Origin: Aureivirga sp. CE67
Lineage (GTDB): Bacteria; Bacteroidota; Bacteroidia; Flavobacteriales; Flavobacteriaceae
Direction of reading: 5' to 3'
DNA length: 64,000 bases
NCBI RefSeq assembly: GCF_015767245.1
Contig: NZ_JADOTV010000002.1
Coordinates: forward strand, 1 to 64,000
Shown here: positions 1 through 64,000 of the stretch, piece by piece
Layout of the letters: every line of letters starts with the position of its first letter
How positions within the stretch are numbered: position 1 is the first letter of the stretch
Notes under the pieces: model-generated
The model's input: only the letters and a program-made list of their open reading frames with translations
Told to the model about the DNA's origin: nothing
The model's database searches: none
Translations under genes and position numbers: made by a program

Positions 1-112
1 AGATTTCTTTATAAGGGTCGTGGGAGACTACCACGTTGATAGGCTATAGGTGTAAAGGCAGTAATGTCATAGCCAAGTAGTACTAATAACCCGTAGGCTT
101 ATGTACTAGCCG
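1..112 (+). rRNA. 23S ribosomal RNA, 3' end (partial)
   Basis: The first ~112 bases read as the 3' end of a Bacteroidota 23S rRNA: the stretch around 29-108 with GACTACCACGTTGATAGGC, then GTAAAGGCAGTAATGTCATAG and AGTACTAATAACCCG is the domain VI tail that precedes the 5S gene in this group. The 5' part lies outside the window. The gene is followed by 65 bases of AT-rich spacer and the 5S gene, so this is the distal end of an rRNA operon on the plus strand. Confidence 0.93.
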
Positions 113-176
113 CTTTTTTATAAATATTCAAGATTAACAATTATAACGATATAAATTATTTCAGTATGTTACCTTA

Positions 177-285
177 TTAAGGTGATTATTGCGGTAGGGC
201 TCACCTCTTTCCATCCCGAACAGAGAAGTTAAGCCTACCAGCGCAGATGGTACTGCCTTTGGTGGGAGAGTATGTCATCGCCTTT
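177..285 (+). rRNA. rrf: 5S ribosomal RNA
   Basis: A 5S rRNA of about 108 bases. The terminal helix is visible: AAGGTGAT (179-186) pairs with ATCGCCTT (277-284). The conserved loop region CATCCCGAACAGAGAAGTTAAGC (about 212-234) and the GGTGGGAGAGTA region (261-272) are intact. It follows the 23S end by 65 bases and is followed after 6 bases by an intrinsic terminator, so it closes the rRNA operon. Confidence 0.95.
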
Positions 286-290
286 CTTTG

Positions 291-325
291 AATCCTGATT
301 CTTTTTTTGAATCAGGATTTTTTTT
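291..325 (+). terminator. rRNA operon terminator
   Basis: An 11-bp perfect inverted repeat (AATCCTGATTC at 291-301, GAATCAGGATT at 309-319) with a T-only loop is followed by a T run. It lies immediately after the 5S rRNA. Confidence 0.9.
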
Positions 326-331
326 GCTTGA

Positions 332-403
332 AACTTTCCTGAGGGGAAAGTTCATAGTGTTGCACACTATGCTTGTTTATATCGTCCCTTTGGGACTTTT
401 TTT
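332..403 (+). terminator. Tandem hairpins after the rRNA terminator
   Basis: Three consecutive inverted repeats are visible. AACTTTCC/GGAAAGTT is at 332-352. CATAGTGT/ACACTATG has a 3-nt loop at 353-371. GTCCC/GGGAC is at 384-396 and is followed by seven T residues. Only the last has terminator form; the first two sit end to end and could form a processing or barrier structure. Confidence 0.55.
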
Positions 404-510
404 GTTTTTAGGGTTTACTCCTTTTTCTTATTTTCATTCAATTTATTTTCCTTTTTGTTTTACTAGTAATCTTTTGTAGAATGTTTCTGTTTTTCTGTTA
501 TTTGTGTGGT

Positions 511-535
511 CATGAGTTACAAACTCACGCCAGCG
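511..535. repeat. REP-like hairpin (GAGTT-ACA-AACTC, then GCCAGCG)
   Basis: A short palindrome (514-518 with 522-526, loop ACA) is followed by ACGCCAGCG. The arrangement resembles REP-type elements linked to RAYT transposases, but no transposase gene and no second copy were seen in the window, so this is a weak call. Confidence 0.25.
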
Positions 536-702
536 AAAATTTAAAATTGATAAATCGTAGTAGAACGTGATGATTCTACCTTCAGAGAATCAACCGAGAA
601 GGTTCTTAATCTAATGGTATGTGGTTATAGTTACTTAATTTAATTGTTTTAGCGGTTTTTAGAGTTGTTTGATAGAAATGTGAGGGTTTTGTTTGTTTTT
701 GC

Positions 703-797
703 GTTAGGGATTGTAGTGGCATCCTTTTTTGCTTTTCAGTTTGTTGCTTTTAGCAAAAAAGATATAACGAAAAGCCCGGCCTGGAGGGAAACGCCCA
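703..797 (+). ncRNA. Structured element resembling Flavo-1 RNA, copy 1
   Basis: A ~95-base motif starts TTAGGGATTGTAGTGGCATC, has an inner hairpin (TTTTTTGCT at 725-733 with AGCAAAAAA at 752-760) and ends GATATAACG...AAAGCCCGG. A second copy lies at 24360-24460. Between the copies T714/A767 becomes C/G (24370/24425), next to a constant G-C pair, as expected of a maintained RNA helix. The general form recalls the Flavo-1 RNA motif of Flavobacteria; this identification is from memory and was not checked against a model. Strand is assigned by analogy. Confidence 0.5.
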
Positions 798-1033
798 AAT
801 AATGATATTTGACTATTTATTTTTTAAATAATGATTTTAATTAAAAATGCCGAAATATGGATAGAATCTCATTTGTTGATAAGTTTTAAATCTAAATATG
901 AAGGAATTTATTTTTGATATTTGAAAGGAAGACATAAAACATTCAAAATGAAAAACAATCATAATCTTTTCTAATCTATAAAATTAGTTGTAATTATGAC
1001 TTAGTTTCAAGTTTACTTCAAAACTTAATTTGT

Positions 1034-1041
1034 AAATTTGT
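1034..1041 (+). promoter_or_regulatory. -7 promoter element of hflX, abutting the start codon
   Basis: TAAATTTG matches the Bacteroidota -7 consensus TAnnTTTG. The ATG of hflX begins 4 bases after its last G, where transcription would be expected to start, so the mRNA may be leaderless. No clear TTG -33 element is seen at 17-23 bases upstream. Confidence 0.5.
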
Positions 1042-1044
1042 CAT

Positions 1045-2253
1045 ATGATTGAAGAAAAGAAAGTAACATCTGAAAAAACAGTTTTGATTGGTGTCATCAC
1101 TCAATTACAAAACGAAGAAAAATCAAAAGAATATTTAGATGAATTAGAGTTTTTGACAACGACTGCTGGAGGAAATGCGGTAAAGAGATTTGTTCAAAAA
1201 CTTGACAACCCACACCCAAAAACTTTCGTAGGAACTGGGAAACTAGATGAAATCAAGCAATATATTGATGGACATAATATTGGAACAGCAATATTTGATG
1301 ATGAATTATCACCAGCACAATTAAGAAATATTGAAAAAATCTTAGATTGTAAAATCCTAGATAGAACTACTTTGATTCTTGATATCTTCGCACAAAGAGC
1401 GCAAACTAGCTATGCAAGAACACAAGTAGAATTGGCACAATGTCAATACATGCTTCCAAGATTAACTAGACTTTGGACGCACCTTGATAAACAAAAAGGG
1501 GGAATTGGACTTAGAGGACCAGGGGAAACAGAGATCGAAACGGATAGACGTATTATTCGTGATAAAATTGCTCTATTAAAAAAGAAGTTACAGACTATTG
1601 ATAAACAAATGGCTGTACAAAGAAAAAATAGAGGAAAGATGGTTCGTGTTGCTTTGGTAGGATATACAAACGTTGGAAAGTCGACGTTGATGAATGCTAT
1701 TAGTAAAAGTGAAGTGTTTGCAGAAAATAAACTTTTCGCTACATTAGATACTACTGTTAGAAAAGTTGTTATCAAAAATATTCCTTTCTTGATGACAGAT
1801 ACAGTAGGATTCATTCGTAAACTTCCTACGCAATTGGTTGAGTCTTTTAAATCAACTCTTGATGAAGTTCGTGAAGCAGATTTACTTTTACATGTTGTAG
1901 ATATTTCTCATGGAAGTTTCGAAGATCATATTCATTCTGTAAATGAAATTTTACAAGACATTAAAAGTGCAGATAAACCAACTATAATGGTTTTTAATAA
2001 AATCGATCAGTACACGCATAAAACAATTGCGGAAGATGACTTGACTACAGAAAAAACGAAAGAACATTATACATTAGAAGATTGGAAGCAAACTTGGATG
2101 TCGAAAATGAAAGATCAATGTATTTTCATTTCTGCAACTAACAAAGAAAATTTCGAAGATTTTAAAGAAAAGGTTTATCAAGAAGTTCGTAAAATTCATG
2201 TTGAACGCTTCCCTTATAACAATTTCTTATACGACGAATATACAGAAGAGTAA
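1045..2253 (+). CDS. hflX: GTPase HflX
   Basis: A 402-residue ribosome-associated GTPase of the HflX family, which in other bacteria binds and splits stalled 70S ribosomes. The N-terminal HflX domain (about 10-200) carries the glycine-rich GGIGLRGPGETEIE segment (152-165) and a basic linker helix. The G domain follows with P-loop GYTNVGKST (206-214), switch I ATLDTT (232-237), G3 DTVGF (252-256) and G4 NKID (about 318). Length and order are normal for the family. The start is supported by conservation of the region from residue 12 and by a -7 element just upstream. The gene stands alone and converges on metG across a shared hairpin terminator. Confidence 0.95.
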   Translation: MIEEKKVTSEKTVLIGVITQLQNEEKSKEYLDELEFLTTTAGGNAVKRFVQKLDNPHPKTFVGTGKLDEIKQYIDGHNIGTAIFDDELSPAQLRNIEKILDCKILDRTTLILDIFAQRAQTSYARTQVELAQCQYMLPRLTRLWTHLDKQKGGIGLRGPGETEIETDRRIIRDKIALLKKKLQTIDKQMAVQRKNRGKMVRVALVGYTNVGKSTLMNAISKSEVFAENKLFATLDTTVRKVVIKNIPFLMTDTVGFIRKLPTQLVESFKSTLDEVREADLLLHVVDISHGSFEDHIHSVNEILQDIKSADKPTIMVFNKIDQYTHKTIAEDDLTTEKTKEHYTLEDWKQTWMSKMKDQCIFISATNKENFEDFKEKVYQEVRKIHVERFPYNNFLYDEYTEE

Positions 2254-2273
2254 AATTTAAGGCTCTTTTAGAC

Positions 2274-2316
2274 ATAAAAAAACACCGAAAATCAATAAGA
2301 CTTTCGGTGTTTTTTA
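2274..2316. terminator. Bidirectional terminator between hflX and metG (repeated element)
   Basis: AACACCGAAA(G/A)TC-type hairpin: 2281-2311 is an inverted repeat flanked by A and T runs, so it can serve both convergent genes. The same 31 bases occur as an exact reverse complement at 24295-24325. Confidence 0.85.
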
Positions 2317-2335
2317 TTTATATCTAAAGAAAAGA

Positions 2336-4396
2336 TTACGAAATCATTTCTCCATTTCTTACATTATCTTCTTCAGCTTGCACAAAACTTAATTTTCCAT
2401 CTTGTGTTTCTGCCATTAAGATCATTCCTTGACTTTCTACACCTCTCAATTTTCTTGGAGCTAAGTTCACTAAAACGCTCACTTTTTTCCCAATAATATC
2501 TTCAGGTTTGAAGCTTTCCGCAATTCCAGAAACGATTGTTCTTGTATCAATTCCTGTATCAACTTTTAAAACTAAAAGTTTCTTTGCTTTTGGCATTTTT
2601 TCCGCCTCGATAATCGTTCCTGTACGAATATCCATTTTAGTAAAATCTTCGAAAGTGATTGTTTCTTTCTCTGGTTCTACTACTTTATTTGCTTGTTCGT
2701 TTGCCAATTTTGTAGCTTCTAATTTATCTAATTGTGCTTGTACATCTTTATCTTCCACTTTTGAAAATAAAACTTCAGGCTTTCCAGTTTGAATTTGGTG
2801 ACCAGCAGGAATTAAAACATCTTTTTCTGAAATTTCATCCCATCCAAGAGTTTCTATTTTTAAAATATTTTGAAGTTTTTTCGCTGTAAAAGGAATAAAT
2901 GGCTCAGAAACTACTGTAAGAGCAGCTGCAAATTGTAAAGCAACATACATGATTGTTTTTACTCTCTCAGGATCTTCCTTGATTTTCTTCCAAGGTTCTT
3001 CATCTCCTAAATATTTATTTCCTAATCTAGAAAGATTCATCATTTCTTGAGAAGCTTCTCTGAAACGATATCTTTCAATTGATTTTCCAACAATTCCAGG
3101 ATAGTTTTTAATTTCCTCCAGAACTTCTAAATCTAATTCTGAGAACTCATTTGGAGTAGGAACAATTCCATCGTAATATTTGTTAGTTAAGACAATAACT
3201 CTATTTACGAAGTTTCCAAAGTTAGCTACTAATTCATTGTTGTTTCTAGCTTGGAAATCTGACCAAGTGAAATCATTATCTTTTGTTTCTGGAGCATTCG
3301 CAGTTAAAGCATAACGTAAAACATCTTGCTTTCCTGGGAATTCTTCTAAATATTCATGTAACCAAACTGCCCAGTTTTTAGAAGTAGAAAGTTTATTTCC
3401 TTCTAAATTTAAAAACTCATTTGCAGGTACATTTTCTGGTAAAATATAATCTCCATGTGCTTTCAACATACTTGGGAAAATAATACAGTGGAATACAATA
3501 TTATCTTTCCCGATGAAGTGTACTAATTTTGTATTTTCATCTTTCCAATATGGCTCCCAATCTTTTCCTTCTCTTTCTGCCCACTCTTTCGTTGCAGAAA
3601 TATATCCAATTGGCGCATCAAACCAAACATAAAGAACTTTTCCTTCTGCTCCTTCAACAGGAACTGGAATTCCCCAGTCTAAATCTCTGGTTACAGCTCT
3701 TGGACGTAAACCATCCTCAATCCATGATTTTACTTGACCAAGTACATTTGGTTTCCAATCATCTTTATGCCCTTCTAAGATCCACTCTTTTAAGAAATCT
3801 TGATGCTTATCTAATGGTAAATACCAGTGTTTTGTTTCTTTTAAAGAAGGAACATTTCCAGTAATTGCAGATTTAGGATTAATTAAATCTGTAGCATTAT
3901 GAGAAGTTCCACATTTTTCACACTGATCTCCGTAAGATTCTTCATTTCCACATTTAGGACAAGTACCAACAACAAAACGATCTGCTAAAAATTGTTTTGC
4001 TTCTTCGTCATAAAGTTGTTCTGTAACTTCTTCTACGAATTTTCCTTCGTTGTAAAGTTTTGTAAAGAAATCAGAAGCTGTTTTGTGGTGCACCTCTGCT
4101 GAAGTTCTTGAATAATTATCAAAAGAAATTCCGAAATCCTCGAAAGATTTTTTAATAATTGCATGATATTTATCCACAACATCCTGTGGTGTAATACCTT
4201 CTTTTTTTGCTTTGATCGTAATTGGAACTCCGTGTTCATCAGAACCACAAACAAAAACTACGTCTTGCTTTTTTTGACGTAAATATCTTGAGTAAATATC
4301 TGCTGGAACATACACTCCTGCCAAATGCCCAATATGAACAGGTCCATTTGTATAAGGTAGTGCTGCAGTGATTGTATATTTCTTTTGATTTGCCAT
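2336..4396 (-). CDS. metG: Methionine--tRNA ligase with C-terminal tRNA-binding domain
   Basis: Methionyl-tRNA synthetase (686 residues), a cytoplasmic class I enzyme charging tRNA-Met with methionine using ATP. The HIGH signature reads HIGH at residues 21-24 and the KMSKS equivalent is KLSTSKN (about 335). A zinc knuckle with two CxxC pairs (CPKCG and CEKCG, about 147-165) sits in the connective insert. The last ~105 residues, from [14 protein letters not shown] on, form the EMAPII/Trbp111-like tRNA-binding domain used for dimerisation in long bacterial MetG. Length agrees with the dimeric form. A -7 element lies 21 bases upstream. No other metG-like gene is in the window. Confidence 0.97.
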
Positions 4397-4416
4397 ATTC
4401 TTAATTTCTTAAGATG

Positions 4417-4424
4417 CAAAAGTA
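4417..4424 (-). promoter_or_regulatory. -7 element of metG
   Basis: On the minus strand TACTTTTG matches TAnnTTTG and lies 21 bases before the metG ATG; no well-placed TTG -33 element is seen. Confidence 0.4.
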
Positions 4425-4572
4425 AGAAAAAGCATAAACTTCTCACCGAACTGATTTAAACTTTTTAAGTAAAATAAAAGCTAATTTACTTTGTCTCAGA
4501 GTTGAATTAAAAAGATTAAATCTGTTACTTATAATCTTTGTCAAAAAAATGTATTTTTACGAAAACTTTTTT

Positions 4573-5604
4573 ATGAGAATTTTTAAACTTCAAATTTTAC
4601 TTATTTCATTAATTACTTTGTTGAGTTGTAATACAGCAAATTCTAGCACGAAAAAAGAAGCAACTCCAACAAAATCAGAAAAAAATATGTCGCAAAATTT
4701 AATCAGACCTCCTTATTTAAAAAAGGGAGATACCATTATGATTGTTGCTCCTGCTGGAGTAATCAAAACAAGAGCTTTTGTTGAAAAAGGAAAGAAATTA
4801 GCCGAAAGTTGGGGTTTAAAAGTTATTGTTGGCGATGCAGTTTTTAAAAAACATCATCATTTTGCTGCGACAGATGAAAATCGTTTAAAAGATTTACAAA
4901 AAGGTTTGGATGATCCTTCGATTAAAGCTGTTTGGTCTGCTCGTGGTGGATATGGAACTGTGCGAATTGTAGATGATTTAGATTTTACAAAATTCAAAGA
5001 AAATCCGAAATGGATTGTTGGTTTTTCAGACATCACAGTTTTACACAATAAAATTAACCAATTAGGATATGAAACACTTCATGCGATGATGCCAGTAAAT
5101 TTAATGGCAGAAGCTGCAAAGAGAAAACATACAGTTTCTACTTTCAAAAAAGCGATTTTTGGAGAAGATTTATCTTACACAATCCCAAGTTCAATTTATA
5201 ATAAAGAAGGACAAGTTTCTGGAGAATTAGTTGGAGGAAATCTTTCGATTCTTTATAGTTTAGTTGGAACTCCTTTAAATATTGATACAAAAGATAAAAT
5301 TGTTTTCATCGAAGAAGTTGGTGAATATTTATACCACATCGACAGAATGATGATTACAATGGATAAAGCTGGTTTCTTCAAAGATTGTAAAGGAGTTATT
5401 GTTGGAGATGTTTCTAGAGTTCGAAAAAATAATCCAGAATTTGGAAATAATTTAGAGCAAATCATTTTAGAGATTGTAGAAAAATATAATATTCCTGTTT
5501 GTTTTGATTTCCCTGCTGGGCATGAACCAGACAATAGAGCAATCTTTATGGGAAGAACAATTGATATGAATGTGACAAAACAAAATGTGAAGATTCAGTT
5601 TTAA
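4573..5604 (+). CDS. LD-carboxypeptidase (peptidase family S66), lipoprotein
   Basis: A serine carboxypeptidase of the LdcA/S66 family that removes the terminal D-Ala from peptidoglycan tetrapeptides during cell-wall recycling. The nucleophile region GFSDIT, the acidic FIEEV segment and the C-terminal PAGHEPDN histidine segment form the Ser-Glu-His triad of the family; ARGGYG precedes the nucleophile. The ATG at 4573 gives a classical lipoprotein signal (MRIFKLQILLIS..LLSC). An in-frame ATG at 4549 would add eight residues before it and is less likely. The family is often cytoplasmic, so periplasmic lipidation here is notable; an internal ATG at 4687 would give a cytoplasmic form. Confidence 0.9.
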   Translation: MRIFKLQILLISLITLLSCNTANSSTKKEATPTKSEKNMSQNLIRPPYLKKGDTIMIVAPAGVIKTRAFVEKGKKLAESWGLKVIVGDAVFKKHHHFAATDENRLKDLQKGLDDPSIKAVWSARGGYGTVRIVDDLDFTKFKENPKWIVGFSDITVLHNKINQLGYETLHAMMPVNLMAEAAKRKHTVSTFKKAIFGEDLSYTIPSSIYNKEGQVSGELVGGNLSILYSLVGTPLNIDTKDKIVFIEEVGEYLYHIDRMMITMDKAGFFKDCKGVIVGDVSRVRKNNPEFGNNLEQIILEIVEKYNIPVCFDFPAGHEPDNRAIFMGRTIDMNVTKQNVKIQF

Positions 5605-5625
5605 ATAAAAACTAAAAAAATACAA

Positions 5626-5666
5626 AACCTCCGTCAAGAAACTCAGTACTGACGGAGGTTTTTTGT
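5626..5666. terminator. Bidirectional terminator
   Basis: AACCTCCGTCA (5626-5636) and TGACGGAGGTT (5650-5660) form an 11-bp stem, with a T run downstream and an A run upstream. It can end both the carboxypeptidase gene and the convergent SH3 gene. Confidence 0.88.
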
Positions 5667-5672
5667 TTTATA

Positions 5673-6149
5673 TTATTTTTTAAATTCTACTTTTTCTCTT
5701 TTTATATAACCTACTTTTGAATTGGATTTTACTTTCACTTTTACCCATTTTCCTTTTTTTGCTAAAAAAATTAATTCTTCTCCATAATTCATGGTCATTT
5801 TTGAACTAGCATCATTTATTGGTTTTGCTTGAAGACTACAAAACTTCACATTCACATACATGATTTTTAAATAAGTATCCGAATTTTTCTGGTTTGAAAA
5901 ATGTAATCCACTTGGTTTACTAGAAGATTTCCCACTACAAACACCACAATTTCCTCCATCTTTTTTACAATGTTTGCATCTAGAACAATCTGTACAAACT
6001 TTACAATTAGATTTCCCGACACATCTTCCTCCATCTTCGCCAATACAACACATTGCTAATTCTTTTCCTTTTTCGGTTGTTTGAGCAAAAATAGTTGAAG
6101 TACAAACCAAGAAAAATACACCAAAAAATATCTTTATTATTTTATTCAT
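5673..6149 (-). CDS. Secreted Cys-rich protein with C-terminal SH3 domain
   Basis: A 158-residue exported protein of unknown function. Starting at the ATG at 6149 gives a clean Sec signal (MNKIIKIFFGVFFLVCTSTI ending FAQ); the frame is open for 42 codons further upstream, but that would run into the divergent YraN gene and hide the signal. A compact cluster follows with 12 Cys in about 40 residues, spaced mostly C-x2-C and separated by Gly/Lys/Asp (CKVCTDCSRCKHCKKDGGNC), then an SH3b-like domain (about 90-158, with GKWVKVKV and GYIKREKV). The Cys knot may bind metal or form disulfides in the periplasm. SH3b domains often bind peptidoglycan, but binding residues cannot be assigned here. Confidence 0.8.
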   Translation of the reverse strand: MNKIIKIFFGVFFLVCTSTIFAQTTEKGKELAMCCIGEDGGRCVGKSNCKVCTDCSRCKHCKKDGGNCGVCSGKSSSKPSGLHFSNQKNSDTYLKIMYVNVKFCSLQAKPINDASSKMTMNYGEELIFLAKKGKWVKVKVKSNSKVGYIKREKVEFKK

Positions 6150-6263
6150 TTTGATTAAATCTTTTAATTTTTGGTAAAGTAAAAGATTCTCTTTCATACA
6201 AAATTGTGGAAACCCGTAAAGTGAAATGATTTTAAAATCATTATATTTAAAATAAAACACAAA

Positions 6264-6626
6264 ATGGTACAACACAACGAATTAGGAAAACAAGGAGAAC
6301 AAATTGCTGTAGATTATTTGATTAAAAATGGTTATGAAATTTTAGAGCGAAATTGGTATTATAGAAAAGCAGAAGTAGATATTATTGCGCAAAAAGGAGA
6401 CTATGTTTGTTGCGTAGAAGTGAAAACTAGAAACTCTGCATTTTTCGGTAATCCACAGGATTTTGTTAATGAAAAAAAAATCAAATTACAGGTCTTAGCG
6501 ATGGATTATTATATGAATGAAAAAGATTTGGACTATGAAGTTCGTTTTGATATTATCGCGATAATCTTAAACAAAAAAAATACGGAAATAGAACATCTAG
6601 AAGATGCATTTTTGTACTTTGAATAA
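6264..6626 (+). CDS. YraN family protein (UPF0102, endonuclease-like fold)
   Basis: A 120-residue cytosolic protein of the UPF0102/YraN family, which has a restriction-endonuclease-like fold related to Holliday-junction resolvases; its biological role is unsettled. The family pattern is clear: N-terminal GKQGEQIAVDYLIKNGY, the catalytic-type core EVDII..(x10)..EVKTR (acidic Asp and Glu-x-Lys), and a C-terminal VRFDIIAI strand. Length is normal. It is divergent from the SH3 gene with 114 bases between the start codons. Confidence 0.92.
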   Translation: MVQHNELGKQGEQIAVDYLIKNGYEILERNWYYRKAEVDIIAQKGDYVCCVEVKTRNSAFFGNPQDFVNEKKIKLQVLAMDYYMNEKDLDYEVRFDIIAIILNKKNTEIEHLEDAFLYFE

Positions 6627-6944
6627 CATAAGTTTTTGTTAAAAAAGATTTATTTTTCAACAAATCGCAGAATATTTTGTTAATAATTTAGCCTTTTTTT
6701 AAAAAAATATTAAACAGAAAATTCTTCTATTTTTTAGAAAAAATATTATAAAAAACTGAATTTAATATTTTTATAAATACTTTTTAATTGATTTATTAAA
6801 TTTAATTCAAAGAATTAATTTCTGTTAAAAAATATTTTTTAAGGTTTTCCTTTTAAAAAAGAAAAATTATCATATAGCGCATTGAATTTTAGATGTATAT
6901 TTGCAATCAAAATATTGAAAACACAAAATAACATATACTAAATT
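6627..6944. other. AT-rich spacer upstream of gdhA
   Basis: 318 bases of very AT-rich sequence with many poly-T/poly-A runs. Apart from the gdhA -7 element at its end, no gene or strong hairpin was seen. Confidence 0.6.
6896..6903 (+). promoter_or_regulatory. -7 element of gdhA
   Basis: TATATTTG is a perfect TAnnTTTG element; the predicted transcript would start about 38 bases before the gdhA ATG. A TTG lies only 11 bases upstream, so the -33 element is uncertain. Confidence 0.5.
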
Positions 6945-8288
6945 ATGGAATCTAAAATAAATGCTTTCATGGATTACGTTCAAGAGCGTAATTCAAACGA
7001 GCCAGAATTTTTACAGGCTGTAAAAGAGGTTGCTGAAACAATTATCCCATTTATAGAGAAAAACCCTAAATATCAAGGTAAGAAGTTATTAGAGCGTATG
7101 GTTGAGCCAGAGCGTGTGATCATGTTCCGTGTGCCATGGGTTGATGCTAATGGAGAAGTTCAAGTAAACAGAGGATTTCGTGTTGAGTTCAATTCTGCTA
7201 TTGGGCCATACAAAGGAGGTTTACGTTTCCACCCAACAGTAAACTTAAGTGTTTTAAAATTCTTAGGATTCGAGCAAGTATTTAAAAACTCATTAACTAC
7301 ACTTCCAATGGGAGGTGGAAAAGGAGGATCTGATTTCGATCCAAAAGGAAAAACAGATGCTGAAGTAATGCGTTTTACACAATCTTTCATGTCTGAGTTA
7401 TTCCGTCACATTGGACCAAACACAGATATTCCTGCTGGAGATATCGGAGTTGGTGGTCGTGAGATCGGATTCATGTTCGGACAATACAAAAGACTTAAAA
7501 ACGAGTTTACAGGAGTATTAACAGGAAAAGCTATGCACTCAGGAGGTTCATTAATCCGTCCTGAAGCAACTGGATACGGAACTGTATACTTCGCTGAAAA
7601 CATGTTAAAAACTAAAGGAGATTCTTTCGAAGGTAAAACAGTTGCTATTTCTGGATCAGGAAACGTAGCTCAGTTTGCTGCTGAAAAATCTATGGAATTA
7701 GGAGCTAAAGTTCTTACTTTCTCTGATTCTTCTGGATATATCTTAGATGAAGAAGGAATTGATGCTGAAAAATTAGCTTTCGTTATGGAATTAAAGAACG
7801 TGAAAAGAGGAAGAATCTCTGAGTACGTTGAGAAATATCCAAACGCTAAGTTCTTCGCAGGTGAAAGACCATGGGAAGTAAAAGCTGATATCGCTCTTCC
7901 TTGTGCAACTCAAAATGAGTTAAACGGAGATGAGGCTAAAGTATTAGTTGAAAACGGAGTAATGTGTGTTGCTGAAGGAGCAAACATGCCAACTACACCA
8001 GAGGCTATCGCTATCTTCCAAGCTGCTAAAGTATTATTCTCACCTGGAAAAGCTTCTAACGCAGGAGGTGTTGCTACATCTGGATTAGAGATGTCTCAAA
8101 ACTCTTTACGTTACAACTGGACTCGTGAGGAAGTTGATGCTAAATTATTCCAAATCATGAATGATATCCACGCTTCTTGTGTGAAGTATGGAACATTAGA
8201 AAATGGATATGTTGATTACGTATTAGGAGCAAACATCGCTGGATTCGTAAAAGTTGCAGATGCAATGATTGACCAAGGAGTTGTTTAA
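6945..8288 (+). CDS. gdhA: NADP-specific glutamate dehydrogenase
   Basis: Hexameric glutamate dehydrogenase (447 residues) interconverting 2-oxoglutarate plus ammonium with glutamate; in heterotrophs the NADP enzyme mainly assimilates ammonium. The catalytic segment GPYKGGLRFHP (about 86-96), the PMGGGKGGSDFDPKGK segment with the catalytic lysine, and the Rossmann glycine motif SGSGNVAQFA are intact, followed by AEGANMPTTPEA. Length fits the short bacterial class. The codons are strongly biased to GGA/TTA/CGT types with many C-ending aromatic codons, unlike most neighbours, which suggests high expression. A strong terminator directly follows, so it is monocistronic. Confidence 0.97.
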   Translation: MESKINAFMDYVQERNSNEPEFLQAVKEVAETIIPFIEKNPKYQGKKLLERMVEPERVIMFRVPWVDANGEVQVNRGFRVEFNSAIGPYKGGLRFHPTVNLSVLKFLGFEQVFKNSLTTLPMGGGKGGSDFDPKGKTDAEVMRFTQSFMSELFRHIGPNTDIPAGDIGVGGREIGFMFGQYKRLKNEFTGVLTGKAMHSGGSLIRPEATGYGTVYFAENMLKTKGDSFEGKTVAISGSGNVAQFAAEKSMELGAKVLTFSDSSGYILDEEGIDAEKLAFVMELKNVKRGRISEYVEKYPNAKFFAGERPWEVKADIALPCATQNELNGDEAKVLVENGVMCVAEGANMPTTPEAIAIFQAAKVLFSPGKASNAGGVATSGLEMSQNSLRYNWTREEVDAKLFQIMNDIHASCVKYGTLENGYVDYVLGANIAGFVKVADAMIDQGVV

Positions 8289-8310
8289 TTCGACTTTTAT
8301 AAAAATATTA

Positions 8311-8344
8311 AAAAAGCTATCTCATTTGAGATAGCTTTTTTTTT
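8311..8344 (+). terminator. Terminator of gdhA
   Basis: A 14-bp perfect stem (AAAAAGCTATCTCA / TGAGATAGCTTTTT) with a 2-nt spacer is followed by more T residues, 22 bases after the gdhA stop. Confidence 0.92.
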
Positions 8345-8887
8345 GCACATTCTTTATTTTATTAAGTCAAATTAACACTTTTATTATGAAACTTTTACTA
8401 CTTTTGAGCAATACCTATTCAGTTTTAAGTGGTTTGAGAACCAATATAGAATTTAATTCAATAACAATTATCTTTAAAAACCAACATAATTGACGCTGTC
8501 TTGAACCACTTATTTTTTATTTTGAATTTCTTTTGTTAATCAAAATAAATATTTCTGTTATAAAAAAAGAACAATTTAATTTACTTCGAAGAGTTCTTCC
8601 TATCTAAATTACTTCTGAAAGTTTAAATAACATTAATAAACATTATCACGCTTAAAATCTCATGAGAGAATTTTGTTTTAATAAAACACACCCCTAGCTC
8701 TCAAGAGAGGAACTTGATAATCTATATACCTTTATACAAAATCAAATGTGATTATATTAAAAAGACATAGATTTTTTATTAATCTTAATCTAGGTTAACT
8801 TGATTTCTTAATCTACATCATTTCGCAAGATTTACAATCTTCTCAACTTTGTTTCATCAAGAATAAAGAATTAAAAATCATAAGACG
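8345..8887. other. Long intergenic region, no gene seen
   Basis: About 540 bases with only short open frames (for example 35 codons from 8386). A 9-bp inverted pair, TAAGTGGTT near 8426-8434 and AACCACTTA near 8504-8512, could bring about 70 bases into a loop, but it has no terminator form. Nothing else was recognised. Confidence 0.5.
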
Positions 8888-9247
8888 ATGAATAAAAATT
8901 TGAAAGAAAATGTAAAAGAATTAAATACGATGATTCTGGAAGGAAAAATTCTAGAAGCATTTGATAAATTCTATGCAGAAGACGTAAAAATGCAAGAAAA
9001 TGACCAACAACCTTCGATAGGTAAAGAGAATTGTAGATTGAATGAAGAAGCTTTTGTAAATGGAATTACTGAATTTAGAGGAGCAAAAGTTTTAAACTCG
9101 ATTGTTTCTGATGGTGTTGTAGCTACAGAGTGGTTTTTCGATTATACACACAAAGACTTCGGAACAAGAACTTATACACAAATTGCCGTTCAAAGATGGA
9201 ACGAGCAAGGACAAATCATCAGTGAAACTTTTTATTATAACAATTAA
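8888..9247 (+). CDS. NTF2/SnoaL-like domain protein
   Basis: A 119-residue single-domain protein of the NTF2-like superfamily (SnoaL-like/DUF4440 type): an N-terminal helix pair (LNTMILEGKILEAFDKFYAED), a ligand-pocket loop KMQENDQQPSIGKEN, and the closing strands TRTYTQIAVQRWNEQGQIIS. Such domains are small binding folds or isomerases and the substrate cannot be read from the sequence. It precedes the YceI gene by 18 bases, so the two are likely co-transcribed. It differs in sequence from the three tandem NTF2-like paralogues at 20-21 kb. Confidence 0.8.
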   Translation: MNKNLKENVKELNTMILEGKILEAFDKFYAEDVKMQENDQQPSIGKENCRLNEEAFVNGITEFRGAKVLNSIVSDGVVATEWFFDYTHKDFGTRTYTQIAVQRWNEQGQIISETFYYNN

Positions 9248-9265
9248 TTCAAAACTTTAAGACAA

Positions 9266-9847
9266 ATGAAAAAATTAGCAATTCTATTTATATTTTTTAT
9301 CGCAATAACTGTAAATGCGCAAAACTGGAATGTAGATCCTTATCATTCTAATGTAAACTTTTCTGTAAGTCACCTTGTTATTTCTGAAGTAGACGGAAGT
9401 TTTAAGGTATATAATGGAAGTATTGAACAAAAGAAATCTAAAGATTTTTCTGATGCAGTTTTTAAGTTTGAAATTGATGCAAATTCAATTAATACACAAA
9501 ATGAAAAAAGAGATGGACATTTGAAAGCAGAAGACTTTTTCTATACTTCAAAATATCCAAAAATTTCTTTTGTTAGTACTTCTGTAAAGAAAAAAGGAGC
9601 GAATAATTATATCATCAAAGGAAATTTAACGATGCGTGGTGTAACGAAAAAAGTAACTCTAAAAGCTAAACATGGAGGAACTATTCAGAACGATGGTTAT
9701 GGAAATACAAAAGCTGGATTTATTATTTCAGGAACAATTGACAGAACGGACTTTGGAGTTGCTTGGAATGCAAAAACAGAACATGGGGGAATGACTGTTG
9801 GTGAAGATGTTGATTTTAAAATCAAACTAGAATACGTAAAAGGTTAA
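9266..9847 (+). CDS. YceI family periplasmic lipid-binding protein
   Basis: A 193-residue secreted protein with Sec signal MKKLAILFIFFIAITVNAQ, then the YceI/lipocalin-like barrel. Typical family segments are WNVDPYHSNVNFSVSHL near the N-terminus, a central NEKRDGHLKAEDFF..YPKISF segment, GNLTMRGVTK and the C-terminal GTIDRTDFGV. YceI proteins bind polyisoprenoids or other amphiphiles in a long hydrophobic pocket. It is second in a probable two-gene operon with the NTF2-like gene. Confidence 0.93.
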   Translation: MKKLAILFIFFIAITVNAQNWNVDPYHSNVNFSVSHLVISEVDGSFKVYNGSIEQKKSKDFSDAVFKFEIDANSINTQNEKRDGHLKAEDFFYTSKYPKISFVSTSVKKKGANNYIIKGNLTMRGVTKKVTLKAKHGGTIQNDGYGNTKAGFIISGTIDRTDFGVAWNAKTEHGGMTVGEDVDFKIKLEYVKG

Positions 9848-9883
9848 TTGATATTCATAGTTATTTATTATTAAATTAAAAGA

Positions 9884-9915
9884 AAGAAGCATCTTCAATA
9901 ATGAAGATGCTTCTT
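9884..9915 (+). terminator. Hairpin after YceI gene
   Basis: AAGAAGCATCTTCA (9884-9897) and TGAAGATGCTTCTT (9902-9915) make a 14-bp perfect stem with a 4-nt loop. The T run is short, so termination efficiency is uncertain; it also lies between convergent genes. Confidence 0.7.
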
Positions 9916-9985
9916 CTGAAAAATAGTATAAACAGTTAACCCGTATATTTTTTAAACGATGTTTTTTAAAATTATATTGTTTCTT

Positions 9986-10972
9986 TTACCCCTTTTGAAA
10001 CTCTAACCCTTTTGAAGAATAAATTACTCCTTCATCATCTAGAATAAGATATTTTACATTATCCATAGATTCGATTAATTCAATTCCTTTCTGAATTCCC
10101 ATAATGTAAACCGTTGTTGCAAGAGCATCTGCCATTTCTGCGTCAGAAGTTACAATTGTTACACTCTGAATACCTGAAAGTAATGTACCTGTCTTAGGAT
10201 CGATAATATGCTTATATTTTTTACCATTTTTACTTACAAAACTTTGGTAATTTCCAGAAGTCACCATTGAAGCATTTTCTAATTCAAATTTTAAAGCATT
10301 CATATCTGACTCAGAGTTTCCGATGAATGTTTTCCATTTTCCATCTTTCGGATGTGCTCCCCAACAAGTAAGATCTCCTCCAGCATTGATAAATCCAGAC
10401 TTTACTCCCATATCTTGAAGTTTCTTTTTCACCGTTTCTACAGCATATCCTTTATCAATAGCTCCAAAACCGATTTTCATTCCTTTTTCTTTTAAGAAAA
10501 CTGTAGAATTTGCTTCATCAATTTCGATATTTCTAAAATTAATTTGCTCTACAGAAGTTGTAAGAGAACTAGCATCTGGAGAAGATCCCATAAGATCATT
10601 AAAATTCCATGTTTTCTTTACAGATGCAAAAGAAATGTCAAAATAACCATTAGACATCTCAGAAACAGCAACACTTCTTTTAATGATGTCAATAATTTCT
10701 TTAGAAACTTTTACTGCAGAAATTCCTGCTTTGTCGTTTATTTTCGAGGTTTCAGATTCAAAATGTTTTGATGAAATTAATTTATCAATTCGATCTATTT
10801 CTTCTTGTGCTATTTTTAAATATTTTTTTCCTTCTATTTCATTTCCTGCTTCCACAGAATATTGAAAAGTAGCTCCTCCCATTTGTTTTGTTTTTACCTC
10901 ATAGATATTTTGAGAAAAAACAGTTGAGAAAGCAAATGATAAAACTGCTGTGAATAAGTAATTGTTTTTCAT
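9986..10972 (-). CDS. apbE: FAD:protein FMN transferase (ApbE family)
   Basis: An exported flavin transferase (328 residues from the ATG at 10972) that attaches FMN from FAD to a Thr of periplasmic-side proteins such as Nqr or Rnf subunits. The ATG at 10972 gives a good signal peptide (MKNNYLFTAVLSFAFSTVFS); an in-frame ATG at 10996 only adds eight residues in front. Family motifs are present: KIGFGAIDKGYAVE and GFINAGGDLTCWG for FAD binding, and near the C-terminus the MADALATTVYIMG Mg-binding segment. No target flavoprotein gene is adjacent. It is monocistronic. Confidence 0.93.
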   Translation of the reverse strand: MKNNYLFTAVLSFAFSTVFSQNIYEVKTKQMGGATFQYSVEAGNEIEGKKYLKIAQEEIDRIDKLISSKHFESETSKINDKAGISAVKVSKEIIDIIKRSVAVSEMSNGYFDISFASVKKTWNFNDLMGSSPDASSLTTSVEQINFRNIEIDEANSTVFLKEKGMKIGFGAIDKGYAVETVKKKLQDMGVKSGFINAGGDLTCWGAHPKDGKWKTFIGNSESDMNALKFELENASMVTSGNYQSFVSKNGKKYKHIIDPKTGTLLSGIQSVTIVTSDAEMADALATTVYIMGIQKGIELIESMDNVKYLILDDEGVIYSSKGLEFQKG

Positions 10973-10996
10973 TATTGGTAGTTTAGCTAAATACAA

Positions 10997-11373
10997 ATAT
11001 TTAGATTGATTGGGATTGATGAAATATTTTGTATTACTATCAGATACTTTTAATGACTTTTTGTAGATTTTTTTAAAATTTGGGGTTTTAAATTATACTA
11101 TTTTTTTCTTTTTCTTTCATCTTCCTTTTCCTAAAAAATGTATTCGAAATTGTAATTGTTTAAATGATTGTTGAAGCGAAATTATAGAATAATACCAAAA
11201 CAAAATAACTAAAAATAAACTATCTTATTTTTTATGTTAAAATCAATACATTATTCATAAATTATTTAATAATATATAACATTAAAATATTTATTATAAA
11301 TTTTTATCAATATTAAATCATTTAAAATTCTGTGTTTTTATGTTTTGATCTAAAATATTTAGAATTATAAACA
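10997..11373. other. AT-rich spacer
   Basis: About 375 bases of AT-rich sequence between the ApbE start and the terminator of the next minus-strand gene. No gene, clear promoter or hairpin was recognised. Confidence 0.5.
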
Positions 11374-11406
11374 AAAAAACTGCCTTAACTTAATAAGACA
11401 GTTTTT
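11374..11406 (-). terminator. Terminator of the coiled-coil protein gene
   Basis: AAAAACTG-C-CTTA paired with TAAG-A-CAGTTTTT around 11374-11406 gives an imperfect stem with an A run on the plus strand, that is a T run on the minus strand, downstream of the gene ending at 11444. Confidence 0.65.
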
Positions 11407-11443
11407 GATATGTTTATAAAAATTTTTTAGATACTACATTAAA

Positions 11444-12340
11444 TTATTTTAAATCTAAAGTTGTAGTTCCAACGATATCTCCTTCGATATACACGTTTGC
11501 AGTATATGTTCCTTTTGTAATTTTCTTTCTATCTACATTGATTACTGTAAGAACTTCTAAAATATCTGTTTTATCATATTCTACAGTATTCACCTCTGTA
11601 AATTCAATCTGAGAACCGTTATTTAAACCAATAACTCCTTGAGGATTTACAGCTGCCTTGTTAGGTCCTAAAATCTCAATATATACAGGAACTTCTTTTA
11701 CGTTTTCCTCAACTAAAGGATTTTCTTCAATTAATAAACTTACCTTAAATACATCTGTATTTCTAGATTTGTTTGTTAATTTTAATTTTCCTTTACTACG
11801 TTCTTTCATTCCTACTAACTGTAAGTGATCAATTTTTAGTTTTGCACCTAAAGCTACTTTATCTTCTAAAGATTCTTTTTTTCTCTTTAAGTCTTCTGCT
11901 AAATTAGTTTGACTTTCTAAGCTTAACTGTGTATCAGCAAGATTTGTCTTTAAGATTTCGTTTTCTTCCTTGATTCTCGTGTTCTCTTCTTGAAGTTTTT
12001 TCAACTCAGCATTAGCCTTTTTATATCTTCCTAAATATTTCTGATATAAACCATAGTTTTTAGATACTTTCCCGTCAAGTTCCTCTTTCATTGAAGTATA
12101 TTCAGCTACTTTAGCTTCAATTTCAGCTTTCAATTCATCATTACTCGCTGTCATTTGCTCTAACTCAGCTAATTTTACTTCAATATCAGACTTTAATTCT
12201 TGTTCTGTCTGTTCTGCTATCTTTTTATGAGCTTCATGTTCCGAATTCTGATAAATTAAGTATCCGATAGAACCAATTAATAAAAGTGCAAGAATTACAA
12301 TTACAATTTTACCTGATGATTTATTTGTTTCTTCTTCCAT
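11444..12340 (-). CDS. Membrane-anchored coiled-coil protein, function unknown
   Basis: A 298-residue conserved-looking protein of unknown function. A short cytoplasmic start (MEEETNKSSGK) is followed by one membrane segment (IVIVILALLLIGSIGYLIYQ, about 12-31), a long coiled coil rich in Glu/Lys/Leu heptads (about 35-165), and a C-terminal beta-rich domain (about 170-298) beginning LKIDHLQLVGMKERSKGKLK. Similar Flavobacteriia proteins are sometimes labelled as chromosome partitioning proteins; nothing here (no P-loop) supports that name. It is divergent from comF. Confidence 0.75.
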   Translation of the reverse strand: MEEETNKSSGKIVIVILALLLIGSIGYLIYQNSEHEAHKKIAEQTEQELKSDIEVKLAELEQMTASNDELKAEIEAKVAEYTSMKEELDGKVSKNYGLYQKYLGRYKKANAELKKLQEENTRIKEENEILKTNLADTQLSLESQTNLAEDLKRKKESLEDKVALGAKLKIDHLQLVGMKERSKGKLKLTNKSRNTDVFKVSLLIEENPLVEENVKEVPVYIEILGPNKAAVNPQGVIGLNNGSQIEFTEVNTVEYDKTDILEVLTVINVDRKKITKGTYTANVYIEGDIVGTTTLDLK

Positions 12341-12552
12341 TGTGTATACGACTATTTTGAAATTATTTAAATTTTAACAAAACTAATATTTATAAATATA
12401 TTTCCTACTTTAAATTAAAATTATTTTCGAGGTAATAATTTAATTCATTAAGGTAACATATTGTAAAACAACTGTTAAAAAAGTGTGAATAAAAAAATCT
12501 TGTTTAATATTTTCTTAACTTAACGGAGTAAAGTCATAATTAGTACAAAAGC

Positions 12553-13239
12553 ATGAAAATAGTTACTCCAATATTAGATTTATTTTATCCTCAATATTGT
12601 TTAGGTTGTTTTGAAGAAGTCGCAGACGATAATTTTAATATTTGTCTGGACTGTAGAACCAATTTACCTATCACGAATTTCAGTATTATTGAAAATAATG
12701 ATTTAAAAAGAAAATTTCAGGGTAGGCTAAACATAAAGCATGCCACTTCTCTGTATTATTTTAATAAAAAAAATAAAATTCAAAATCTTGTTCACGTATT
12801 GAAATACAGGAACAAACAAAAAATAGGTGAATTTTTTGGAGAAATTTTAGGAGAGGAAATTCTACAAAGTGACTATTTTACTTCCATAGATTATGTAATA
12901 CCTATTCCGTTACATCCACAAAAATTCAGAAAAAGAGGTTATAATCAAAATACGCTTTTTGGTAAAACTATTGCCAAAAAGATTAATGCTGCTTTTTGTG
13001 AAGAAAATGTGCAACGTATTAAAAAAACAGAATCTCAGACTAGAAAATCAAAAGATGAAAGATTTCATAATACTGAAAATATTTTCAAGATAAATGATTT
13101 GGAAAAATATGAAGGAAAACACATCTTACTTATAGATGATATCATCACAACTGGCGCAACCATAGAATCTTGTGCTAAAGAATTACTAAAAGTAAAAAAC
13201 CTTGAAATAAGTATTGCTAGTATCGCCTTTACACACTAA
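12553..13239 (+). CDS. comF: ComF family phosphoribosyltransferase-like protein
   Basis: A 228-residue ComF-type protein linked to DNA uptake in naturally competent bacteria and in general a type I phosphoribosyltransferase fold. The N-terminal zinc-finger-like region carries CLGCFEE..CLDC (about 16-36). The PRPP-binding loop LLIDDIITTGATIES (about 196-210) is complete, and the upstream VIPIPLHPQKFRKRGYNQ segment is typical. The gene precedes the Ig-like lipoprotein gene by 64 bases on the same strand. Confidence 0.92.
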   Translation: MKIVTPILDLFYPQYCLGCFEEVADDNFNICLDCRTNLPITNFSIIENNDLKRKFQGRLNIKHATSLYYFNKKNKIQNLVHVLKYRNKQKIGEFFGEILGEEILQSDYFTSIDYVIPIPLHPQKFRKRGYNQNTLFGKTIAKKINAAFCEENVQRIKKTESQTRKSKDERFHNTENIFKINDLEKYEGKHILLIDDIITTGATIESCAKELLKVKNLEISIASIAFTH

Positions 13240-13303
13240 AATTATTATTTTTTTTATGTAATTTGGCAAAATAAATTGTTTATTTGCAACAAAATAAATA
13301 AGG

Positions 13304-14908
13304 ATGAAACAAAAGTTATTTTTTATCATTTTTGCCATTGGATTGATCGTTGTAAGTTGTGCGAAAAGAGGAATGCCAACAGGAGGACCTAAAGATGAAA
13401 CACCACCATATTTTGTTTCTTCTTCACCAAAAAATGAATCTACAGATTTTGACGAAAAAAAGATTAGAATTAATTTTAATAAATATGTAAAACTTCAGAA
13501 TTTATTCAATCAACTGATTATTTCTCCACCTATGGAAAATGCACCAGAAATAACTCCAATGGGTGGTGCTACGAAGTTTATCAATATTAAAATAAAAGAT
13601 ACTTTACGAAAGAATACTACTTATATTTTAAATTTTGGAAACAGTATAGTAGGAAACAATGAAGGAAATGTTTTAAAGGATTTCAAATATGTTTTTTCTA
13701 CAGGAGATTATATCGATTCTTTAAAAGTTTCTGGGAGAATTGAAGAAGCTTTTTCTCATGAAACAGATAAAAATGTTTCTGTTTTACTTTATGAAGTGAA
13801 TGGAAAATTTACAGATTCTATCATTTATAAAGAAAATCCAAAATATATTTCAAATACTTTAGATTCTACAGCTTTTAATTTTACGAATCTTAAGAAAGGA
13901 AAATATTTGATGGTTGCACTAAAAGGAAGTTCTGCAACCTCTTATAAATACAATCCAAAAACAATGAAAATAGGTTTTGTAAATGAACCGATTACGCTTC
14001 CAACAGATTCTACTTACACAATAAAACTTTTCAAAGAAGAGTTACCATTAAACGTATACAGACCAAAAGAAGAGTATCAAGGAAAGTTGGATTTTGGTTA
14101 TGAAGGAAATGTAAAAGACTTAAAAATTGATGTAACATCAAATGTACCTTCGGATTTTGAGTATTTTATTAATAAAGAAGTAGACAAGGATACATTGAAT
14201 TATTGGTTCAAGCCTTATGAAGGAATCGACTCTTTAAGTTTTGATGTTTCTAAAGGAAAATATCAAGAAAATTATACTGTAAAACTTAGAACGAAAAAAA
14301 ATGATTCTTTAAAAATTACAAATAATGTTTCAAAAGTTTTACATCTAAACGATACACTTAGTTTTTCTTCAAATATTCCACTTTCAGCTATTGATTCGAC
14401 AAAATTTGAACTTTTTGAAAAAGATTCTATTAAAGTTACAGATAAAAATATATATTTATCAAAATCTAAGAATAAGCTATTTATAGATTTTGAAAAGAGA
14501 CAAAATGAAAGTTATAGATTAAATATTCTTCCTGATGCAATTGAAGATTTCTTTGGAGAAAAGAATGATACAATTCAACTTGCTTTCAAAACAAAATCTG
14601 TAGAAGATTATGGAAATTTATTCTTAGACATTGAAGGAATCAAAGAATACCCAATTATAGTTCAACTTTTAGATCAAAAATATAATGTTCTAAAAACTAT
14701 TTTATCAGATAAAGAAGAAACACTAAAATTTGATAAACTAGAGCAAGACACTTATTTAGTCAGAATAATAATGGATACAAACGGGAATGGAAAATGGGAT
14801 ACAGGAAACTACTTAGAAAAGGTACAACCTGAGGAAATCTATTATTACAAGGCTAAAATTAAGATTAGGCCAAATGCTGATATTTTTGAAAAAATAATTT
14901 TAAACTAA
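13304..14908 (+). CDS. Lipoprotein with bacterial Ig-like domain (Big_5)
   Basis: A 534-residue surface or periplasmic lipoprotein. The signal MKQKLFFIIFAIGLIVVSC has a lipobox at VVSC. The mature start AKRGMPTGGPKDETPPYF, leading into an Ig-like domain (about 35-120, PPYFVSSSPKNEST..INFNKYVKL), is a signature of a Bacteroidota family of unknown function. The C-terminus contains a Ca-binding-like stretch MDTNGNGKWDTGNY (about 494-507). It is followed 40 bases later by a beta-barrel protein gene in the same direction, so the two may be co-transcribed. Confidence 0.88.
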   Translation: MKQKLFFIIFAIGLIVVSCAKRGMPTGGPKDETPPYFVSSSPKNESTDFDEKKIRINFNKYVKLQNLFNQLIISPPMENAPEITPMGGATKFINIKIKDTLRKNTTYILNFGNSIVGNNEGNVLKDFKYVFSTGDYIDSLKVSGRIEEAFSHETDKNVSVLLYEVNGKFTDSIIYKENPKYISNTLDSTAFNFTNLKKGKYLMVALKGSSATSYKYNPKTMKIGFVNEPITLPTDSTYTIKLFKEELPLNVYRPKEEYQGKLDFGYEGNVKDLKIDVTSNVPSDFEYFINKEVDKDTLNYWFKPYEGIDSLSFDVSKGKYQENYTVKLRTKKNDSLKITNNVSKVLHLNDTLSFSSNIPLSAIDSTKFELFEKDSIKVTDKNIYLSKSKNKLFIDFEKRQNESYRLNILPDAIEDFFGEKNDTIQLAFKTKSVEDYGNLFLDIEGIKEYPIIVQLLDQKYNVLKTILSDKEETLKFDKLEQDTYLVRIIMDTNGNGKWDTGNYLEKVQPEEIYYYKAKIKIRPNADIFEKIILN

Positions 14909-14948
14909 TCAATTGTAAATAAAGGCATATACACGAAAATAAAATATA

Positions 14949-15734
14949 ATGAAATACACAATCCCCACAATTATTATTCTGTTTTTAAGTTCAGTTTATT
15001 TTTCTAAATCCCATGCACAATTTGGCTCTAGTTTCGAATTAGGAGCTTATGCTGGTCCTGCTTCCATTAAAACTGATTATGGTGAAAGATATCATTTTGA
15101 AGGTTATGTAGGTTTTTCTGCAGGTATTGTTAATTATATAAACTTTACAGATATTTCAGGATATCCTAGAAGACATAGATTCTTCAACCAACATTTTAGA
15201 ATGAAAAATGAATTATCTTTTATCTATACAACATTAGAACATACTGGGAAATATGTTGCGGATGATAGAACTTCTGAAAATGCTGAAAAATTAAGAGCAA
15301 TGACAGGAAGTACATTAGTTGTGAATTTAACAACTGGTTTTGAATTCCACTTAAAAGATATTTCTGATTACGAATCTAGTTATTATCAAACAGGTTTTAA
15401 TTGGTCTCCATATGTTGGAATCGGTTTAGGACTATCATACTACAATCCTGAAATGGAATCTTCTCTTGGTAATTGGGAAGAAGATAGATCTATTTTATAC
15501 GGAAAATGGAGCAAAGTTGGAACAGTAAACATGGATCCTGGAACAACATTTTCTACAACTTTCAGTACAGGTACTAGATTTAAAGTTAGTGAAAAATCAA
15601 ATATATTATTAGAAGCAAACTGGAGATTATTCTGGTCTGATTGGATTGACGGATTAAATGCAAGAGCTGTCGAAAACAAATACAACGATTGGTCATTTGT
15701 TGTACAAGTTGGATATATTTTCCAATTAGATTAA
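14949..15734 (+). CDS. Predicted outer-membrane beta-barrel protein
   Basis: A 261-residue exported protein. After a signal ending KSHAQ, glycine- and aromatic-rich alternating strands such as FELGAYAGPASI and GYVGFSAGIVNYI run to a C-terminus ending VQVGYIFQLD, typical of small outer-membrane barrels. It resembles a Flavobacteriia family known to me only by a locus-type name (THC0290_0291); I could not verify this. Function unknown. It is probably co-transcribed with the upstream Ig-like lipoprotein and ends at a strong terminator. Confidence 0.8.
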   Translation: MKYTIPTIIILFLSSVYFSKSHAQFGSSFELGAYAGPASIKTDYGERYHFEGYVGFSAGIVNYINFTDISGYPRRHRFFNQHFRMKNELSFIYTTLEHTGKYVADDRTSENAEKLRAMTGSTLVVNLTTGFEFHLKDISDYESSYYQTGFNWSPYVGIGLGLSYYNPEMESSLGNWEEDRSILYGKWSKVGTVNMDPGTTFSTTFSTGTRFKVSEKSNILLEANWRLFWSDWIDGLNARAVENKYNDWSFVVQVGYIFQLD

Positions 15735-15757
15735 AATCGAAAAAAGATATTTTAGTT

Positions 15758-15790
15758 AAAGCTATTTCAACATTGAAATAGCTTTTTTTT
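15758..15790 (+). terminator. Terminator after the beta-barrel gene
   Basis: AAAGCTATTTCA (15758-15769) and TGAAATAGCTTT (15774-15785) form a 12-bp stem followed by a T run. Confidence 0.9.
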
Positions 15791-15840
15791 GTTTAAAAAA
15801 CTATGCATTCTCATAGAATAATTTCCAAGAAAGAATCCAT

Positions 15841-15848
15841 TATATTTG
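15841..15848 (+). promoter_or_regulatory. -7 element of the BNR-repeat protein gene
   Basis: TATATTTG is a perfect TAnnTTTG element 28 bases before the ATG; no correctly spaced TTG was found. Confidence 0.45.
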
Positions 15849-15876
15849 TTTAACAATTTTAATAAAAACAATCTTT

Positions 15877-18663
15877 ATGAAAAAATACATATTGCTGTTT
15901 GTATTGTTATTTATTTCGATAACAATTCAAGCACAAGAAACCGTAGTTTCAGAAATAAAGCCTGTAAATATTGGACCTTCTGTGATGAGCGGAAGAATTG
16001 TAGATATTGCAGTAAATCCTAAAAATCCAACAGAATTTTATGTTGCTTATGCTTCTGGTGGACTTTGGCATTCGGATAATAATGGAACAAGTTTAGAACC
16101 TGTTTTAGACAGTTCGGAAACGCAAAATATTGGTTGTGTTTCTGTAGATTGGAAAAATGAAGTGATTTATGTTGGAACTGGAGAAGTAAATTCTTCTCGT
16201 TCTTCTTATGCTGGAATTGGAATTTTAAAAAGTTCTAACAAAGGAAAAACTTGGGAAAATATTGGTTTAAAAGATTCACAACATATCAGTAGAATTATTA
16301 TTGATGAAAAGAATCCGCTAGAATTAACTGTTGCCGTAATCGGTCATCTTTATACAACAAATAAAGAAAGAGGAATTTTTAAATCTTATGACGGAGGAAA
16401 AACTTGGCAGAAAACACTTTTCATTAATGATAATACAGGAATTATCGATTTAGTTGCTTCGCCAAATAATAAAAATACAATGTATGCTGCTGCTTGGGAA
16501 AGAAGTCGTAAAGCATGGAATTTTGTTGGAAGTGGAAAAGGTTCTGGAATTTATAAAAGTACAGATAACGGAAAAACTTGGAATCTTTTAACAACGGAAA
16601 AATCAGGGTTTCCTATTGGAGAAGGAGTTGGAAGAATTGGTTTAACAGCTTTTGATTCGGAAGTTATTTATGCCTTTTTAGACAATCAATTTCGAAGAGA
16701 AAAAACAGACAAAAAAGAATCTGTAAACGTATTGACAAAAGACGATTTTAAAAATATGTCTGTAGAAACTTTTTTAAACTTAAAAGATAAAAAGTTAAAT
16801 AAGTTTTTAAAACAAAATGGATTTCAAGAAAAATATAGAGCTCAAAATGTAAAAAACATGGTGAAAAAAGGAAACATCCAACCTTCAGATATTGCAAAAT
16901 ATTTAGAAGATGCAAATGCGATGTTATTCGATACACCAGTAAAAGGAGCAGAGCTTTATAAATCTACAGACGGAGGAAAAACTTGGAAAAAGACACATAA
17001 AGATTATATCGAGGATATTTATTATTCGTACGGATATTATTTTGGTTTGGTAAAAGTAGATCCAAAAAATAGTGAAAATGTATACATTGGAGGAGTACCG
17101 ATTTTAAAGTCAAAAGACGGAGGAAAGACATTTACTTCGATTCAAAAAGATAATGTACACGCAGATCATCATGCACTTTGGATTTCGCCAATACAAAAAG
17201 GTCATTTAATTAATGGAAACGATGGAGGATTGAATATTTCATATGATGATGGAGAAACTTGGATTAAATGTAATCAGCCTTCAGTTGGGCAATTTTATGC
17301 TGTAAATGTAGATAATCAGGCGAATTATAACGTGTATGGAGGTTTACAAGATAATGGCGTTTGGTTTGGACCTCATAATAATGTGGAAAGTAGAGAATGG
17401 ACGCAAACAGGTCATTACGCTTATGAATCTATCATGGGAGGAGATGGAATGCAAATTATGATTGATGATAGAAACCCGAATATTGTTTATACAGGGTTTC
17501 AGTTCGGAAATTATTATCGTTTAAACCTAGCCACAAAAGCACAGAAATACATTCAACCAAAACATGATTTAGGAGAAGCTCCACTTCGTTTTAATTGGCA
17601 AACACCAATTTTACTTTCGAAACATAATCAAGATATTTTGTATTTAGGTTCAAATAAATTACATCGTTCTTTAGACAAAGGAGATAATTTCAAAGCAATT
17701 TCTGAAGACTTAACAAATGGAGGGAAAAAAGGAAATGTTGCTTATGGAACTTTAACTTCTATTGATGAATCTGCTTTTCAGTTTGGAGAATTATTGATTG
17801 GAACAGATGATGGAAATGTGCAATATTCAGAAGATGGTGGTGGATCTTGGAAGTTAATTTCTAAAAATTTACCTCAGAATCTTTGGGTTTCTAGAGTGAT
17901 TTTCTCTCAATTTGAAAAAGGAAGATTTTATGTTGCTTTAAATGGGTATAGATTTGATGATTTTACACCTTATTTATTCGTAACCGAAGATGCTGGAAAA
18001 ACTTGGAAAAACATCAGTTCTAATTTACCAAATCATCCAATAAATGTTGTTCGTGAAGATTTTGTAGACGAAGATATTTTATATGTTGGAACAGATAATG
18101 GTGTTTTTGTTTCTTTTGATAAAGGTGCAAATTGGCAAATTATTGATGCAAATATGCCAAAAGTTGCAGTACACGATTTAGCAATTCAGAAGCAAGCAAA
18201 AGAAATAGTAATCGGAACACATGGACGTTCGATTTATGTAATGGATTTAAATGCTGTGCAGCAATATAAAAATGTAAAAGATTCTGAAATTGCAATTATT
18301 GACATTCCAGAAGTTCATTTTTCTAAAAACTGGGGAAGTGCTTGGAGCAAATGGATCGAGCCAAATACGCCTAAATCTACTATTTCTTTCTTTGTGAAAA
18401 ATGCTGGAGATTACAAAATTTCTATTTTAGGAGAAAATGAAAAAACACTTTTCACAACAGAAATGAAAGCTGTAAAAGGATTTAATTTCTTTGAGTATAC
18501 TATTTCTATGAATGAAAAATTAGGAAAAAAATATGCAAAGAAACATGAAGATTTTTCAGTTGTAAAAGCTAAAGATGGAAACTTTTATTTACCAAAAGGA
18601 AAATATCAATTAGAGATTTCTAAAGGGAAAACAAAAGCTATTAAAGAATTTGAAGTGAAATAA
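15877..18663 (+). CDS. Secreted BNR/Asp-box beta-propeller protein (sialidase/Vps10-like)
   Basis: A 928-residue secreted protein with a Sec signal (MKKYILLFVLLFISITIQAQ) and at least nine Asp-box (SxDxGxTW) motifs: SSNKGKTW, SYDGGKTW, STDNGKTW, STDGGKTW, SKDGGKTF, SYDDGETW, SEDGGGSW, TEDAGKTW and SFDKGANW. This indicates one or two beta-propellers of the sialidase/xyloglucanase/sortilin type. A helical insertion of about 75 residues (near 275-350) separates propeller blades, and a C-terminal beta domain of about 120 residues follows. Catalytic sialidase arginines cannot be assigned, so an enzymatic role is not claimed. No type IX C-terminal sorting domain was seen. The gene is monocistronic. 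Confidence 0.88.
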   Translation: MKKYILLFVLLFISITIQAQETVVSEIKPVNIGPSVMSGRIVDIAVNPKNPTEFYVAYASGGLWHSDNNGTSLEPVLDSSETQNIGCVSVDWKNEVIYVGTGEVNSSRSSYAGIGILKSSNKGKTWENIGLKDSQHISRIIIDEKNPLELTVAVIGHLYTTNKERGIFKSYDGGKTWQKTLFINDNTGIIDLVASPNNKNTMYAAAWERSRKAWNFVGSGKGSGIYKSTDNGKTWNLLTTEKSGFPIGEGVGRIGLTAFDSEVIYAFLDNQFRREKTDKKESVNVLTKDDFKNMSVETFLNLKDKKLNKFLKQNGFQEKYRAQNVKNMVKKGNIQPSDIAKYLEDANAMLFDTPVKGAELYKSTDGGKTWKKTHKDYIEDIYYSYGYYFGLVKVDPKNSENVYIGGVPILKSKDGGKTFTSIQKDNVHADHHALWISPIQKGHLINGNDGGLNISYDDGETWIKCNQPSVGQFYAVNVDNQANYNVYGGLQDNGVWFGPHNNVESREWTQTGHYAYESIMGGDGMQIMIDDRNPNIVYTGFQFGNYYRLNLATKAQKYIQPKHDLGEAPLRFNWQTPILLSKHNQDILYLGSNKLHRSLDKGDNFKAISEDLTNGGKKGNVAYGTLTSIDESAFQFGELLIGTDDGNVQYSEDGGGSWKLISKNLPQNLWVSRVIFSQFEKGRFYVALNGYRFDDFTPYLFVTEDAGKTWKNISSNLPNHPINVVREDFVDEDILYVGTDNGVFVSFDKGANWQIIDANMPKVAVHDLAIQKQAKEIVIGTHGRSIYVMDLNAVQQYKNVKDSEIAIIDIPEVHFSKNWGSAWSKWIEPNTPKSTISFFVKNAGDYKISILGENEKTLFTTEMKAVKGFNFFEYTISMNEKLGKKYAKKHEDFSVVKAKDGNFYLPKGKYQLEISKGKTKAIKEFEVK

Positions 18664-18680
18664 TTTTCATTTTATAAACC

Positions 18681-18713
18681 AAAAAAGCAGCGCTAAAAAC
18701 GCTGCTTTTTTTA
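18681..18713. terminator. Bidirectional terminator between the BNR gene and sufS
   Basis: AAAAGCAGCG and CGCTGCTTTT pair around a 7-nt loop, with A and T runs on either side; it can serve both convergent genes. Confidence 0.88.
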
Positions 18714-18732
18714 TATCTATTTTTTTAATTTT

Positions 18733-19947
18733 CTAGCTCAACATCATGATTGCTTTTTTCAAAGCTACTACTAAAGCATCGATTTCTTCTTTTGTATTAT
18801 AAAACGCAAATGAAGCTCTAATAGTTCCAGGAATATTATAGAAATTCATGATTGGCTGCGTACAATGGTGTCCTGTACGAACAGCAATTCCTAATTTGTC
18901 AATAATAGTTCCGATATCATAAGGGTGAATTCCTTCAATATTGAAAGAAATTACACTTGTTTTATGTTCAGAAGTACCATAAATCTTCAAACCTTCGATT
19001 TCAGATAATCTTTTTGTACCATAATCTAAAAGTTCTAATTCGTAAGCTTTGATGTTTTCAATTCCGATTTCATTGATATAATCAATTGCAGTTCCGAAAA
19101 CAATTCCTGCTTCTATATTTGGTGTTCCTGCTTCAAATTTATGAGGTAATTCAGCATAAGTAGTTTTCTCGAAAGTAACTTCTTTGATCATTTCTCCTCC
19201 TCCGTGATAAGGTGGAAGTTTGTTTAACCACTCTTCTTTTCCGTATAAGAATCCAATTCCTGTTGGTCCATACATTTTATGAGCAGAACAAGTATAAAAA
19301 TCACAATCTAACTTTTGTAAATCTACTTTTTCATGTGGTGTTGCTTGCGCTCCATCAATTAAAACAGCTGCGTTTACAGCATGTGCTTTTTCAATAATTT
19401 CTTCAATTGGATTTACAGTTCCAAGTGCATTTGAAATATGATTTACAGCAACTATTTTTGTTTTTTCTGAAAGAAGTTCTTCGTATGTTTTCATATCCAA
19501 ACTTCCATCTTCAAACATCGGAATTACCTTTAATACTGCTCCTGTTCTTTCACAAAGAAATTGCCAAGGAACAATATTAGAATGATGTTCTAAAGCTGAA
19601 ATTATAATCTCATCTCCCTTATTTACTAAAGTTGTAAAAGAGTTTGCAACTAAATTAATTGCCTCTGTTGTTCCTCTAGTGAAAATAATTTCATGTGCAT
19701 GTTTTGCATTAAAATGTTTTTGAATTTTAAAACGCGATTCTTCATAAGCATCCGTCGCTAATTGACTCAAAGTATGAACTCCTCTATGAATATTAGAATT
19801 AATTGTTTCATAATAGTTTTCAATAGCATCAATTACAACTTTTGGCTTTTGGCTAGAAGCTGCATTATCAAAATAAATTAAAGGTTTTCCATTTACTGTT
19901 CTGTGTAAAATTGGAAAATCATTACGCACCTTATTTATATCAATCAT
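18733..19947 (-). CDS. sufS: Cysteine desulfurase SufS
   Basis: A 404-residue PLP enzyme of the class II (SufS) group that takes sulfur from cysteine for Fe-S cluster assembly. Seen: IYFDNAASSQKP near the N-terminus, ALEHHSNIVPW, the PLP lysine in SAHKMYGPTGIG (about 222-233), and the active-site cysteine in RTGHHCTQP (about 357-365), the SufS form of the motif. In many Flavobacteriia sufS ends a sufBCDS cluster; here it stands without sufBCD neighbours. It has its own -7 element 23 bases upstream of the ATG. Confidence 0.95.
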   Translation of the reverse strand: MIDINKVRNDFPILHRTVNGKPLIYFDNAASSQKPKVVIDAIENYYETINSNIHRGVHTLSQLATDAYEESRFKIQKHFNAKHAHEIIFTRGTTEAINLVANSFTTLVNKGDEIIISALEHHSNIVPWQFLCERTGAVLKVIPMFEDGSLDMKTYEELLSEKTKIVAVNHISNALGTVNPIEEIIEKAHAVNAAVLIDGAQATPHEKVDLQKLDCDFYTCSAHKMYGPTGIGFLYGKEEWLNKLPPYHGGGEMIKEVTFEKTTYAELPHKFEAGTPNIEAGIVFGTAIDYINEIGIENIKAYELELLDYGTKRLSEIEGLKIYGTSEHKTSVISFNIEGIHPYDIGTIIDKLGIAVRTGHHCTQPIMNFYNIPGTIRASFAFYNTKEEIDALVVALKKAIMMLS

Positions 19948-19969
19948 ATTGTATTCAATTTCAGTGTTG

Positions 19970-19995
19970 CAAAGGTACTATATATTATCTTACAA
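19970..19995 (-). promoter_or_regulatory. Promoter of sufS
   Basis: On the minus strand TACCTTTG (19970-19977) fits TAnnTTTG, with a TTG at 19993-19995 and a 15-base spacer, slightly short of the usual 17. Confidence 0.5.
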
Positions 19996-20049
19996 AATGT
20001 TAAAGACTTATTTAGAATCTCTATAGAACTATAATTGCGGTAAATTCTT

Positions 20050-20457
20050 TTATTCTAGCATATCCAATTTATGAATCACATCCGTAATTCCTCGATTGAA
20101 GGAAATTAGATTTTTTCTAAAATAAAAAACATCATAAGTTAAAAACTCAATTTTTTTTCCTTTTGGTTTCATCCCAAGAAAACATTCTTTATCGTGCGTT
20201 CCTGAAAATTTTAAAACCAAAACAACTTTATCTTTTTCACCAAACAATTCTTCAATTTCTACTTTTAAATTAGAAAAACATTGATTTAAAATCGCATTCA
20301 AAGTTTTAATTCCATCCACATCATGTTTATCTAATTCATCAATAATAAAATGGCTCTCCATGTCATCTGTACAGATTTCATTCATGTAGTCAGGATTGTC
20401 TTTTACAAAAACTTCCTCTACCAAAGATTTTACTATTTCCAATTTTTTAGATGCCAT
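20050..20457 (-). CDS. NTF2/SnoaL-like protein, paralogue 3 of a tandem triplet
   Basis: A 135-residue cytosolic NTF2-fold protein. It shares with its two upstream neighbours an N-terminus of the form KKxxIVKxLVxEVF, a central CFSNLKVEIEEL helix/strand, the pocket segment THDKECFLGMKPKGKKIEF, DVFYF, and an ending MLE/K. The pattern H-D-x-x-x-F-x-G-x-x-P-x-G resembles SnoaL-like cyclases, with Lys where that family usually has Thr (PTGK). The ATG at 20457 is 9 bases after the stop of paralogue 2. Substrate unknown; it may bind a small metabolite or be a non-catalytic binding fold. Confidence 0.85.
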   Translation of the reverse strand: MASKKLEIVKSLVEEVFVKDNPDYMNEICTDDMESHFIIDELDKHDVDGIKTLNAILNQCFSNLKVEIEELFGEKDKVVLVLKFSGTHDKECFLGMKPKGKKIEFLTYDVFYFRKNLISFNRGITDVIHKLDMLE

Positions 20458-20466
20458 AATTATTGG

Positions 20467-20874
20467 TTATTTAAGCATTTCTAATTGCTGAACAACATTC
20501 GCGATACTTTTATGATAAGCAATCAATCCTTTTTCGAAATAAAAAATATCATAAGAATCAAAAATAAACTTTTTCCCTTTTGGTTCTATTCCCATAAATT
20601 TTTCTCCATCATGAACAGCCGAAACTTTTAACAAAGCAAAAACTTTATTTCCACTTTCAATTAATTCTTCTATTTCAAATTTCACATCAGAAAAACACTC
20701 ATGAAACATAATCGTTAACTGCCTTAATCCTTCCACATCATTAATATCCAGTTCTTCAAAAATCTGATGACTTACCATATTTTTTGTAAACAAAGTATCA
20801 TAATATTCCACTTTGTTCTTCATGAAAACTTCATTAACGAGTGTTTTAACAATGTCCTTTTTTTTAGAAGTCAT
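20467..20874 (-). CDS. NTF2/SnoaL-like protein, paralogue 2 of a tandem triplet
   Basis: A 135-residue NTF2-fold protein from the ATG at 20874; a TTG two codons upstream is in frame but less likely. The layout is the same as its neighbours: TSKKKDIVKTLVNEVF, CFSDVKFEIEEL, VHDGEKFMGIEPKGKKFIF, DIFYF, ending LEMLK. The gaps to the neighbours are 27 bases (upstream) and 9 bases (downstream), so all three form one operon. The sequence is clearly diverged from paralogues 1 and 3, which argues against a very recent duplication. Confidence 0.85.
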   Translation of the reverse strand: MTSKKKDIVKTLVNEVFMKNKVEYYDTLFTKNMVSHQIFEELDINDVEGLRQLTIMFHECFSDVKFEIEELIESGNKVFALLKVSAVHDGEKFMGIEPKGKKFIFDSYDIFYFEKGLIAYHKSIANVVQQLEMLK

Positions 20875-20901
20875 AATCAAATTGAATTTTGAAAAACAGT
20901 A

Positions 20902-21312
20902 TTATTTCAACATTTCTAAATTTCTCAACATATTCGATATTCCCCAATGTGCAGAAATCAAGTTTCCTTCAAAATAAAACACATTGAAAGATTCGAATTT
21001 AAATCGTTTTCCTTTTGGTTCCATTCCCAAAAATAGATCTCCATCATGTTTTCCAGAAATTTCAAGAACTACACAAACTTTTTCTTTCTCAGAAAATAAT
21101 TCTTTGATTTCAACATGAAAATCAGAAAAACAGTTATGAAATAAAGTATTGATCGATTTTAATTCTTCGATTCCATTTTCTTCAAAGTGTCCTGCAATTG
21201 TTCCTAGGCTTTTCATATTTTTAGTGAAAAGCGTATCAAAAACTTCAAAATTGTAATTATTAAACAACTCTTTCACTAGAGTTTTAATCACCTCTTGTTT
21301 TTTACAAGCCAT
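20902..21312 (-). CDS. NTF2/SnoaL-like protein, paralogue 1 of a tandem triplet
   Basis: A 136-residue NTF2-fold protein, first in the tandem operon. It has ACKKQEVIKTLVKELF, CFSDFHVEIKELF, KHDGDLFLGMEPKGKRFKF, NVFYF and ends LEMLK, the closest match to paralogue 2 at its C-terminus. It is one residue longer than the others, in the region around 30-45. No consensus promoter was found upstream. Function unknown; the family includes polyketide cyclases and ester cyclases, but no biosynthetic genes are nearby. Confidence 0.85.
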   Translation of the reverse strand: MACKKQEVIKTLVKELFNNYNFEVFDTLFTKNMKSLGTIAGHFEENGIEELKSINTLFHNCFSDFHVEIKELFSEKEKVCVVLEISGKHDGDLFLGMEPKGKRFKFESFNVFYFEGNLISAHWGISNMLRNLEMLK

Positions 21313-21472
21313 AAAGCATTCGATTTAGAAATTTTGCATTTCATTTCTGAGTTTTTTCCGAAGAAAATCACTACAAGTTATCGATACTTTATGATATTAA
21401 AGAATTCTCAGTTTTGATTTAACAGAACTTTATCTCAAAACTTAAAGAATTGTTAGCGTTTAAAACTTAATT

Positions 21473-21967
21473 CTATTCTGAAATCTTATGGTTTTGTTTT
21501 AAATAAATTAAAAGAGTAATCCATAAAGTCATATTTGCATAAAACATAGCATCTTTTGGCAAATCAAAAAGAAAAACACCTCCGATGGTAGAATAAGAAA
21601 CAATTACCCAAATCAGTTTAAAAATATCCAAAAGCTTTTTTTCTTTCTTTTTATTAAAATGAAGCAAATAAGAAATGATAATTCCCAAAACTCCTATTGG
21701 AATAACATAAGGATTTTCAAATTTTATTTTTAGAAAAACACCAGCTCCAAGAATTAAAAAAGAGGTGATTATAAACCAGAAATAACGAGTTTTTCGAAGT
21801 GTTCCTTTCCAAAGTAGAAGTAAAATTCCGTAAATCTCAAAAATCCATAAACCACCATGCATGATTTTTGGAAACAAATAATTTTCAGAAAAAAGAGATA
21901 AAACTCCTCCAAAAACAGCAATCAGTATTCCGATATACAATGGAATATTTAAATATTTATTTTTCAT
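21473..21967 (-). CDS. Small integral membrane protein, function unknown
   Basis: A 164-residue membrane protein with about five transmembrane stretches (near 8-26, 38-53, 63-80, 86-103 and 113-156 as a pair) separated by short Lys/Arg-rich loops. The positive loop KKKEKKLL around 107-114 suggests a cytoplasmic face there. No family recognised. The start codon lies 3 bases after the tadA stop, so it is translated from the same mRNA; this need not imply a related function. Confidence 0.75.
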   Translation of the reverse strand: MKNKYLNIPLYIGILIAVFGGVLSLFSENYLFPKIMHGGLWIFEIYGILLLLWKGTLRKTRYFWFIITSFLILGAGVFLKIKFENPYVIPIGVLGIIISYLLHFNKKKEKKLLDIFKLIWVIVSYSTIGGVFLFDLPKDAMFYANMTLWITLLIYLKQNHKISE

Positions 21968-21970
21968 CTT

Positions 21971-22414
21971 TTATCCTCTTCGACTTCTAAAAAATCGTTT
22001 TAATAAATCTGCGCAATCTTCTTCCAAAACACCACTTATAACTTCTGTTTTCGGATGTAAAGTAGTGTTTAAAGCTTTAAATCCTCGTTTTGGTTCACTC
22101 GCTCCGTAAACTATTTTTCCTATTTGTGTCCAATAACTCGCTCCTGCACACATCTGACAAGGTTCTAAAGTCACATAAAGTGTGCATTCTTTCAAGAATT
22201 TTCCTCCCAAAAAATTTGCTGCTGCGGTAAAAACTTGCATTTCTGCGTGTGCTGTAACATCTCCCAGAGTTTCAGTCAAATTATGCGCTTTTGCAATGAT
22301 TTGGTTTTGCATCACAATCACAGCTCCAACAGGAACTTCTCCTTTATCAAAAGCAATTTCGGCTTCATTTAAAGCCTTTTTCATAAAATATATATCGTCA
22401 AATGGTTGTATCAT
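21971..22414 (-). CDS. tadA: tRNA-specific adenosine(34) deaminase TadA
   Basis: A 147-residue zinc deaminase converting A34 to inosine in tRNA-Arg. The catalytic motif THAEMQ (His ligand plus proton-shuttling Glu) and the second zinc motif PCQMCAGA with two Cys are intact, and PVGAVIV is typical of TadA/CodA-like proteins. The ATG at 22414 is preferred over the TTG one codon upstream. It is divergent from dxs; the two promoters share the 80-base gap. Confidence 0.93.
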   Translation of the reverse strand: MIQPFDDIYFMKKALNEAEIAFDKGEVPVGAVIVMQNQIIAKAHNLTETLGDVTAHAEMQVFTAAANFLGGKFLKECTLYVTLEPCQMCAGASYWTQIGKIVYGASEPKRGFKALNTTLHPKTEVISGVLEEDCADLLKRFFRSRRG

Positions 22415-22435
22415 CAAGTTAGATTTTAGGTTTTA

Positions 22436-22468
22436 CAAAATTACGCAGGATAATTTTTATTTGAACAA
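22436..22468 (-). promoter_or_regulatory. Promoter of tadA
   Basis: On the minus strand TTG (22466-22468), 22 bases, then TAATTTTG (22436-22443). It overlaps the -33 region of the divergent dxs promoter, so the two may compete for RNA polymerase. Confidence 0.55.
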
Positions 22469-22488
22469 AACTAAAATACGTAATTTTG
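22461..22488 (+). promoter_or_regulatory. Consensus promoter of dxs, abutting the GTG start
   Basis: TTG (22461-22463), exactly 17 bases, then TAATTTTG (22481-22488): a full Bacteroidota consensus. The expected transcription start falls at 22492-22493, on the GTG start codon of dxs, which implies a leaderless or nearly leaderless mRNA. Confidence 0.7.
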
Positions 22489-22492
22489 CAAA

Positions 22493-24265
22493 GTGGAAAG
22501 AAGGATATTAGAACATATAAAGGAACCAGAAGATATAAGAAATTTTTCTGTTGCAGAATTGACACAATTGGCAGCGGAATTACGTGAATTTATCATAGAA
22601 ATTGTAGCCTCGAAAGAAGGACATCTTGGAGCAAGTTTGGGAGTTGTAGAACTTACAATTGCTTTGCATTATTGTTTTCAAACACCAGAAGATTTACTGG
22701 TTTGGGATGTCGGTCATCAGGCTTATGGTCATAAAATTTTAACAGGAAGAAAAGAACAATTTCATACGAATCGAGAATTTGGTGGAATTGCTGGTTTTCC
22801 AAAGATTTCTGAAAGTAAATACGATGCTTTTGGTGTTGGACATTCTTCTACTTCTATTTCTGCAATTCTTGGAATGGCATTAGCTTCAAAACTGCAAGGA
22901 GATACAGAAAAACATCATATTGCTGTAATTGGAGATGCTTCGATTGTCTCTGGAATGTCTTTAGAAGCTTTGAATCATTTGGGAGAAACGAATGCGAATG
23001 TTTTAGTAGTTTTAAACGATAATTCTATTGGAATTGATCCGAGTGTTGGAGCTTTAAAACATCATTTTGAAACGATTTCTTCTGGAGAAAATTCTGCAGA
23101 TTCTGTGTTTGAAAGTTTTAATATTCCTTATTTTGGAGTAGTTGATGGACACGATATTTCTATTTTATTGGAAGAATTAGAAGAAATCAAAAAAATCAAA
23201 GGGCCGAAAGTTTTACATGTAAAAACAGTAAAAGGAAAAGGACTTAGACAAGCAGAAGCAAATCAAGTAAAATATCACGCTCCAGGAAAATTTGATAGTA
23301 AAACAGGAGATTTATTTCCAAAGAAAAAAGAACAATCTCCGATTAAATATCAAGATGTTTTTGGAAAAACAATTTTAGATTTAGCTGAGAAAAATGCAAA
23401 AATTGTTGCAATAACTCCAGCAATGCCAACAGGTTCTTCGTTGAAGTACATGATGGAAGCTTTTCCTGAAAGAGCTATTGATGTTGGAATTTCGGAAGAA
23501 CATGCAGTTACTTTAGCTGCTGGTTTTGCTACACAAGGAATGATTCCTTATTGCGCAATTTATTCCACTTTTTTACAAAGAAGTTATGATCAAATTATTC
23601 ATGATGTTGCACTTCAAAATCTACCTGTAGTTTTTTGTATTGACAGAGCTGGATTGGTTGGCGAAGATGGACCAACACATCATGGTGTTTTTGATTTGGC
23701 TTATTTACGTTTGATTCCAAATATGATCATTTTTTCTCCGATGGATGAAATTGAACTTCGGAATATGTTATATACTTCTCAATTAGGAATTGAAGGCCCT
23801 TTAGCAATTCGTTATCCAAGAGGTTTAGGAGAACATTTGGAATGGGAAAAACCTTATGAAAAAATCGAAATTGGAAAAGGAAGTTGTTTACAAGAAGGTT
23901 CTGATGTTGCTGTTTTAACAATAGGAAATATGGGGAATTCAATGAAGAGAATTTCTAAAGATTTACCTCAAGGAAAAGTAGCGCATTATGATATGCAGTT
24001 TGTAAAACCTTTAGATAAGAATTTACTTCATGAGATTTTTGAAAAATTTGATACAGTAATTACCATTGAAGATGGAACTATTGTTGGTGGTTTTGGAAGT
24101 GCTGTATTAGAATTTATGAGTGAAAATTCGTATCAAAATAAAAAATGTATTCGATTAGGAATTCCTGATGCATTCGTTACACATGGGAAAATTGTAGATT
24201 TACAAAAAATATGTGGAATTGATGATGTATCAATTCTTGAAGAGATAAAAAGATGTCTTTTATAA
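22493..24265 (+). CDS. dxs: 1-deoxy-D-xylulose-5-phosphate synthase
   Basis: First enzyme of the MEP isoprenoid pathway: joins pyruvate and glyceraldehyde 3-phosphate using thiamine diphosphate (590 residues). Seen: KEGHLGASLGVVELT (about 37-51), VWDVGHQAYGHKIL, the ThDP-binding GDASIVSGMSLEALNHLG..NDN block (about 145-180), and the transketolase central domain with GISEEHAVTLAAGFA. The start is a GTG at 22493; no ATG or better start is available before the conserved domain, and alignment to the usual N-terminus of the family fits. The short form (about 590 rather than 620) is common in Flavobacteriia. Confidence 0.94.
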   Translation: MERRILEHIKEPEDIRNFSVAELTQLAAELREFIIEIVASKEGHLGASLGVVELTIALHYCFQTPEDLLVWDVGHQAYGHKILTGRKEQFHTNREFGGIAGFPKISESKYDAFGVGHSSTSISAILGMALASKLQGDTEKHHIAVIGDASIVSGMSLEALNHLGETNANVLVVLNDNSIGIDPSVGALKHHFETISSGENSADSVFESFNIPYFGVVDGHDISILLEELEEIKKIKGPKVLHVKTVKGKGLRQAEANQVKYHAPGKFDSKTGDLFPKKKEQSPIKYQDVFGKTILDLAEKNAKIVAITPAMPTGSSLKYMMEAFPERAIDVGISEEHAVTLAAGFATQGMIPYCAIYSTFLQRSYDQIIHDVALQNLPVVFCIDRAGLVGEDGPTHHGVFDLAYLRLIPNMIIFSPMDEIELRNMLYTSQLGIEGPLAIRYPRGLGEHLEWEKPYEKIEIGKGSCLQEGSDVAVLTIGNMGNSMKRISKDLPQGKVAHYDMQFVKPLDKNLLHEIFEKFDTVITIEDGTIVGGFGSAVLEFMSENSYQNKKCIRLGIPDAFVTHGKIVDLQKICGIDDVSILEEIKRCLL

Positions 24266-24288
24266 TTTAAAAAGGCTCTTAGTTTAAA

Positions 24289-24331
24289 ACAAAAAACACC
24301 GAAAGTCTTATTGATTTTCGGTGTTTTTTGT
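24289..24331. terminator. Terminator of dxs (repeated element)
   Basis: The hairpin at 24295-24325 is flanked by A and T runs. Its 31 bases are the exact reverse complement of 2281-2311 after hflX. GGCTCTT also precedes both copies on the plus strand. Confidence 0.85.
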
Positions 24332-24359
24332 TTTATGAATATTTTTCTGTCTTTTTGAC

Positions 24360-24460
24360 TTAGGGATTGCAGTGGCATCCTTTTTTGCTTTTCTTCATTT
24401 TGCTTCTTTAGCAAAAAAGATATAGCGGAAAGCCCGACCCGAAATGTAATGTAGGGGAAG
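24360..24460 (+). ncRNA. Structured element resembling Flavo-1 RNA, copy 2
   Basis: A second copy of the element at 703-797: starts TTAGGGATTGCAGTGGCATC, inner stem TTTTTTGCT...AGCAAAAAA, then GATATAGCGGAAAGCCCG. The C24370/G24425 pair replaces T/A of copy 1. It lies between the dxs terminator and a convergent minus-strand gene, so it is not simply a leader of either gene. Confidence 0.5.
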
Positions 24461-24473
24461 TTCCTTATCAAAT

Positions 24474-24842
24474 TTATTTTTTAAACATAAAATAAACTGC
24501 TAGAATAAGGAAAATAAACCCAACGAAATGATTCCATTTTAAGGTTTCATCTTTGAAAAAAATCAAAGTGAAAATGGTAAACATAATTAAGGTAATTACT
24601 TCTTGAATCACTTTTAATTGTACCAAAGTAAATGGGCCGCCGTTTTCTTCAAATCCAATTCGGTTTGCAGGGATTAATAAACAATATTCGAAAAATGCGA
24701 TTCCCCAACTGAAAACGATTATGGAAAATAATCCTAGTTTGTGAAACCATTTGAATTCTACTAATTTTAAATGTCCATACCATGCAAGAGTCATGAATGT
24801 GTTGGAAAAAATCAGTAAACAGATTGTAATTAATCCTCTCAT
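24474..24842 (-). CDS. DMT family protein (DUF486)
   Basis: A 122-residue membrane protein with four predicted helices (about 1-20, 32-53, 80-99 and 104-120). The NTFMTLAWYGHLK segment and GIAFFEYCLLIPANRIG match the DUF486 group of the drug/metabolite transporter superfamily, whose substrate is unknown. Length is normal for the group. It lies 59 bases downstream of the DUF4837 gene on the same strand. Confidence 0.85.
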   Translation of the reverse strand: MRGLITICLLIFSNTFMTLAWYGHLKLVEFKWFHKLGLFSIIVFSWGIAFFEYCLLIPANRIGFEENGGPFTLVQLKVIQEVITLIMFTIFTLIFFKDETLKWNHFVGFIFLILAVYFMFKK

Positions 24843-24900
24843 ATGGCTGAAGTTTTAGACGTTTCTATCTAATTTAACTTTTTTCAGCCAAATAAAAAAA

Positions 24901-25875
24901 CTACTTGATTTTTAAAGTCTTCAAAATAGCCTCTAATTCAAACATTTGATCTCTTTTTTCAGACATTGGTGCTACCGTAAAACCTTCTACAACGATTATA
25001 CGATTATTTGCTTTGTCTAAAACAGTATAGTTGATAAAAGGGCCTGCTAAGAAATCATTGAATAATTCCCATTTTCCTTTTGTTTCATAAGTTTTTTTAC
25101 CATCTAAAGTAACTTCAAAAGTGTGAGGTGTGTAAGCAGCTTCTGTGATCATATAACTTCCTTCTTTAGTTCCTGGAATGTATTTTTGACCGATGCTGTC
25201 TCTAAATTTTGTGATGTTTTCTCCGTTTAAATCATCTTCATTTGAAATTGGGTAGCTATACACTAAAAGGTTCATAGTTCCTTTTGTATAAGTTCTACGC
25301 ATCCATAGGAAATCTCCTGAATCTTCCACTAAACGATATTTTCTTGGGATTTCTAATTCGATGTTCAGATTTTCTAAAGTTTTTAGTTCTGCATCTTTCC
25401 AAAGACTTTCTTTTCGGAAGTTGTTTTGAATTACTTTGATATCTGATTTTTTGAACTCTTGAACGATGTCTTTTTTATGTTTAGAAATTTCAGCTAAAAG
25501 ATCTTTTTCTGTAACTCCTGTGATTTGAACAATCTTTTGAGGCGTTGCATACACGTCTTTTTTTGTTCTGAAATCAGTGTTCTTTCCTAAATCTATGTAA
25601 AGAATATTTCTAGTATTGCGGAAAAGTTCGTCAAAATCTTTTGTAGAAACTTGAGAAACTTTGAATTGATTTTCTGGTTGTGGTAAACCAAGAATAGGTT
25701 GCCTGATGATGTTTCGGATGGAATCTCCGACTGCTCCTTTCCATTCGGCAGGATCCATTACAATTAAAACGTGGTTCGAACTTCCGTTGGAACTCCCTAG
25801 AATTAATTTTTCTTTTTTATTAGAACAACTTAATGTTATAAATAACAATAAAAGTATACTAAAAACTCTTTGCAT
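24901..25875 (-). CDS. DUF4837 family lipoprotein
   Basis: A 324-residue lipoprotein of the Bacteroidota-specific DUF4837 family. The signal MQRVFSILLLLFITLSC ends in a lipobox (LSC-SN). The mature part starts with the family-typical NHVLIVMDPAEWKGAVGDSIR (about 34-54, a likely nucleotide- or ligand-binding-like Rossmann start), and LPQPENQFKVSQV follows. Function unknown. Probably anchored in the outer or inner membrane facing the periplasm. It may be co-transcribed with the DUF486 gene behind it. Confidence 0.88.
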   Translation of the reverse strand: MQRVFSILLLLFITLSCSNKKEKLILGSSNGSSNHVLIVMDPAEWKGAVGDSIRNIIRQPILGLPQPENQFKVSQVSTKDFDELFRNTRNILYIDLGKNTDFRTKKDVYATPQKIVQITGVTEKDLLAEISKHKKDIVQEFKKSDIKVIQNNFRKESLWKDAELKTLENLNIELEIPRKYRLVEDSGDFLWMRRTYTKGTMNLLVYSYPISNEDDLNGENITKFRDSIGQKYIPGTKEGSYMITEAAYTPHTFEVTLDGKKTYETKGKWELFNDFLAGPFINYTVLDKANNRIIVVEGFTVAPMSEKRDQMFELEAILKTLKIK

Positions 25876-25952
25876 GATAGATTTTGTATTAATTAATTTT
25901 TAGCCAAACAAACCAAATATTATTCCAAATTACAAGTTTTTTTATTTAAATA

Positions 25953-25983
25953 TTGTGATTAATTAAAAAATATTTTAAATTAG
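25953..25983 (+). promoter_or_regulatory. Promoter of the prs operon
   Basis: TTG (25953-25955), 20 bases, then TAAATTAG (25976-25983), one mismatch from TAnnTTTG. The last G of the -7 element is also the first base of the palindromic operator GCGT-N7-ACGC. Confidence 0.5.
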
Positions 25984-26004
25984 CGTAAAATAAACGCAAA
26001 ATAA
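25983..26004 (+). promoter_or_regulatory. Predicted NAD-salvage operator upstream of prs
   Basis: GCGT (25983-25986), seven bases, ACGC (25994-25997), then AAAATAAAA. The same arrangement occurs twice upstream of the nicotinamide phosphoribosyltransferase gene at 42.2 kb. Its position on the -7 element and transcription start suggests a repressor site, possibly for an NrtR-type Nudix repressor; no such regulator is in the window. Confidence 0.6.
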
Positions 26005-26005
26005 A

Positions 26006-26842
26006 ATGAATTATTTACACTTAGATTCAGAATTTACGCCTTTTCAAAAAGGGATTGATTATAAATACTTTACTTTTTCTGGAGGAGAACCAAGTATTTT
26101 GATTGCAAAAGATTTTGACAAAACACTTCCGGTAACGATAACTTGTCGAATTCGTGAATTTAATTCCATCGGGAAATTACTTCTTGCGGTAGATGCTTTG
26201 AGAAGGTTAGGAGTTGTAGAAATTCATCTTTTGATTCCATATTTTCCTGGAGCAAGGCAAGATCGAATTATGCAAAAAGGTGAAGCTTTTACTGCAAAAG
26301 TCTATGCGGATTTGATTAATAATTTACATCTAAAATCAGTTTCTGTTTTTGATGTACATTCTGAAATTACGCCAACTTTGCTTCATAATTGTAATTCTAT
26401 TTCCAACATAAATTTTGTAAAAAAATGTCTCGAGAATTTTGAAGAGGACTACTGTTTAGTAGCGCCAGATTTGGGAGCTTCGAAAAAGATTTATAGTGTA
26501 GCAAAGGAATTGGAGAACGAAAATGTGATTTTTTGTCATAAAAACCGAGATATAAGAACAGGAAGAATTACACATACGGAAGTTTTTAAAGAAGATTTGG
26601 AGCAAAAAACTTGTGTGATAATTGATGATATTTGTGATAAAGGAACTACTTTTATAGAAGTAGCAAAAGTGCTCAAAAGAAAGAATGCTGGAAAGTTGAT
26701 TTTGATTATCAGTCACGGAATTTTTAGTGCAGGTTTTGAAGTTTTGTTTGAATATTATGATGAGATTTTTACAACCGATAGTTTCCGAACATTTCCTGAA
26801 ATTGAAAATCTACATCAGATAGATTTTGAATTGGCACTTTAA
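26006..26842 (+). CDS. prs: Ribose-phosphate pyrophosphokinase-like protein
   Basis: A 278-residue PRPP synthetase-family protein (ATP plus ribose 5-phosphate to PRPP). The ATP-binding/flag region PYFPGARQDRIMQKGEAFTA (about 75-95), the metal-binding VFDVHSE (about 112-118) and the PRPP loop CVIIDDICDKGTTF (about 203-216) are complete. It is shorter than housekeeping Prs (about 310) and lacks part of the N-terminal segment, as in the salvage-dedicated paralogues found near NAD genes. The operator shared with nicotinamide phosphoribosyltransferase argues that it supplies PRPP for NAD salvage (inference). It is followed by a phosphatase gene after 20 bases. Confidence 0.9.
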   Translation: MNYLHLDSEFTPFQKGIDYKYFTFSGGEPSILIAKDFDKTLPVTITCRIREFNSIGKLLLAVDALRRLGVVEIHLLIPYFPGARQDRIMQKGEAFTAKVYADLINNLHLKSVSVFDVHSEITPTLLHNCNSISNINFVKKCLENFEEDYCLVAPDLGASKKIYSVAKELENENVIFCHKNRDIRTGRITHTEVFKEDLEQKTCVIIDDICDKGTTFIEVAKVLKRKNAGKLILIISHGIFSAGFEVLFEYYDEIFTTDSFRTFPEIENLHQIDFELAL

Positions 26843-26862
26843 AAAGTTTTAAAAAATAGTAT

Positions 26863-27597
26863 ATGAAAAAAACATTTGTCATTGGTGATATTCATGGAGG
26901 ATTGAAGGCTTTGAAAGAAATATTGGAAAAAGCTCCTATAGAAAAAGATGATCTTTTGATTTTTTTGGGAGATTATGTGGATGGATGGAGTGAATCTTCA
27001 AAAGTGATTCAGTTTTTGATAGAATTGGAGAAAAAGCAATCTTGTATTTTTATTGAAGGAAATCATGATTTGTGGTGTAGAAAATGGTTGGAAAATGGAG
27101 AAACTCCATCGACTTGGTTACTTCACGGAGGAAGAGAAACGATAGAAAGTTATAAGCGAAATAAAAATATATCTAGAGAGGAACATTTGAGCTTTTTAAA
27201 AAATCTTGTGAAGTTTTATGTTGATAAAGAAAATCGACTTTTTATTCATGCAGGATTTACTTCCACTTATGGACCAGAAAGAGAATTGAGTCGAGATAAT
27301 CATATTTGGGATCGAACACTTTGGGAATTAGCTTTAGCAACACAAAAAGACTTGGAAGAAGATCATATTTTTTACCCAAAAAGATTAAAATTATTTAAGG
27401 AAATATTTATCGGACATACGCCAACTACAAGAGTTTCTTGTACAATACCAATGCAAGCTATGAATGTTTGGAATGTAGATACGGGAGCAGCTTTTAAAGG
27501 AAAGCTTTCGATTATGGATATAGATTCGCAAGAGTATTGGCAAAGTGAAGCACTACCAATTTTATATCCGATGGAGAAAGGAAGAAATAAAGATTAA
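26863..27597 (+). CDS. Metallophosphoesterase (PPP-type, ApaH-like)
   Basis: A 244-residue cytosolic calcineurin-like phosphatase. The metal-ligand motifs are in order: GDIHGG (8-13), GDYVDG (about 35-40), GNHDLW (about 66-71), then distal histidines in IHAGF and GHTPTT. The spacing is that of the protein serine/threonine phosphatase and diadenosine tetraphosphatase group. It is second gene of the operon with prs and under the same predicted NAD-salvage operator, so a nucleotide or sugar-phosphate substrate is plausible, but the sequence does not prove it. Confidence 0.9.
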   Translation: MKKTFVIGDIHGGLKALKEILEKAPIEKDDLLIFLGDYVDGWSESSKVIQFLIELEKKQSCIFIEGNHDLWCRKWLENGETPSTWLLHGGRETIESYKRNKNISREEHLSFLKNLVKFYVDKENRLFIHAGFTSTYGPERELSRDNHIWDRTLWELALATQKDLEEDHIFYPKRLKLFKEIFIGHTPTTRVSCTIPMQAMNVWNVDTGAAFKGKLSIMDIDSQEYWQSEALPILYPMEKGRNKD

Positions 27598-27600
27598 ATA

Positions 27601-27636
27601 AAAAATCCACAACTAAAAACTGGTTGTGGATTTTTG
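27601..27636. terminator. Terminator between the phosphatase and ansA
   Basis: AAAAATCCACAAC (27601-27613) and GTTGTGGATTTTT (27623-27635) form a 13-bp perfect stem with A/T runs usable in both directions. Confidence 0.92.
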
Positions 27637-27654
27637 TTTAAAATATATTTTGTT

Positions 27655-28689
27655 TTAAAAAGTAAGTTCTCCTCTTAGTGGCATTTCGAAGTATTTTTTG
27701 AAATCTTCAAAAGAAAGATTTTCTCCAAGTAAATACATCATTTTTACAATAGCAGATTCTGTAGTCAGATCTTTTCCGTTGATTACGCCAATGTTTAAAA
27801 GTTCTTGACTCGTTTCATAATGTCCAAGAATCACACTTCCTCCAGCACATTGTGTAACATCTACAATTCGGATATTTTTCTCTACAGCTTCTTTTAGAAG
27901 ATTTACAAACCAAGTTTCAGTTGGTGCATTACCCGAACCATAAGTTTCCAAAACAATTCCTTTAAGGTTTGGAATATTAATAATTGCACGAACTGTAACT
28001 TCATTAATTCCTGGGAAAATCTTTAAAATCACCACATCGTTTATCATGTTTTTTCTTGTGATTAAATTTTCTTGAAATTCTCCTTTTCCTAATAAAAGAT
28101 GCTCGTTGAATTTAAGTTTTACACCACTTTCTGCTAAAGGAGGGAAATTCATTGAAGTAAACGCTTCGAACTGATCTGCATTTATTTTGGTAGTTCTATT
28201 GGCTCTATAAAGTTTATATTCAAAATAAAGACAAACTTCTTTAATAATTGGTGTTCCTTCTTCATGAGAAGCTGCAATATGAATAGAAGTAATCAGATTT
28301 TCTTTTGCATCTGTTCTTAAATCTCCAATAGGAAGTTGCGATCCTGTAAAGATCACCGGTTTCTGAAGGTTTTCGAACATAAAACTAACAGCAGAAGAAG
28401 TATAAGCCATCGTATCCGAACCTGTAAGTATTACAAATCCGTCATAGTTGGCGTAATTTTCTTCGATAATATCGACTATTTGATTCCAGTAAGGAATATT
28501 CATGTTGGAGGAATCGATAGGTTCTTCAAAGGAAATGGTTTCAATCTCACATCCAAGTTGATGAAGTTCTGGAATTCTTTCTTGGATTTTCTCAAAATTG
28601 AAAGGTCTTAAAGCTCCTGTTTGATAATCTTTAATCATACCAATTGTACCTCCAGTGTACAGTAATAAAATCTTAGGATTATTAGTCAT
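27655..28689 (-). CDS. ansA: Type I L-asparaginase
   Basis: A 344-residue cytosolic asparaginase (L-asparagine to aspartate and ammonia). The first threonine motif LLYTGGTIGM (about 9-18), the second VILTGSDTMAYTSSA (about 85-99) with the catalytic Thr-Asp pair, and the downstream lysine region are present; the C-terminal domain begins after residue ~210. No signal peptide is seen, as expected for the low-affinity cytoplasmic type I form. Its own -7 element lies 34 bases upstream. Confidence 0.93.
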   Translation of the reverse strand: MTNNPKILLLYTGGTIGMIKDYQTGALRPFNFEKIQERIPELHQLGCEIETISFEEPIDSSNMNIPYWNQIVDIIEENYANYDGFVILTGSDTMAYTSSAVSFMFENLQKPVIFTGSQLPIGDLRTDAKENLITSIHIAASHEEGTPIIKEVCLYFEYKLYRANRTTKINADQFEAFTSMNFPPLAESGVKLKFNEHLLLGKGEFQENLITRKNMINDVVILKIFPGINEVTVRAIINIPNLKGIVLETYGSGNAPTETWFVNLLKEAVEKNIRIVDVTQCAGGSVILGHYETSQELLNIGVINGKDLTTESAIVKMMYLLGENLSFEDFKKYFEMPLRGELTF

Positions 28690-28722
28690 ATTATCTAGAA
28701 ATATTGATTGTACTTAAAGTCT

Positions 28723-28730
28723 CAAAGATA
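28723..28730 (-). promoter_or_regulatory. -7 element of ansA
   Basis: On the minus strand TATCTTTG matches TAnnTTTG, 33 bases before the ATG; no well-spaced TTG was seen. Confidence 0.4.
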
Positions 28731-28860
28731 CTTAGAAAAAGAGAATACTTCTAAGGAAACCTACTTTTGAGAAATTAAATTTTATAAAAAATTAGCAATC
28801 AATATTTTAGAGATAAAATAGGAATGATTAATTTAAAGTAACAATTTAAAAATCAGGATT

Positions 28861-29175
28861 ATGAAAGAATTTATGCATTACAATACGGTTTCTGAAGCTA
28901 TTACAGAACTGAAAAAAGAAGGTTTTGTAATAGATTATAATTTGAAAGAAAATTGTTTGCTGTGTGAACATTCCAAATATGAATTGAAAAACTATGAAAT
29001 AGTAGGAGTTTATAGATATGAGGGAGAAACAGATCCTTCGGATGAGGCAGCAGTTTATGCAATTCAAGAAAAGGGAGGAGATAATAAAGGAGTTTTGGTA
29101 GATGGTTATGGTTTTTCTTCTAACACGTCTGAAGTTGCTGAGGTTTTAAAAGAATTAAAGTTTAACAAAAAGTAA
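28861..29175 (+). CDS. Small conserved protein, function unknown
   Basis: A 104-residue cytosolic protein. Similar Flavobacteriia proteins are often labelled phosphoribosylpyrophosphate synthetase in databases, but it has neither the PRPP loop nor the length, so that name should not be used. Seen: HYNTVSEAITELKKEGFVID at the N-terminus, two Cys close together (ENCLLCEH), and an acidic segment YEGETDPSDEAAVYAI. It stands alone between ansA and the IPExxxVDY gene. Confidence 0.72.
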   Translation: MKEFMHYNTVSEAITELKKEGFVIDYNLKENCLLCEHSKYELKNYEIVGVYRYEGETDPSDEAAVYAIQEKGGDNKGVLVDGYGFSSNTSEVAEVLKELKFNKK

Positions 29176-29369
29176 AACTTATAGAAAAATAAAATTTTTG
29201 GTTGACAGTTTTTAAGTAAAATGAAAATAGAAGGGTGAAGTATTGAAAATGTTCTTTTTTACTTAAATCATTATTGTATTATTTTTTTAAAAAGTTTATT
29301 TAAAATTTACTTTTTTTGTATTGAAATTTTATATTTTAACAAAAAAAATAAAAATACAGCTAGAAGTAT

Positions 29370-29837
29370 ATGCAGACACTTTCATTTGATGTCAATTATG
29401 ATTATACCTTGATTGGAATTCATACTATAGAAGAGGATTATAGGCTTGCTTATTTGATCAATCAAAAAATTAATACTTGTTTAGAAAAGGCTAAAAATAA
29501 CTTAGATTTTACGAATAAGAACGCTAGTTTTTGTATTTTTGAATTTAGAGATAAACAGAATTTTACAGACTATTTTTTGATTGCAAACAAATCGGAAAAC
29601 TTGGAAGACTCTTCTAATTCTGAAACTTTATTTGAAGAAACTTCTGAAGTTTTAGAAAAGGCTGTTTACCTTATTCCAGAAAAAAAGAAAGTAGATTATT
29701 TTCTAAAAATAGATAGAGATTTAGGTAAAAACGATATGGATAATCTGATTAATCAAATAAATGAGATTGAACAAGTAATCACCTCTTATTCTATTATTCC
29801 AAAATCATTAAAATCAAAAGATTTTTTAATTTTTTAA
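29370..29837 (+). CDS. IPExxxVDY family protein
   Basis: A 155-residue protein of the Bacteroidota IPExxxVDY family; the name-giving motif reads IPEKKKVDY (about 112-120) and is followed by FLKIDRDL. Function unknown. The gene sits 4 bases upstream of pyruvate kinase, the usual position of this family, so the two are translated from one mRNA and may be functionally linked. Confidence 0.9.
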   Translation: MQTLSFDVNYDYTLIGIHTIEEDYRLAYLINQKINTCLEKAKNNLDFTNKNASFCIFEFRDKQNFTDYFLIANKSENLEDSSNSETLFEETSEVLEKAVYLIPEKKKVDYFLKIDRDLGKNDMDNLINQINEIEQVITSYSIIPKSLKSKDFLIF

Positions 29838-29841
29838 AATT

Positions 29842-31266
29842 ATGCCAACAACAAAAAAGACTAAAATAGTAGCAACATTAGGACCTGCTTGTTCTGACAA
29901 GAAGACAATGCTGAAAATGATAAAAGCAGGGGTGAATGTTTTCAGAATTAATTTTTCACATGCAAACTACGAGATTGTAAAGAAAAATATAGAGATAATT
30001 AGAGAGCTTAATAAAGAGCATAATTTTAATACAGCAATTTTAGCTGATTTACAAGGTCCAAAACTTAGAGTTGGGACCATGAAAGAAAATGTTCTAAATG
30101 TAGGAGATATTTTTACTTTTACAACCAAAGAATGTGTTGGAGATGGTAAAAAAGCATTTATGACATATCAAAACTTTCCGAAAGATGTAGAAGCAGGAGA
30201 GCATATTTTGGTAGATGATGGAAAATTATTATTTGAAGTAATTTCTACAAATGGAGAGGATGAAGTACAAGCAAAGGTACTTCGAGGAGGTTCTCTAAAA
30301 TCTAAAAAAGGTGTAAACCTTCCAAATACAAAAATTTCCTTACCAGCATTAACAGAAAAAGATATTAAAGACGCAAACTTTGCGGTGGAACAAGGTGTAG
30401 ACTGGATTGCTTTATCATTTGTGAGAACTGCAGAAGATTTGCAATCGTTACATAAATTAATTGCAGAGAAATCAGAAGAAAAGATTCCTGTAATTGCTAA
30501 AATTGAGAAACCTGAAGCTATTGAAAATTTAGATGCTTTAATTCCTTATTGTGATGGAATCATGGTAGCTCGTGGAGATTTAGGAGTAGAATTACCAATG
30601 CAAGAAGTTCCTCTTTTACAAAAGAAATTAGTACAAAGAGCAAAACAAGCAAGAATTCCAGTAATTATTGCAACGCAAATGATGGAAAGTATGATTCAAA
30701 ATCAAGTTCCAACAAGAGCTGAGGTAAACGATGTTGCGAATTCAATTATGGATGGAGCAGATGCGGTAATGTTATCAGGAGAAACTTCAGTAGGAGAATA
30801 TCCGGTGACAGTAATTCAGCAGATGGCGAAAATTATTAAAGGAGTGGAGAATTCTCCATTAATTCAGGTGCCAAAAGATCCTCCATTTATCAAAACAAAT
30901 AGGTATGTTACAAAAGCGGTTTGTTATCATGCAGCTTCTGTTTCTGATGAAATTGATGCAAAAGCAATTGCAACGTTGACAAATTCAGGTTATACAGCAT
31001 TCCAAATTTCTGCTTGGAGACCAAATGCGGATATTATCACATTTACTTCTAATAAGAAACTTCTAACAATGTTAAACTTACTTTGGGGAGTAAATGCTTA
31101 TTATTATGATAAAAGAGTAAGTACAGATGAAACTGTAGAGGATATCAATAATTTCGCAAAAGAAAATGGAATTGTAAAAGAAGGAGATTTTGTAGTAACA
31201 CTTACTTCTATGCCAGTAAAAGTAAAAGGAATGGTAAATACACTTCGTATTTCAGAGATTGAATAG
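29842..31266 (+). CDS. pyk: Pyruvate kinase
   Basis: Pyruvate kinase (474 residues), last step of glycolysis (phosphoenolpyruvate plus ADP to pyruvate plus ATP). The N-terminal KIVATLGPAC and FRINFSHA (about 35-42), the substrate and catalytic segment VIAKIEKPEAIEN (about 218-230), MVARGDLGVELP (about 247-258), and MDGADAVMLSGETS (about 302-315) are intact, followed by the C-terminal regulatory domain with the ATLTNSGYTA segment. Length is normal. It is second in the operon with the IPExxxVDY gene and followed by a strong terminator. Confidence 0.96.
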   Translation: MPTTKKTKIVATLGPACSDKKTMLKMIKAGVNVFRINFSHANYEIVKKNIEIIRELNKEHNFNTAILADLQGPKLRVGTMKENVLNVGDIFTFTTKECVGDGKKAFMTYQNFPKDVEAGEHILVDDGKLLFEVISTNGEDEVQAKVLRGGSLKSKKGVNLPNTKISLPALTEKDIKDANFAVEQGVDWIALSFVRTAEDLQSLHKLIAEKSEEKIPVIAKIEKPEAIENLDALIPYCDGIMVARGDLGVELPMQEVPLLQKKLVQRAKQARIPVIIATQMMESMIQNQVPTRAEVNDVANSIMDGADAVMLSGETSVGEYPVTVIQQMAKIIKGVENSPLIQVPKDPPFIKTNRYVTKAVCYHAASVSDEIDAKAIATLTNSGYTAFQISAWRPNADIITFTSNKKLLTMLNLLWGVNAYYYDKRVSTDETVEDINNFAKENGIVKEGDFVVTLTSMPVKVKGMVNTLRISEIE

Positions 31267-31290
31267 TTTCTATAAAATTTAAATAAATAC

Positions 31291-31324
31291 AAAAAGCCAA
31301 TGATTTAATCATTGGCTTTTTTGT
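31291..31324 (+). terminator. Terminator of pyk
   Basis: AAAAGCCAATGA and TCATTGGCTTTT pair around a short loop and are followed by a T run, 25 bases after the stop. Confidence 0.92.
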
Positions 31325-31350
31325 ACTAATTTATTCAAAACTATAATAAA

Positions 31351-31381
31351 AAAAACCCCGATTGCTTTAAGCAACCGAGGT
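31351..31381 (-). terminator. Minus-strand terminator
   Basis: Read on the minus strand, CCTCGGTTGCTT pairs with AAGCAATCGGGG through two G-U wobbles and is followed by a run of eight or more T. On the plus strand the same sites would be A-C mismatches, so the active strand is minus. It ends either the histidine kinase operon or a small RNA (31352-31490). Confidence 0.8.
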
Positions 31382-31565
31382 ATAAATAAATCAACCCCAA
31401 AGATTTACCTATTGTTTATTTTAATCTCTTAATTTTATTATAAAATATTAAAACAACTAAACTTTAATACCTTATTTCTTACATTTCAAAGATAGGGAAT
31501 AACTTAATGTAAAAACTTAAGAATTAATGAATGTATAAGAAAATCTAACAAATGGTATGTTTTTC
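31382..31565. other. Spacer between the histidine kinase gene and its terminator
   Basis: About 185 bases, AT-rich. On the minus strand a -7 element TATCTTTG (31487-31494) could drive a ~130-base transcript ending at the hairpin 31351-31381. No open frame of interest. Confidence 0.45.
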
Positions 31566-32909
31566 TTAATAAATGGCAAATTCCAATGGTATACTCATTG
31601 TGACTTTTGTTCCTTTCTCATCGAAATTTTTAAGATCAATGATATTAACATCGATATCTTCGCCTTTAAAAAGTAGTTTTATACGTTCTTTTGTAGCAAA
31701 AGTTCCAAAAGATTTTTTCCTATTTAAAGTATCTTTTTTTAGATGTAATGATTTTTCAACTCCAATTCCATTATCAATGATTTCAATAATCGCATTTGAA
31801 TCTTCTTTAAAGATGTTCAAAGTTATTTTTTTATCGTCTTCTGCTTTTACCAATCCATGCCAAATAGCATTTTCAATATAAGGTTGTAAAAATAGCGGAG
31901 GAATGTTGATATTATTTAAATCAATGTCTGGAGAAATATTTAACTCATATTCAAAACCACCACGAACTCTTAACTGCTCAATTTTGATATAAATATTTAA
32001 TATATCAAGTTCTTCTTTAAGTGAAACAATCAGTTTGGATGAATTGTTTAGAATTTCTCGTATTAATCGTGAAAACTTAGTGATATAATCCGAAGCTTTT
32101 TCTACATCATTTTGAATGATAAAATTATTGATAGAGTTTAAAGAATTGAAAAGAAAATGTGGGTTCATTTGACTTCGTAGAGCGGTCATTTTCATTTTTT
32201 CTAATTCTTTTGAGTTTATAGCTAGTTGTAATTCTGCTTGTACTCTTCTGTCTTCTTCTTTTTTAGAAATATAACCAATGATGATTGCGAAAATAAAACT
32301 TTCTAAAATCGCTCCTATATAGATGAAAAAGGTAGGATTGATGTTGATATCATTCATGAAGTCTTCTCCTGAGAAAAAGCTTATGAATAAAGCAATGTTT
32401 GCAAAAATGATATAAATTAAAGAACCGAATATAAAGTATTTTACCTCTTTTTCCTTGATGAAATAATATTTGAAATATATGATAATCGAACACAAAGTAA
32501 GCAATATCATAATTGTATAAAATATCGTAAGTTGGGTATTAAAATTTGTATAAAGTTTTACAACAGGAAAAACAATCCCTAAAACAAAGAGGGATTTAGC
32601 AATTTTGGAAAATAACTTGTTTAAAAACTGAGATCTTTTCTGAATTTTCAATATACAGATGGCCAAATAGGTATAAAAACCCGCTGAGAAAAATTGTATG
32701 GTGAAATCAAAAAAGTTAAAAACATCAAGCAAAGCATTTGAATCTAATAATACATCAATTAAAAAGATCCATTGAAAACCTACAAAAAGACTGTAGTATA
32801 GATATACTTTTTTTCTATTTTGTATGAATACTAATAAGTGGTAAAGAAATAAAATTAATAATCCTCCTCGTATCCAAGAGAAAAATTCGTCTCCTACATC
32901 AAAATACAT
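31566..32909 (-). CDS. Sensor histidine kinase with seven-helix membrane domain (LytS/YehU type)
   Basis: A 447-residue sensor kinase. Seven hydrophobic helices (about 12-28, 36-56, 66-88, 103-120, 130-155, 158-182 and 190-216) form a 7TMR-DISM-like input domain without a large extracellular part. A short coiled linker (KKEEDRRVQAELQLAINS) leads to the His_kinase domain: the phospho-accepting histidine lies in RSQMNPHFLFNSLNSI (about 245-260), followed by the N box FLQPYIENAIWHG and the glycine motif IDNGIGVE, as in LytS/YehU. It is downstream of its LytTR response regulator by 1 base. The signal is unknown; the pair is likely to control genes elsewhere. Confidence 0.92.
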   Translation of the reverse strand: MYFDVGDEFFSWIRGGLLILFLYHLLVFIQNRKKVYLYYSLFVGFQWIFLIDVLLDSNALLDVFNFFDFTIQFFSAGFYTYLAICILKIQKRSQFLNKLFSKIAKSLFVLGIVFPVVKLYTNFNTQLTIFYTIMILLTLCSIIIYFKYYFIKEKEVKYFIFGSLIYIIFANIALFISFFSGEDFMNDININPTFFIYIGAILESFIFAIIIGYISKKEEDRRVQAELQLAINSKELEKMKMTALRSQMNPHFLFNSLNSINNFIIQNDVEKASDYITKFSRLIREILNNSSKLIVSLKEELDILNIYIKIEQLRVRGGFEYELNISPDIDLNNINIPPLFLQPYIENAIWHGLVKAEDDKKITLNIFKEDSNAIIEIIDNGIGVEKSLHLKKDTLNRKKSFGTFATKERIKLLFKGEDIDVNIIDLKNFDEKGTKVTMSIPLEFAIY

Positions 32910-32910
32910 T

Positions 32911-33642
32911 TTAGTTTAAGTCAAGTTTTTTAAATAATTCATTTTTTTTATTTCTACTTACACTTGCTATCATTCCATTACTCATCATTAACTCTCCACC
33001 AATTCCTTTAGAATATTCTTTTACATGACTCAAATTAATCAAATATGAATTATGAACTCTAAAGAAATGGGTGTGTGTAAATTTCTTTTCTACTTCTTTT
33101 AAAGTTTTTGAAACCACAATATTTACTCCATCATTCAGATAAATTGTTGTGTAACTTTTATCAGATTTCAACATTACAATGTCACATTTATCTAATAGAT
33201 AAACTTTTCCATCTGCTGCAATATTGATTTTTTCATTTTGCTTATGGAAGTTGCTTAAAAATGTTTGAAAGTGATCTTCAAAAATATCTTCTTTCTTACG
33301 CACTTTTTCAACAGCCTCAATCAACTCGTCTTTATCGACAGGTTTTAATAAATAGTCAATTGCTGAAACCTTAATTGCCTTCAGTGCAAATTCGCTATAA
33401 GCTGTATTAAAAATAAGTTTAAAATTTCTGTATTCTAACTTTTCTAATAAAGTAAAACCATTCATTTCTGGCATTTCAATATCCAAAAAGACCAAATCTG
33501 GTTTTTGATTATTTATAGTTTCAATAGCATTTTGAGCAGTATTACATTTTGTAACAGATACATCGTCAATATATCGATTCAATTTCCATTCTAATGCTTC
33601 TAAAGCATCTTTTTCATCATCAACAATTACAATTCTTAACAT
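32911..33642 (-). CDS. LytTR family response regulator
   Basis: A 243-residue response regulator. The receiver domain (1-120) has the acidic pocket IVDDEKDALE, the phospho-accepting Asp in VFLDIEMPEMNG (about 54-65) and the Lys in LLKPVDKDE. The LytTR DNA-binding domain follows (about 140-240, KVYLLDKCDIVMLKSDKSYT, ending in the conserved RVHNSYLINLSHV). LytTR proteins usually bind pairs of direct repeats. Partner of the histidine kinase that follows after 1 base. Confidence 0.93.
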   Translation of the reverse strand: MLRIVIVDDEKDALEALEWKLNRYIDDVSVTKCNTAQNAIETINNQKPDLVFLDIEMPEMNGFTLLEKLEYRNFKLIFNTAYSEFALKAIKVSAIDYLLKPVDKDELIEAVEKVRKKEDIFEDHFQTFLSNFHKQNEKINIAADGKVYLLDKCDIVMLKSDKSYTTIYLNDGVNIVVSKTLKEVEKKFTHTHFFRVHNSYLINLSHVKEYSKGIGGELMMSNGMIASVSRNKKNELFKKLDLN

Positions 33643-33707
33643 AGTAATATCATTAAAAAATTAAGAGAATAGGGTTTATTCTGCAAGATACTAATTTTAA
33701 GAATTCT

Positions 33708-36059
33708 TTAACTATTTTCTATTTTAACATTTTTTGTTATCTTATTTCCAAAATTATCTACAATTGTGATAGTATAAATTCCAGTATCTGGCTCTACACT
33801 AATTTCGTGAATAGTTTCTGTCTTTCCAATATATTTATCGTTCAGATACCAAAAAAGCGTTGTGTTTGATTCTTTATGCGTTGCTTTTAAAACTACTTCT
33901 GATTTTTTTCCATCAAAATCTCTTGGAATGTAAATTGTAGAAATATCTTTAGGATAAATAAATTCCATCATTTTTTGCTCTTCAGAAACACAATCATTTC
34001 TAAACTTTGGAAGTGTTTTATAAAAAACATTTTTCTTTTTGTAATAAAATTCCATCAAAGGAGGGAGGATGAAATAATTTTTATGCACAATTTTAGTCAA
34101 AGGTTCACAAGAACTATTTACTTGAAATTGCTCGGTTTCGTCTAGATGTACTCTTTTATGATAATTACATGGGAGAGTTTCCAGTCCAGCTTTTGAAAGT
34201 AATTCTGTAGATTTTTCATCACAATAAATAGTAGCGATTTTTCCACTTTTTTCACAAACTTCAGCTTCGTACAAATCATCTAATGGAGGAGAAAACCAAT
34301 CCGAATTTGGTAAAATATCAAAAACTGAAAAAAGAACTGGCGCAGCAGCTTTTACTCCAACTAGTCCAGGTCTACCTTCTCCATCTGCATTTCCTACCCA
34401 AACTCCCACAGTATATTTTTTTGTAGTTCCAATTGCCCAAGCATCACGAAAACCAAAACTCGTTCCTGTTTTCCAAGCAACTTTTTCTGCCGAGACATAA
34501 TTGTTCCAATTATCAAAACCTTCTGGACGTTCTACTTTATTCAAAGCTTTAAAAGTAAGATACATCGAGCTTGCATCGAAAATTGGTTTTTCATCTGTCT
34601 TTTTTCCAAAATCTACTTTTTGATCGAAAATATAATTTGGTTCCACAAATTCTTTTGAGAAATAAGAACTTTCGTTTTCTACAAAATGATTGACGGTTCC
34701 AGCAAAACCAGCGTAAGTTCGTGTCAAATCCCAAAGATTGCTTTCTGCTCCACCTAAAATCAAAGACAAACCATAATGATCTGGATGTTTTCGAATGTTA
34801 GTGAAATTCAATTTTTTTAAATCATCATAAAATTTTTGCAAACCATATTTTCGTAAAGAAATTACCGCAGGAATATTCAAAGATCTCGAAAGTGCTTCAT
34901 CTGCAGGAACTGCTCCGTCAAAGTCTTTATGGAAATTACTCGGTTTATAATTTTTGTACTGAATCGGAATATCAGCAATCAAACTTTTTGGTAATAAACT
35001 TCCGTCATCCAACATTCCAGCGTATAAAATTGGCTTCAAAATGCTTCCCGTACTTCTTGGTTTAGTAATAATATCCACATCTTTTTGATGTTTTTTCGTT
35101 GTTGGCGTATTTCCAACATAAGCCAAAACATCTCTTGTTTCTACATCTAAAACCAAAACAGCAATATTGTATATTTTGTTTTGCGAAAGTTGTCGATATT
35201 GTCTTTCTACAATCGAATTAATTTTGTTTTGAAGCTCATAATCCAAAGTGGTTTTGATTGTTTTTTGTGCTTTCTGCTGATGTACTTTTTCTACAAAATG
35301 TGGCGAAACTTGAGGAAGACGATGTGTTTTTTGTGGTAATTCTTCCAAGATCGCCAATTGGTAAGTTAGCGAATCTATAATTTCTTCTTTGTGTAATTTT
35401 TGCAATAAACGATTTCTTTTTTTCAAAAGTCGCTCTTGGTTTTTTCCAGGATAAATCAAACTTGGTGCATTTGGTAAAACAGCTAAAGTTGCAGATTCTG
35501 CCCAAGAAAGATTTTCTGGTTTTTGTCTAAAATATCGCCAAGCAGCCATATCTAGTCCAATCACATTTCCACCATAAGGAGCATGTGAAGCGTACAAAGC
35601 TAAAATCTCATCTTTAGAATGACGAAATTCTAATCTTGTTGCCAGAATTAGTTCGTATAATTTTTCAGAATAAGTTCTTTTTTTTCCTTTTCTATGTAAT
35701 CTGATTACTTGTTGTGTTAAAGTACTTCCTCCTCTTTTTGTCTTTCCACTTTTGATATTTAAATACAAAGATTTTGTAATCGAAACTGGATTGAATCCTA
35801 GATGGTAATAAAAATAAGCATCTTCAAATTCTAGAATACAATGTTTAAATTTTTCTGGAACATCTTTTCTTTCAGGAAAACGCCACTGTCCATCTTTTGC
35901 AATTTTTGCACCCAAAAGTTGTTCTTCTTTGCTCAAAACAACTGTTGCATATGGAACATCAAATAATTTTTTTGGTAAAAGGAAATAATAAATAATTGCT
36001 AGAACTAGCAATATGAGATATCTTTTTTTAAGTATTTTTTTTGAGATTTTAGAAGCCAA
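33708..36059 (-). CDS. pbpC: Penicillin-binding protein 1C
   Basis: A bifunctional peptidoglycan synthase (about 783 residues): N-terminal membrane anchor (KKRYLILLVLAIIYYFLLP), glycosyltransferase family 51 with EDAYFYYHLG and GGSTLTQQVIR, transpeptidase domain with the active serine in STGSILKP (about 335-342), SRSLN and KTGT (about 535-540), and a C-terminal PBP1C-type domain (last ~90 residues). There is no ATG near the start: TTG at 36059 lies just after a terminator hairpin, and another TTG at 36095 would start inside it. The alpha-2-macroglobulin gene usual beside pbpC is absent. Confidence 0.92.
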   Translation of the reverse strand: MASKISKKILKKRYLILLVLAIIYYFLLPKKLFDVPYATVVLSKEEQLLGAKIAKDGQWRFPERKDVPEKFKHCILEFEDAYFYYHLGFNPVSITKSLYLNIKSGKTKRGGSTLTQQVIRLHRKGKKRTYSEKLYELILATRLEFRHSKDEILALYASHAPYGGNVIGLDMAAWRYFRQKPENLSWAESATLAVLPNAPSLIYPGKNQERLLKKRNRLLQKLHKEEIIDSLTYQLAILEELPQKTHRLPQVSPHFVEKVHQQKAQKTIKTTLDYELQNKINSIVERQYRQLSQNKIYNIAVLVLDVETRDVLAYVGNTPTTKKHQKDVDIITKPRSTGSILKPILYAGMLDDGSLLPKSLIADIPIQYKNYKPSNFHKDFDGAVPADEALSRSLNIPAVISLRKYGLQKFYDDLKKLNFTNIRKHPDHYGLSLILGGAESNLWDLTRTYAGFAGTVNHFVENESSYFSKEFVEPNYIFDQKVDFGKKTDEKPIFDASSMYLTFKALNKVERPEGFDNWNNYVSAEKVAWKTGTSFGFRDAWAIGTTKKYTVGVWVGNADGEGRPGLVGVKAAAPVLFSVFDILPNSDWFSPPLDDLYEAEVCEKSGKIATIYCDEKSTELLSKAGLETLPCNYHKRVHLDETEQFQVNSSCEPLTKIVHKNYFILPPLMEFYYKKKNVFYKTLPKFRNDCVSEEQKMMEFIYPKDISTIYIPRDFDGKKSEVVLKATHKESNTTLFWYLNDKYIGKTETIHEISVEPDTGIYTITIVDNFGNKITKNVKIENS

Positions 36060-36076
36060 TTTTTTTAAAAGTATTA

Positions 36077-36112
36077 AAAACGGATAAGAACTCAATCTTA
36101 TCCGTTTTTTGT
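36077..36112 (-). terminator. Terminator between DUF2490 gene and pbpC
   Basis: ACGGATAAG and CTTATCCGT form the stem with T runs on both strands. It follows the DUF2490 stop by a few bases on the minus strand and ends about 18 bases before the preferred pbpC start, so pbpC expression depends on readthrough or on a promoter hidden here. Confidence 0.8.
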
Positions 36113-36116
36113 TTTT

Positions 36117-36830
36117 TTAATTAAAATCATATTGAACAGTCAGCTGAACTGTTGGTCTTACGAAGTATAAATCGTTATTGCTTTTGATGTATTGGTGTAC
36201 ATATCCTAATTGAATATTTCCATGATCAAAAACTTTTCTACCTAGACCAAGATACAACCAGTTTCTATCAAAATCTACTTGGTCAAAGTTTTCTCCAAGG
36301 TTGAACCATAATTCGTCAAAAACATGTACGAAATATTTTTCTCCAATCGGATGTTTTAAAGTCAAACGATATCTTCCTCGGTTGGTAAATTTATATTCTT
36401 CAATTTCTGTCAAATCTGCATTGTACGTTCCTCTAAAACGGTGCTCCACACGATATCTGTGTGAGAACTTTAGTTTTCCAGAACTGTGTTTTAAAGTTAC
36501 TTGTTCCCAAATATTGTGCTCTGGTAAGTTTACATCTGATGCTGGATTGGTATCTGCAAAATTTAATAAATAACTATAACCAGCTGTTGCAATTACGTTT
36601 TTGTTGATTTTATAATTTACAAACGGACGTAAAATTAATTGTGATTTGTCACTTAAAAAATTTGTTTGTCTCCAATGAAATTCATTTCCAACACTCCATT
36701 TTTCGTTGATGTTATAATGATTTAGTAATAAAAACCAAGCATCCGAACGTTCTTGCTTTTCTTGGGCTTTAGCAAAAAAACCGGATAAACATAAAACCAA
36801 AAACAGAATAATTTTTTTCCCTTTATTCAT
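36117..36830 (-). CDS. DUF2490 family outer-membrane protein
   Basis: A 237-residue exported protein with signal MNKGKKIILFLVLCLSGFFAKAQ, then alternating-residue strands (WSVGNEFHWRQTNF, LRPFVNYKIN, SHRYRVEHRFRG) ending QLTVQYDFN with a terminal aromatic, as in outer-membrane beta-barrels. The pattern fits DUF2490 (barrels of about 200-230 residues, function unknown). Upstream lies a perfect -7 element TATATTTG (36865-36872). Confidence 0.82.
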   Translation of the reverse strand: MNKGKKIILFLVLCLSGFFAKAQEKQERSDAWFLLLNHYNINEKWSVGNEFHWRQTNFLSDKSQLILRPFVNYKINKNVIATAGYSYLLNFADTNPASDVNLPEHNIWEQVTLKHSSGKLKFSHRYRVEHRFRGTYNADLTEIEEYKFTNRGRYRLTLKHPIGEKYFVHVFDELWFNLGENFDQVDFDRNWLYLGLGRKVFDHGNIQLGYVHQYIKSNNDLYFVRPTVQLTVQYDFN

Positions 36831-36864
36831 ATATAATGTATTTTGAAGTTTTTGTTAATAAATA

Positions 36865-36872
36865 CAAATATA
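36865..36872 (-). promoter_or_regulatory. -7 element of the DUF2490 gene
   Basis: On the minus strand TATATTTG matches the consensus perfectly, 34 bases before the ATG. No TTG at proper spacing was seen. Confidence 0.45.
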
Positions 36873-37072
36873 TCTATTTCCTTAAGTTTTAATAGAACTT
36901 GGTCTTACAACTTGAAAATAAAATGAATAAAAATATAGGAAGAAATTAATTTTTTAAGAAAAAGCATAGGTTGTGCTTTGGCAAAAGGATTTTATTCCAA
37001 TCAGAAATGGAATACTGAAAGGGTGTAGTAAAAAAATGGGGTTTCGAAAAGGGACTTAATTTTGATTATGAA

Positions 37073-37126
37073 TTAACCAAAAATATAAGTGAATAATGCC
37101 ATTAAAGATAATACTACTACAATCAT
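37073..37126 (-). CDS. Candidate small membrane peptide (17 residues)
   Basis: ATG to TAA encodes a 17-residue, almost wholly hydrophobic peptide, MIVVVLSLMALFTYIFG, long enough for one membrane helix. A perfect -7 element TACATTTG (minus strand, 37172-37179) lies 45 bases upstream. Very short KdpF/CydX-like subunits have this character, but no partner operon is adjacent. It may be chance: the region is AT-rich. Confidence 0.3.
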   Translation of the reverse strand: MIVVVLSLMALFTYIFG

Positions 37127-37171
37127 AATTTTTGTTTTTATTAGAATTTGATACAAAAATAATTAATGTCG

Positions 37172-37179
37172 CAAATGTA
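37172..37179 (-). promoter_or_regulatory. -7 element of the small ORF
   Basis: On the minus strand TACATTTG matches TAnnTTTG; expected start of transcription about 42 bases before the small ORF. Confidence 0.35.
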
Positions 37180-37270
37180 CGAACTACATCTTTGGGTAGT
37201 TTCATTTTTTCTAATAAAAAAGTGTTAATAAATATCTAAATTTTAACACAATAATATTTTTTGTTTGCCA

Positions 37271-37278
37271 TAACTTTG
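37271..37278 (+). promoter_or_regulatory. -7 element of the TPP-riboswitch transcript
   Basis: TAACTTTG matches TAnnTTTG and places transcription start near 37282, 9 bases before the riboswitch. Confidence 0.5.
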
Positions 37279-37290
37279 CAATATCTCAAT

Positions 37291-37357
37291 AAAGGGGTGC
37301 CTACATCGGCTGAGATCATACCCAAGGAACCTGAGCAGGTAATGCTGCTAAGGGAAA
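37291..37357 (+). ncRNA. TPP riboswitch
   Basis: The THI-box core is clear: GGGGTGCC (37294-37301), GGCTGAGA (37308-37315), ACCC, GAACCTGA (about 37327-37334) and CAGGTAATGCTG (37336-37347) followed by AGGGA. A weak hairpin (37361-37370 with 37384-37394) and a T-rich stretch follow before the ATG, consistent with control of a downstream gene by thiamine diphosphate. Confidence 0.96.
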
Positions 37358-37420
37358 TTTAATTATCAACAATCATAAACACCGTTGAATAATTACCTCT
37401 TTTTATTCATTTCTATTTTA

Positions 37421-39826
37421 ATGAATTATTTAATTACTTTAAAAAAAGTGAAGTTTCTAGTAACTTTTTTTATGTTTTCAATTTTGGCTTTACATGCGCA
37501 AAGTAAATACCAATTTAAGGGACAGGTAGTCGATAGGAATCAATCTCCACTTTCTGGAGCAAATATTACTGTAGGAAACCTACGTACTATTTCTGATTCT
37601 GAAGGTTATTTCTTGTTTACTTTAGAGGAAGGAACACATGAGATTAAAATCACTTATGTTGGTTTTAAAACATTGACAGAAGAATTAAACATACAATCAA
37701 ACGAATCTTTAATTTTCTTGATGACTTCTGAAGAAGTTGCTTTGGAAGAAGTTTTGGTAAAATCGGTTCGTGTTTCGGAAACAGCTCCTGTAACACATTC
37801 TAATTTGAACAAAAAACAAATTGAAGAAAGAAATCTTGCACAAGATATTCCAGTTTTGATGAACTTTTTGCCAGCAGTAGTAACAACTTCAGATGCTGGA
37901 GCAGGAGTAGGATATACAGGAATTCGTGTTCGTGGTAGTGATGCAACGAGAGTAAACGTAACGATTAATGGAATTGCTTTAAATGATTCGGAATCTCAAG
38001 GAACTTTTTGGGTAAACTTACCTGATTTTGCTTCTTCAACACAAAGTATTCAGCTACAAAGAGGAGTTGGAACTTCTACAAATGGAGCTGGAGCTTTTGG
38101 AGCTTCGATTAATTTATTGACAGATGCAGATTCTGAAAAAGCATATGGAGAAATTGCAAATTCTGTAGGTTCTTACAATACGCATAAACATACTTTCAAG
38201 TTCGGAACAGGATTAATTAATAAGCATTTTAATTTTTCAGGAAGATTATCTGTGATCAAATCAGATGGATATATTGATAGAGCTTCTTCGGATTTAAAAT
38301 CTTATTTCTTGACAGGTTCTTATAAAGATGAGAATACTTTCATTAAAGCTTTACTTTTTGGTGGAGGAGAAGTTACTTACCAAGCTTGGAATGGAATTGA
38401 TAAAGAAACTTTAGAAAAAGACAGAACTTATAATCCTGCCGGAGAATATACAGATGAGTTTGGTAATAAAAGATATTATGAAAACGAAGTAGATAACTAT
38501 AAGCAAGATCATGCACAGTTACATATCAATCATAAATTCAACCAAAACTGGACTGGAAATGTAGCTTTCCATTATACTTTTGGAAGGGGATATTATGAAA
38601 ACTACAAAGAAGACGAAGATTTTGCTGAATATGGTTTAGAACCAATTACTATTGGAGGAGAAACTATTGAAACAACAGATTTAGTGCGTCGTAAATGGTT
38701 GAAGAATCACTACTACGGAACTACTTTTTCTTTAAACTACCAAAATGATAAAATAGATTTCAGAGTTGGTGGAGCTTGGAGTAGATATAATGGATTACAC
38801 TTCGGAAGAGTTATCTGGGCAAGATATGCTAGTACAAGTGAGCCAGATCATGAATATTACAATGACTACGGAAACAAAAATGATGCGAATATTTATGCAA
38901 AATTAACGTATCAATTATCGGATAAATTTGAGTTGTTTGGAGATTTACAATTTAGAACTGTAAACTACAAAGCAAACGGAGTTGCTCCAGAATTGGTAGA
39001 TGATACTTTCAATTTCTTCAATCCAAAAGCTGGTATTACATATCGTTTAAACGATTCGAATAATCTTTATTTCTCTTATGCAAGAGCAAACAGAGAACCA
39101 AAAAGAGATGATTATGAAAGTGCTCCAGACAACAAGCCAGAGCATGAAACATTAAATGATTTTGAGTTAGGATGGCGTTTGAATAAAGAAAACTTTATTT
39201 TAAACACAAACTTATACTATATGGCTTATGATAACCAATTAGTATTAACAGGAGGAATCAATGATGTAGGAAGTCCTGTTTCTGAAAATGTAGGAAAAAG
39301 CTATAGAGCCGGTTTAGAAATTGACGCAAGAATTCAATTATTCAAAGATGTTTTAGCAATTCAGCCAAATGTTGCTTTAAGTATGAATAAAAACCAAGAT
39401 TATTATGCAAAAATCGATGGTGAATTAAAGAATTTTGGTGATACAGATTTATCATTTTCTCCAAATGTAATTGCTGGAAATATCATTTCTTTTACACCAG
39501 TGAAAAACTTTAATATTTCTTTCTTAACCAAATTTGTAGGAGAGCAGTTTATGAGTAATCTTGAAATTAAACAATCAAAATTAGATAGTTATTTTGTTAA
39601 TGATTTAAGTGTTCAGTATACAATTTTACCAAAGAAATTATTCGAGAGTATTACGTTTACAGGATTAATCAATAATATTTTAGATGAAGAATATGTATCG
39701 AATGGTTATTTCTATAGCTATGATGATACTTGGTCGGATCCTAATCAGGTAACGACACTTTACGGAGCTGGATATTATCCACAAGCTACGAGAAACTTCT
39801 TAGTTGGCGTAACAATGCGTTTCTAA
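37421..39826 (+). CDS. TonB-dependent outer-membrane receptor under TPP riboswitch (putative thiamine-compound uptake)
   Basis: A ~801-residue receptor. After a signal peptide ending LHAQ there is a carboxypeptidase-regulatory-like domain (GQVVDRNQSPLSGANITVGN), a TonB plug (APVTHSNLNKKQIEERNLAQ..GYTGIRVRGSDATRVNVTIN) and a long beta-barrel ending in YPQATRNFLVGVTMRF with a terminal Phe. The start is the ATG at 37421; a TTG at 37385 lies inside the expression-platform hairpin and is rejected. The TPP riboswitch makes thiamine, its phosphates or a precursor the likely ligand, as for OMP-thi receptors in Bacteroidota. No pnuT or thi gene adjoins it. Confidence 0.92.
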   Translation: MNYLITLKKVKFLVTFFMFSILALHAQSKYQFKGQVVDRNQSPLSGANITVGNLRTISDSEGYFLFTLEEGTHEIKITYVGFKTLTEELNIQSNESLIFLMTSEEVALEEVLVKSVRVSETAPVTHSNLNKKQIEERNLAQDIPVLMNFLPAVVTTSDAGAGVGYTGIRVRGSDATRVNVTINGIALNDSESQGTFWVNLPDFASSTQSIQLQRGVGTSTNGAGAFGASINLLTDADSEKAYGEIANSVGSYNTHKHTFKFGTGLINKHFNFSGRLSVIKSDGYIDRASSDLKSYFLTGSYKDENTFIKALLFGGGEVTYQAWNGIDKETLEKDRTYNPAGEYTDEFGNKRYYENEVDNYKQDHAQLHINHKFNQNWTGNVAFHYTFGRGYYENYKEDEDFAEYGLEPITIGGETIETTDLVRRKWLKNHYYGTTFSLNYQNDKIDFRVGGAWSRYNGLHFGRVIWARYASTSEPDHEYYNDYGNKNDANIYAKLTYQLSDKFELFGDLQFRTVNYKANGVAPELVDDTFNFFNPKAGITYRLNDSNNLYFSYARANREPKRDDYESAPDNKPEHETLNDFELGWRLNKENFILNTNLYYMAYDNQLVLTGGINDVGSPVSENVGKSYRAGLEIDARIQLFKDVLAIQPNVALSMNKNQDYYAKIDGELKNFGDTDLSFSPNVIAGNIISFTPVKNFNISFLTKFVGEQFMSNLEIKQSKLDSYFVNDLSVQYTILPKKLFESITFTGLINNILDEEYVSNGYFYSYDDTWSDPNQVTTLYGAGYYPQATRNFLVGVTMRF

Positions 39827-39849
39827 GTTGATATAATTTGTTTGAAATC

Positions 39850-39885
39850 AGAAAGAGGTTGCTTTTTACGGCAACCTCTTTTTTT
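39850..39885. terminator. Bidirectional terminator
   Basis: AAAGAGGTTGC (39852-39862) and GCAACCTCTTT (39871-39881), followed by T residues; shared by the receptor and the convergent ABC ATPase. Confidence 0.9.
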
Positions 39886-39904
39886 ATTTTATTTGCTTTA
39901 AATT

Positions 39905-40600
39905 TTAAACAGCAAAAATTGTTTCTAATTCTTTTAAAGTAGATTCAGAAGTAATAATATCTTTGATTACTTCTCCTTTTTCTAAAACTACAATTCTATT
40001 ACAAACATCTGTTACATGTCCTAAATCGTGACTAGAAATTAGAAGTGTAATGTCTTTATCTTCTACTAATTTTTGCAACATGTTTTTCAAACGAATTTGT
40101 GTTGTTGGATCCAGATTTGCAAAAGGCTCATCTAAAATAATAACTTCTGGGTTTCCAATAAGTGAGGCAACAATTCCTACTTTTTTCTGATTTCCTTTCG
40201 AAAGATCTCTTAAGTATTTTTTTGCTCCAAGAATTTCTTCATTAAAAAACTCTGAAAAAGAATTTAATAAATTTTCCAAATCTCCTTTAGAAACATTTCG
40301 AATTCCAGCAATAAAATCGAAGTATTCGTTTGGTGTCAAATATTCAATCAAGAAAGTTTCATCGATAAAAGAACCAGTAAATTGTTTCCAATCTTCACTT
40401 TTATGTACTTCAATTCCTTTGTTTGAAATAGTTCCTGTTGTTGGTTTGATTAAATCTAGTAATGAATTAAAAAGTGTTGTTTTTCCTGCACCATTATTTC
40501 CTACCAAACCAAGACATTCTCCTTTTTGAATTGTTAATTCTGGAATGCTTAAAACTGTATTTTCTCCGTATACTTTTGAAATATTATTTATCTGTATCAT
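39905..40600 (-). CDS. ABC transporter ATP-binding protein
   Basis: A 231-residue ATPase subunit. Walker A GNNGAGKTTLF (about 34-44), Q-loop region, signature LSKGNQKK (about 132-139) in place of LSGGQ, Walker B VIILDEPFANLDPTT (about 151-165) and the SSHDLGHV switch histidine. The signature is that of the short export/ABC-2-like ATPases. It follows the DUF5687 gene by 15 bases on the minus strand, so the two form a transporter with DUF5687 as the membrane part. Substrate unknown. Confidence 0.93.
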   Translation of the reverse strand: MIQINNISKVYGENTVLSIPELTIQKGECLGLVGNNGAGKTTLFNSLLDLIKPTTGTISNKGIEVHKSEDWKQFTGSFIDETFLIEYLTPNEYFDFIAGIRNVSKGDLENLLNSFSEFFNEEILGAKKYLRDLSKGNQKKVGIVASLIGNPEVIILDEPFANLDPTTQIRLKNMLQKLVEDKDITLLISSHDLGHVTDVCNRIVVLEKGEVIKDIITSESTLKELETIFAV

Positions 40601-40615
40601 TCTTTTTCTATTTTA

Positions 40616-42079
40616 TTAGTTTGAAAATGCTTCAATTGTAATATACTTTCTCTTGATATATAATTCTGCAATTTTTTTCATCCAGAATTTTTGGAAAATT
40701 AAACCTACAACTCCTAAAAACCCAAGGACTCCCAATCCGATATAAAGATGCCCGAATAAACTTCCTAAAGAAACAATTGCGACTGGAATACCAAAAGTTG
40801 GAATTCCCGCAAGCCATTGTGCTAGTCCTGATCCTTGATAATTAAAAGCTGCAGCTTTTCCTAGTTCTATTTTCTTTTTATTAAATGCTCCCAGAAAAAG
40901 AAGCGCAAAAGTATTTACTCCAATATTGTATAAATATGCTGCAATCAAATAGTATATATTCTCAATTCCAAAATACACATAAGGAATCGCTAAAAGGAAT
41001 AATAGCGTTGTAGCCATTGTCATTAAATATCTTTTAGAATTCAAATATTGCTCATATTTGATATTTTGACTCATCAACATTTTGTAGAAAGAAGCATCCC
41101 AAGCCGGAATAAACTGTCCGAAATTTAAAAGAAAAGCTCCTGTCATTAATAGGAAAATCATCACATTGAAAAATGTCAAATCTGCATATCTTGGATTGTT
41201 TAAAAATATTAAACCATAACCAAGTAAAATAGCTGACATAAATAGTACACTTCTCGGGCGTTTGTTTCTCCAAATAAGTTTCACATCATTTTTGATAAAA
41301 GGTGCGATATTTCCAAATCTGTCCAACCATGAAAGATCTGTAGTTTCCACATCTTTTGTTCCCTTTTTAAGAGATTTATCTAAATAAAGTAGACTTCTAG
41401 TAAACTTGAAAACTACTATATAGGATGCGATAAAAAGCATTAAAGGAACAGTTATTAACCAAATATGGTTGTAAAATGATGAGAAAACCATTTCCGAATA
41501 AATTGTTATATCGAAAATTTGGAAATATTGTAGACCAAATAAAACAGCAACTGTACCTAATAAACCGAAAAAGAACTTATCATTTTTGTTTAATAAAAAG
41601 TTGATGGAATTATTTGTCAGAATTAAAAATAAAATACTTACCACCCATGTGATTACTTGTGTTGGCTCTAAATTTCCTTTATAAACTAAAAAGAAACTAA
41701 AAGGAACTAAAAACACAAAAGCGTAAATATTAAAAAAAGAAAATAGAGTTTTTCGGATTAAATAATGTACCATTTTTGACTTCTTGATGGGAAGAATTAA
41801 AAGTGGTTTGACATTCATTACAGGCATTTTTTGTAAGAAATATCGCATTAATAAATCCACTGAAATTACATACCACAAAAAAGAATTTACTAATGAAAAA
41901 GGAGCTCTCTCTGGGAAAAATTCTTCTAATATGAAATAACCTCCAAATCCCATTATTAAAGTTAAGGCAAGTATATACAAAGCTCCTAAAGACATTAAAA
42001 TTTTTAATGCAATACTTTTTTGCCAGTGTGATGATCTGAAGAATTTTTTAAACTCTAACTTTAAAAATTTAAATTCCAT
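40616..42079 (-). CDS. DUF5687 family membrane protein (ABC permease partner)
   Basis: A 487-residue membrane protein with about 10-12 helices and the DUF5687 features: a hydrophilic N-terminus (MEFKFLKLEFKKFFRSSHW) then helices, a cytoplasmic loop around 240-265 (SLKKGTKDVETTDLSWLDRF) between the two halves, and a further set of helices. The family regularly accompanies an ABC ATPase gene in Bacteroidota and is thought to be a permease. The ATPase gene follows after 15 bases. Substrate unknown. Confidence 0.88.
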   Translation of the reverse strand: MEFKFLKLEFKKFFRSSHWQKSIALKILMSLGALYILALTLIMGFGGYFILEEFFPERAPFSLVNSFLWYVISVDLLMRYFLQKMPVMNVKPLLILPIKKSKMVHYLIRKTLFSFFNIYAFVFLVPFSFFLVYKGNLEPTQVITWVVSILFLILTNNSINFLLNKNDKFFFGLLGTVAVLFGLQYFQIFDITIYSEMVFSSFYNHIWLITVPLMLFIASYIVVFKFTRSLLYLDKSLKKGTKDVETTDLSWLDRFGNIAPFIKNDVKLIWRNKRPRSVLFMSAILLGYGLIFLNNPRYADLTFFNVMIFLLMTGAFLLNFGQFIPAWDASFYKMLMSQNIKYEQYLNSKRYLMTMATTLLFLLAIPYVYFGIENIYYLIAAYLYNIGVNTFALLFLGAFNKKKIELGKAAAFNYQGSGLAQWLAGIPTFGIPVAIVSLGSLFGHLYIGLGVLGFLGVVGLIFQKFWMKKIAELYIKRKYITIEAFSN

Positions 42080-42146
42080 TTTTTCTACTTTTTATTTATA
42101 AGTATCATAACATAATAAATTGTTACACGGCTTGTTAAAAAATAAT

Positions 42147-42170
42147 TACTGTAAAATTAACGCAAAATAA
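42147..42170 (+). promoter_or_regulatory. Upstream, degenerate copy of the NAD-salvage operator
   Basis: These 24 bases match the prs operator segment (25981-26004) at 21 positions: TGT (in place of CGT) in the left arm, ACGC-AAAATAA in the right. It lies directly before the -33 element (42172). Its centre is 52 bp, about five helical turns, from the centre of the perfect copy downstream. Confidence 0.5.
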
Positions 42171-42171
42171 T

Positions 42172-42201
42172 TTGTAAGGTTAAAAAGTAATTATATATTT
42201 G
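42172..42201 (+). promoter_or_regulatory. Promoter of the nicotinamide phosphoribosyltransferase gene
   Basis: TTG (42172-42174), 19 bases, then TATATTTG (42194-42201), a full consensus. Transcription should start near 42205, inside the operator palindrome. Confidence 0.65.
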
Positions 42202-42222
42202 CGTCATACTAACGCAAAATAA
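42198..42222 (+). promoter_or_regulatory. NAD-salvage operator overlapping the -7 element
   Basis: TTTGCGT-N7-ACGCAAA (42198-42218) is a perfect 7-bp inverted repeat, followed by ATAAAA. Its first GCGT starts at the last G of the -7 element, exactly as at prs. Binding here would block transcription. Confidence 0.65.
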
Positions 42223-42229
42223 AACAACT

Positions 42230-43681
42230 ATGAATCCACTTTTATTAACAGATGGTTATAAGTTGGGACATCATAAGCAGTATCCTGAGAATACAACATT
42301 AGTTTATTCAAATTGGACACCAAGAAAGAGTCGTGTGGAAGGAGTAGAGGAAGTTGTATTTTTTGGTTTACAATATTTTATCAAAGAGTATTTGATAGAT
42401 CAGTTTCAGCAATATTTTTTTCAAAGAGAAAAAGAAGAAGTGTTGCAGGAATACAAAGATTATGTTGATGCTTATTTGAATGAAGATTACGATGTTTCAC
42501 ATATTGGAAAATTACACGATTTGGGTTATTTACCAATTGAAATTAAAGCATTGGAAGAAGGAACTTCTGTTCCGATTCGAACTCCGATGTTTACCATGAA
42601 AAATACACTTCCAGAGTTTTATTGGTTAACGAATTATTTGGAGACTTTAATTTCAAATTCGATTTGGCTTCCATGTAATTCTGCAACAATAGCAAGGAAG
42701 TATCATCAAGTTTTGTGCAAATATGCTTTAGAAACAAATCCTGAAGCAATTGATTTTGTGACTTGGCAAGGACATGATTTTTCGATGCGAGGAATGGCAG
42801 GAAAAGATGCATCAATTTTGAGCGGAATGGCACATGCTGTTTTTTTCAATGGAAGCGATACTTTACCAGTTTCTTATGCTTTAAAAAAATATTATCACAC
42901 AGAAAATGTCATCGGAAGTGTAAATGCGACCGAACACAGTGTGATGTGTGCAGGAAACAAAGAAAATGAGTTAGAAACTTTTCAGCGTTTGTTGCAAATT
43001 TATCCGAAAGGAATTCTTTCTATTGTTTCGGATACTTGGGATTTGTGGAAAGTAATTTCTGAATTTTTACCAAAATTAAAACAAGAAATTCTTGAAAGAG
43101 ATGGAAAAGTGGTGATTCGTCCAGACTCAGGAGATCCGGTTTTAATTATTTGTGGAAATCCAGAAAGTGAAAATGAGTTGGAAAGAAAAGGAGTCGTTCA
43201 GTTGCTTTGGGAAATTTTTGGAGGAATCGAAAATGAGCAAGGTTTTAAAGTTTTAAATCCAAAAATTGGAGCAATTTACGGAGATAGTATTACGATGCAA
43301 CGAGCAGAAGAAATTTGTGAAAGATTAAAACGAAAAGGTTTTGCATCTACAAATATTGTGCTCGGAATAGGTTCTTTTACCTATCAATATAATACGAGAG
43401 ATACTTTCGGTTTTGCCATGAAAACTACTTATGTAGAAGTAAATGGTGAGAAAAGAAATATTTTTAAAGATCCGATTACGGATAATGGAACGAAAAAATC
43501 AGCAAAAGGATTGTTGAAAATATATAGAGAAGAGGGAAAAATTTGCTTTAAAGATACTTGCACAGAAAAAGAAGAAAAAGAAGGTATGTTAGAAACAGTT
43601 TTTAAAAATGGAATTTTGGTCAAAGAAATGACTTTGGCAGAAATTCGAAGCAATGTCACCAGCGAAACTGTTTCTGTTTAA
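42230..43681 (+). CDS. nadV: Nicotinamide phosphoribosyltransferase
   Basis: A 483-residue NAMPT-type enzyme (nicotinamide plus PRPP to nicotinamide mononucleotide), the first step of non-deamidating NAD salvage. The N-terminal LLTDGYKLGHHKQYP and YSNWTPRKSR segments, VFFGLQYFIKEYL, DFSMRGMAG and the C-terminal catalytic strand segment VIRPDSGDPVLI and GDSITMQRA (substrate and Mg sites) match this family rather than nicotinate phosphoribosyltransferase. The gene carries two operator sites shared with the prs operon 16 kb away, so PRPP supply and NMN synthesis seem to be co-regulated. It is followed by a terminator. Confidence 0.93.
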   Translation: MNPLLLTDGYKLGHHKQYPENTTLVYSNWTPRKSRVEGVEEVVFFGLQYFIKEYLIDQFQQYFFQREKEEVLQEYKDYVDAYLNEDYDVSHIGKLHDLGYLPIEIKALEEGTSVPIRTPMFTMKNTLPEFYWLTNYLETLISNSIWLPCNSATIARKYHQVLCKYALETNPEAIDFVTWQGHDFSMRGMAGKDASILSGMAHAVFFNGSDTLPVSYALKKYYHTENVIGSVNATEHSVMCAGNKENELETFQRLLQIYPKGILSIVSDTWDLWKVISEFLPKLKQEILERDGKVVIRPDSGDPVLIICGNPESENELERKGVVQLLWEIFGGIENEQGFKVLNPKIGAIYGDSITMQRAEEICERLKRKGFASTNIVLGIGSFTYQYNTRDTFGFAMKTTYVEVNGEKRNIFKDPITDNGTKKSAKGLLKIYREEGKICFKDTCTEKEEKEGMLETVFKNGILVKEMTLAEIRSNVTSETVSV

Positions 43682-43700
43682 TGTTTGTTTATTTTTATGA

Positions 43701-43737
43701 GAAGCTTCTAATTTAATTTAAAATTAGGAGCTTTTTC
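43701..43737 (+). terminator. Terminator of nadV
   Basis: AAGCTTCTAATTT pairs with AAATTAGGAGCTT (one G-T pair), followed by a T-rich stretch. Confidence 0.75.
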
Positions 43738-43789
43738 TTTTAATAAAACTTTATTTTAGAGCTCTTTTAAACTAAAAACATAACCAAAG

Positions 43790-44725
43790 ATGAAAAAATC
43801 GCTATTTCTTTTCCTATTTCTTACTACAATTTCAGTTTTTGCTCAAAAAAATAAAGTTGAACCAGTAGAAATTTCTTTTAAAGATTTTTTGAATGCAAGA
43901 GATTTTACCGTTTCTAATAATCAAAAAGAAGCTTATTTTTCTTTACAAAGTTTGGATGAAAAGCAAGCAATAATTGTAAAAACAGTTCAAAAAAATGGAA
44001 AATGGAAAGAAGTTGAAATGGTTAATTTTTCTGGAGAATATAGAGATATCGAACCTTTTTTATCTCCAGATAATTTGAGATTATATTTTGCTTCGGATAG
44101 GCCTTTGTCTAAAAATGAGAAAAAAGCAAAAGATTTTGATATTTGGTATGTGGAGAGAAAATCGATTAAAGGAAAATGGTCAGCGCCAAAAAATATCGGA
44201 AAACCGATTAATACAAAATTCAATGAGTTTTATCCTTCGGTGAGTAGAAATAATAATATGTATTATACTTCAGATTCTTTAAACAAAACCAAAAAAGATG
44301 AGATTTTTTTGAGTAAATGGAATGGAAAGAATTATGAAAAACCAGTTTCTGTAGGAGAGAATATCAATACAAATGGTTATGAATTTAATGCTTTTATTGC
44401 TCCAGATGAATCTTTTTTAATGTATACAATTTATAAAGCTCCAGAAGGAATCGGAAGTGGAGATTTGTTTATTAGTTTTAAAGATGAAAGAGATGAATTT
44501 CAAAAACCAATTCATTTGAAAGATTTGGTAAATTCAGATAGAATGGATTATTGTCCTTTTTATGATATAAACACACAAATCCTTTATTTTACTAGTAAAC
44601 GAAATGAAGTTTCTGCAAAAAAAGTAAAAAACCTTTCTGAATTTATGGATAATGTAGGGAAATATGAAAATGGTTTGAGTAGAATTTATAAAATCAAAAT
44701 TGACTTAAAGAAATTAAAAGGATAA
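43790..44725 (+). CDS. Exported PD40/WD40-like beta-propeller protein
   Basis: A 311-residue secreted protein. Signal MKKSLFLFLFLTTISVFAQ, then repeated PD40-type motifs: PFLSPDNLRLYFASDRP, YPSVSRNNNMYYTSDS, FIAPDESFLMYTIYK and CPFYDINTQILYFTSKR, spaced about 55 residues apart. Such propellers act as periplasmic binding or scaffolding domains (as in TolB), often with OmpA proteins in Bacteroidota. No partner gene is adjacent. Function unknown. Confidence 0.85.
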   Translation: MKKSLFLFLFLTTISVFAQKNKVEPVEISFKDFLNARDFTVSNNQKEAYFSLQSLDEKQAIIVKTVQKNGKWKEVEMVNFSGEYRDIEPFLSPDNLRLYFASDRPLSKNEKKAKDFDIWYVERKSIKGKWSAPKNIGKPINTKFNEFYPSVSRNNNMYYTSDSLNKTKKDEIFLSKWNGKNYEKPVSVGENINTNGYEFNAFIAPDESFLMYTIYKAPEGIGSGDLFISFKDERDEFQKPIHLKDLVNSDRMDYCPFYDINTQILYFTSKRNEVSAKKVKNLSEFMDNVGKYENGLSRIYKIKIDLKKLKG

Positions 44726-45010
44726 AGAGACAATATTTATTAGAATTTTTACGATTGTGATGTATAGAAATTTTAAATTTTGATTCTATTTTTTTGTTTA
44801 AAAAAGAATAACGAAGTTTAGAAAAAAATGAAAGATATATTTTTAAGTCGTTGATTTCATGTAGAAAAAACACAAAAAGTTTTGTCTTGGAAAAAAATCA
44901 AAATTTTAGTGTTTTTAAATTATGTTATATCTTTACCAGTTGATTAAGGAAAAATTAGTAAGAATCCAATCGTCATCAGAAGAATGACGTCTAAATATAT
45001 AAATTAAACT

Positions 45011-46834
45011 ATGGGTTGTAGTAGTTGCTCAACCAATTCGGGCGGAGTGCCTAAGGGATGTAAAAGCAATGGAAGTTGCGCTACAGGAAATTGTAGTAGC
45101 GAGAAGTTGCAAGTATTTGACTGGTTGTCGAATATGACATTACCTACAGGACAGAAGCCTTTTGATATTGTAGAGATTAGATTTAAAAACGGAAGAAAAG
45201 GTTTTTATAAAAATACATTGAAATCTCCTGTTACGATGGGAGATGTTTTAGCTGTAGAAGGAAATCCAGGATTTGATGTTGGAACGGTTTCTTTGGCTGG
45301 AGAGTTGGTACGTGTTCAAATGCGTAAAAAAAATGTTGCTATTGATGGAGAAGAAGTAAAAACGATTATTCGTAAAGCTTCGCAAAAAGATATTGATACA
45401 TGGCAATATGCGAGAGGAAGAGAGATTGAAACTCAAAGAAAAGGGCGAGAGATTATTGGGAAACTTGGTCTGAAAATGAAACTTTCGGATGTAGAGTTCC
45501 AAGGAGATGGGAACAAAGCTACTTTTTATTATACAGCGGATGATCGTGTAGATTTCCGTCAGTTGATTCGTGATTTTGCGAGTGAATTCAGTATTCGTAT
45601 TGAAATGAAACAAGTTGGTCTTCGTCAAGAAGCTGCTCGTTTGGGAGGAATCGGATCTTGTGGTAGAGAACTTTGTTGTTCTACATGGATGACTGATTTT
45701 AGAAAAGTAAATACGGCAGCTGCGAGATACCAACAACTTTCTCTGAATCCGCAAAAATTAGCAGGACAGTGTGGAAAGCTAAAATGTTGTTTGAATTATG
45801 AATTAGATTCTTACCTGGATGCTTTAGGAGATTTTCCGAAACAAGATGTTGTTTTAAATACTGAAAGAGGAGAAGCTGTTTTTATCAAAATGGATATTTT
45901 CAAAAAGTTACTTTGGTATACTTATAAAGAAGATAGATCAAAATGGTATAAATTAGAGTTGGATCAGGTAAAAGAAATCATTGAATTAAATGAAGAAGGA
46001 GAGCCAGGTTTAGCTTTAGATGAGTATGAGGAAAAAGGAGTAGAAGAATTAGAAAAAGTAGATTTTGAAAAAGTTGTAGGACAAGACAGCTTGACAAGAT
46101 TTGATGCTCCAAAGAAAAGAAGACGTAAAAAGCCTTCTAGAAATAGGAAAAAACCAGCTTCGAACAATAACCAGCGTACGAATGGTAATTCTGAACAAAA
46201 TTCTAAGAAAGAAACTTCTGGAAATAATAACAACAGAAAGAATGGAAATCAGAATAGAAATCAGAATAGAAAGACGGAAGCTAAATCTGAAAATGGAAAT
46301 AAACCTGTAAATAAACAAAATGGTTCTGGAAATAGAAACAGAAAGAATCAGCAAAATGGTGGTGCTAAAAAGCAAAATGATGCGAACAAGCAACATAACA
46401 AAAATGGAGCTGAAAACAAGGTTGTAAAGAAAAATCCAAATCAGAAAAACCCGAACCAGAAAAATCCAAATCAAAAGAATCCGAACCAGAAAAATGCGAA
46501 TCCGAAAAATAACCAACAGCAAAAGCAACAGGTAAATAAAAATTCGCAAAACAAGAATACACAAAATAAGGAAAGAAACGAGAAGCAAAAGCCAAACCCG
46601 AAACAAGCAAAGGCTAAAAATCCTTCGAGTAACAATCCTAAAGGTCCAGCAAATAATAGGAATAATAAGAAACCTATTCCTAAAAATACAAAGCAGAAGC
46701 CAAATCCGAATCCAAATTCTAAAGTAGAAAATGGAAATCATAAAGGAAATTCGGCTGCGAAGAAAAGACCAAATAGAAATAATAATAAACGAAGAAAACC
46801 GAATACTCCAAAAGATACCAATAAAGATGCGTAA
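45011..46834 (+). CDS. ricT: PSP1-domain protein RicT (YaaT) with a long basic low-complexity tail
   Basis: A 607-residue protein. Residues 1-30 carry eight Cys (MGCSSCSTNSGGVPKGCKSN). The PSP1/YaaT core (about 30-345) holds the conserved GSCGRELCCSTWMTDF and AGQCGKLKCCLNYELDS segments of Fe-S-binding RicT, known in Bacillus as part of the RicAFT complex controlling RNA processing and sporulation. Residues ~365-607 are a disordered Asn/Lys/Gln-rich tail with five tandem NPNQK-like pentads (475-499). The core is normal; the tail is unusually long. The last codons overlap gldH by 8 bases. Confidence 0.9.
   Translation: MGCSSCSTNSGGVPKGCKSNGSCATGNCSSEKLQVFDWLSNMTLPTGQKPFDIVEIRFKNGRKGFYKNTLKSPVTMGDVLAVEGNPGFDVGTVSLAGELVRVQMRKKNVAIDGEEVKTIIRKASQKDIDTWQYARGREIETQRKGREIIGKLGLKMKLSDVEFQGDGNKATFYYTADDRVDFRQLIRDFASEFSIRIEMKQVGLRQEAARLGGIGSCGRELCCSTWMTDFRKVNTAAARYQQLSLNPQKLAGQCGKLKCCLNYELDSYLDALGDFPKQDVVLNTERGEAVFIKMDIFKKLLWYTYKEDRSKWYKLELDQVKEIIELNEEGEPGLALDEYEEKGVEELEKVDFEKVVGQDSLTRFDAPKKRRRKKPSRNRKKPASNNNQRTNGNSEQNSKKETSGNNNNRKNGNQNRNQNRKTEAKSENGNKPVNKQNGSGNRNRKNQQNGGAKKQNDANKQHNKNGAENKVVKKNPNQKNPNQKNPNQKNPNQKNANPKNNQQQKQQVNKNSQNKNTQNKERNEKQKPNPKQAKAKNPSSNNPKGPANNRNNKKPIPKNTKQKPNPNPNSKVENGNHKGNSAAKKRPNRNNNKRRKPNTPKDTNKDA
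46433..46507 (+). repeat. Five tandem 15-bp coding repeats
   Basis: Five imperfect copies of a 15-base unit encoding N(P/A)NQK/NPK pentads in the tail of RicT. Third-position changes (CCA/CCG, AAA/AAG) show the copies have drifted while the residues stayed, so the repeat is maintained at protein level. Confidence 0.85.
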
Positions 46835-47312
46835 AATAGTAATGATTTTAATCACAGGTTTTTCACTAATAGCCTGTGATTCGAATAGAGTTTTTGATAA
46901 ATATCAAACAATTCCAAATAATGAATGGGAATCAGAAAATATTATTGAATTCGAAGTACCGGTTACGGATACTATTTCAAGAAATAATGTTTTTATTAAT
47001 TTGAGGAATAATAAAGATTATAAATTCAATAACTTGTTCTTAATTACGCAGATGGAGTTTCCTAATGGTATGAAACTTGTAGACACGCTCGAATATCGAA
47101 TGACAACAAGTGACGGACATTGGTTAGGAAAAGGAAGTTCGGATACGAAGGAGAATATTTTATTCTATAAAGAAGGTAAACAATTCCCTGAGCAAGGAAC
47201 GTATAAGTTTTCAGTACAGCAAGCAATGCGAGAAAGCTCTGATGTTGAAGGAAAAGATCCTTTAGAAGGTGTTTCAGATGTAGGAATTCGTATAGAAAAG
47301 ATTAGAAATTAA
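46827..47312 (+). CDS. gldH: Gliding motility lipoprotein GldH
   Basis: A 161-residue lipoprotein. The start at 46827 gives MRKIVMILITGFSLIAC with a lipobox (LIAC). An upstream in-frame extension exists, but it lies inside ricT and has no signal. The mature protein (DSNRVFDKYQTIPNNEW, LRNNKDYKFNNLFLI, GKGSSDTKENILFYK) fits GldH, required for gliding with the GldA-N proteins in Flavobacterium. The ATG overlaps the end of ricT (8 bases), so the two are translationally coupled, and pbp1A follows after 22 bases, as is common in this class. Confidence 0.9.
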   Translation: MRKIVMILITGFSLIACDSNRVFDKYQTIPNNEWESENIIEFEVPVTDTISRNNVFINLRNNKDYKFNNLFLITQMEFPNGMKLVDTLEYRMTTSDGHWLGKGSSDTKENILFYKEGKQFPEQGTYKFSVQQAMRESSDVEGKDPLEGVSDVGIRIEKIRN

Positions 47313-47334
47313 TTATTATAATACACTTAAAAAA

Positions 47335-49650
47335 ATGACAGAACAAGTAAAAAGTTCGCCAAACAAATTTAAAAAATACGTTATTTGGTTTTGGGCAATA
47401 GTAGCCAGTGGTATTTTTTCAGTTGTTTTAATTTTTGTATTAACATCTAATGGAGCTTTTGGAGAACTTCCAACATTCAAGTCGATTGAAAACCCTGATC
47501 GTAATTATGCAACAGAGATTATTTCTGCAGATGGTAAAATTCTAGGAACATACTTTAAAGAAAATAGAACTCCAGTTACTTTTAAAGAATTACCAGAAAA
47601 TATAGTAGAGGCTTTGGTTGCGACTGAAGATGAAAGGTATTATGAGCACTCTGGAATTGATGCTTATGGAACGGTAAGAGCAATTACTAAATTTGGTAAA
47701 GGTGGAGGAGCAAGTACTATTTCGCAACAGCTTGCAAAGGGTTTATTTACTAAGAAGAGATCTTTAAGTACAATCGGAAGAATTAAGCAAAAATTAAAAG
47801 AGTGGGTTATTGCTGTTCGTTTAGAAAGACAATACACAAAGAATGAAATCATTACAATGTATTTGAATAATTATGATTTTAATAATTTGGCTGTTGGTAT
47901 TAATTCTGCTTCTAGGATTTATTTTGGAAAAGAACCAAAAGATTTAAATGTTGAGGAATCAGCAATGTTTGTTGGAATGTTAAAAAATTCAACTTTATTT
48001 AATCCAACAAAAGAAAGAAGAAAAGATACTGTTTTACACAGAAGAAATGTTGTGTTAAAACAGATGGCGAAAGCAAATTACATCACTGAAAAAGAAAAAG
48101 ATTCTCTACAAAAATTACCTTTAGGTTTAAATTTACAAAGAGAAGACCATAGTGATGGATATGCAACTTATTTTAGAGAGCATCTTCGTGCTTTCATGAA
48201 AGATTGGACTGCAAATAATCTTAAAGAAGATGGTGAAGAATATGATATATATAAAGATGGTTTAAAGATTTATGTGACGATTGATTCTAGAATGCAAAAG
48301 CATGCTGAGGAAGCAATGGAACAACACATGGCTAATCTTCAAAAATCATTTTTTAAAGAGCAAAAAAGAAATAAAAATGCACCATTCTATGGGATGTCTA
48401 AGAAGAAAGTAGATAAATATTTACTTAAGAAAATTCGATATACAGGTAGATGGGAAAGAATGAAAAAGAATGGTAAAACAAAGGAAGAAATTATAGCTTC
48501 TTTTAACACAGAAAGACCAATGAAAGTGTTTTCTTGGAATGGTGTAAAAGACACTGTAATGACTCCTTTAGATTCTGTTCGTTATTATAAGCATTTTCTA
48601 CGTGCAGGATTAATGTCTACGGAACCACAAACAGGACATATTAAAGCTTGGGTTGGTGGAATTAATTATAAATATTTTAAATTCGATAACGTAAAAAGTA
48701 AAGGAGGAAGACAAGTAGGTTCAACTTTTAAGCCTTTTGTTTATGCTTCAGCAATTAATCAATTACAATATTCTCCTTGTAAAGAATTTACAAATGTTCC
48801 TTATACAATTCCAAAAGAAAAATATGGAATGGCTGATGATTGGACTCCAAAAAATTCAGATGGAAAATATGGAAACATTTTAACTTTAAAAGAAGCTTTA
48901 GCAGGTTCTGTAAATACGATTACAGCGAGATTAATTGATGAGGTAGGACCTGAAACGGTAGTACGTTTAGCAAATGATTTAGGTATTTCTAAAGAAATTC
49001 AACCAAATCCATCTATTGCTTTAGGAGCCGTAGAATTAAACTTATACGATATGGTCGGAGCGTATTCTACTTTAGCAAATAAAGGATTACGTATTGATCA
49101 AATGATTGTTACAAGAATTGAGGATAAAAACGGAACTGTTTTAGAAGATTTTATGCCAAAAACACATGAAATTTTAAGTGAAGAATCGTCTTATGTTGTT
49201 TTAGATTTATTAAAAGGTGTAACAGAATCAGGATCGGGAATAAGATTAAGAACAAAATATGGAAAATATCCAGATAATGTAGTTACAGGTTATCCATATG
49301 AATTTAAGAATCCAATTGCTGGTAAGACAGGAACAACACAAAATCAATCAGATGGTTGGTTTATGGGAGTTGTACCAAATCTTACAACAGGAGTTTGGGT
49401 TGGAGGAGATGAATATTCAATTCACTTTAGAGGAATAGCAAGAGGACAAGGAGCTTCTATGGCACTTCCTATTTGGGCTTTATATCATAAAGCTCTATAT
49501 GCAGATCCTGAATTGAATATTAGTCAAGAAGATTTTGAAAAACCAGAAGAATTATCAATTGAAATAGACTGTGGAAAGAAGGATGATGTTGAGGAAGTCG
49601 AAGAGGATTCTTATGAAGAAGAAGATGATGATATCTTAAATGACAACTAA
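47335..49650 (+). CDS. Penicillin-binding protein 1A (bifunctional transglycosylase/transpeptidase)
   Basis: A 771-residue class A PBP. Membrane anchor near residues 14-36, glycosyltransferase family 51 with EDERYYEHSGIDAYGT (catalytic Glu) and GGASTISQQLAKGLF, transpeptidase with the active serine in STFKPFVYA (SxxK), SVN and KTGTTQ. An acidic tail (DVEEVEEDSYEEEDDD) ends the protein. It makes and cross-links glycan strands at the outer face of the inner membrane. It follows gldH closely, in an operon ricT-gldH-pbp1A. Confidence 0.94.
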   Translation: MTEQVKSSPNKFKKYVIWFWAIVASGIFSVVLIFVLTSNGAFGELPTFKSIENPDRNYATEIISADGKILGTYFKENRTPVTFKELPENIVEALVATEDERYYEHSGIDAYGTVRAITKFGKGGGASTISQQLAKGLFTKKRSLSTIGRIKQKLKEWVIAVRLERQYTKNEIITMYLNNYDFNNLAVGINSASRIYFGKEPKDLNVEESAMFVGMLKNSTLFNPTKERRKDTVLHRRNVVLKQMAKANYITEKEKDSLQKLPLGLNLQREDHSDGYATYFREHLRAFMKDWTANNLKEDGEEYDIYKDGLKIYVTIDSRMQKHAEEAMEQHMANLQKSFFKEQKRNKNAPFYGMSKKKVDKYLLKKIRYTGRWERMKKNGKTKEEIIASFNTERPMKVFSWNGVKDTVMTPLDSVRYYKHFLRAGLMSTEPQTGHIKAWVGGINYKYFKFDNVKSKGGRQVGSTFKPFVYASAINQLQYSPCKEFTNVPYTIPKEKYGMADDWTPKNSDGKYGNILTLKEALAGSVNTITARLIDEVGPETVVRLANDLGISKEIQPNPSIALGAVELNLYDMVGAYSTLANKGLRIDQMIVTRIEDKNGTVLEDFMPKTHEILSEESSYVVLDLLKGVTESGSGIRLRTKYGKYPDNVVTGYPYEFKNPIAGKTGTTQNQSDGWFMGVVPNLTTGVWVGGDEYSIHFRGIARGQGASMALPIWALYHKALYADPELNISQEDFEKPEELSIEIDCGKKDDVEEVEEDSYEEEDDDILNDN

Positions 49651-49675
49651 ATTGACTTTCAAAACTAAAATATAA

Positions 49676-50377
49676 ATGATAAATAAAGTAGTAAACAACG
49701 TTCAGGAAGCTCTTGAAGGTGTGGAAGACGGAATGACTTTCATGCTTGGAGGTTTTGGACTTTGCGGGATACCAGAAAATAGTATTACGGAATTAGTTCG
49801 TAAAAAGGTAAAAGATTTGACTTGTATTTCAAATAATGCTGGTGTAGATGATTTCGGGTTAGGATTATTATTACACCAACGTCAAATCAAAAAGATGGTT
49901 TCTTCTTATGTAGGAGAGAATGACGAGTTTGAGCGTCAGATGCTTTCAGGAGAATTGGAAGTAGAATTAATTCCTCAAGGAACTTTAGCAGAAAGATGTA
50001 GAGCTGCAGGAGCTGGAATTCCAGCATTTTATACGCCAGCAGGATACGGAACAGAAGTAGCTGAAGGGAAAGAAACTAGAGAGTTTGATGGAAAAATGTA
50101 CGTTTTAGAAAAAGCTTTTAAACCAGATTTTGCATTTGTAAAAGCTTGGAAAGGTGATACGGCAGGAAACCTAATTTTCAAAGGAACAGCGAGAAACTTT
50201 AATCCAATGATGGCAATGGCAGGTAAAATTACTGTTGCAGAAGTAGAAGAATTAGTACCAGCTGGAGAATTAGATCCTAATGAAATTCATACACCAGGAA
50301 TTTTCGTGCAGAGAATTTTTGAAGGAAAAGATTATGAAAAACGTATCGAACAACGTACAGTTCGTCCAAAAAACTAA
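49676..50377 (+). CDS. scoA: CoA transferase subunit A
   Basis: A 233-residue alpha subunit of the 3-oxoacid CoA-transferase family (for example succinyl-CoA:3-ketoacid CoA-transferase). The family pattern is [15 protein letters not shown] (about 25-39) with [19 protein letters not shown] (about 103-121). The gene precedes subunit B by 5 bases; together they transfer CoA from succinyl-CoA to acetoacetate, allowing ketone-body or branched-chain acid use. The substrate cannot be fixed from sequence alone. Confidence 0.93.
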
Positions 50378-50382
50378 AAAAT

Positions 50383-51042
50383 ATGGCTTTAGATAAAATA
50401 GGAATTGCAAAAAGAATTGCACAAGAGTTAAACGATGGTTGGTACGTAAACTTAGGAATTGGAATACCGACATTAGTTGCAAACTATGTTCCTGCAGGAA
50501 TTCAAGTAGAATTTCAGAGTGAAAATGGAATTTTAGGAATGGGACCTTTCCCATTTGATGGAGAAGAAGATGCTGATTTAATTAATGCTGGAAAACAAAC
50601 AGTAACATTATTAGATGGAGCTTCTCTTTTTGATTCTGCTATGAGTTTTGCTATGATTCGTGGACAACATGTACAATTAACTGTACTTGGAGCAATGGAA
50701 GTTGCTGAAAACGGAGATATCGCAAACTGGAAAATTCCTGGAAAAATGGTGAAAGGAATGGGAGGAGCAATGGATTTAGTTGCTTCTGCAGAAAATATCA
50801 TCGTTGCAATGATGCACACAAACAAAAAAGGAGAATCTAAAATCTTAAAAAGATGTTCTCTTCCTCTTACAGGAGTTGGGTGTGTGAAGAAAATTGTAAC
50901 AAACTTAGCAGTTTTAGAAGTTACTCCAGAAGGGTTTAAATTAATAGAAAGAGCTCCAGGAGTTTCTGTAGAAGAAATTCAAAATGCAACAGAAGGAACA
51001 TTAATCGTGGATGGAGAGATTCCAGAAATGAAGATTGACTAA
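50383..51042 (+). CDS. scoB: CoA transferase subunit B
   Basis: A 219-residue beta subunit. The catalytic glutamate lies in SENGILGMGPFPF (about 47-59), after NLGIGIPTLVANYVP; RCSLPLTGVGCVKKIVTNLAV and the C-terminal half complete the family. The gap to subunit A is 5 bases, so the two are translated together. Confidence 0.94.
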   Translation: MALDKIGIAKRIAQELNDGWYVNLGIGIPTLVANYVPAGIQVEFQSENGILGMGPFPFDGEEDADLINAGKQTVTLLDGASLFDSAMSFAMIRGQHVQLTVLGAMEVAENGDIANWKIPGKMVKGMGGAMDLVASAENIIVAMMHTNKKGESKILKRCSLPLTGVGCVKKIVTNLAVLEVTPEGFKLIERAPGVSVEEIQNATEGTLIVDGEIPEMKID

Positions 51043-51053
51043 AAAAATATTTG

Positions 51054-51818
51054 ATGAAGATAATTTCCTATAATGTAAACGGAATTAGAGCTGCATTAAA
51101 AAAAGGGTTTATGGACTGGTTACAGTCTGCAAACCCTGATGTTATTTGTATTCAAGAGACAAAAGCTCAAAAAGAACAATTAGATACTACAATTTTTGAA
51201 GAAGCTGGATATCCTTATCACTACTGGTTTTCGGCACAAAAAAAAGGTTATAGCAGTGTTGCTATCTTATCGAAACATAAACCAAATCATGTAGAATACG
51301 GAACAGGAATAGAATATATGGATTTTGAAGGTAGAAATCTTCGAATCGATTTTGATAACTATTCTATCATGAGTTTATACCTTCCTTCTGGAACAAATAC
51401 GGACAGATTGGAGCTTAAACTTAAATACATGGCAGATTTTCAAGAATATGTAAATGATTTGAAAAAAGAAATTCCGAATCTGATCATTTGTGGAGATTAT
51501 AATATTTGTCATGAAGAAATAGATATTCACAATCCGAAGCAAAATGCTAAAAACTCAGGGTTTTTACCTGTAGAAAGAGAATGGATTGGAGAATTTATCA
51601 ATCAAGGTTTTATAGATAGTTTCCGCTATTTTAATAAAGAACCTCATAATTATAGCTGGTGGAGTTATAGAGCTAATGCACGTGCGAACAATAAAGGATG
51701 GAGAATTGATTATAATATGGTAAGTGAGCCATTGAAAGATCAAATGCAGAGAGCTTACATACTACCAGAAGCTAAGCATTCTGACCATTGCCCTATCGTG
51801 GTTGAAATGAAATCGTAA
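51054..51818 (+). CDS. xth: Exodeoxyribonuclease III (AP endonuclease family)
   Basis: A 254-residue ExoIII/APE-type enzyme that nicks abasic sites in base-excision repair. The catalytic residues lie in NPDVICIQETKAQ (Glu), CGDYNICHEEIDIHNPK (Asp/Asn) and AKHSDHCPIVVEM (Asp-His). The ATG at 51054 is preferred over a TTG one codon earlier. It is 11 bases after scoB and on the same strand, so it may share that transcript. Confidence 0.95.
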   Translation: MKIISYNVNGIRAALKKGFMDWLQSANPDVICIQETKAQKEQLDTTIFEEAGYPYHYWFSAQKKGYSSVAILSKHKPNHVEYGTGIEYMDFEGRNLRIDFDNYSIMSLYLPSGTNTDRLELKLKYMADFQEYVNDLKKEIPNLIICGDYNICHEEIDIHNPKQNAKNSGFLPVEREWIGEFINQGFIDSFRYFNKEPHNYSWWSYRANARANNKGWRIDYNMVSEPLKDQMQRAYILPEAKHSDHCPIVVEMKS

Positions 51819-51842
51819 CTAACCAAAAATTAATATTTAACA

Positions 51843-52796
51843 ATGATTAAAAAACTAATAATCGGTACTCTAGTTCTAGGTTTAACAACATCTTGTGTTT
51901 CTAAAAAAGTTTATTCTGATTTAGAGAAAAAATACAACAACTTAGCAGCATCTAAGCGTAAGATGTCCAAAGAAAAAAAGGATTTGGAAGCTGAAAAAGC
52001 AAGGTTGAACAAAGAATTAAACGATTTAAAAGGTAAACACGGAGATTTAGCTAGTGCAAAAGACAATTTACAAAGTGAATATGATGCATTAAAATCTCAG
52101 TTTGATAAACTTCAAGAAGATTACGATTTATTAGAGGCAAAAAGTTCTTCTACAATCAAGAAGAATTTAGCAAGAAACAAAGATCTTTTAGCACAATTAG
52201 AAGCAAAAGAAAATGCTTTAGCTGAAGAAAATGCTCGTTTGAGTAAACTTCAAGAAGAATTAGCACAAAGATCTGCAAGAGTAGATGAGTTAGAAAAATT
52301 AATGGCAGCTAATGAGGCGAAAATGTTAGCTCTAAAAAGTGCCGTTTCTAATGCATTAAAAGCTTTTGAAGGAAAAGGTTTGACGGTAGAACATAAAAAT
52401 GGTAAGGTTTATGTATCTATGGAAAACAAACTTTTATTTAACTCAGGAAGTTGGGCTGTTGGATCAGAAGGAAAGAAAGCAATTAAAACATTAGCATCTG
52501 TTTTAAGTGAAAATACAGATATCAATGTTTTGATTGAAGGACACACAGATAATGTACCTTTTGCAAAACGTGGAGCAATTTTAGATAACTGGGATTTGTC
52601 AACGAAGAGAGCAACCGCAATCGTTCGTGTATTACAAGGAAATGGAGTTGGACCTGAGCAGATTTCTGCCGCAGGAAGAAGTGAATATGTACCTATTGAA
52701 ACAAATAAAACAAAAATAGGTAAAGCAAAGAACCGTAGAATCGAAATCATCTTGGAACCTAATTTAGATGAAATTTCGAAGCTACTAAATGAGTAA
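51843..52796 (+). CDS. OmpA family lipoprotein with long coiled coil
   Basis: A 317-residue envelope protein. The lipoprotein signal MIKKLIIGTLVLGLTTSC is followed by a coiled coil (about 25-170, heptads rich in Leu/Glu/Lys) and an OmpA-like domain (about 190-310) with the peptidoglycan-binding GHTDNVPF and NRRIEIIL segments. It should be a cell-wall tether in the periplasm. It is 5 bases ahead of a lytic transglycosylase gene. Confidence 0.9.
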   Translation: MIKKLIIGTLVLGLTTSCVSKKVYSDLEKKYNNLAASKRKMSKEKKDLEAEKARLNKELNDLKGKHGDLASAKDNLQSEYDALKSQFDKLQEDYDLLEAKSSSTIKKNLARNKDLLAQLEAKENALAEENARLSKLQEELAQRSARVDELEKLMAANEAKMLALKSAVSNALKAFEGKGLTVEHKNGKVYVSMENKLLFNSGSWAVGSEGKKAIKTLASVLSENTDINVLIEGHTDNVPFAKRGAILDNWDLSTKRATAIVRVLQGNGVGPEQISAAGRSEYVPIETNKTKIGKAKNRRIEIILEPNLDEISKLLNE

Positions 52797-52801
52797 ATTT
52801 T

Positions 52802-54148
52802 ATGAGAAGACTAATTGTCACATTATTATTTTTAGGTACAATTTCAATTTATGCACAAAAAGATTCTACGAATGTAGTTTCTAAAAGTTCAGATCAAATA
52901 TTAGATTCTGTATCGGTTTCAAAAGATAGTTTAGCATTAGCCAAAAATGATTCTATTCAAAATGCAATTTTAAGAAAAGAAGGTTTTAAAACTGCAGCAC
53001 AAATAGATAGTTTATGGTTGGTAGAAATGTATAAATCGTCTTTATATGATACCGTTCCTTTTTTGATAAAGGATACAGAGATGATGCAATTTGAAGAAAA
53101 ATTATTGACAAAAGAAGTTTTAAAAGAACGTTTGGCACATTTGAATAGTCAAACACCTTTTAAGATTGAATACAATCCGATTTTGGAAAATTTGATCAAT
53201 AATTACTTAAAAAGAAGAAAAAGATCATTATCTAAAGTAATGGAAAGAGCACAATATTACTTTCCAATGTTCGAAGAACACTTAGATAAATATGATTTGC
53301 CTTTAGAGATAAAATATTTAGCAATTGTAGAATCTGCATTGCAACCAAGAATTAAATCTTGGGCTGGAGCTAAAGGTCTGTGGCAATTTATGTATCAAAC
53401 AGGAAAACAATATGACCTGAAAGTGAGTTCTTATGTGGATGAGCGTTCAGATCCGATTAGAGCAACGGAAGCTGCTTGTCAATATTTAGAAGATTTGTAT
53501 AAAATTTTTGGGGAATGGGATTTAGCTTTAGCAGCTTATAATTCTGGACCTGGAAATGTGACAAAAGCGATTCGTCGTTCTGGAGGTCATAGAAATTATT
53601 GGAATATTCGTAATTATTTACCAAGAGAAACTGCCGGATATGTTCCTGCTTTTTATGCAACACTTTATTTATTTGAATATAAAGAGGAGCATGATTTATT
53701 TGCAGCTTCAAACAAAGTAGCATTTTTTGAAACAGATACTGTTCAGGTGAAAAGATTTATTTCTTTTGAACAAATCGAGAAAAAAGTAGATGTGGATATT
53801 GATTTGATTCGTTATTTGAATCCGCAATATCGATTAGAAATTATTCCTTATGTAAAAGATAAAGAATATGTTTTGACTTTACCAAAAGATGCAATTGCAA
53901 GATTTGTTGAAAATGAAGCAGAGATTTATGCTTATATAGATGCAGAAGAAGCGAAACAAGAAAAACCATTACCAAAATATACGGAAATGGGGAATCGAAT
54001 TCGCTATAAAGTGAAATCTGGGGATTATTTAGGTAAGATTGCGAAAAAATACCGAGTTTCTGTTCGGAAAATTAAACAATGGAATAATTTAAGATCAAAT
54101 AATTTGAGGATCGGTCAACGTTTGACGATTTATCCGAGAAATTATTAA
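52802..54148 (+). CDS. LysM-containing lytic transglycosylase (MltD-like)
   Basis: A 448-residue envelope hydrolase. Signal peptide ending YAQ, a Ser/Asp-rich linker, an SLT domain with the catalytic Glu in AIVESALQPRIKSWAGAK (about 175-195) and GLWQFM, then AAYNSGPGNV, and a C-terminal LysM domain (about 400-445, YKVKSGDYLGKIAKKY). It cleaves glycan strands at MurNAc-GlcNAc bonds. It is co-transcribed with the OmpA-type tether. Confidence 0.93.
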   Translation: MRRLIVTLLFLGTISIYAQKDSTNVVSKSSDQILDSVSVSKDSLALAKNDSIQNAILRKEGFKTAAQIDSLWLVEMYKSSLYDTVPFLIKDTEMMQFEEKLLTKEVLKERLAHLNSQTPFKIEYNPILENLINNYLKRRKRSLSKVMERAQYYFPMFEEHLDKYDLPLEIKYLAIVESALQPRIKSWAGAKGLWQFMYQTGKQYDLKVSSYVDERSDPIRATEAACQYLEDLYKIFGEWDLALAAYNSGPGNVTKAIRRSGGHRNYWNIRNYLPRETAGYVPAFYATLYLFEYKEEHDLFAASNKVAFFETDTVQVKRFISFEQIEKKVDVDIDLIRYLNPQYRLEIIPYVKDKEYVLTLPKDAIARFVENEAEIYAYIDAEEAKQEKPLPKYTEMGNRIRYKVKSGDYLGKIAKKYRVSVRKIKQWNNLRSNNLRIGQRLTIYPRNY

Positions 54149-54158
54149 GAATAAAATT

Positions 54159-54196
54159 TAAAAGTCTGATTTATATTATAAAATCAGGCTTTTTTA
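54159..54196 (+). terminator. Terminator after the lytic transglycosylase
   Basis: AAAGTCTGATTT (54161-54172) and AAATCAGGCTTT (54181-54192) pair with one G-T, followed by a T run. Confidence 0.85.
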
Positions 54197-54212
54197 TTTA
54201 TAAAAAATTGAC

Positions 54213-54240
54213 TTGAAAACTCCTGTTCTGAATAAATTTG
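54213..54240 (+). promoter_or_regulatory. Consensus promoter of the SprE/PorW-like gene
   Basis: TTG (54213-54215), 17 bases, then TAAATTTG (54233-54240): the full consensus. Transcription should start near 54244, about 65 bases before the TTG start codon. Confidence 0.65.
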
Positions 54241-54308
54241 TATTTTTACCATCCTTTAACAATATTCTAACAAGAATGAAGTTAAGAAATTAGGTAAATA
54301 CAATTATT

Positions 54309-56516
54309 TTGAAAAGAAGCTATTACATATATTTTGGTCTAGTTGGTTTGTTGGCAATAGTGAGTTGTTCTACAAGAAAGAATAAGTTTCTAAATAGACA
54401 ATATCATGGTTTAACCACGAAGTATAATGTTTTGTATAATGGAAAATTGGCTTATGAAGATGGTGTAAAAGAATTAGAACAAAATTATTCTGATAATTTT
54501 TGGGAAATTTTACCAATTGAGCCAATCAAAATTGAAGAACAGTTGATGCCAACTATCGGTGAACAACAGAAAAATACTTCAAAATCATTTGAAAGAGCAG
54601 AAGAAAAAGCTGTAAAAGCAGTGCAAAAACACTCGATGAATATCGGAGGAAAAGAAAGAAATTCACAAACAGATGAAGCTTTTTTCTTACTAGGGAAATC
54701 TAGATATTATTCTCAGAGATTTGTGCCAGCTTTAGAAGCTTTTAACTATGTAATTAAAAAATACCCGGATGCAAGTTTGATCAATGAGACAATTTATTGG
54801 AAAGCTAAAACGGAAATTAGACTTAGAAATCAAGAACAAGCGATTTCTGAGTTGAAAAAACTTTTGGAACGAAAAAAACTTCCAGATGCTATTCGTGAAA
54901 AAGCAAATACAGCTTTAGCGATGGCTTATTATAGCCTAGATAGCGTTCAGCATACGATTGATTATTTAAAAAGTGCTACAAGAACTTCAGAAAATAAAGC
55001 ACAGACAGCAAGGAATTTATTTATTTTAGGACAATTATACAGAAGCCAGGAAAAATTAGATTCTTCAAATAATGCTTTTTACAAAGTAGCTAAAATGAAG
55101 AAAATTCCTTACAAATATAGAATCAATGCTGAGCTAGAAAAGGTTAAGAATATTGATGAAAATTCAGATTTGGCTGCAGTAGAGAAAAAACTTAAAAAGT
55201 TAGAAAGAAATAGAGATAATCGCCCTTATTTAGAACAGATTTATTATCATTTGGGAAATGTTAAAAGATTAAAAAAGGAAGATTCTATTGCTGCAATTAG
55301 CTTTAAAAAAGGTTTAAGACAAAAAATTACAACGCCTTTTCAGAAAGAATTATCTTATGAAAAATTAGGAGATATTTATTTTGATGAAGCTAAGTATTCA
55401 CTTTCAGGTTCTTATTACGATAGTGTATTGGAAATTGCAAAATATCCTAAATCAAAACGTGTAAGAAGAATTAAGAGAAAGAGAAAAAACTTAGAAAATG
55501 TAATCAAGTATGAGGAGCTTGCACATAGAAATGATAGCATTCTTTATGTGGCAAATCTTTCTCCGATTGAGCAACAAAAATATTATCAAAAATATATTGA
55601 TGCGTTAAAGAAAAAAGAAGAAGAAGAAAGACAGAGACAGTTGAATGCAAACTTATATGCAGCTGGAAATGGAGGAGGATCTTCTATTGGACCAAAAGGA
55701 AAAGGAGGAAAATGGTATTTCTATAATGCACAAACAGTTGGTTTTGGTAAAGGTGAATTTAAGAAAAAATGGGGTACAAGACCTTTAGAAGATAATTGGA
55801 GACTTTCGGATAAGAGTATTATCAAACAAAATGATGTTGAAGATAACGAAGATGTAGCTAGTGCAGAAGGAGAAGCTAAGAAAAAAGGATTTTCAAAGTA
55901 TGACGTAAACTTCTATATTTTCCAAGTTCCAGTTTTTGAGTCTGAATTAGATTCGATCAAAGGAGTTCGAGATGATGCTTATTATAATTTAGGATTGATT
56001 TATAAGGAAGATTTCAAAAAATATCCTGAAACGGTTCAGAAATTAGAAAAATTATTAGATTTTCAACCAAAAGAATTTTTAGTATTACCAACAAAATATA
56101 ATCTTTATAAAACTTATCTTTTAATGGAAGATCAGGTTAATTCAGATAAATATAAAGAAGATATTACTAAAAATTACCCAGAATCTAGATATGCTTTAAT
56201 TATCACAAATCCAGAGCAATTATTAGCTAGAGAAAATGATGAGTCTTCTCCAGAGAATATTTATAAGAAGATTTTTGTGAAGTATAAGAACAAATTATAC
56301 ACAGAAACGATAAAGGATTGTGAGAAAGCAATTGGTCAATTTGCAGATATGCCATTAATTCCAAAATTTGAATTATTAAAAGCATACGCAGTTGGAAAAA
56401 AACAAGGTAAAAAAGATTTTATAAAAGCCTTAGAGTTTGTAGCTTTGAATTATCCGAATACAGAAGAGGGTAAAAAAGCTTCAGAAGTAATGAAAATTCT
56501 AAAGGATAAAAAATAA
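54309..56516 (+). CDS. SprE/PorW-like TPR lipoprotein (gliding/type IX secretion)
   Basis: A 735-residue lipoprotein. Lipobox LLAIVSC, then STRKNKFLNRQYHGLTTKYN and VLYNGKLAYEDGVKELE near the N-terminus, as in F. johnsoniae SprE and P. gingivalis PorW, which are needed for type IX secretion and gliding. TPR-like helix pairs fill about 110-420 and 540-735; a low-complexity Gly-rich segment (about 455-470) links them. The start is a TTG at 54309: the frame has a stop 18 bases upstream and no ATG fits. It is somewhat shorter than SprE and has no adjacent sprA or gld genes, so orthology is likely but not proven. Confidence 0.85.
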   Translation: MKRSYYIYFGLVGLLAIVSCSTRKNKFLNRQYHGLTTKYNVLYNGKLAYEDGVKELEQNYSDNFWEILPIEPIKIEEQLMPTIGEQQKNTSKSFERAEEKAVKAVQKHSMNIGGKERNSQTDEAFFLLGKSRYYSQRFVPALEAFNYVIKKYPDASLINETIYWKAKTEIRLRNQEQAISELKKLLERKKLPDAIREKANTALAMAYYSLDSVQHTIDYLKSATRTSENKAQTARNLFILGQLYRSQEKLDSSNNAFYKVAKMKKIPYKYRINAELEKVKNIDENSDLAAVEKKLKKLERNRDNRPYLEQIYYHLGNVKRLKKEDSIAAISFKKGLRQKITTPFQKELSYEKLGDIYFDEAKYSLSGSYYDSVLEIAKYPKSKRVRRIKRKRKNLENVIKYEELAHRNDSILYVANLSPIEQQKYYQKYIDALKKKEEEERQRQLNANLYAAGNGGGSSIGPKGKGGKWYFYNAQTVGFGKGEFKKKWGTRPLEDNWRLSDKSIIKQNDVEDNEDVASAEGEAKKKGFSKYDVNFYIFQVPVFESELDSIKGVRDDAYYNLGLIYKEDFKKYPETVQKLEKLLDFQPKEFLVLPTKYNLYKTYLLMEDQVNSDKYKEDITKNYPESRYALIITNPEQLLARENDESSPENIYKKIFVKYKNKLYTETIKDCEKAIGQFADMPLIPKFELLKAYAVGKKQGKKDFIKALEFVALNYPNTEEGKKASEVMKILKDKK

Positions 56517-56536
56517 TTATTTTAAAACACAAGAAA

Positions 56537-56944
56537 ATGTTTAGTGATAAAAAAGTTAGAGAAACATCTAGTAACCCCCAATCATTAGAAAGAAATACGA
56601 TTGCGAAAAGTACTTCTATAACAGGAGATATCACGTCTGATGGTGATTTCCGAATTGATGGTTTTGTGGAAGGAAATATCAAAACTGCAGGTAGAGTCGT
56701 TATTGGAAAAGAAGGGAAGGTAGAAGGAACTATCACTTGTTCAAATGCTGATATTGAAGGAACTTTTACTGGTCAAATCAAAGTAAGTCAATTATTGTCA
56801 TTAAAATCAACAGCAAGGCTTACTGGGGAAACTGTTACAGGAAAGCTTTTTGTGGAGCCTGATGCATTAGTAAATGGATCTATTGAAATGAATAATGGTT
56901 CTGTTAAAGAATTACGTAATGCAACAAAAGAAAAAACAGCTTAA
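56537..56944 (+). CDS. Bactofilin (polymer-forming cytoskeletal protein)
   Basis: A 135-residue bactofilin: a short disordered N-terminus, then the right-handed beta-helix with regularly spaced GxI/V turns (STSITGDITSDGDFRIDG, GNIKTAGRVVIGKEGKVEG, ARLTGETVTGKLFVE) and a Lys-rich end. Bactofilins polymerise without nucleotide and act as local scaffolds for cell-wall enzymes; the nearby PBP and lytic transglycosylase genes fit. The gene lies between the SprE/PorW-like gene (20 bases) and atpZ (overlapping). Confidence 0.93.
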   Translation: MFSDKKVRETSSNPQSLERNTIAKSTSITGDITSDGDFRIDGFVEGNIKTAGRVVIGKEGKVEGTITCSNADIEGTFTGQIKVSQLLSLKSTARLTGETVTGKLFVEPDALVNGSIEMNNGSVKELRNATKEKTA

Positions 56945-57155
56945 TAATTATATACGCTTTTCAGCAATGGGGCTTCAAATGGGAGTTACCATTGCTGCTG
57001 GAGCTATTTTTGGACAATGGCTCGATAAAAAATATCCAAATTCTTACCAGATTTATACCGTAATTTTTTCACTTCTTGCGGTTTTTGCTTCCATTTATAA
57101 TATCGTGAGGCAAGTACTTAAAATAAGTAAAAAGAAAGATGAAGAAGAAAAATAA
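56919..57155 (+). CDS. atpZ: AtpZ/AtpI family F0F1-ATPase assembly protein
   Basis: A 78-residue membrane protein of the AtpZ/AtpI group, with two helices (about 11-28 and 41-61) and the family motif GVTIAAGAIFGQWLDKKYP. The start at 56919 overlaps the end of the bactofilin gene (26 bases), which suggests translational coupling; a start at 56895 would add eight residues. In Bacteroidota the gene stands first in the ATP synthase cluster. Confidence 0.88.
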   Translation: MQQKKKQLNNYIRFSAMGLQMGVTIAAGAIFGQWLDKKYPNSYQIYTVIFSLLAVFASIYNIVRQVLKISKKKDEEEK

Positions 57156-57189
57156 TCTTTCAAACTTCCATATTTCAGATTCTTAATTG

Positions 57190-57197
57190 TAATTTTG
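57190..57197 (+). promoter_or_regulatory. -7 element before the DUF6168-like gene
   Basis: TAATTTTG matches TAnnTTTG, 29 bases before the ATG; no clear -33 element. Confidence 0.4.
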
Positions 57198-57225
57198 TGC
57201 TCGATTTTTAATAAAAAAATAAAGA

Positions 57226-57627
57226 ATGAAATCGCCATATCTACATTTACTAAAAACATTTTTGCCATTTGCAATTTTGCTTTTTATAGCACAATTTTTC
57301 ATTGTTCGATCTCTAGAATTAGAAGATAAATTATTTTATTCAACAATTAGTATTTATTTATTTCACACAATTATTACTGGTTTAACATGTGTTTCTTTAG
57401 TTGCAATTCATAAAGTTGCTCCAGACAAAACTGGGTTAGGATATCTTGCAATGGGAGTTATTAAAATGCTTGCATCTATAGTGTTTTTAATACCTTTAAT
57501 CAAAGCGGGTAAGGAAAATTATATTCCAGATGTCTTCGAATTTTTCATACCATTCTTCCTTTTTTTACTGTATGAAATGATATTTGCTGTAGGGATATTA
57601 AATTCATCAAAAAATAAAGCTGATTAA
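57226..57627 (+). CDS. Membrane protein, DUF6168-like (AtpI-like position)
   Basis: A 133-residue protein with four membrane helices (about 9-28, 40-61, 73-92 and 105-126) in the AtpI position between atpZ and atpB. It resembles the DUF6168 proteins of Flavobacteriia, which may replace AtpI in c-ring assembly; this is inferred from position and helix count. Confidence 0.75.
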   Translation: MKSPYLHLLKTFLPFAILLFIAQFFIVRSLELEDKLFYSTISIYLFHTIITGLTCVSLVAIHKVAPDKTGLGYLAMGVIKMLASIVFLIPLIKAGKENYIPDVFEFFIPFFLFLLYEMIFAVGILNSSKNKAD

Positions 57628-57632
57628 ATAGT

Positions 57633-57661
57633 TTGATTTTTCAATTTATTATGTAGATTTG
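57633..57661 (+). promoter_or_regulatory. Consensus promoter of the atpB operon
   Basis: TTG (57633-57635), 18 bases, then TAGATTTG (57654-57661). Predicted transcription start about 36 bases before atpB. Confidence 0.65.
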
Positions 57662-57700
57662 CACGGAATTTTAAAGGCATAATTTTTTACTATCTTAAAA

Positions 57701-58867
57701 ATGATTATAGCAAAAAAATCTATCAAGACATTTATCCTATCAATGCTGCTATCAGTTTCATTAGTAGGATCTTTATTTGCTCAAGGGCATGGTGAAGAAA
57801 CATCTCACGCAAATGACAAATCTTCTCACCATGAAGAGGAAAAGTTTAATCCAAGTGAATTTATCAACGATCACATCGCTGATGCACATGAATTCCATAT
57901 CGCTGATTGGGGTGGACATGCAATTTCAATGCCTCTTCCAGTTATCTTATGGACAGATAATGGATTAGTTACTTTCATGTCTACAGAATTTGGACATGGA
58001 AAATATAGAGATGTAAAAGCTAGTGAGTTCACAAGAACTGATCACCACAGAAAGATTGTAGAAAAGAACGGAATGAAATTCGAAATGGTAAATGGAAACA
58101 TTTATTATGCGGATAAAGTTGCTGATATTCACCCAGCAGACTTAAAAGATTTAGCAAAAGCTTTTGATTTTGGGATCAGACCAATCAACTTATCTCCTAC
58201 AAAGAATGCATTTTCGATGGTTCTTTCAGTAATTTTCTTATTTCTTATTTTTTCAAAAGTTGGAAAGTCTTACAAAAAGAATAAAATGGCACCGAAAGGA
58301 ATCGCTGGATTCATGGAGCCTTTAGTGATTTTCGTTCGTGACGATATTGCTATTCCAAACATTGGAGCTAAGAAATATGCGAAATTTATGCCTTATTTAT
58401 TAACGATATTTTTCTTTATTTGGATTAATAACTTAATCGGATTGATTCCTTTCTTCCCGTTTAGTTCTAACCTTACAGGAAACTTAGCGTTTACATTTAC
58501 TTTAGCATTTATCACATTCTTAATCACATCATTTAACGGAAACAAGAACTACTGGGGGCACATATTTGCTCCACCAGTGCCAAAAGCATTATGGTTCTTA
58601 ATGATTCCTGTTGAGATTATCGGAATGTTCACAAAGCCTTTCGCCTTAATGGTGCGTTTATTCGCAAACATTGCGGCAGGACATATTATTATTTTAAGTT
58701 TAGTAGCTTTAATTTTCATCTTTAAGACGGTATTCATCGCACCAGTTTCTGGAGCGTTCGTAATCTTCATGAGTTTCTTAGAGCTATTAGTTGCTGCATT
58801 ACAAGCGTATGTATTTACATTGTTATCAGCATTATTCATTGGTCAAGCTGTAGATGACCATCACTAA
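57701..58867 (+). CDS. atpB: ATP synthase F0 subunit a
   Basis: A 388-residue proton-channel subunit. A signal-like N-terminus (MLLSVSLVGSLFAQ) and a His-rich extracytoplasmic extension (about 25-150, HGEETSHANDKSSHHEEE) precede the core with five to six helices and the essential arginine in TKPFALMVRLFANIAAGHI (about 305-323). The long N-terminal extension is typical of Bacteroidota AtpB. First gene of the cluster atpBEFHAG. Confidence 0.95.
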   Translation: MIIAKKSIKTFILSMLLSVSLVGSLFAQGHGEETSHANDKSSHHEEEKFNPSEFINDHIADAHEFHIADWGGHAISMPLPVILWTDNGLVTFMSTEFGHGKYRDVKASEFTRTDHHRKIVEKNGMKFEMVNGNIYYADKVADIHPADLKDLAKAFDFGIRPINLSPTKNAFSMVLSVIFLFLIFSKVGKSYKKNKMAPKGIAGFMEPLVIFVRDDIAIPNIGAKKYAKFMPYLLTIFFFIWINNLIGLIPFFPFSSNLTGNLAFTFTLAFITFLITSFNGNKNYWGHIFAPPVPKALWFLMIPVEIIGMFTKPFALMVRLFANIAAGHIIILSLVALIFIFKTVFIAPVSGAFVIFMSFLELLVAALQAYVFTLLSALFIGQAVDDHH

Positions 58868-58906
58868 AAAGAATTTGTTTAATTATTAATTATAAATTTT
58901 AATATT

Positions 58907-59104
58907 ATGGTTTTAGCTGGAATTGGTGCTGGGATCGCTGCATTAGCTGCAGGATTAGGTATTGGTAAAATTGGTGGATCTGCAATGGACGCTATTGCAC
59001 GTCAACCAGAAGCTGCTTCAAAAATTCAAACTGCAATGATTATTGCTGCTGCCTTAATCGAGGGGGTTGCTTTATTCGCAGTAGTAGTTGCGTTAATCGC
59101 GTAA
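58907..59104 (+). CDS. atpE: ATP synthase F0 subunit c
   Basis: A 65-residue hairpin subunit of the c-ring: two helices linked by ARQPEA (32-37) and the ion-binding Glu in ALIEGVALFAVV (about 52). The position is followed by Gly (EG), without the Gln and Ser/Thr ligands of Na-dependent rings, so proton coupling is inferred. Followed by a hairpin at 59122-59163. Confidence 0.95.
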   Translation: MVLAGIGAGIAALAAGLGIGKIGGSAMDAIARQPEAASKIQTAMIIAAALIEGVALFAVVVALIA

Positions 59105-59121
59105 TTATTTTTGAAAAAACA

Positions 59122-59163
59122 AAAAGGAACACACTGCAACGGTTGGTTGCAGTGCTCCTTTTA
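59122..59163 (+). promoter_or_regulatory. Hairpin between atpE and atpF
   Basis: AAAGGA/TCCTTT and ACTGCAAC/GTTGCAGT form two helices separated by an internal loop. There is no long T run, so it is more likely an mRNA-stabilising or partial-termination structure adjusting c-subunit output than a full terminator. Confidence 0.6.
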
Positions 59164-59214
59164 AAAGATTAAACAAATAAAAATTTTAAAAAATAGATAC
59201 TTAAATATACAGTT

Positions 59215-59706
59215 ATGAATCTTATCGCACCTGAAAGTTTAGTTTTTTGGACAACAATAATCTTCGTTGTTTTCTTTTTCATCTTAAAGAAAGTAGCTTG
59301 GAAACCAATTTTAACTGCTGTAAAAGATAGAGAAGACTCTATTAACAACGCTTTAGCTGCTGCTGAAGAGGCTCGTAAAGAAATGGCAAATTTAAAAGCT
59401 GATAACGAGCGTATCTTAAACGAAGCAAGAGCTGAAAGAGATGCAATGTTAAAAGAGGCTCGTGAAATGAAAGATAACATGATCAATGAAGCTAAAGAGC
59501 AAGCACAGACTGAAGCTACTAAATTATTAGAGCAAGCACAAGTTGCTATTCAAAATGAAAAGAATGCTGCTGTTGCTGAGTTAAAAGGTCAAGTTGCTGC
59601 AATTTCATTACAGATCGCTGAGAAAGTAGTGAAGTCAGAGTTGTCAGATGATAAGAAACAATTAGAATTAGTAAATTCTTTAGTAAAAGACGTTACTTTA
59701 AACTAA
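59215..59706 (+). CDS. atpF: ATP synthase F0 subunit b
   Basis: A 163-residue stator subunit: one N-terminal membrane helix (LVFWTTIIFVVFFFILKKVAW) and a long Ala/Glu/Lys-rich helix (about 35-163) that dimerises and binds delta. Normal length. Confidence 0.94.
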   Translation: MNLIAPESLVFWTTIIFVVFFFILKKVAWKPILTAVKDREDSINNALAAAEEARKEMANLKADNERILNEARAERDAMLKEAREMKDNMINEAKEQAQTEATKLLEQAQVAIQNEKNAAVAELKGQVAAISLQIAEKVVKSELSDDKKQLELVNSLVKDVTLN

Positions 59707-59731
59707 TCTAACCAAAAAAGAGTAGAGCAGT

Positions 59732-60274
59732 ATGAGAGTAGCACTTAGATACGCAAAAGCAATTGCAGGAGTAGCAGCAGAAAAAAATGCTACAACTGAA
59801 GTTTATAATGATATGAAGTTAATAGTGGAAACTATTAACGAAAGTACTGATTTACGTACGTTATTAAAAAGTCCTTTATTACATTCGAATGATAAAAAGG
59901 CTGCTTTAGAAGCAATTTTTAACGGGAAGGTAAATCAAGTTTCTTTAGACTTAATGCAATTATTAATTGAGAATAAAAGAATTGATATTCTTGACATAAT
60001 CGCAGAAAGATATATTTCTTTAGCAGATACTTTAGCAGGAAAACAAGAAGCAACAGTTACAACAGCTGTAGCTTTAACAGCAGAGCTTGAAGCTCAAATC
60101 CTTGCGAAGGTTAAAGAAATAACTGGAAACGAAGCTACATTAGTAAGTATTGTGGATCCTGAAGTAATTGGAGGATTCATCTTAAGAGTTGGAGATGTTC
60201 AATTCGATGCTACAGTAGCAAGTAAATTAAAGGCATTAAAAGTAAAATTTGAAAATAATCGTTACACAGCATAA
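59732..60274 (+). CDS. atpH: ATP synthase F1 subunit delta
   Basis: A 180-residue OSCP/delta subunit. N-terminal helical domain (RVALRYAKAIAGVAAEK), then the C-terminal signature DPEVIGGFILRVGDVQFDAT (about 142-161). It joins the b stalk to alpha. Confidence 0.94.
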   Translation: MRVALRYAKAIAGVAAEKNATTEVYNDMKLIVETINESTDLRTLLKSPLLHSNDKKAALEAIFNGKVNQVSLDLMQLLIENKRIDILDIIAERYISLADTLAGKQEATVTTAVALTAELEAQILAKVKEITGNEATLVSIVDPEVIGGFILRVGDVQFDATVASKLKALKVKFENNRYTA

Positions 60275-60324
60275 GTGTAATACTATTTAATAGCAAGATT
60301 TTTTAGTTTTTAAAAACAATTAAA

Positions 60325-61902
60325 ATGGCAGCAATAAATCCAGCTGAAATATCAGCAATTTTAAAACAACAATTATCAGGATTCGAAGCTAGTGCATCGC
60401 TTGATGAAGTAGGAACAGTACTACAAGTAGGAGATGGTATTGCACGTGTATATGGTTTATCAAATGTACAATATGGTGAGTTAGTAGAATTCCCTGGAGG
60501 ATTACAAGGAATTGTACTTAACTTAGAAGAAGATAATGTTGGGGTTGTATTATTAGGAAGCTCAACAGAAGTAAAAGAAGGAACAACAGTAAAACGTACA
60601 GATACAATTGCATCTTTAAATGTAGGTGAAGGAATTGTAGGACGTGTTGTTGATACTTTAGGAAATCCTATCGATGGTAAAGGACCAATCGCTGGAGAAA
60701 CTTACGAAATGCCATTGGAGCGTAAAGCACCAGGAGTAGTTTTCCGTGAGCCAGTAACTGAGCCATTACAAACTGGTATCAAATCAGTAGATGCTATGAT
60801 TCCTGTAGGAAGAGGACAACGTGAGTTAATCATTGGTGACCGTCAAACAGGTAAATCAACAGTAGCAATTGATACAATCTTAAATCAAAAAGAATTTTAC
60901 GATGCTGGAAAACCAGTATATTGTATTTATGTTGCAATCGGACAGAAAGCTTCTACAGTAGCGGGAATCGTTAGTTTATTAGAAGAAAAAGGTGCTTTAG
61001 CTTATACAACTGTTGTAGCTGCAAACGCATCTGATCCTGCACCAATGCAAGTATATGCTCCATTCGCAGGTGCTGCAATCGGAGAGTACTTCCGTGATAC
61101 AGGACGTCCTGCATTAATCGTTTATGATGATTTATCTAAACAAGCCGTAGCTTACCGTGAGGTATCTCTTTTATTAAGAAGACCACCAGGTCGTGAGGCT
61201 TACCCTGGAGATGTATTCTACTTACACTCTCGTTTATTAGAGCGTGCTGCAAAAGTTATCAATGATGACAAGATTGCTGCTCAAATGAATGACGTGCCAG
61301 ATTCATTAAAAGGTAAAGTAAAAGGAGGAGGATCTCTTACTGCATTACCAATTATTGAAACTCAAGCGGGAGACGTTTCTGCATATATTCCTACAAACGT
61401 AATTTCTATTACGGATGGACAGATTTTCTTAGAGTCTGATTTATTCAACTCAGGGGTTCGTCCAGCGATTAACGTAGGTATCTCAGTATCTCGTGTAGGA
61501 GGATCTGCACAGATTAAATCAATGAAGAAAGTATCTGGAACATTAAAATTAGACCAAGCTCAGTTCCGTGAATTAGAAGCATTCGCGAAATTTGGTTCTG
61601 ACTTAGATGCTGCAACAATGAACGTGATTGAAAAAGGTAAGAGAAACGTGGAGATCTTAAAGCAAGCTCAAAATGATCCATTTACTGTTGAAGATCAGGT
61701 AGCAATCATTTATGCAGGTTCTAAGAACTTATTAAAAGATGTTCCTGTAAATAAAGTTAAAGAATTCGAGAGAGATTACATCGAGTACTTAAACGCAAAA
61801 CACAGAGATGCATTAGATACTTTAAAGTCTGGAAAATTAACAGACGAAGTAACTTCTGTATTAGCTAATGTAGCAAAAGAATTATCAGCAAAATATGCTT
61901 AA
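60325..61902 (+). CDS. atpA: ATP synthase F1 subunit alpha
   Basis: A 525-residue alpha subunit with the P-loop GDRQTGKST (172-180), [20 protein letters not shown] with the catalytic-site arginine region, and the signature [17 protein letters not shown]. Normal length. C-ending codons and CGT are favoured, as in gdhA, indicating high expression. Confidence 0.97.
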
Positions 61903-61909
61903 TAAAGCT

Positions 61910-61962
61910 TTTAGTATTGAGTAGTAAGGTTCATTCCTTACTACTGAATACTCAATACTAAA
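61910..61962 (+). repeat. Long hairpin between atpA and atpG
   Basis: TTTAGTATTGAG (61910-61921) pairs with CTCAATACTAAA (61951-61962), and TAGTAAGG (61922-61929) with CCTTACTA (61936-61943); a 7-nt bulge (61944-61950) lies on the 3' side. It fills the 74-base gap between the two genes. Confidence 0.75.
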
Positions 61963-61976
61963 ATAACTCTATACTT

Positions 61977-62834
61977 ATGGCAAACTTAAAAGAAATACGT
62001 AACAGAATCACATCTATTAGTTCAACTATGCAAATTACTAGTGCCATGAAAATGGTATCTGCTGCGAAGTTGAAAAAAGCTCAAGATGCAATCACAGAAA
62101 TGCGCCCTTATGCTGATAAGTTAACTGAACTTTTACAAAGTTTAAGCGCAACACTAGACGAAAATGCTGGTGGTGTATATTCTGAGCAAAGAGAAGTATC
62201 TAAAGTATTACTTGTTCCTGTAACTTCAAACAGAGGTTTATGTGGAGGATTCAATTCTTCTATCATCAAAGCAACGAAGAAAGTTGCTGCAGAATACGCA
62301 GGAAAAGAAATTGATATTTTAACTATTGGAAAGAAAGGAAACGATCTTTTAGCAAGAGAATTTAATACTATCGAAAATAACAATGAAATTTTTGATGCTA
62401 TTACTTACGAAAATGTTTCTGTAATTGCGGAAAAATTAATGAATTTATTCGCAGATGGTAGTTACGATAAAATAGAAATTGTTTACAATAGATTTAAGAA
62501 TGCTGCCACGCAAATTGCTACTGTAGAACAATTTTTACCAATCAAACCAGTGGAGAAAGATTCTAATGTTGTATTAGATTATATCTTTGAGCCATCTAAA
62601 GATGAAATCGTTTTAGACTTAGTTCCTAAATCGTTAAAAACACAATTATTAAAAGCTATAAGAGATTCATTCGCTGCGGAACATGGTGCTCGTATGACTG
62701 CAATGCATAAAGCAACTGATAACGCAACTGAATTGAAGAATGAGTTATTATTAACTTATAACAAAGCTCGTCAGGCTGCAATTACAAACGAGATCTTAGA
62801 GATCGTTGGTGGAGCGGAAGCTTTAAATAACTAA
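61977..62834 (+). CDS. atpG: ATP synthase F1 subunit gamma
   Basis: A 285-residue central-stalk subunit: N-terminal LKEIRNRITSISSTMQITSAMKMVSAAKL, the SNRGLCGGFNSS segment, and C-terminal ITNEILEIVGGAEAL. It ends the cluster; atpD and atpC are not here, in line with a separate atpDC locus in Bacteroidota. Confidence 0.95.
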   Translation: MANLKEIRNRITSISSTMQITSAMKMVSAAKLKKAQDAITEMRPYADKLTELLQSLSATLDENAGGVYSEQREVSKVLLVPVTSNRGLCGGFNSSIIKATKKVAAEYAGKEIDILTIGKKGNDLLAREFNTIENNNEIFDAITYENVSVIAEKLMNLFADGSYDKIEIVYNRFKNAATQIATVEQFLPIKPVEKDSNVVLDYIFEPSKDEIVLDLVPKSLKTQLLKAIRDSFAAEHGARMTAMHKATDNATELKNELLLTYNKARQAAITNEILEIVGGAEALNN

Positions 62835-62874
62835 GAATTTCGAGTTGTATTAATTTATAACTTTAAAATATTAG

Positions 62875-62907
62875 AAAACCCACAGAATATTTCTGTGGGT
62901 TTTTTGT
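62875..62907 (+). terminator. Terminator of the ATP synthase operon
   Basis: AAAACCCACAGAA and TTCTGTGGGTTTT form a 13-bp perfect stem with a 3-nt loop and a T run, about 40 bases after the atpG stop. Confidence 0.95.
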
Positions 62908-62938
62908 TTTTAATAATAATCGTTAATTTTAAAGTTCT

Positions 62939-63844
62939 ATGAAAAAATCTATCTTATTATTTTGTTTTCTGATTTCTATAAAATCATTTTCTGTTCATAA
63001 AAATGTTTTGAAAAACTTTAATTATGGAAATGTTTCAGGAGTTTATATTACCGCATGGAATAATGATGGAACTATAAATGACTTTGATATTTTGGTACAG
63101 TTGACTGCAAAACTTGCTGAAAAAGTTTCTTATAAAGATTCCATATTTTTAGATTTTAGAGATGAAACAGCTACTAGTAAACCTCGATATTCTGAAATAA
63201 GAAAAAATAATATAGCTTATGATAAAAAATATGGAATTACTTTTTGTAATTATAGTTTTAAAAATATCAATATTTGGGAGACATTGAAGCTTTTAGAATT
63301 TGCAATGAAAAACGATTTTAAAGAGCAAAAAAGAAAAGTAGTTAGATATGATGATTTTTATGAAAAAACTATTGTAGAATACTTTGGAATGACAGATAAG
63401 TTGATTTCTAAAATTAAAAATTCAGAGGATTCAAGAAATTTAAAAAAGTTGCGAAAAGAAAAAATTTCCTTTTTAGATGAAAATGGAGTTCAAGCTTATT
63501 TTCAAAATGAAACGTATTATTTCACCAATCAAAAAATGACTTTCCAAACTAATTCTTTAGAATATTTATTGACTTTGAATAATGGAATTATGATTTTTGA
63601 TACAAAATCTAGTTTTGTTTATCTTAATCCGGAAATTTCAGTTATGAATAAAATTGAATTAGATTTTTATGAAGAACTTTCTGATTATCCTTTCTACCAT
63701 TATTCCTTTAATATTTATAATAAAAGGAAATTAAAAGAAGGAGTGTTTATTTATAAAGTTATGGATTCAGAGCGAAATAGTTTTGTGTTTTCAGAAGAAA
63801 AAAATGAAATAATAGATTTTTATTTTAAGCCAAAAAATCCTTAA
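62939..63844 (+). CDS. Secreted protein of unknown function
   Basis: A 301-residue protein with a Sec signal (MKKSILLFCFLISIKSFSVH). No family was recognised. It is rich in Asn, Lys, Phe and Tyr, with many aromatic residues and short beta-like stretches (GIMIFDTKSSFVYLNPE), no Cys in pairs, no C-terminal sorting domain seen. It stands between the atp terminator and the exonuclease gene. Codon use is ordinary for the window. Confidence 0.7.
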   Translation: MKKSILLFCFLISIKSFSVHKNVLKNFNYGNVSGVYITAWNNDGTINDFDILVQLTAKLAEKVSYKDSIFLDFRDETATSKPRYSEIRKNNIAYDKKYGITFCNYSFKNINIWETLKLLEFAMKNDFKEQKRKVVRYDDFYEKTIVEYFGMTDKLISKIKNSEDSRNLKKLRKEKISFLDENGVQAYFQNETYYFTNQKMTFQTNSLEYLLTLNNGIMIFDTKSSFVYLNPEISVMNKIELDFYEELSDYPFYHYSFNIYNKRKLKEGVFIYKVMDSERNSFVFSEEKNEIIDFYFKPKNP

Positions 63845-63906
63845 AATTCTATGTATATTTGGTTTTGTTGAAAAGAAAAAGAATTTTAAAATTTTAAAAA
63901 AAGAGA

Positions 63907-64000
63907 ATGCAACAACCAAAAATCCACTTCGAGAATATTTTATTTTTAGATATTGAAACTGTTCCAGAAACAGAAACATTTGATGAGCTTTCAGATATTA
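63907..64000 (+). CDS. 3'-5' exonuclease (partial, 5' end only)
   Basis: An open frame begins at the ATG at 63907 and runs off the window after 31 codons. It starts MQQPKIHFENILFLDIETVP: FLDIETVPE is the exo I motif (Asp-Glu) of DEDDy-type exonucleases of the PolB-like family common in Flavobacteriia. The rest of the gene lies outside the window, so the family is inferred from this motif. Confidence 0.75.
   Translation, partial: MQQPKIHFENILFLDIETVPETETFDELSDI

Follow-up and report, generated by a model that had tools for sequence, protein, structure and literature searches.

TPP-type riboswitches ahead of TonB thiamine receptors are already known. In B. thetaiotaomicron, the gene for the outer-membrane thiamine transporter OMthi (BT2390) and pnuT both lie in TPP-riboswitch operons, and growth at low thiamine suffers when BT2390 is deleted along with other thiamine loci (available part of PMC5613172). 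The available portion of a marine vitamin B1 survey names a thiamine receptor, omr1, leaves its specificity unclear and makes no mention of a riboswitch variant (PMC12442306), and the accessible sections of a transcriptome study of F. psychrophilum place thiamine among the signals of 5′ regulatory RNAs (PMC9723704). The HMP-PP (thiS motif) riboswitch is an aptamer embedded in a terminator and folds differently; its ligand is a compound of the thiamine pathway that is not TPP, as may also be true of the RNA described below (excerpted text of PMC6478431). In the thiM structure, the residues C77 and G78 hydrogen-bond the pyrophosphate directly, whilst the aminopyrimidine is held by G40, G19, G42 and A43 (excerpted text of PMC7824784).

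The locus described here lies on the forward strand of a 64,000-nucleotide stretch of the Aureivirga sp. CE67 genome (the window, that is, the whole stretch of DNA analysed). In a relaxed search of 501 bases, the Rfam TPP model RF00059 matches positions 37283–37372 (+) with 45.3 bits and an E-value of 9.4e-8, or 2.1e-7 when the whole genome is searched. The gathering score of RF00059 is 54.3 bits, and an Rfam scan of the window at that score accordingly reports no TPP riboswitch at the receptor leader; a relative of the same type in another genome (G043) passes narrowly, with 55.0 bits. RF00059 is the sole family with E < 1 in a relaxed cmscan of positions 37100–37600, which gives no match to the HMP-PP (thiS motif) model. 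The THI-like element at 37284–37355, upstream of the receptor, is thus real, but the complete THI-box core described in a sequence-only reading of this DNA is in fact incomplete: the match falls below gathering, three of the five P1 pairs are non-standard (Rfam alignment, window only) rather than canonical and J4/5 is short. The low score arises because J4/5 lacks one base on each side and P1 is mostly non-standard. With RF00059 the window shares P2, P3, the J3/2 sequence UGAGA, P4, P5, the L5 sequence UAAU and a thiamine-related gene downstream; it differs in having a 1x1 mismatch (1x1 or 2x1 in its relatives) where the J4/5 pyrophosphate pocket should be, in its weak P1 and in its sub-gathering score. 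To judge from its sequence, the element would work like a standard member of the family whilst lacking defining features that we looked for, and we do not file it as one.

Read from its 5′ end, the leader begins with a -7-type promoter box, TAACTTTG (37271–37278), 5 nt upstream of a UCUCA tail (37284–37288); a similar box lies 5–7 nt ahead of UCUC in 140 of the 145 leaders examined. The tail is the exact complement of the UGAGA of J3/2 (37311–37315), which forms the aminopyrimidine pocket and is intact, with P2 and P3 present, in the Rfam alignment; this pairing is read from sequence and cannot covary. UCUC is found in 79 of 80 leaders, as UCUCA in 78 and UCUCG in one, with only L109 lacking it. 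Between tail and pocket come AAAGGGGU (37291–37298), comprising the P2 5′ strand and an A-run, and P3 (GCC/GGC, 37299–37310); the P2 3′ strand ACCC (37320–37323) follows. P4 (CCU/AGG), a 1x1 G.A mismatch, a 5-bp P5 and the L5 loop GUAAUG (37330–37353) together make up the rebuilt J4/5 region, and beyond these lie two hairpins at the start codon, discussed below. The receptor gene starts most probably at the ATG at 37421 and stops at 39826 (+), encoding an 801 amino acid TonB-dependent receptor in which CarboxypepD_reg, Plug (PF07715) and barrel (PF00593) domains all exceed the Pfam cut-offs. The sequence-only reading was therefore right to place the element between a -7 box and a TonB receptor gene. 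The nearest named receptor is that of Aureivirga marina (88% identity), and a phmmer search of the PDB with E up to 0.001 found no relative. We take omr1 to be probably the same kind of receptor, going by its name.

The same reading had held that no thiamine biosynthesis or PnuT gene lies beside the receptor. This is borne out: no thiamine biosynthesis gene was recognised by eye among the translations of neighbouring ORFs, and tblastn with three PnuT queries found no match within the window. Elsewhere the genome has a thiC and two further TPP elements, both canonical (74.1 and 72.2 bits in the whole-genome search), which adjoin ORFs that we take to be ThiD and ThiS. When 24 regions near receptors were searched for PnuT with tblastn (16 canonical, including a short one, seven with variants, and that of G016), the only matches, few as they are, were at L312 (G535) and L323 (G016), both canonical. 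Upstream of several variant riboswitches, same-strand genes are present with varying completeness (L042 2–2692, L090 669–2290, L075, L077, L034 and L049); from motifs, these presumably encode a PnuT-like transporter, a NadR-like P-loop kinase, a large unknown protein and an ArfB-like protein. The NadR-like kinase could be a missing thiamine kinase. The window also contains two Flavo-1 RNAs (696–785 and 24352–24443) and one Acido-Lenti-1 RNA (353–397), all over their gathering scores.

The pocket that reads the phosphates in canonical aptamers is the part of this RNA that has been rebuilt. The P4–P5 sequence of the window, CCU-G-AGCAG-GUAAUG-CUGCU-A-AGG, has a longer P5 and a single G.A mismatch in place of the J4/5 pyrophosphate loop GAU/CGU (thiM U62, C77 and G78). 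On the Rfam alignment, on which we placed the thiM residue numbers ourselves, one base is absent on each side, at the places of U62 and G78, and C77 is replaced by U. Canonical J4/5 is GAU/CGU or CGA; in its place we distinguish a 1x1 mismatch (type I, as in the window) and a 2x1 loop (type II, CCU-N-G-AACAG..CUGUU-U-AGG), both with the longer P5 and about equally frequent. Types were set by the length from CCU to AGG (18, 19 or 20 nt), with two exceptions to the labels (L191, 19 nt, resembles a 1x1 loop and L187, 18 nt, a 2x2 loop) and with one locus (L174) labelled canonical by eye. In 36 distinct type I sequences the P4 and P5 positions are 100% standard pairs, the added P5 pair covaries (GC in 15, AU in 13, GU in seven and CG in one), and P4, L5 and the GAA ahead of P4 are invariant or nearly so.

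The shortened loop is the rule in the family. Our Flavobacteriaceae set consists of 149 loci: 80 named matches (not all classified to family by title), 58 from other genomes of the set and 11 more including the window; a species may be represented twice. Removal of L126, a second copy of the window, leaves 148 receptor leaders. By length, 72 of these belong to type I and 73 to type II, two are canonical and one (L192) is unlabelled, J4/5 being shortened in 145 of them. Among 45 receptor leaders from other Bacteroidota families the aptamers are, unlike that of the window, mostly canonical: 33 are so by length, six are type I, two type II, and the four unlabelled (L242, L265, L266 and L267) resemble canonical ones by eye. 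The sequence-only remark that Bacteroidota are known to have similar regulation is correct, although the aptamers there are mostly of the canonical form. A further 77 loci have no receptor homologue; 62 could be parsed, and 61 of these have J4/5 of canonical length (L186 is shorter). Five of the 15 unparsed loci (L175, L177, L178, L181 and L184) are free-standing RNAs with degenerate loops, and the other ten carry no class. Outside this set, L274 (G489:C134:75664-75757, minus strand) is an aptamer with a type-I-like shortened J4/5 and no receptor downstream; the ORF behind it is presumably a THI4-like thiazole synthase.

Aptamer and receptor keep company. An aptamer is present at all 80 named receptor loci (L082 included), and a receptor lies downstream at all 58 loci picked from aptamer pattern matches, which strongly supports a TPP-family aptamer directly upstream of the receptor and staying with it. 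Earlier, a TPP riboswitch had been proposed to control the receptor: the association stands, but TPP as the ligand is unsupported because the part that contacts the pyrophosphate is rebuilt. Of 149 Flavobacteriaceae genomes, 130 contain a single match to a strict pattern for the variant, against one match in one genome for the reversed control. On reading, six of the other 19 genomes have slightly different shortened loops (G023, G048, G098, G103, G119 and G126) and two are canonical (G016 and G022), the remainder being unclear or unread. Only 45 of the 149 genomes have a TPP match over the gathering score. Across the phylum the strict pattern is found in 45 of 395 genomes and in none of the 346 outside the order, but these counts are lower bounds, since the pattern missed real cases in four other families (f4, f5, f7 and f10); the same cases refute the idea that the variant is confined to Flavobacteriales.

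A tree of 83 receptors (41 labelled ones from outside the Flavobacteriaceae set, ten chosen from within it and 16 plus 16 taken at random) implies six changes of the canonical label, at least four of them forced by well supported branches, together with 12 changes for type I and 11 for type II. The method was a quick one that left 26 open forks and several long branches, and the number of origins is approximate. It follows that loss of the canonical loop happened at least twice, or was followed by regain, and that either short form has taken the place of the other. One canonical leader within the set, L172 (G022:C44:4988-5094, minus strand), has the same UCUCA tail and the same platform ahead of a homologous receptor (52% identity to that of the window), and would serve as a natural control for ligand comparison.

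Other THI-like RNAs turned up alongside these. L278 (3746–3836) and L279–L283, from G073, G101, G078, G148, G013 and G074, have a strong P1, a degenerate J4/5 and, immediately behind the aptamer, a hairpin and U-run resembling an intrinsic terminator; most are without a convincing sense gene nearby (the one at L283 lies about 240 nt further along), and they may be RNAs that stand alone. Eight of the 149 genomes match a pattern for these degenerate RNAs, G095 and G146 at receptor leaders, the G027 match being unread. Canonical TPP aptamers also precede a methyltransferase-like ORF at L173, L026, L028, L211, L216 and L246, and in the first three of these the second gene downstream resembles ThiL/AIR-synthase.

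Just ahead of the start codon, nearly every leader of the family carries a hairpin, GAAUAA-(loop)-UUAUUC, whose loop contains CCCCUU or CCUCUUU. In the window this platform hairpin (hairpin 1, loop UUACCUCUUU) spans 37387–37408. A candidate was found in 145 of 146 leaders (L038 has none); four were judged wrong picks (L109, L187, L161 and L141) and L124 was dropped later, leaving 140. L109, which lacks UCUC, lacks the platform too. In a 41-sequence alignment (A2), drawn for diversity from 133 distinct sequences, 98.8% of the stem is paired and double changes occur in three of its pairs, a level reached by none of 500 shuffles. CCYCUU in the loop matches AAGGGG, the 5′ strand of P2, as its complement: 137 of the 140 leaders have six contiguous pairs. 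The three others have changes in common on the two strands, which give one pair (U.G) and one mismatch (C.A). Loop and A-run vary together: short A-runs occur with CCCC in 72 leaders and with CCUC in four, long A-runs with CCUC in 61 and with CCCC in four (Fisher 7e-30, kinship uncorrected), and at L174 (G016) the A-U stretch is replaced by ACAGGG and CCCUGU. Tested against dinucleotide shuffles, loop pairing reaches p<=0.05 in 96 of the 145 type I and type II leaders of the family and falls short in 49. Outside the family it is no better than in controls (seven of 31 canonical receptor leaders against 13 of 59 controls, the latter count including L003, the window's own locus); the platform is therefore supported for this family only. 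A similar-looking platform is seen in some outsiders, for example L225. Since canonical L172 has the same tail and platform, the platform can do without the rebuilt pocket and accompanies a TPP-type pocket as well, a point against the reading proposed below.

The UUAUUC arm of hairpin 1 could alternatively pair around the AUG. In the window, hairpin 2 (AUUCAUU/AAUGAAU, 37405–37426, from local folds) contains the AUG and has its AUUC in common with hairpin 1, and two or three nucleotides of the AUG are paired in 38 of 41 local folds; in the 41-sequence alignment the AUG is invariant and its stem shows no covariation. The nested minimum free energy fold of the window pairs AAAGGGGU with the loop at -31.1 kcal/mol, as against -27.6 kcal/mol with P2 formed, a preference of 3.5 kcal/mol for the loop pairing without ligand. 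The 7-bp AUG hairpin is kept in both of these nested folds, so that any opening of the AUG rests on hairpin 1, and hairpin 1 combined with pairing of its loop to the P2 strand is a pseudoknot, beyond the scoring of nested folds. The conserved platform suggests control at translation start. On these grounds we propose, with a probability of about 0.55, that the leader belongs to the TPP-riboswitch family, has a rebuilt phosphate pocket and acts as a translational OFF switch. In the free RNA, UCUCA would pair with UGAGA and so mask the ligand pocket, whilst AAAGGGGU would be captured by the loop, holding hairpin 1 and leaving the AUG free (ON). Binding of a compound with a thiamine ring would restore P2 and J3/2 and open hairpin 1, whereupon UUAUUC would base-pair at the AUG, leaving the receptor untranslated (OFF). 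We infer this direction, OFF with ligand, from the logic of an uptake gene.

What the ligand might be is suggested by the pocket and by gene content. Among the 149 genomes, ThiC is found in 30, ThiG in 30 (E < 1e-100), strong ThiE in 47 (E up to 1e-27) and TPK in 11, whereas ThiL is found in 148, in 147 over the cut-off. By our own count, ThiC, ThiG, strong ThiE and TPK are all absent in 97 genomes; these would have to acquire either thiamine, to be phosphorylated by a kinase from a different family, or thiamine monophosphate (TMP). As ThiL is matched in 96 of the 97 (in 95 of them over the cut-off), TMP is a candidate ligand. With residues of the direct pyrophosphate contacts missing, recognition of the natural ligand probably differs from that of TPP, and TMP or thiamine are the first candidates, in keeping with the gene content; as the pocket change is common to most relatives, the switch may sense another form of vitamin B1. 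A link of the variant to loss of TPK was considered and rejected, given that 10 of the 11 TPK-positive genomes carry it (strict pattern). In a fuller account, which we consider possible but clearly less likely than not, the variant senses TMP or thiamine rather than TPP, arose several times ahead of the TonB thiamine receptor in a family whose genomes mostly show ThiL, acting on TMP, as their sole route to TPP, and is read out beside the start codon through the loop that competes for the P2 strand. That the receptor imports thiamine or a derivative, as had been supposed, is a fair expectation, though one drawn by analogy with OMthi, a TonB-type transporter behind a TPP-family riboswitch likened here by arrangement only and tested genetically (available part of PMC5613172).

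The main and serious rival, which we regard as having a considerable chance though short of even, is an ordinary TPP switch with weaker binding. Such a switch would hold the phosphates through Mg2+ and the remaining G, turning uptake off at a higher TPP level than biosynthesis. The intact J3/2 pocket fits this well, as does the presence of canonical L172 and L174 ahead of homologous receptors within the Flavobacteriaceae set, and interconversion of types I and II is what one would expect if the detail of the loop matters little. Yet the residues replaced or missing are those at the direct pyrophosphate contacts, C77 and G78 (excerpted text of PMC7824784), and each of the two specific forms, 1x1 and 2x1, is seen again in separate lineages.

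Two other explanations appear much less probable. The sequence-only reading had suggested the hairpin at 37361–37394 and the T-run at 37398–37406 as a possible expression platform, which would be of the transcription terminator kind, and a 10-bp stem is indeed predicted there in the window, its sequence kept in A. marina (L033). However, that stem was not seen in the other genera compared, where the element held in common is the CCYC-loop hairpin (37387–37408); the T-run is part of the loop and arm of that conserved hairpin, and the complementarity on the AUG side is conserved as well. A terminator platform is therefore very unlikely, and the conserved platform points instead to the start codon. 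Slightly less likely still is a decayed aptamer that binds nothing, the conservation being that of a translation-control hairpin only. The sub-gathering score would be in keeping with decay, and Flavobacteriaceae do have THI-like RNAs that lack a receptor and whose J4/5 is degenerate, but the invariant P4, L5 and GAA and the covarying P5 of the 36 type I sequences would not be expected of a decaying RNA.

A search of the open-access full-text literature, a scope that leaves out the Weinberg 2017 work on variant riboswitches, found no description of the variant. Under our preferred reading of a translational OFF switch with a rebuilt pocket, the start-codon loop that captures the P2 strand would be an unusually conserved and testable mechanism even with TPP as the ligand. 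Should the ligand prove to be a different one, a very common riboswitch would have a widespread variant of altered specificity that evolved recurrently and lies mostly hidden below the Rfam threshold, and this would offer a handle on the form of vitamin B1 that these mostly auxotrophic bacteria take up.
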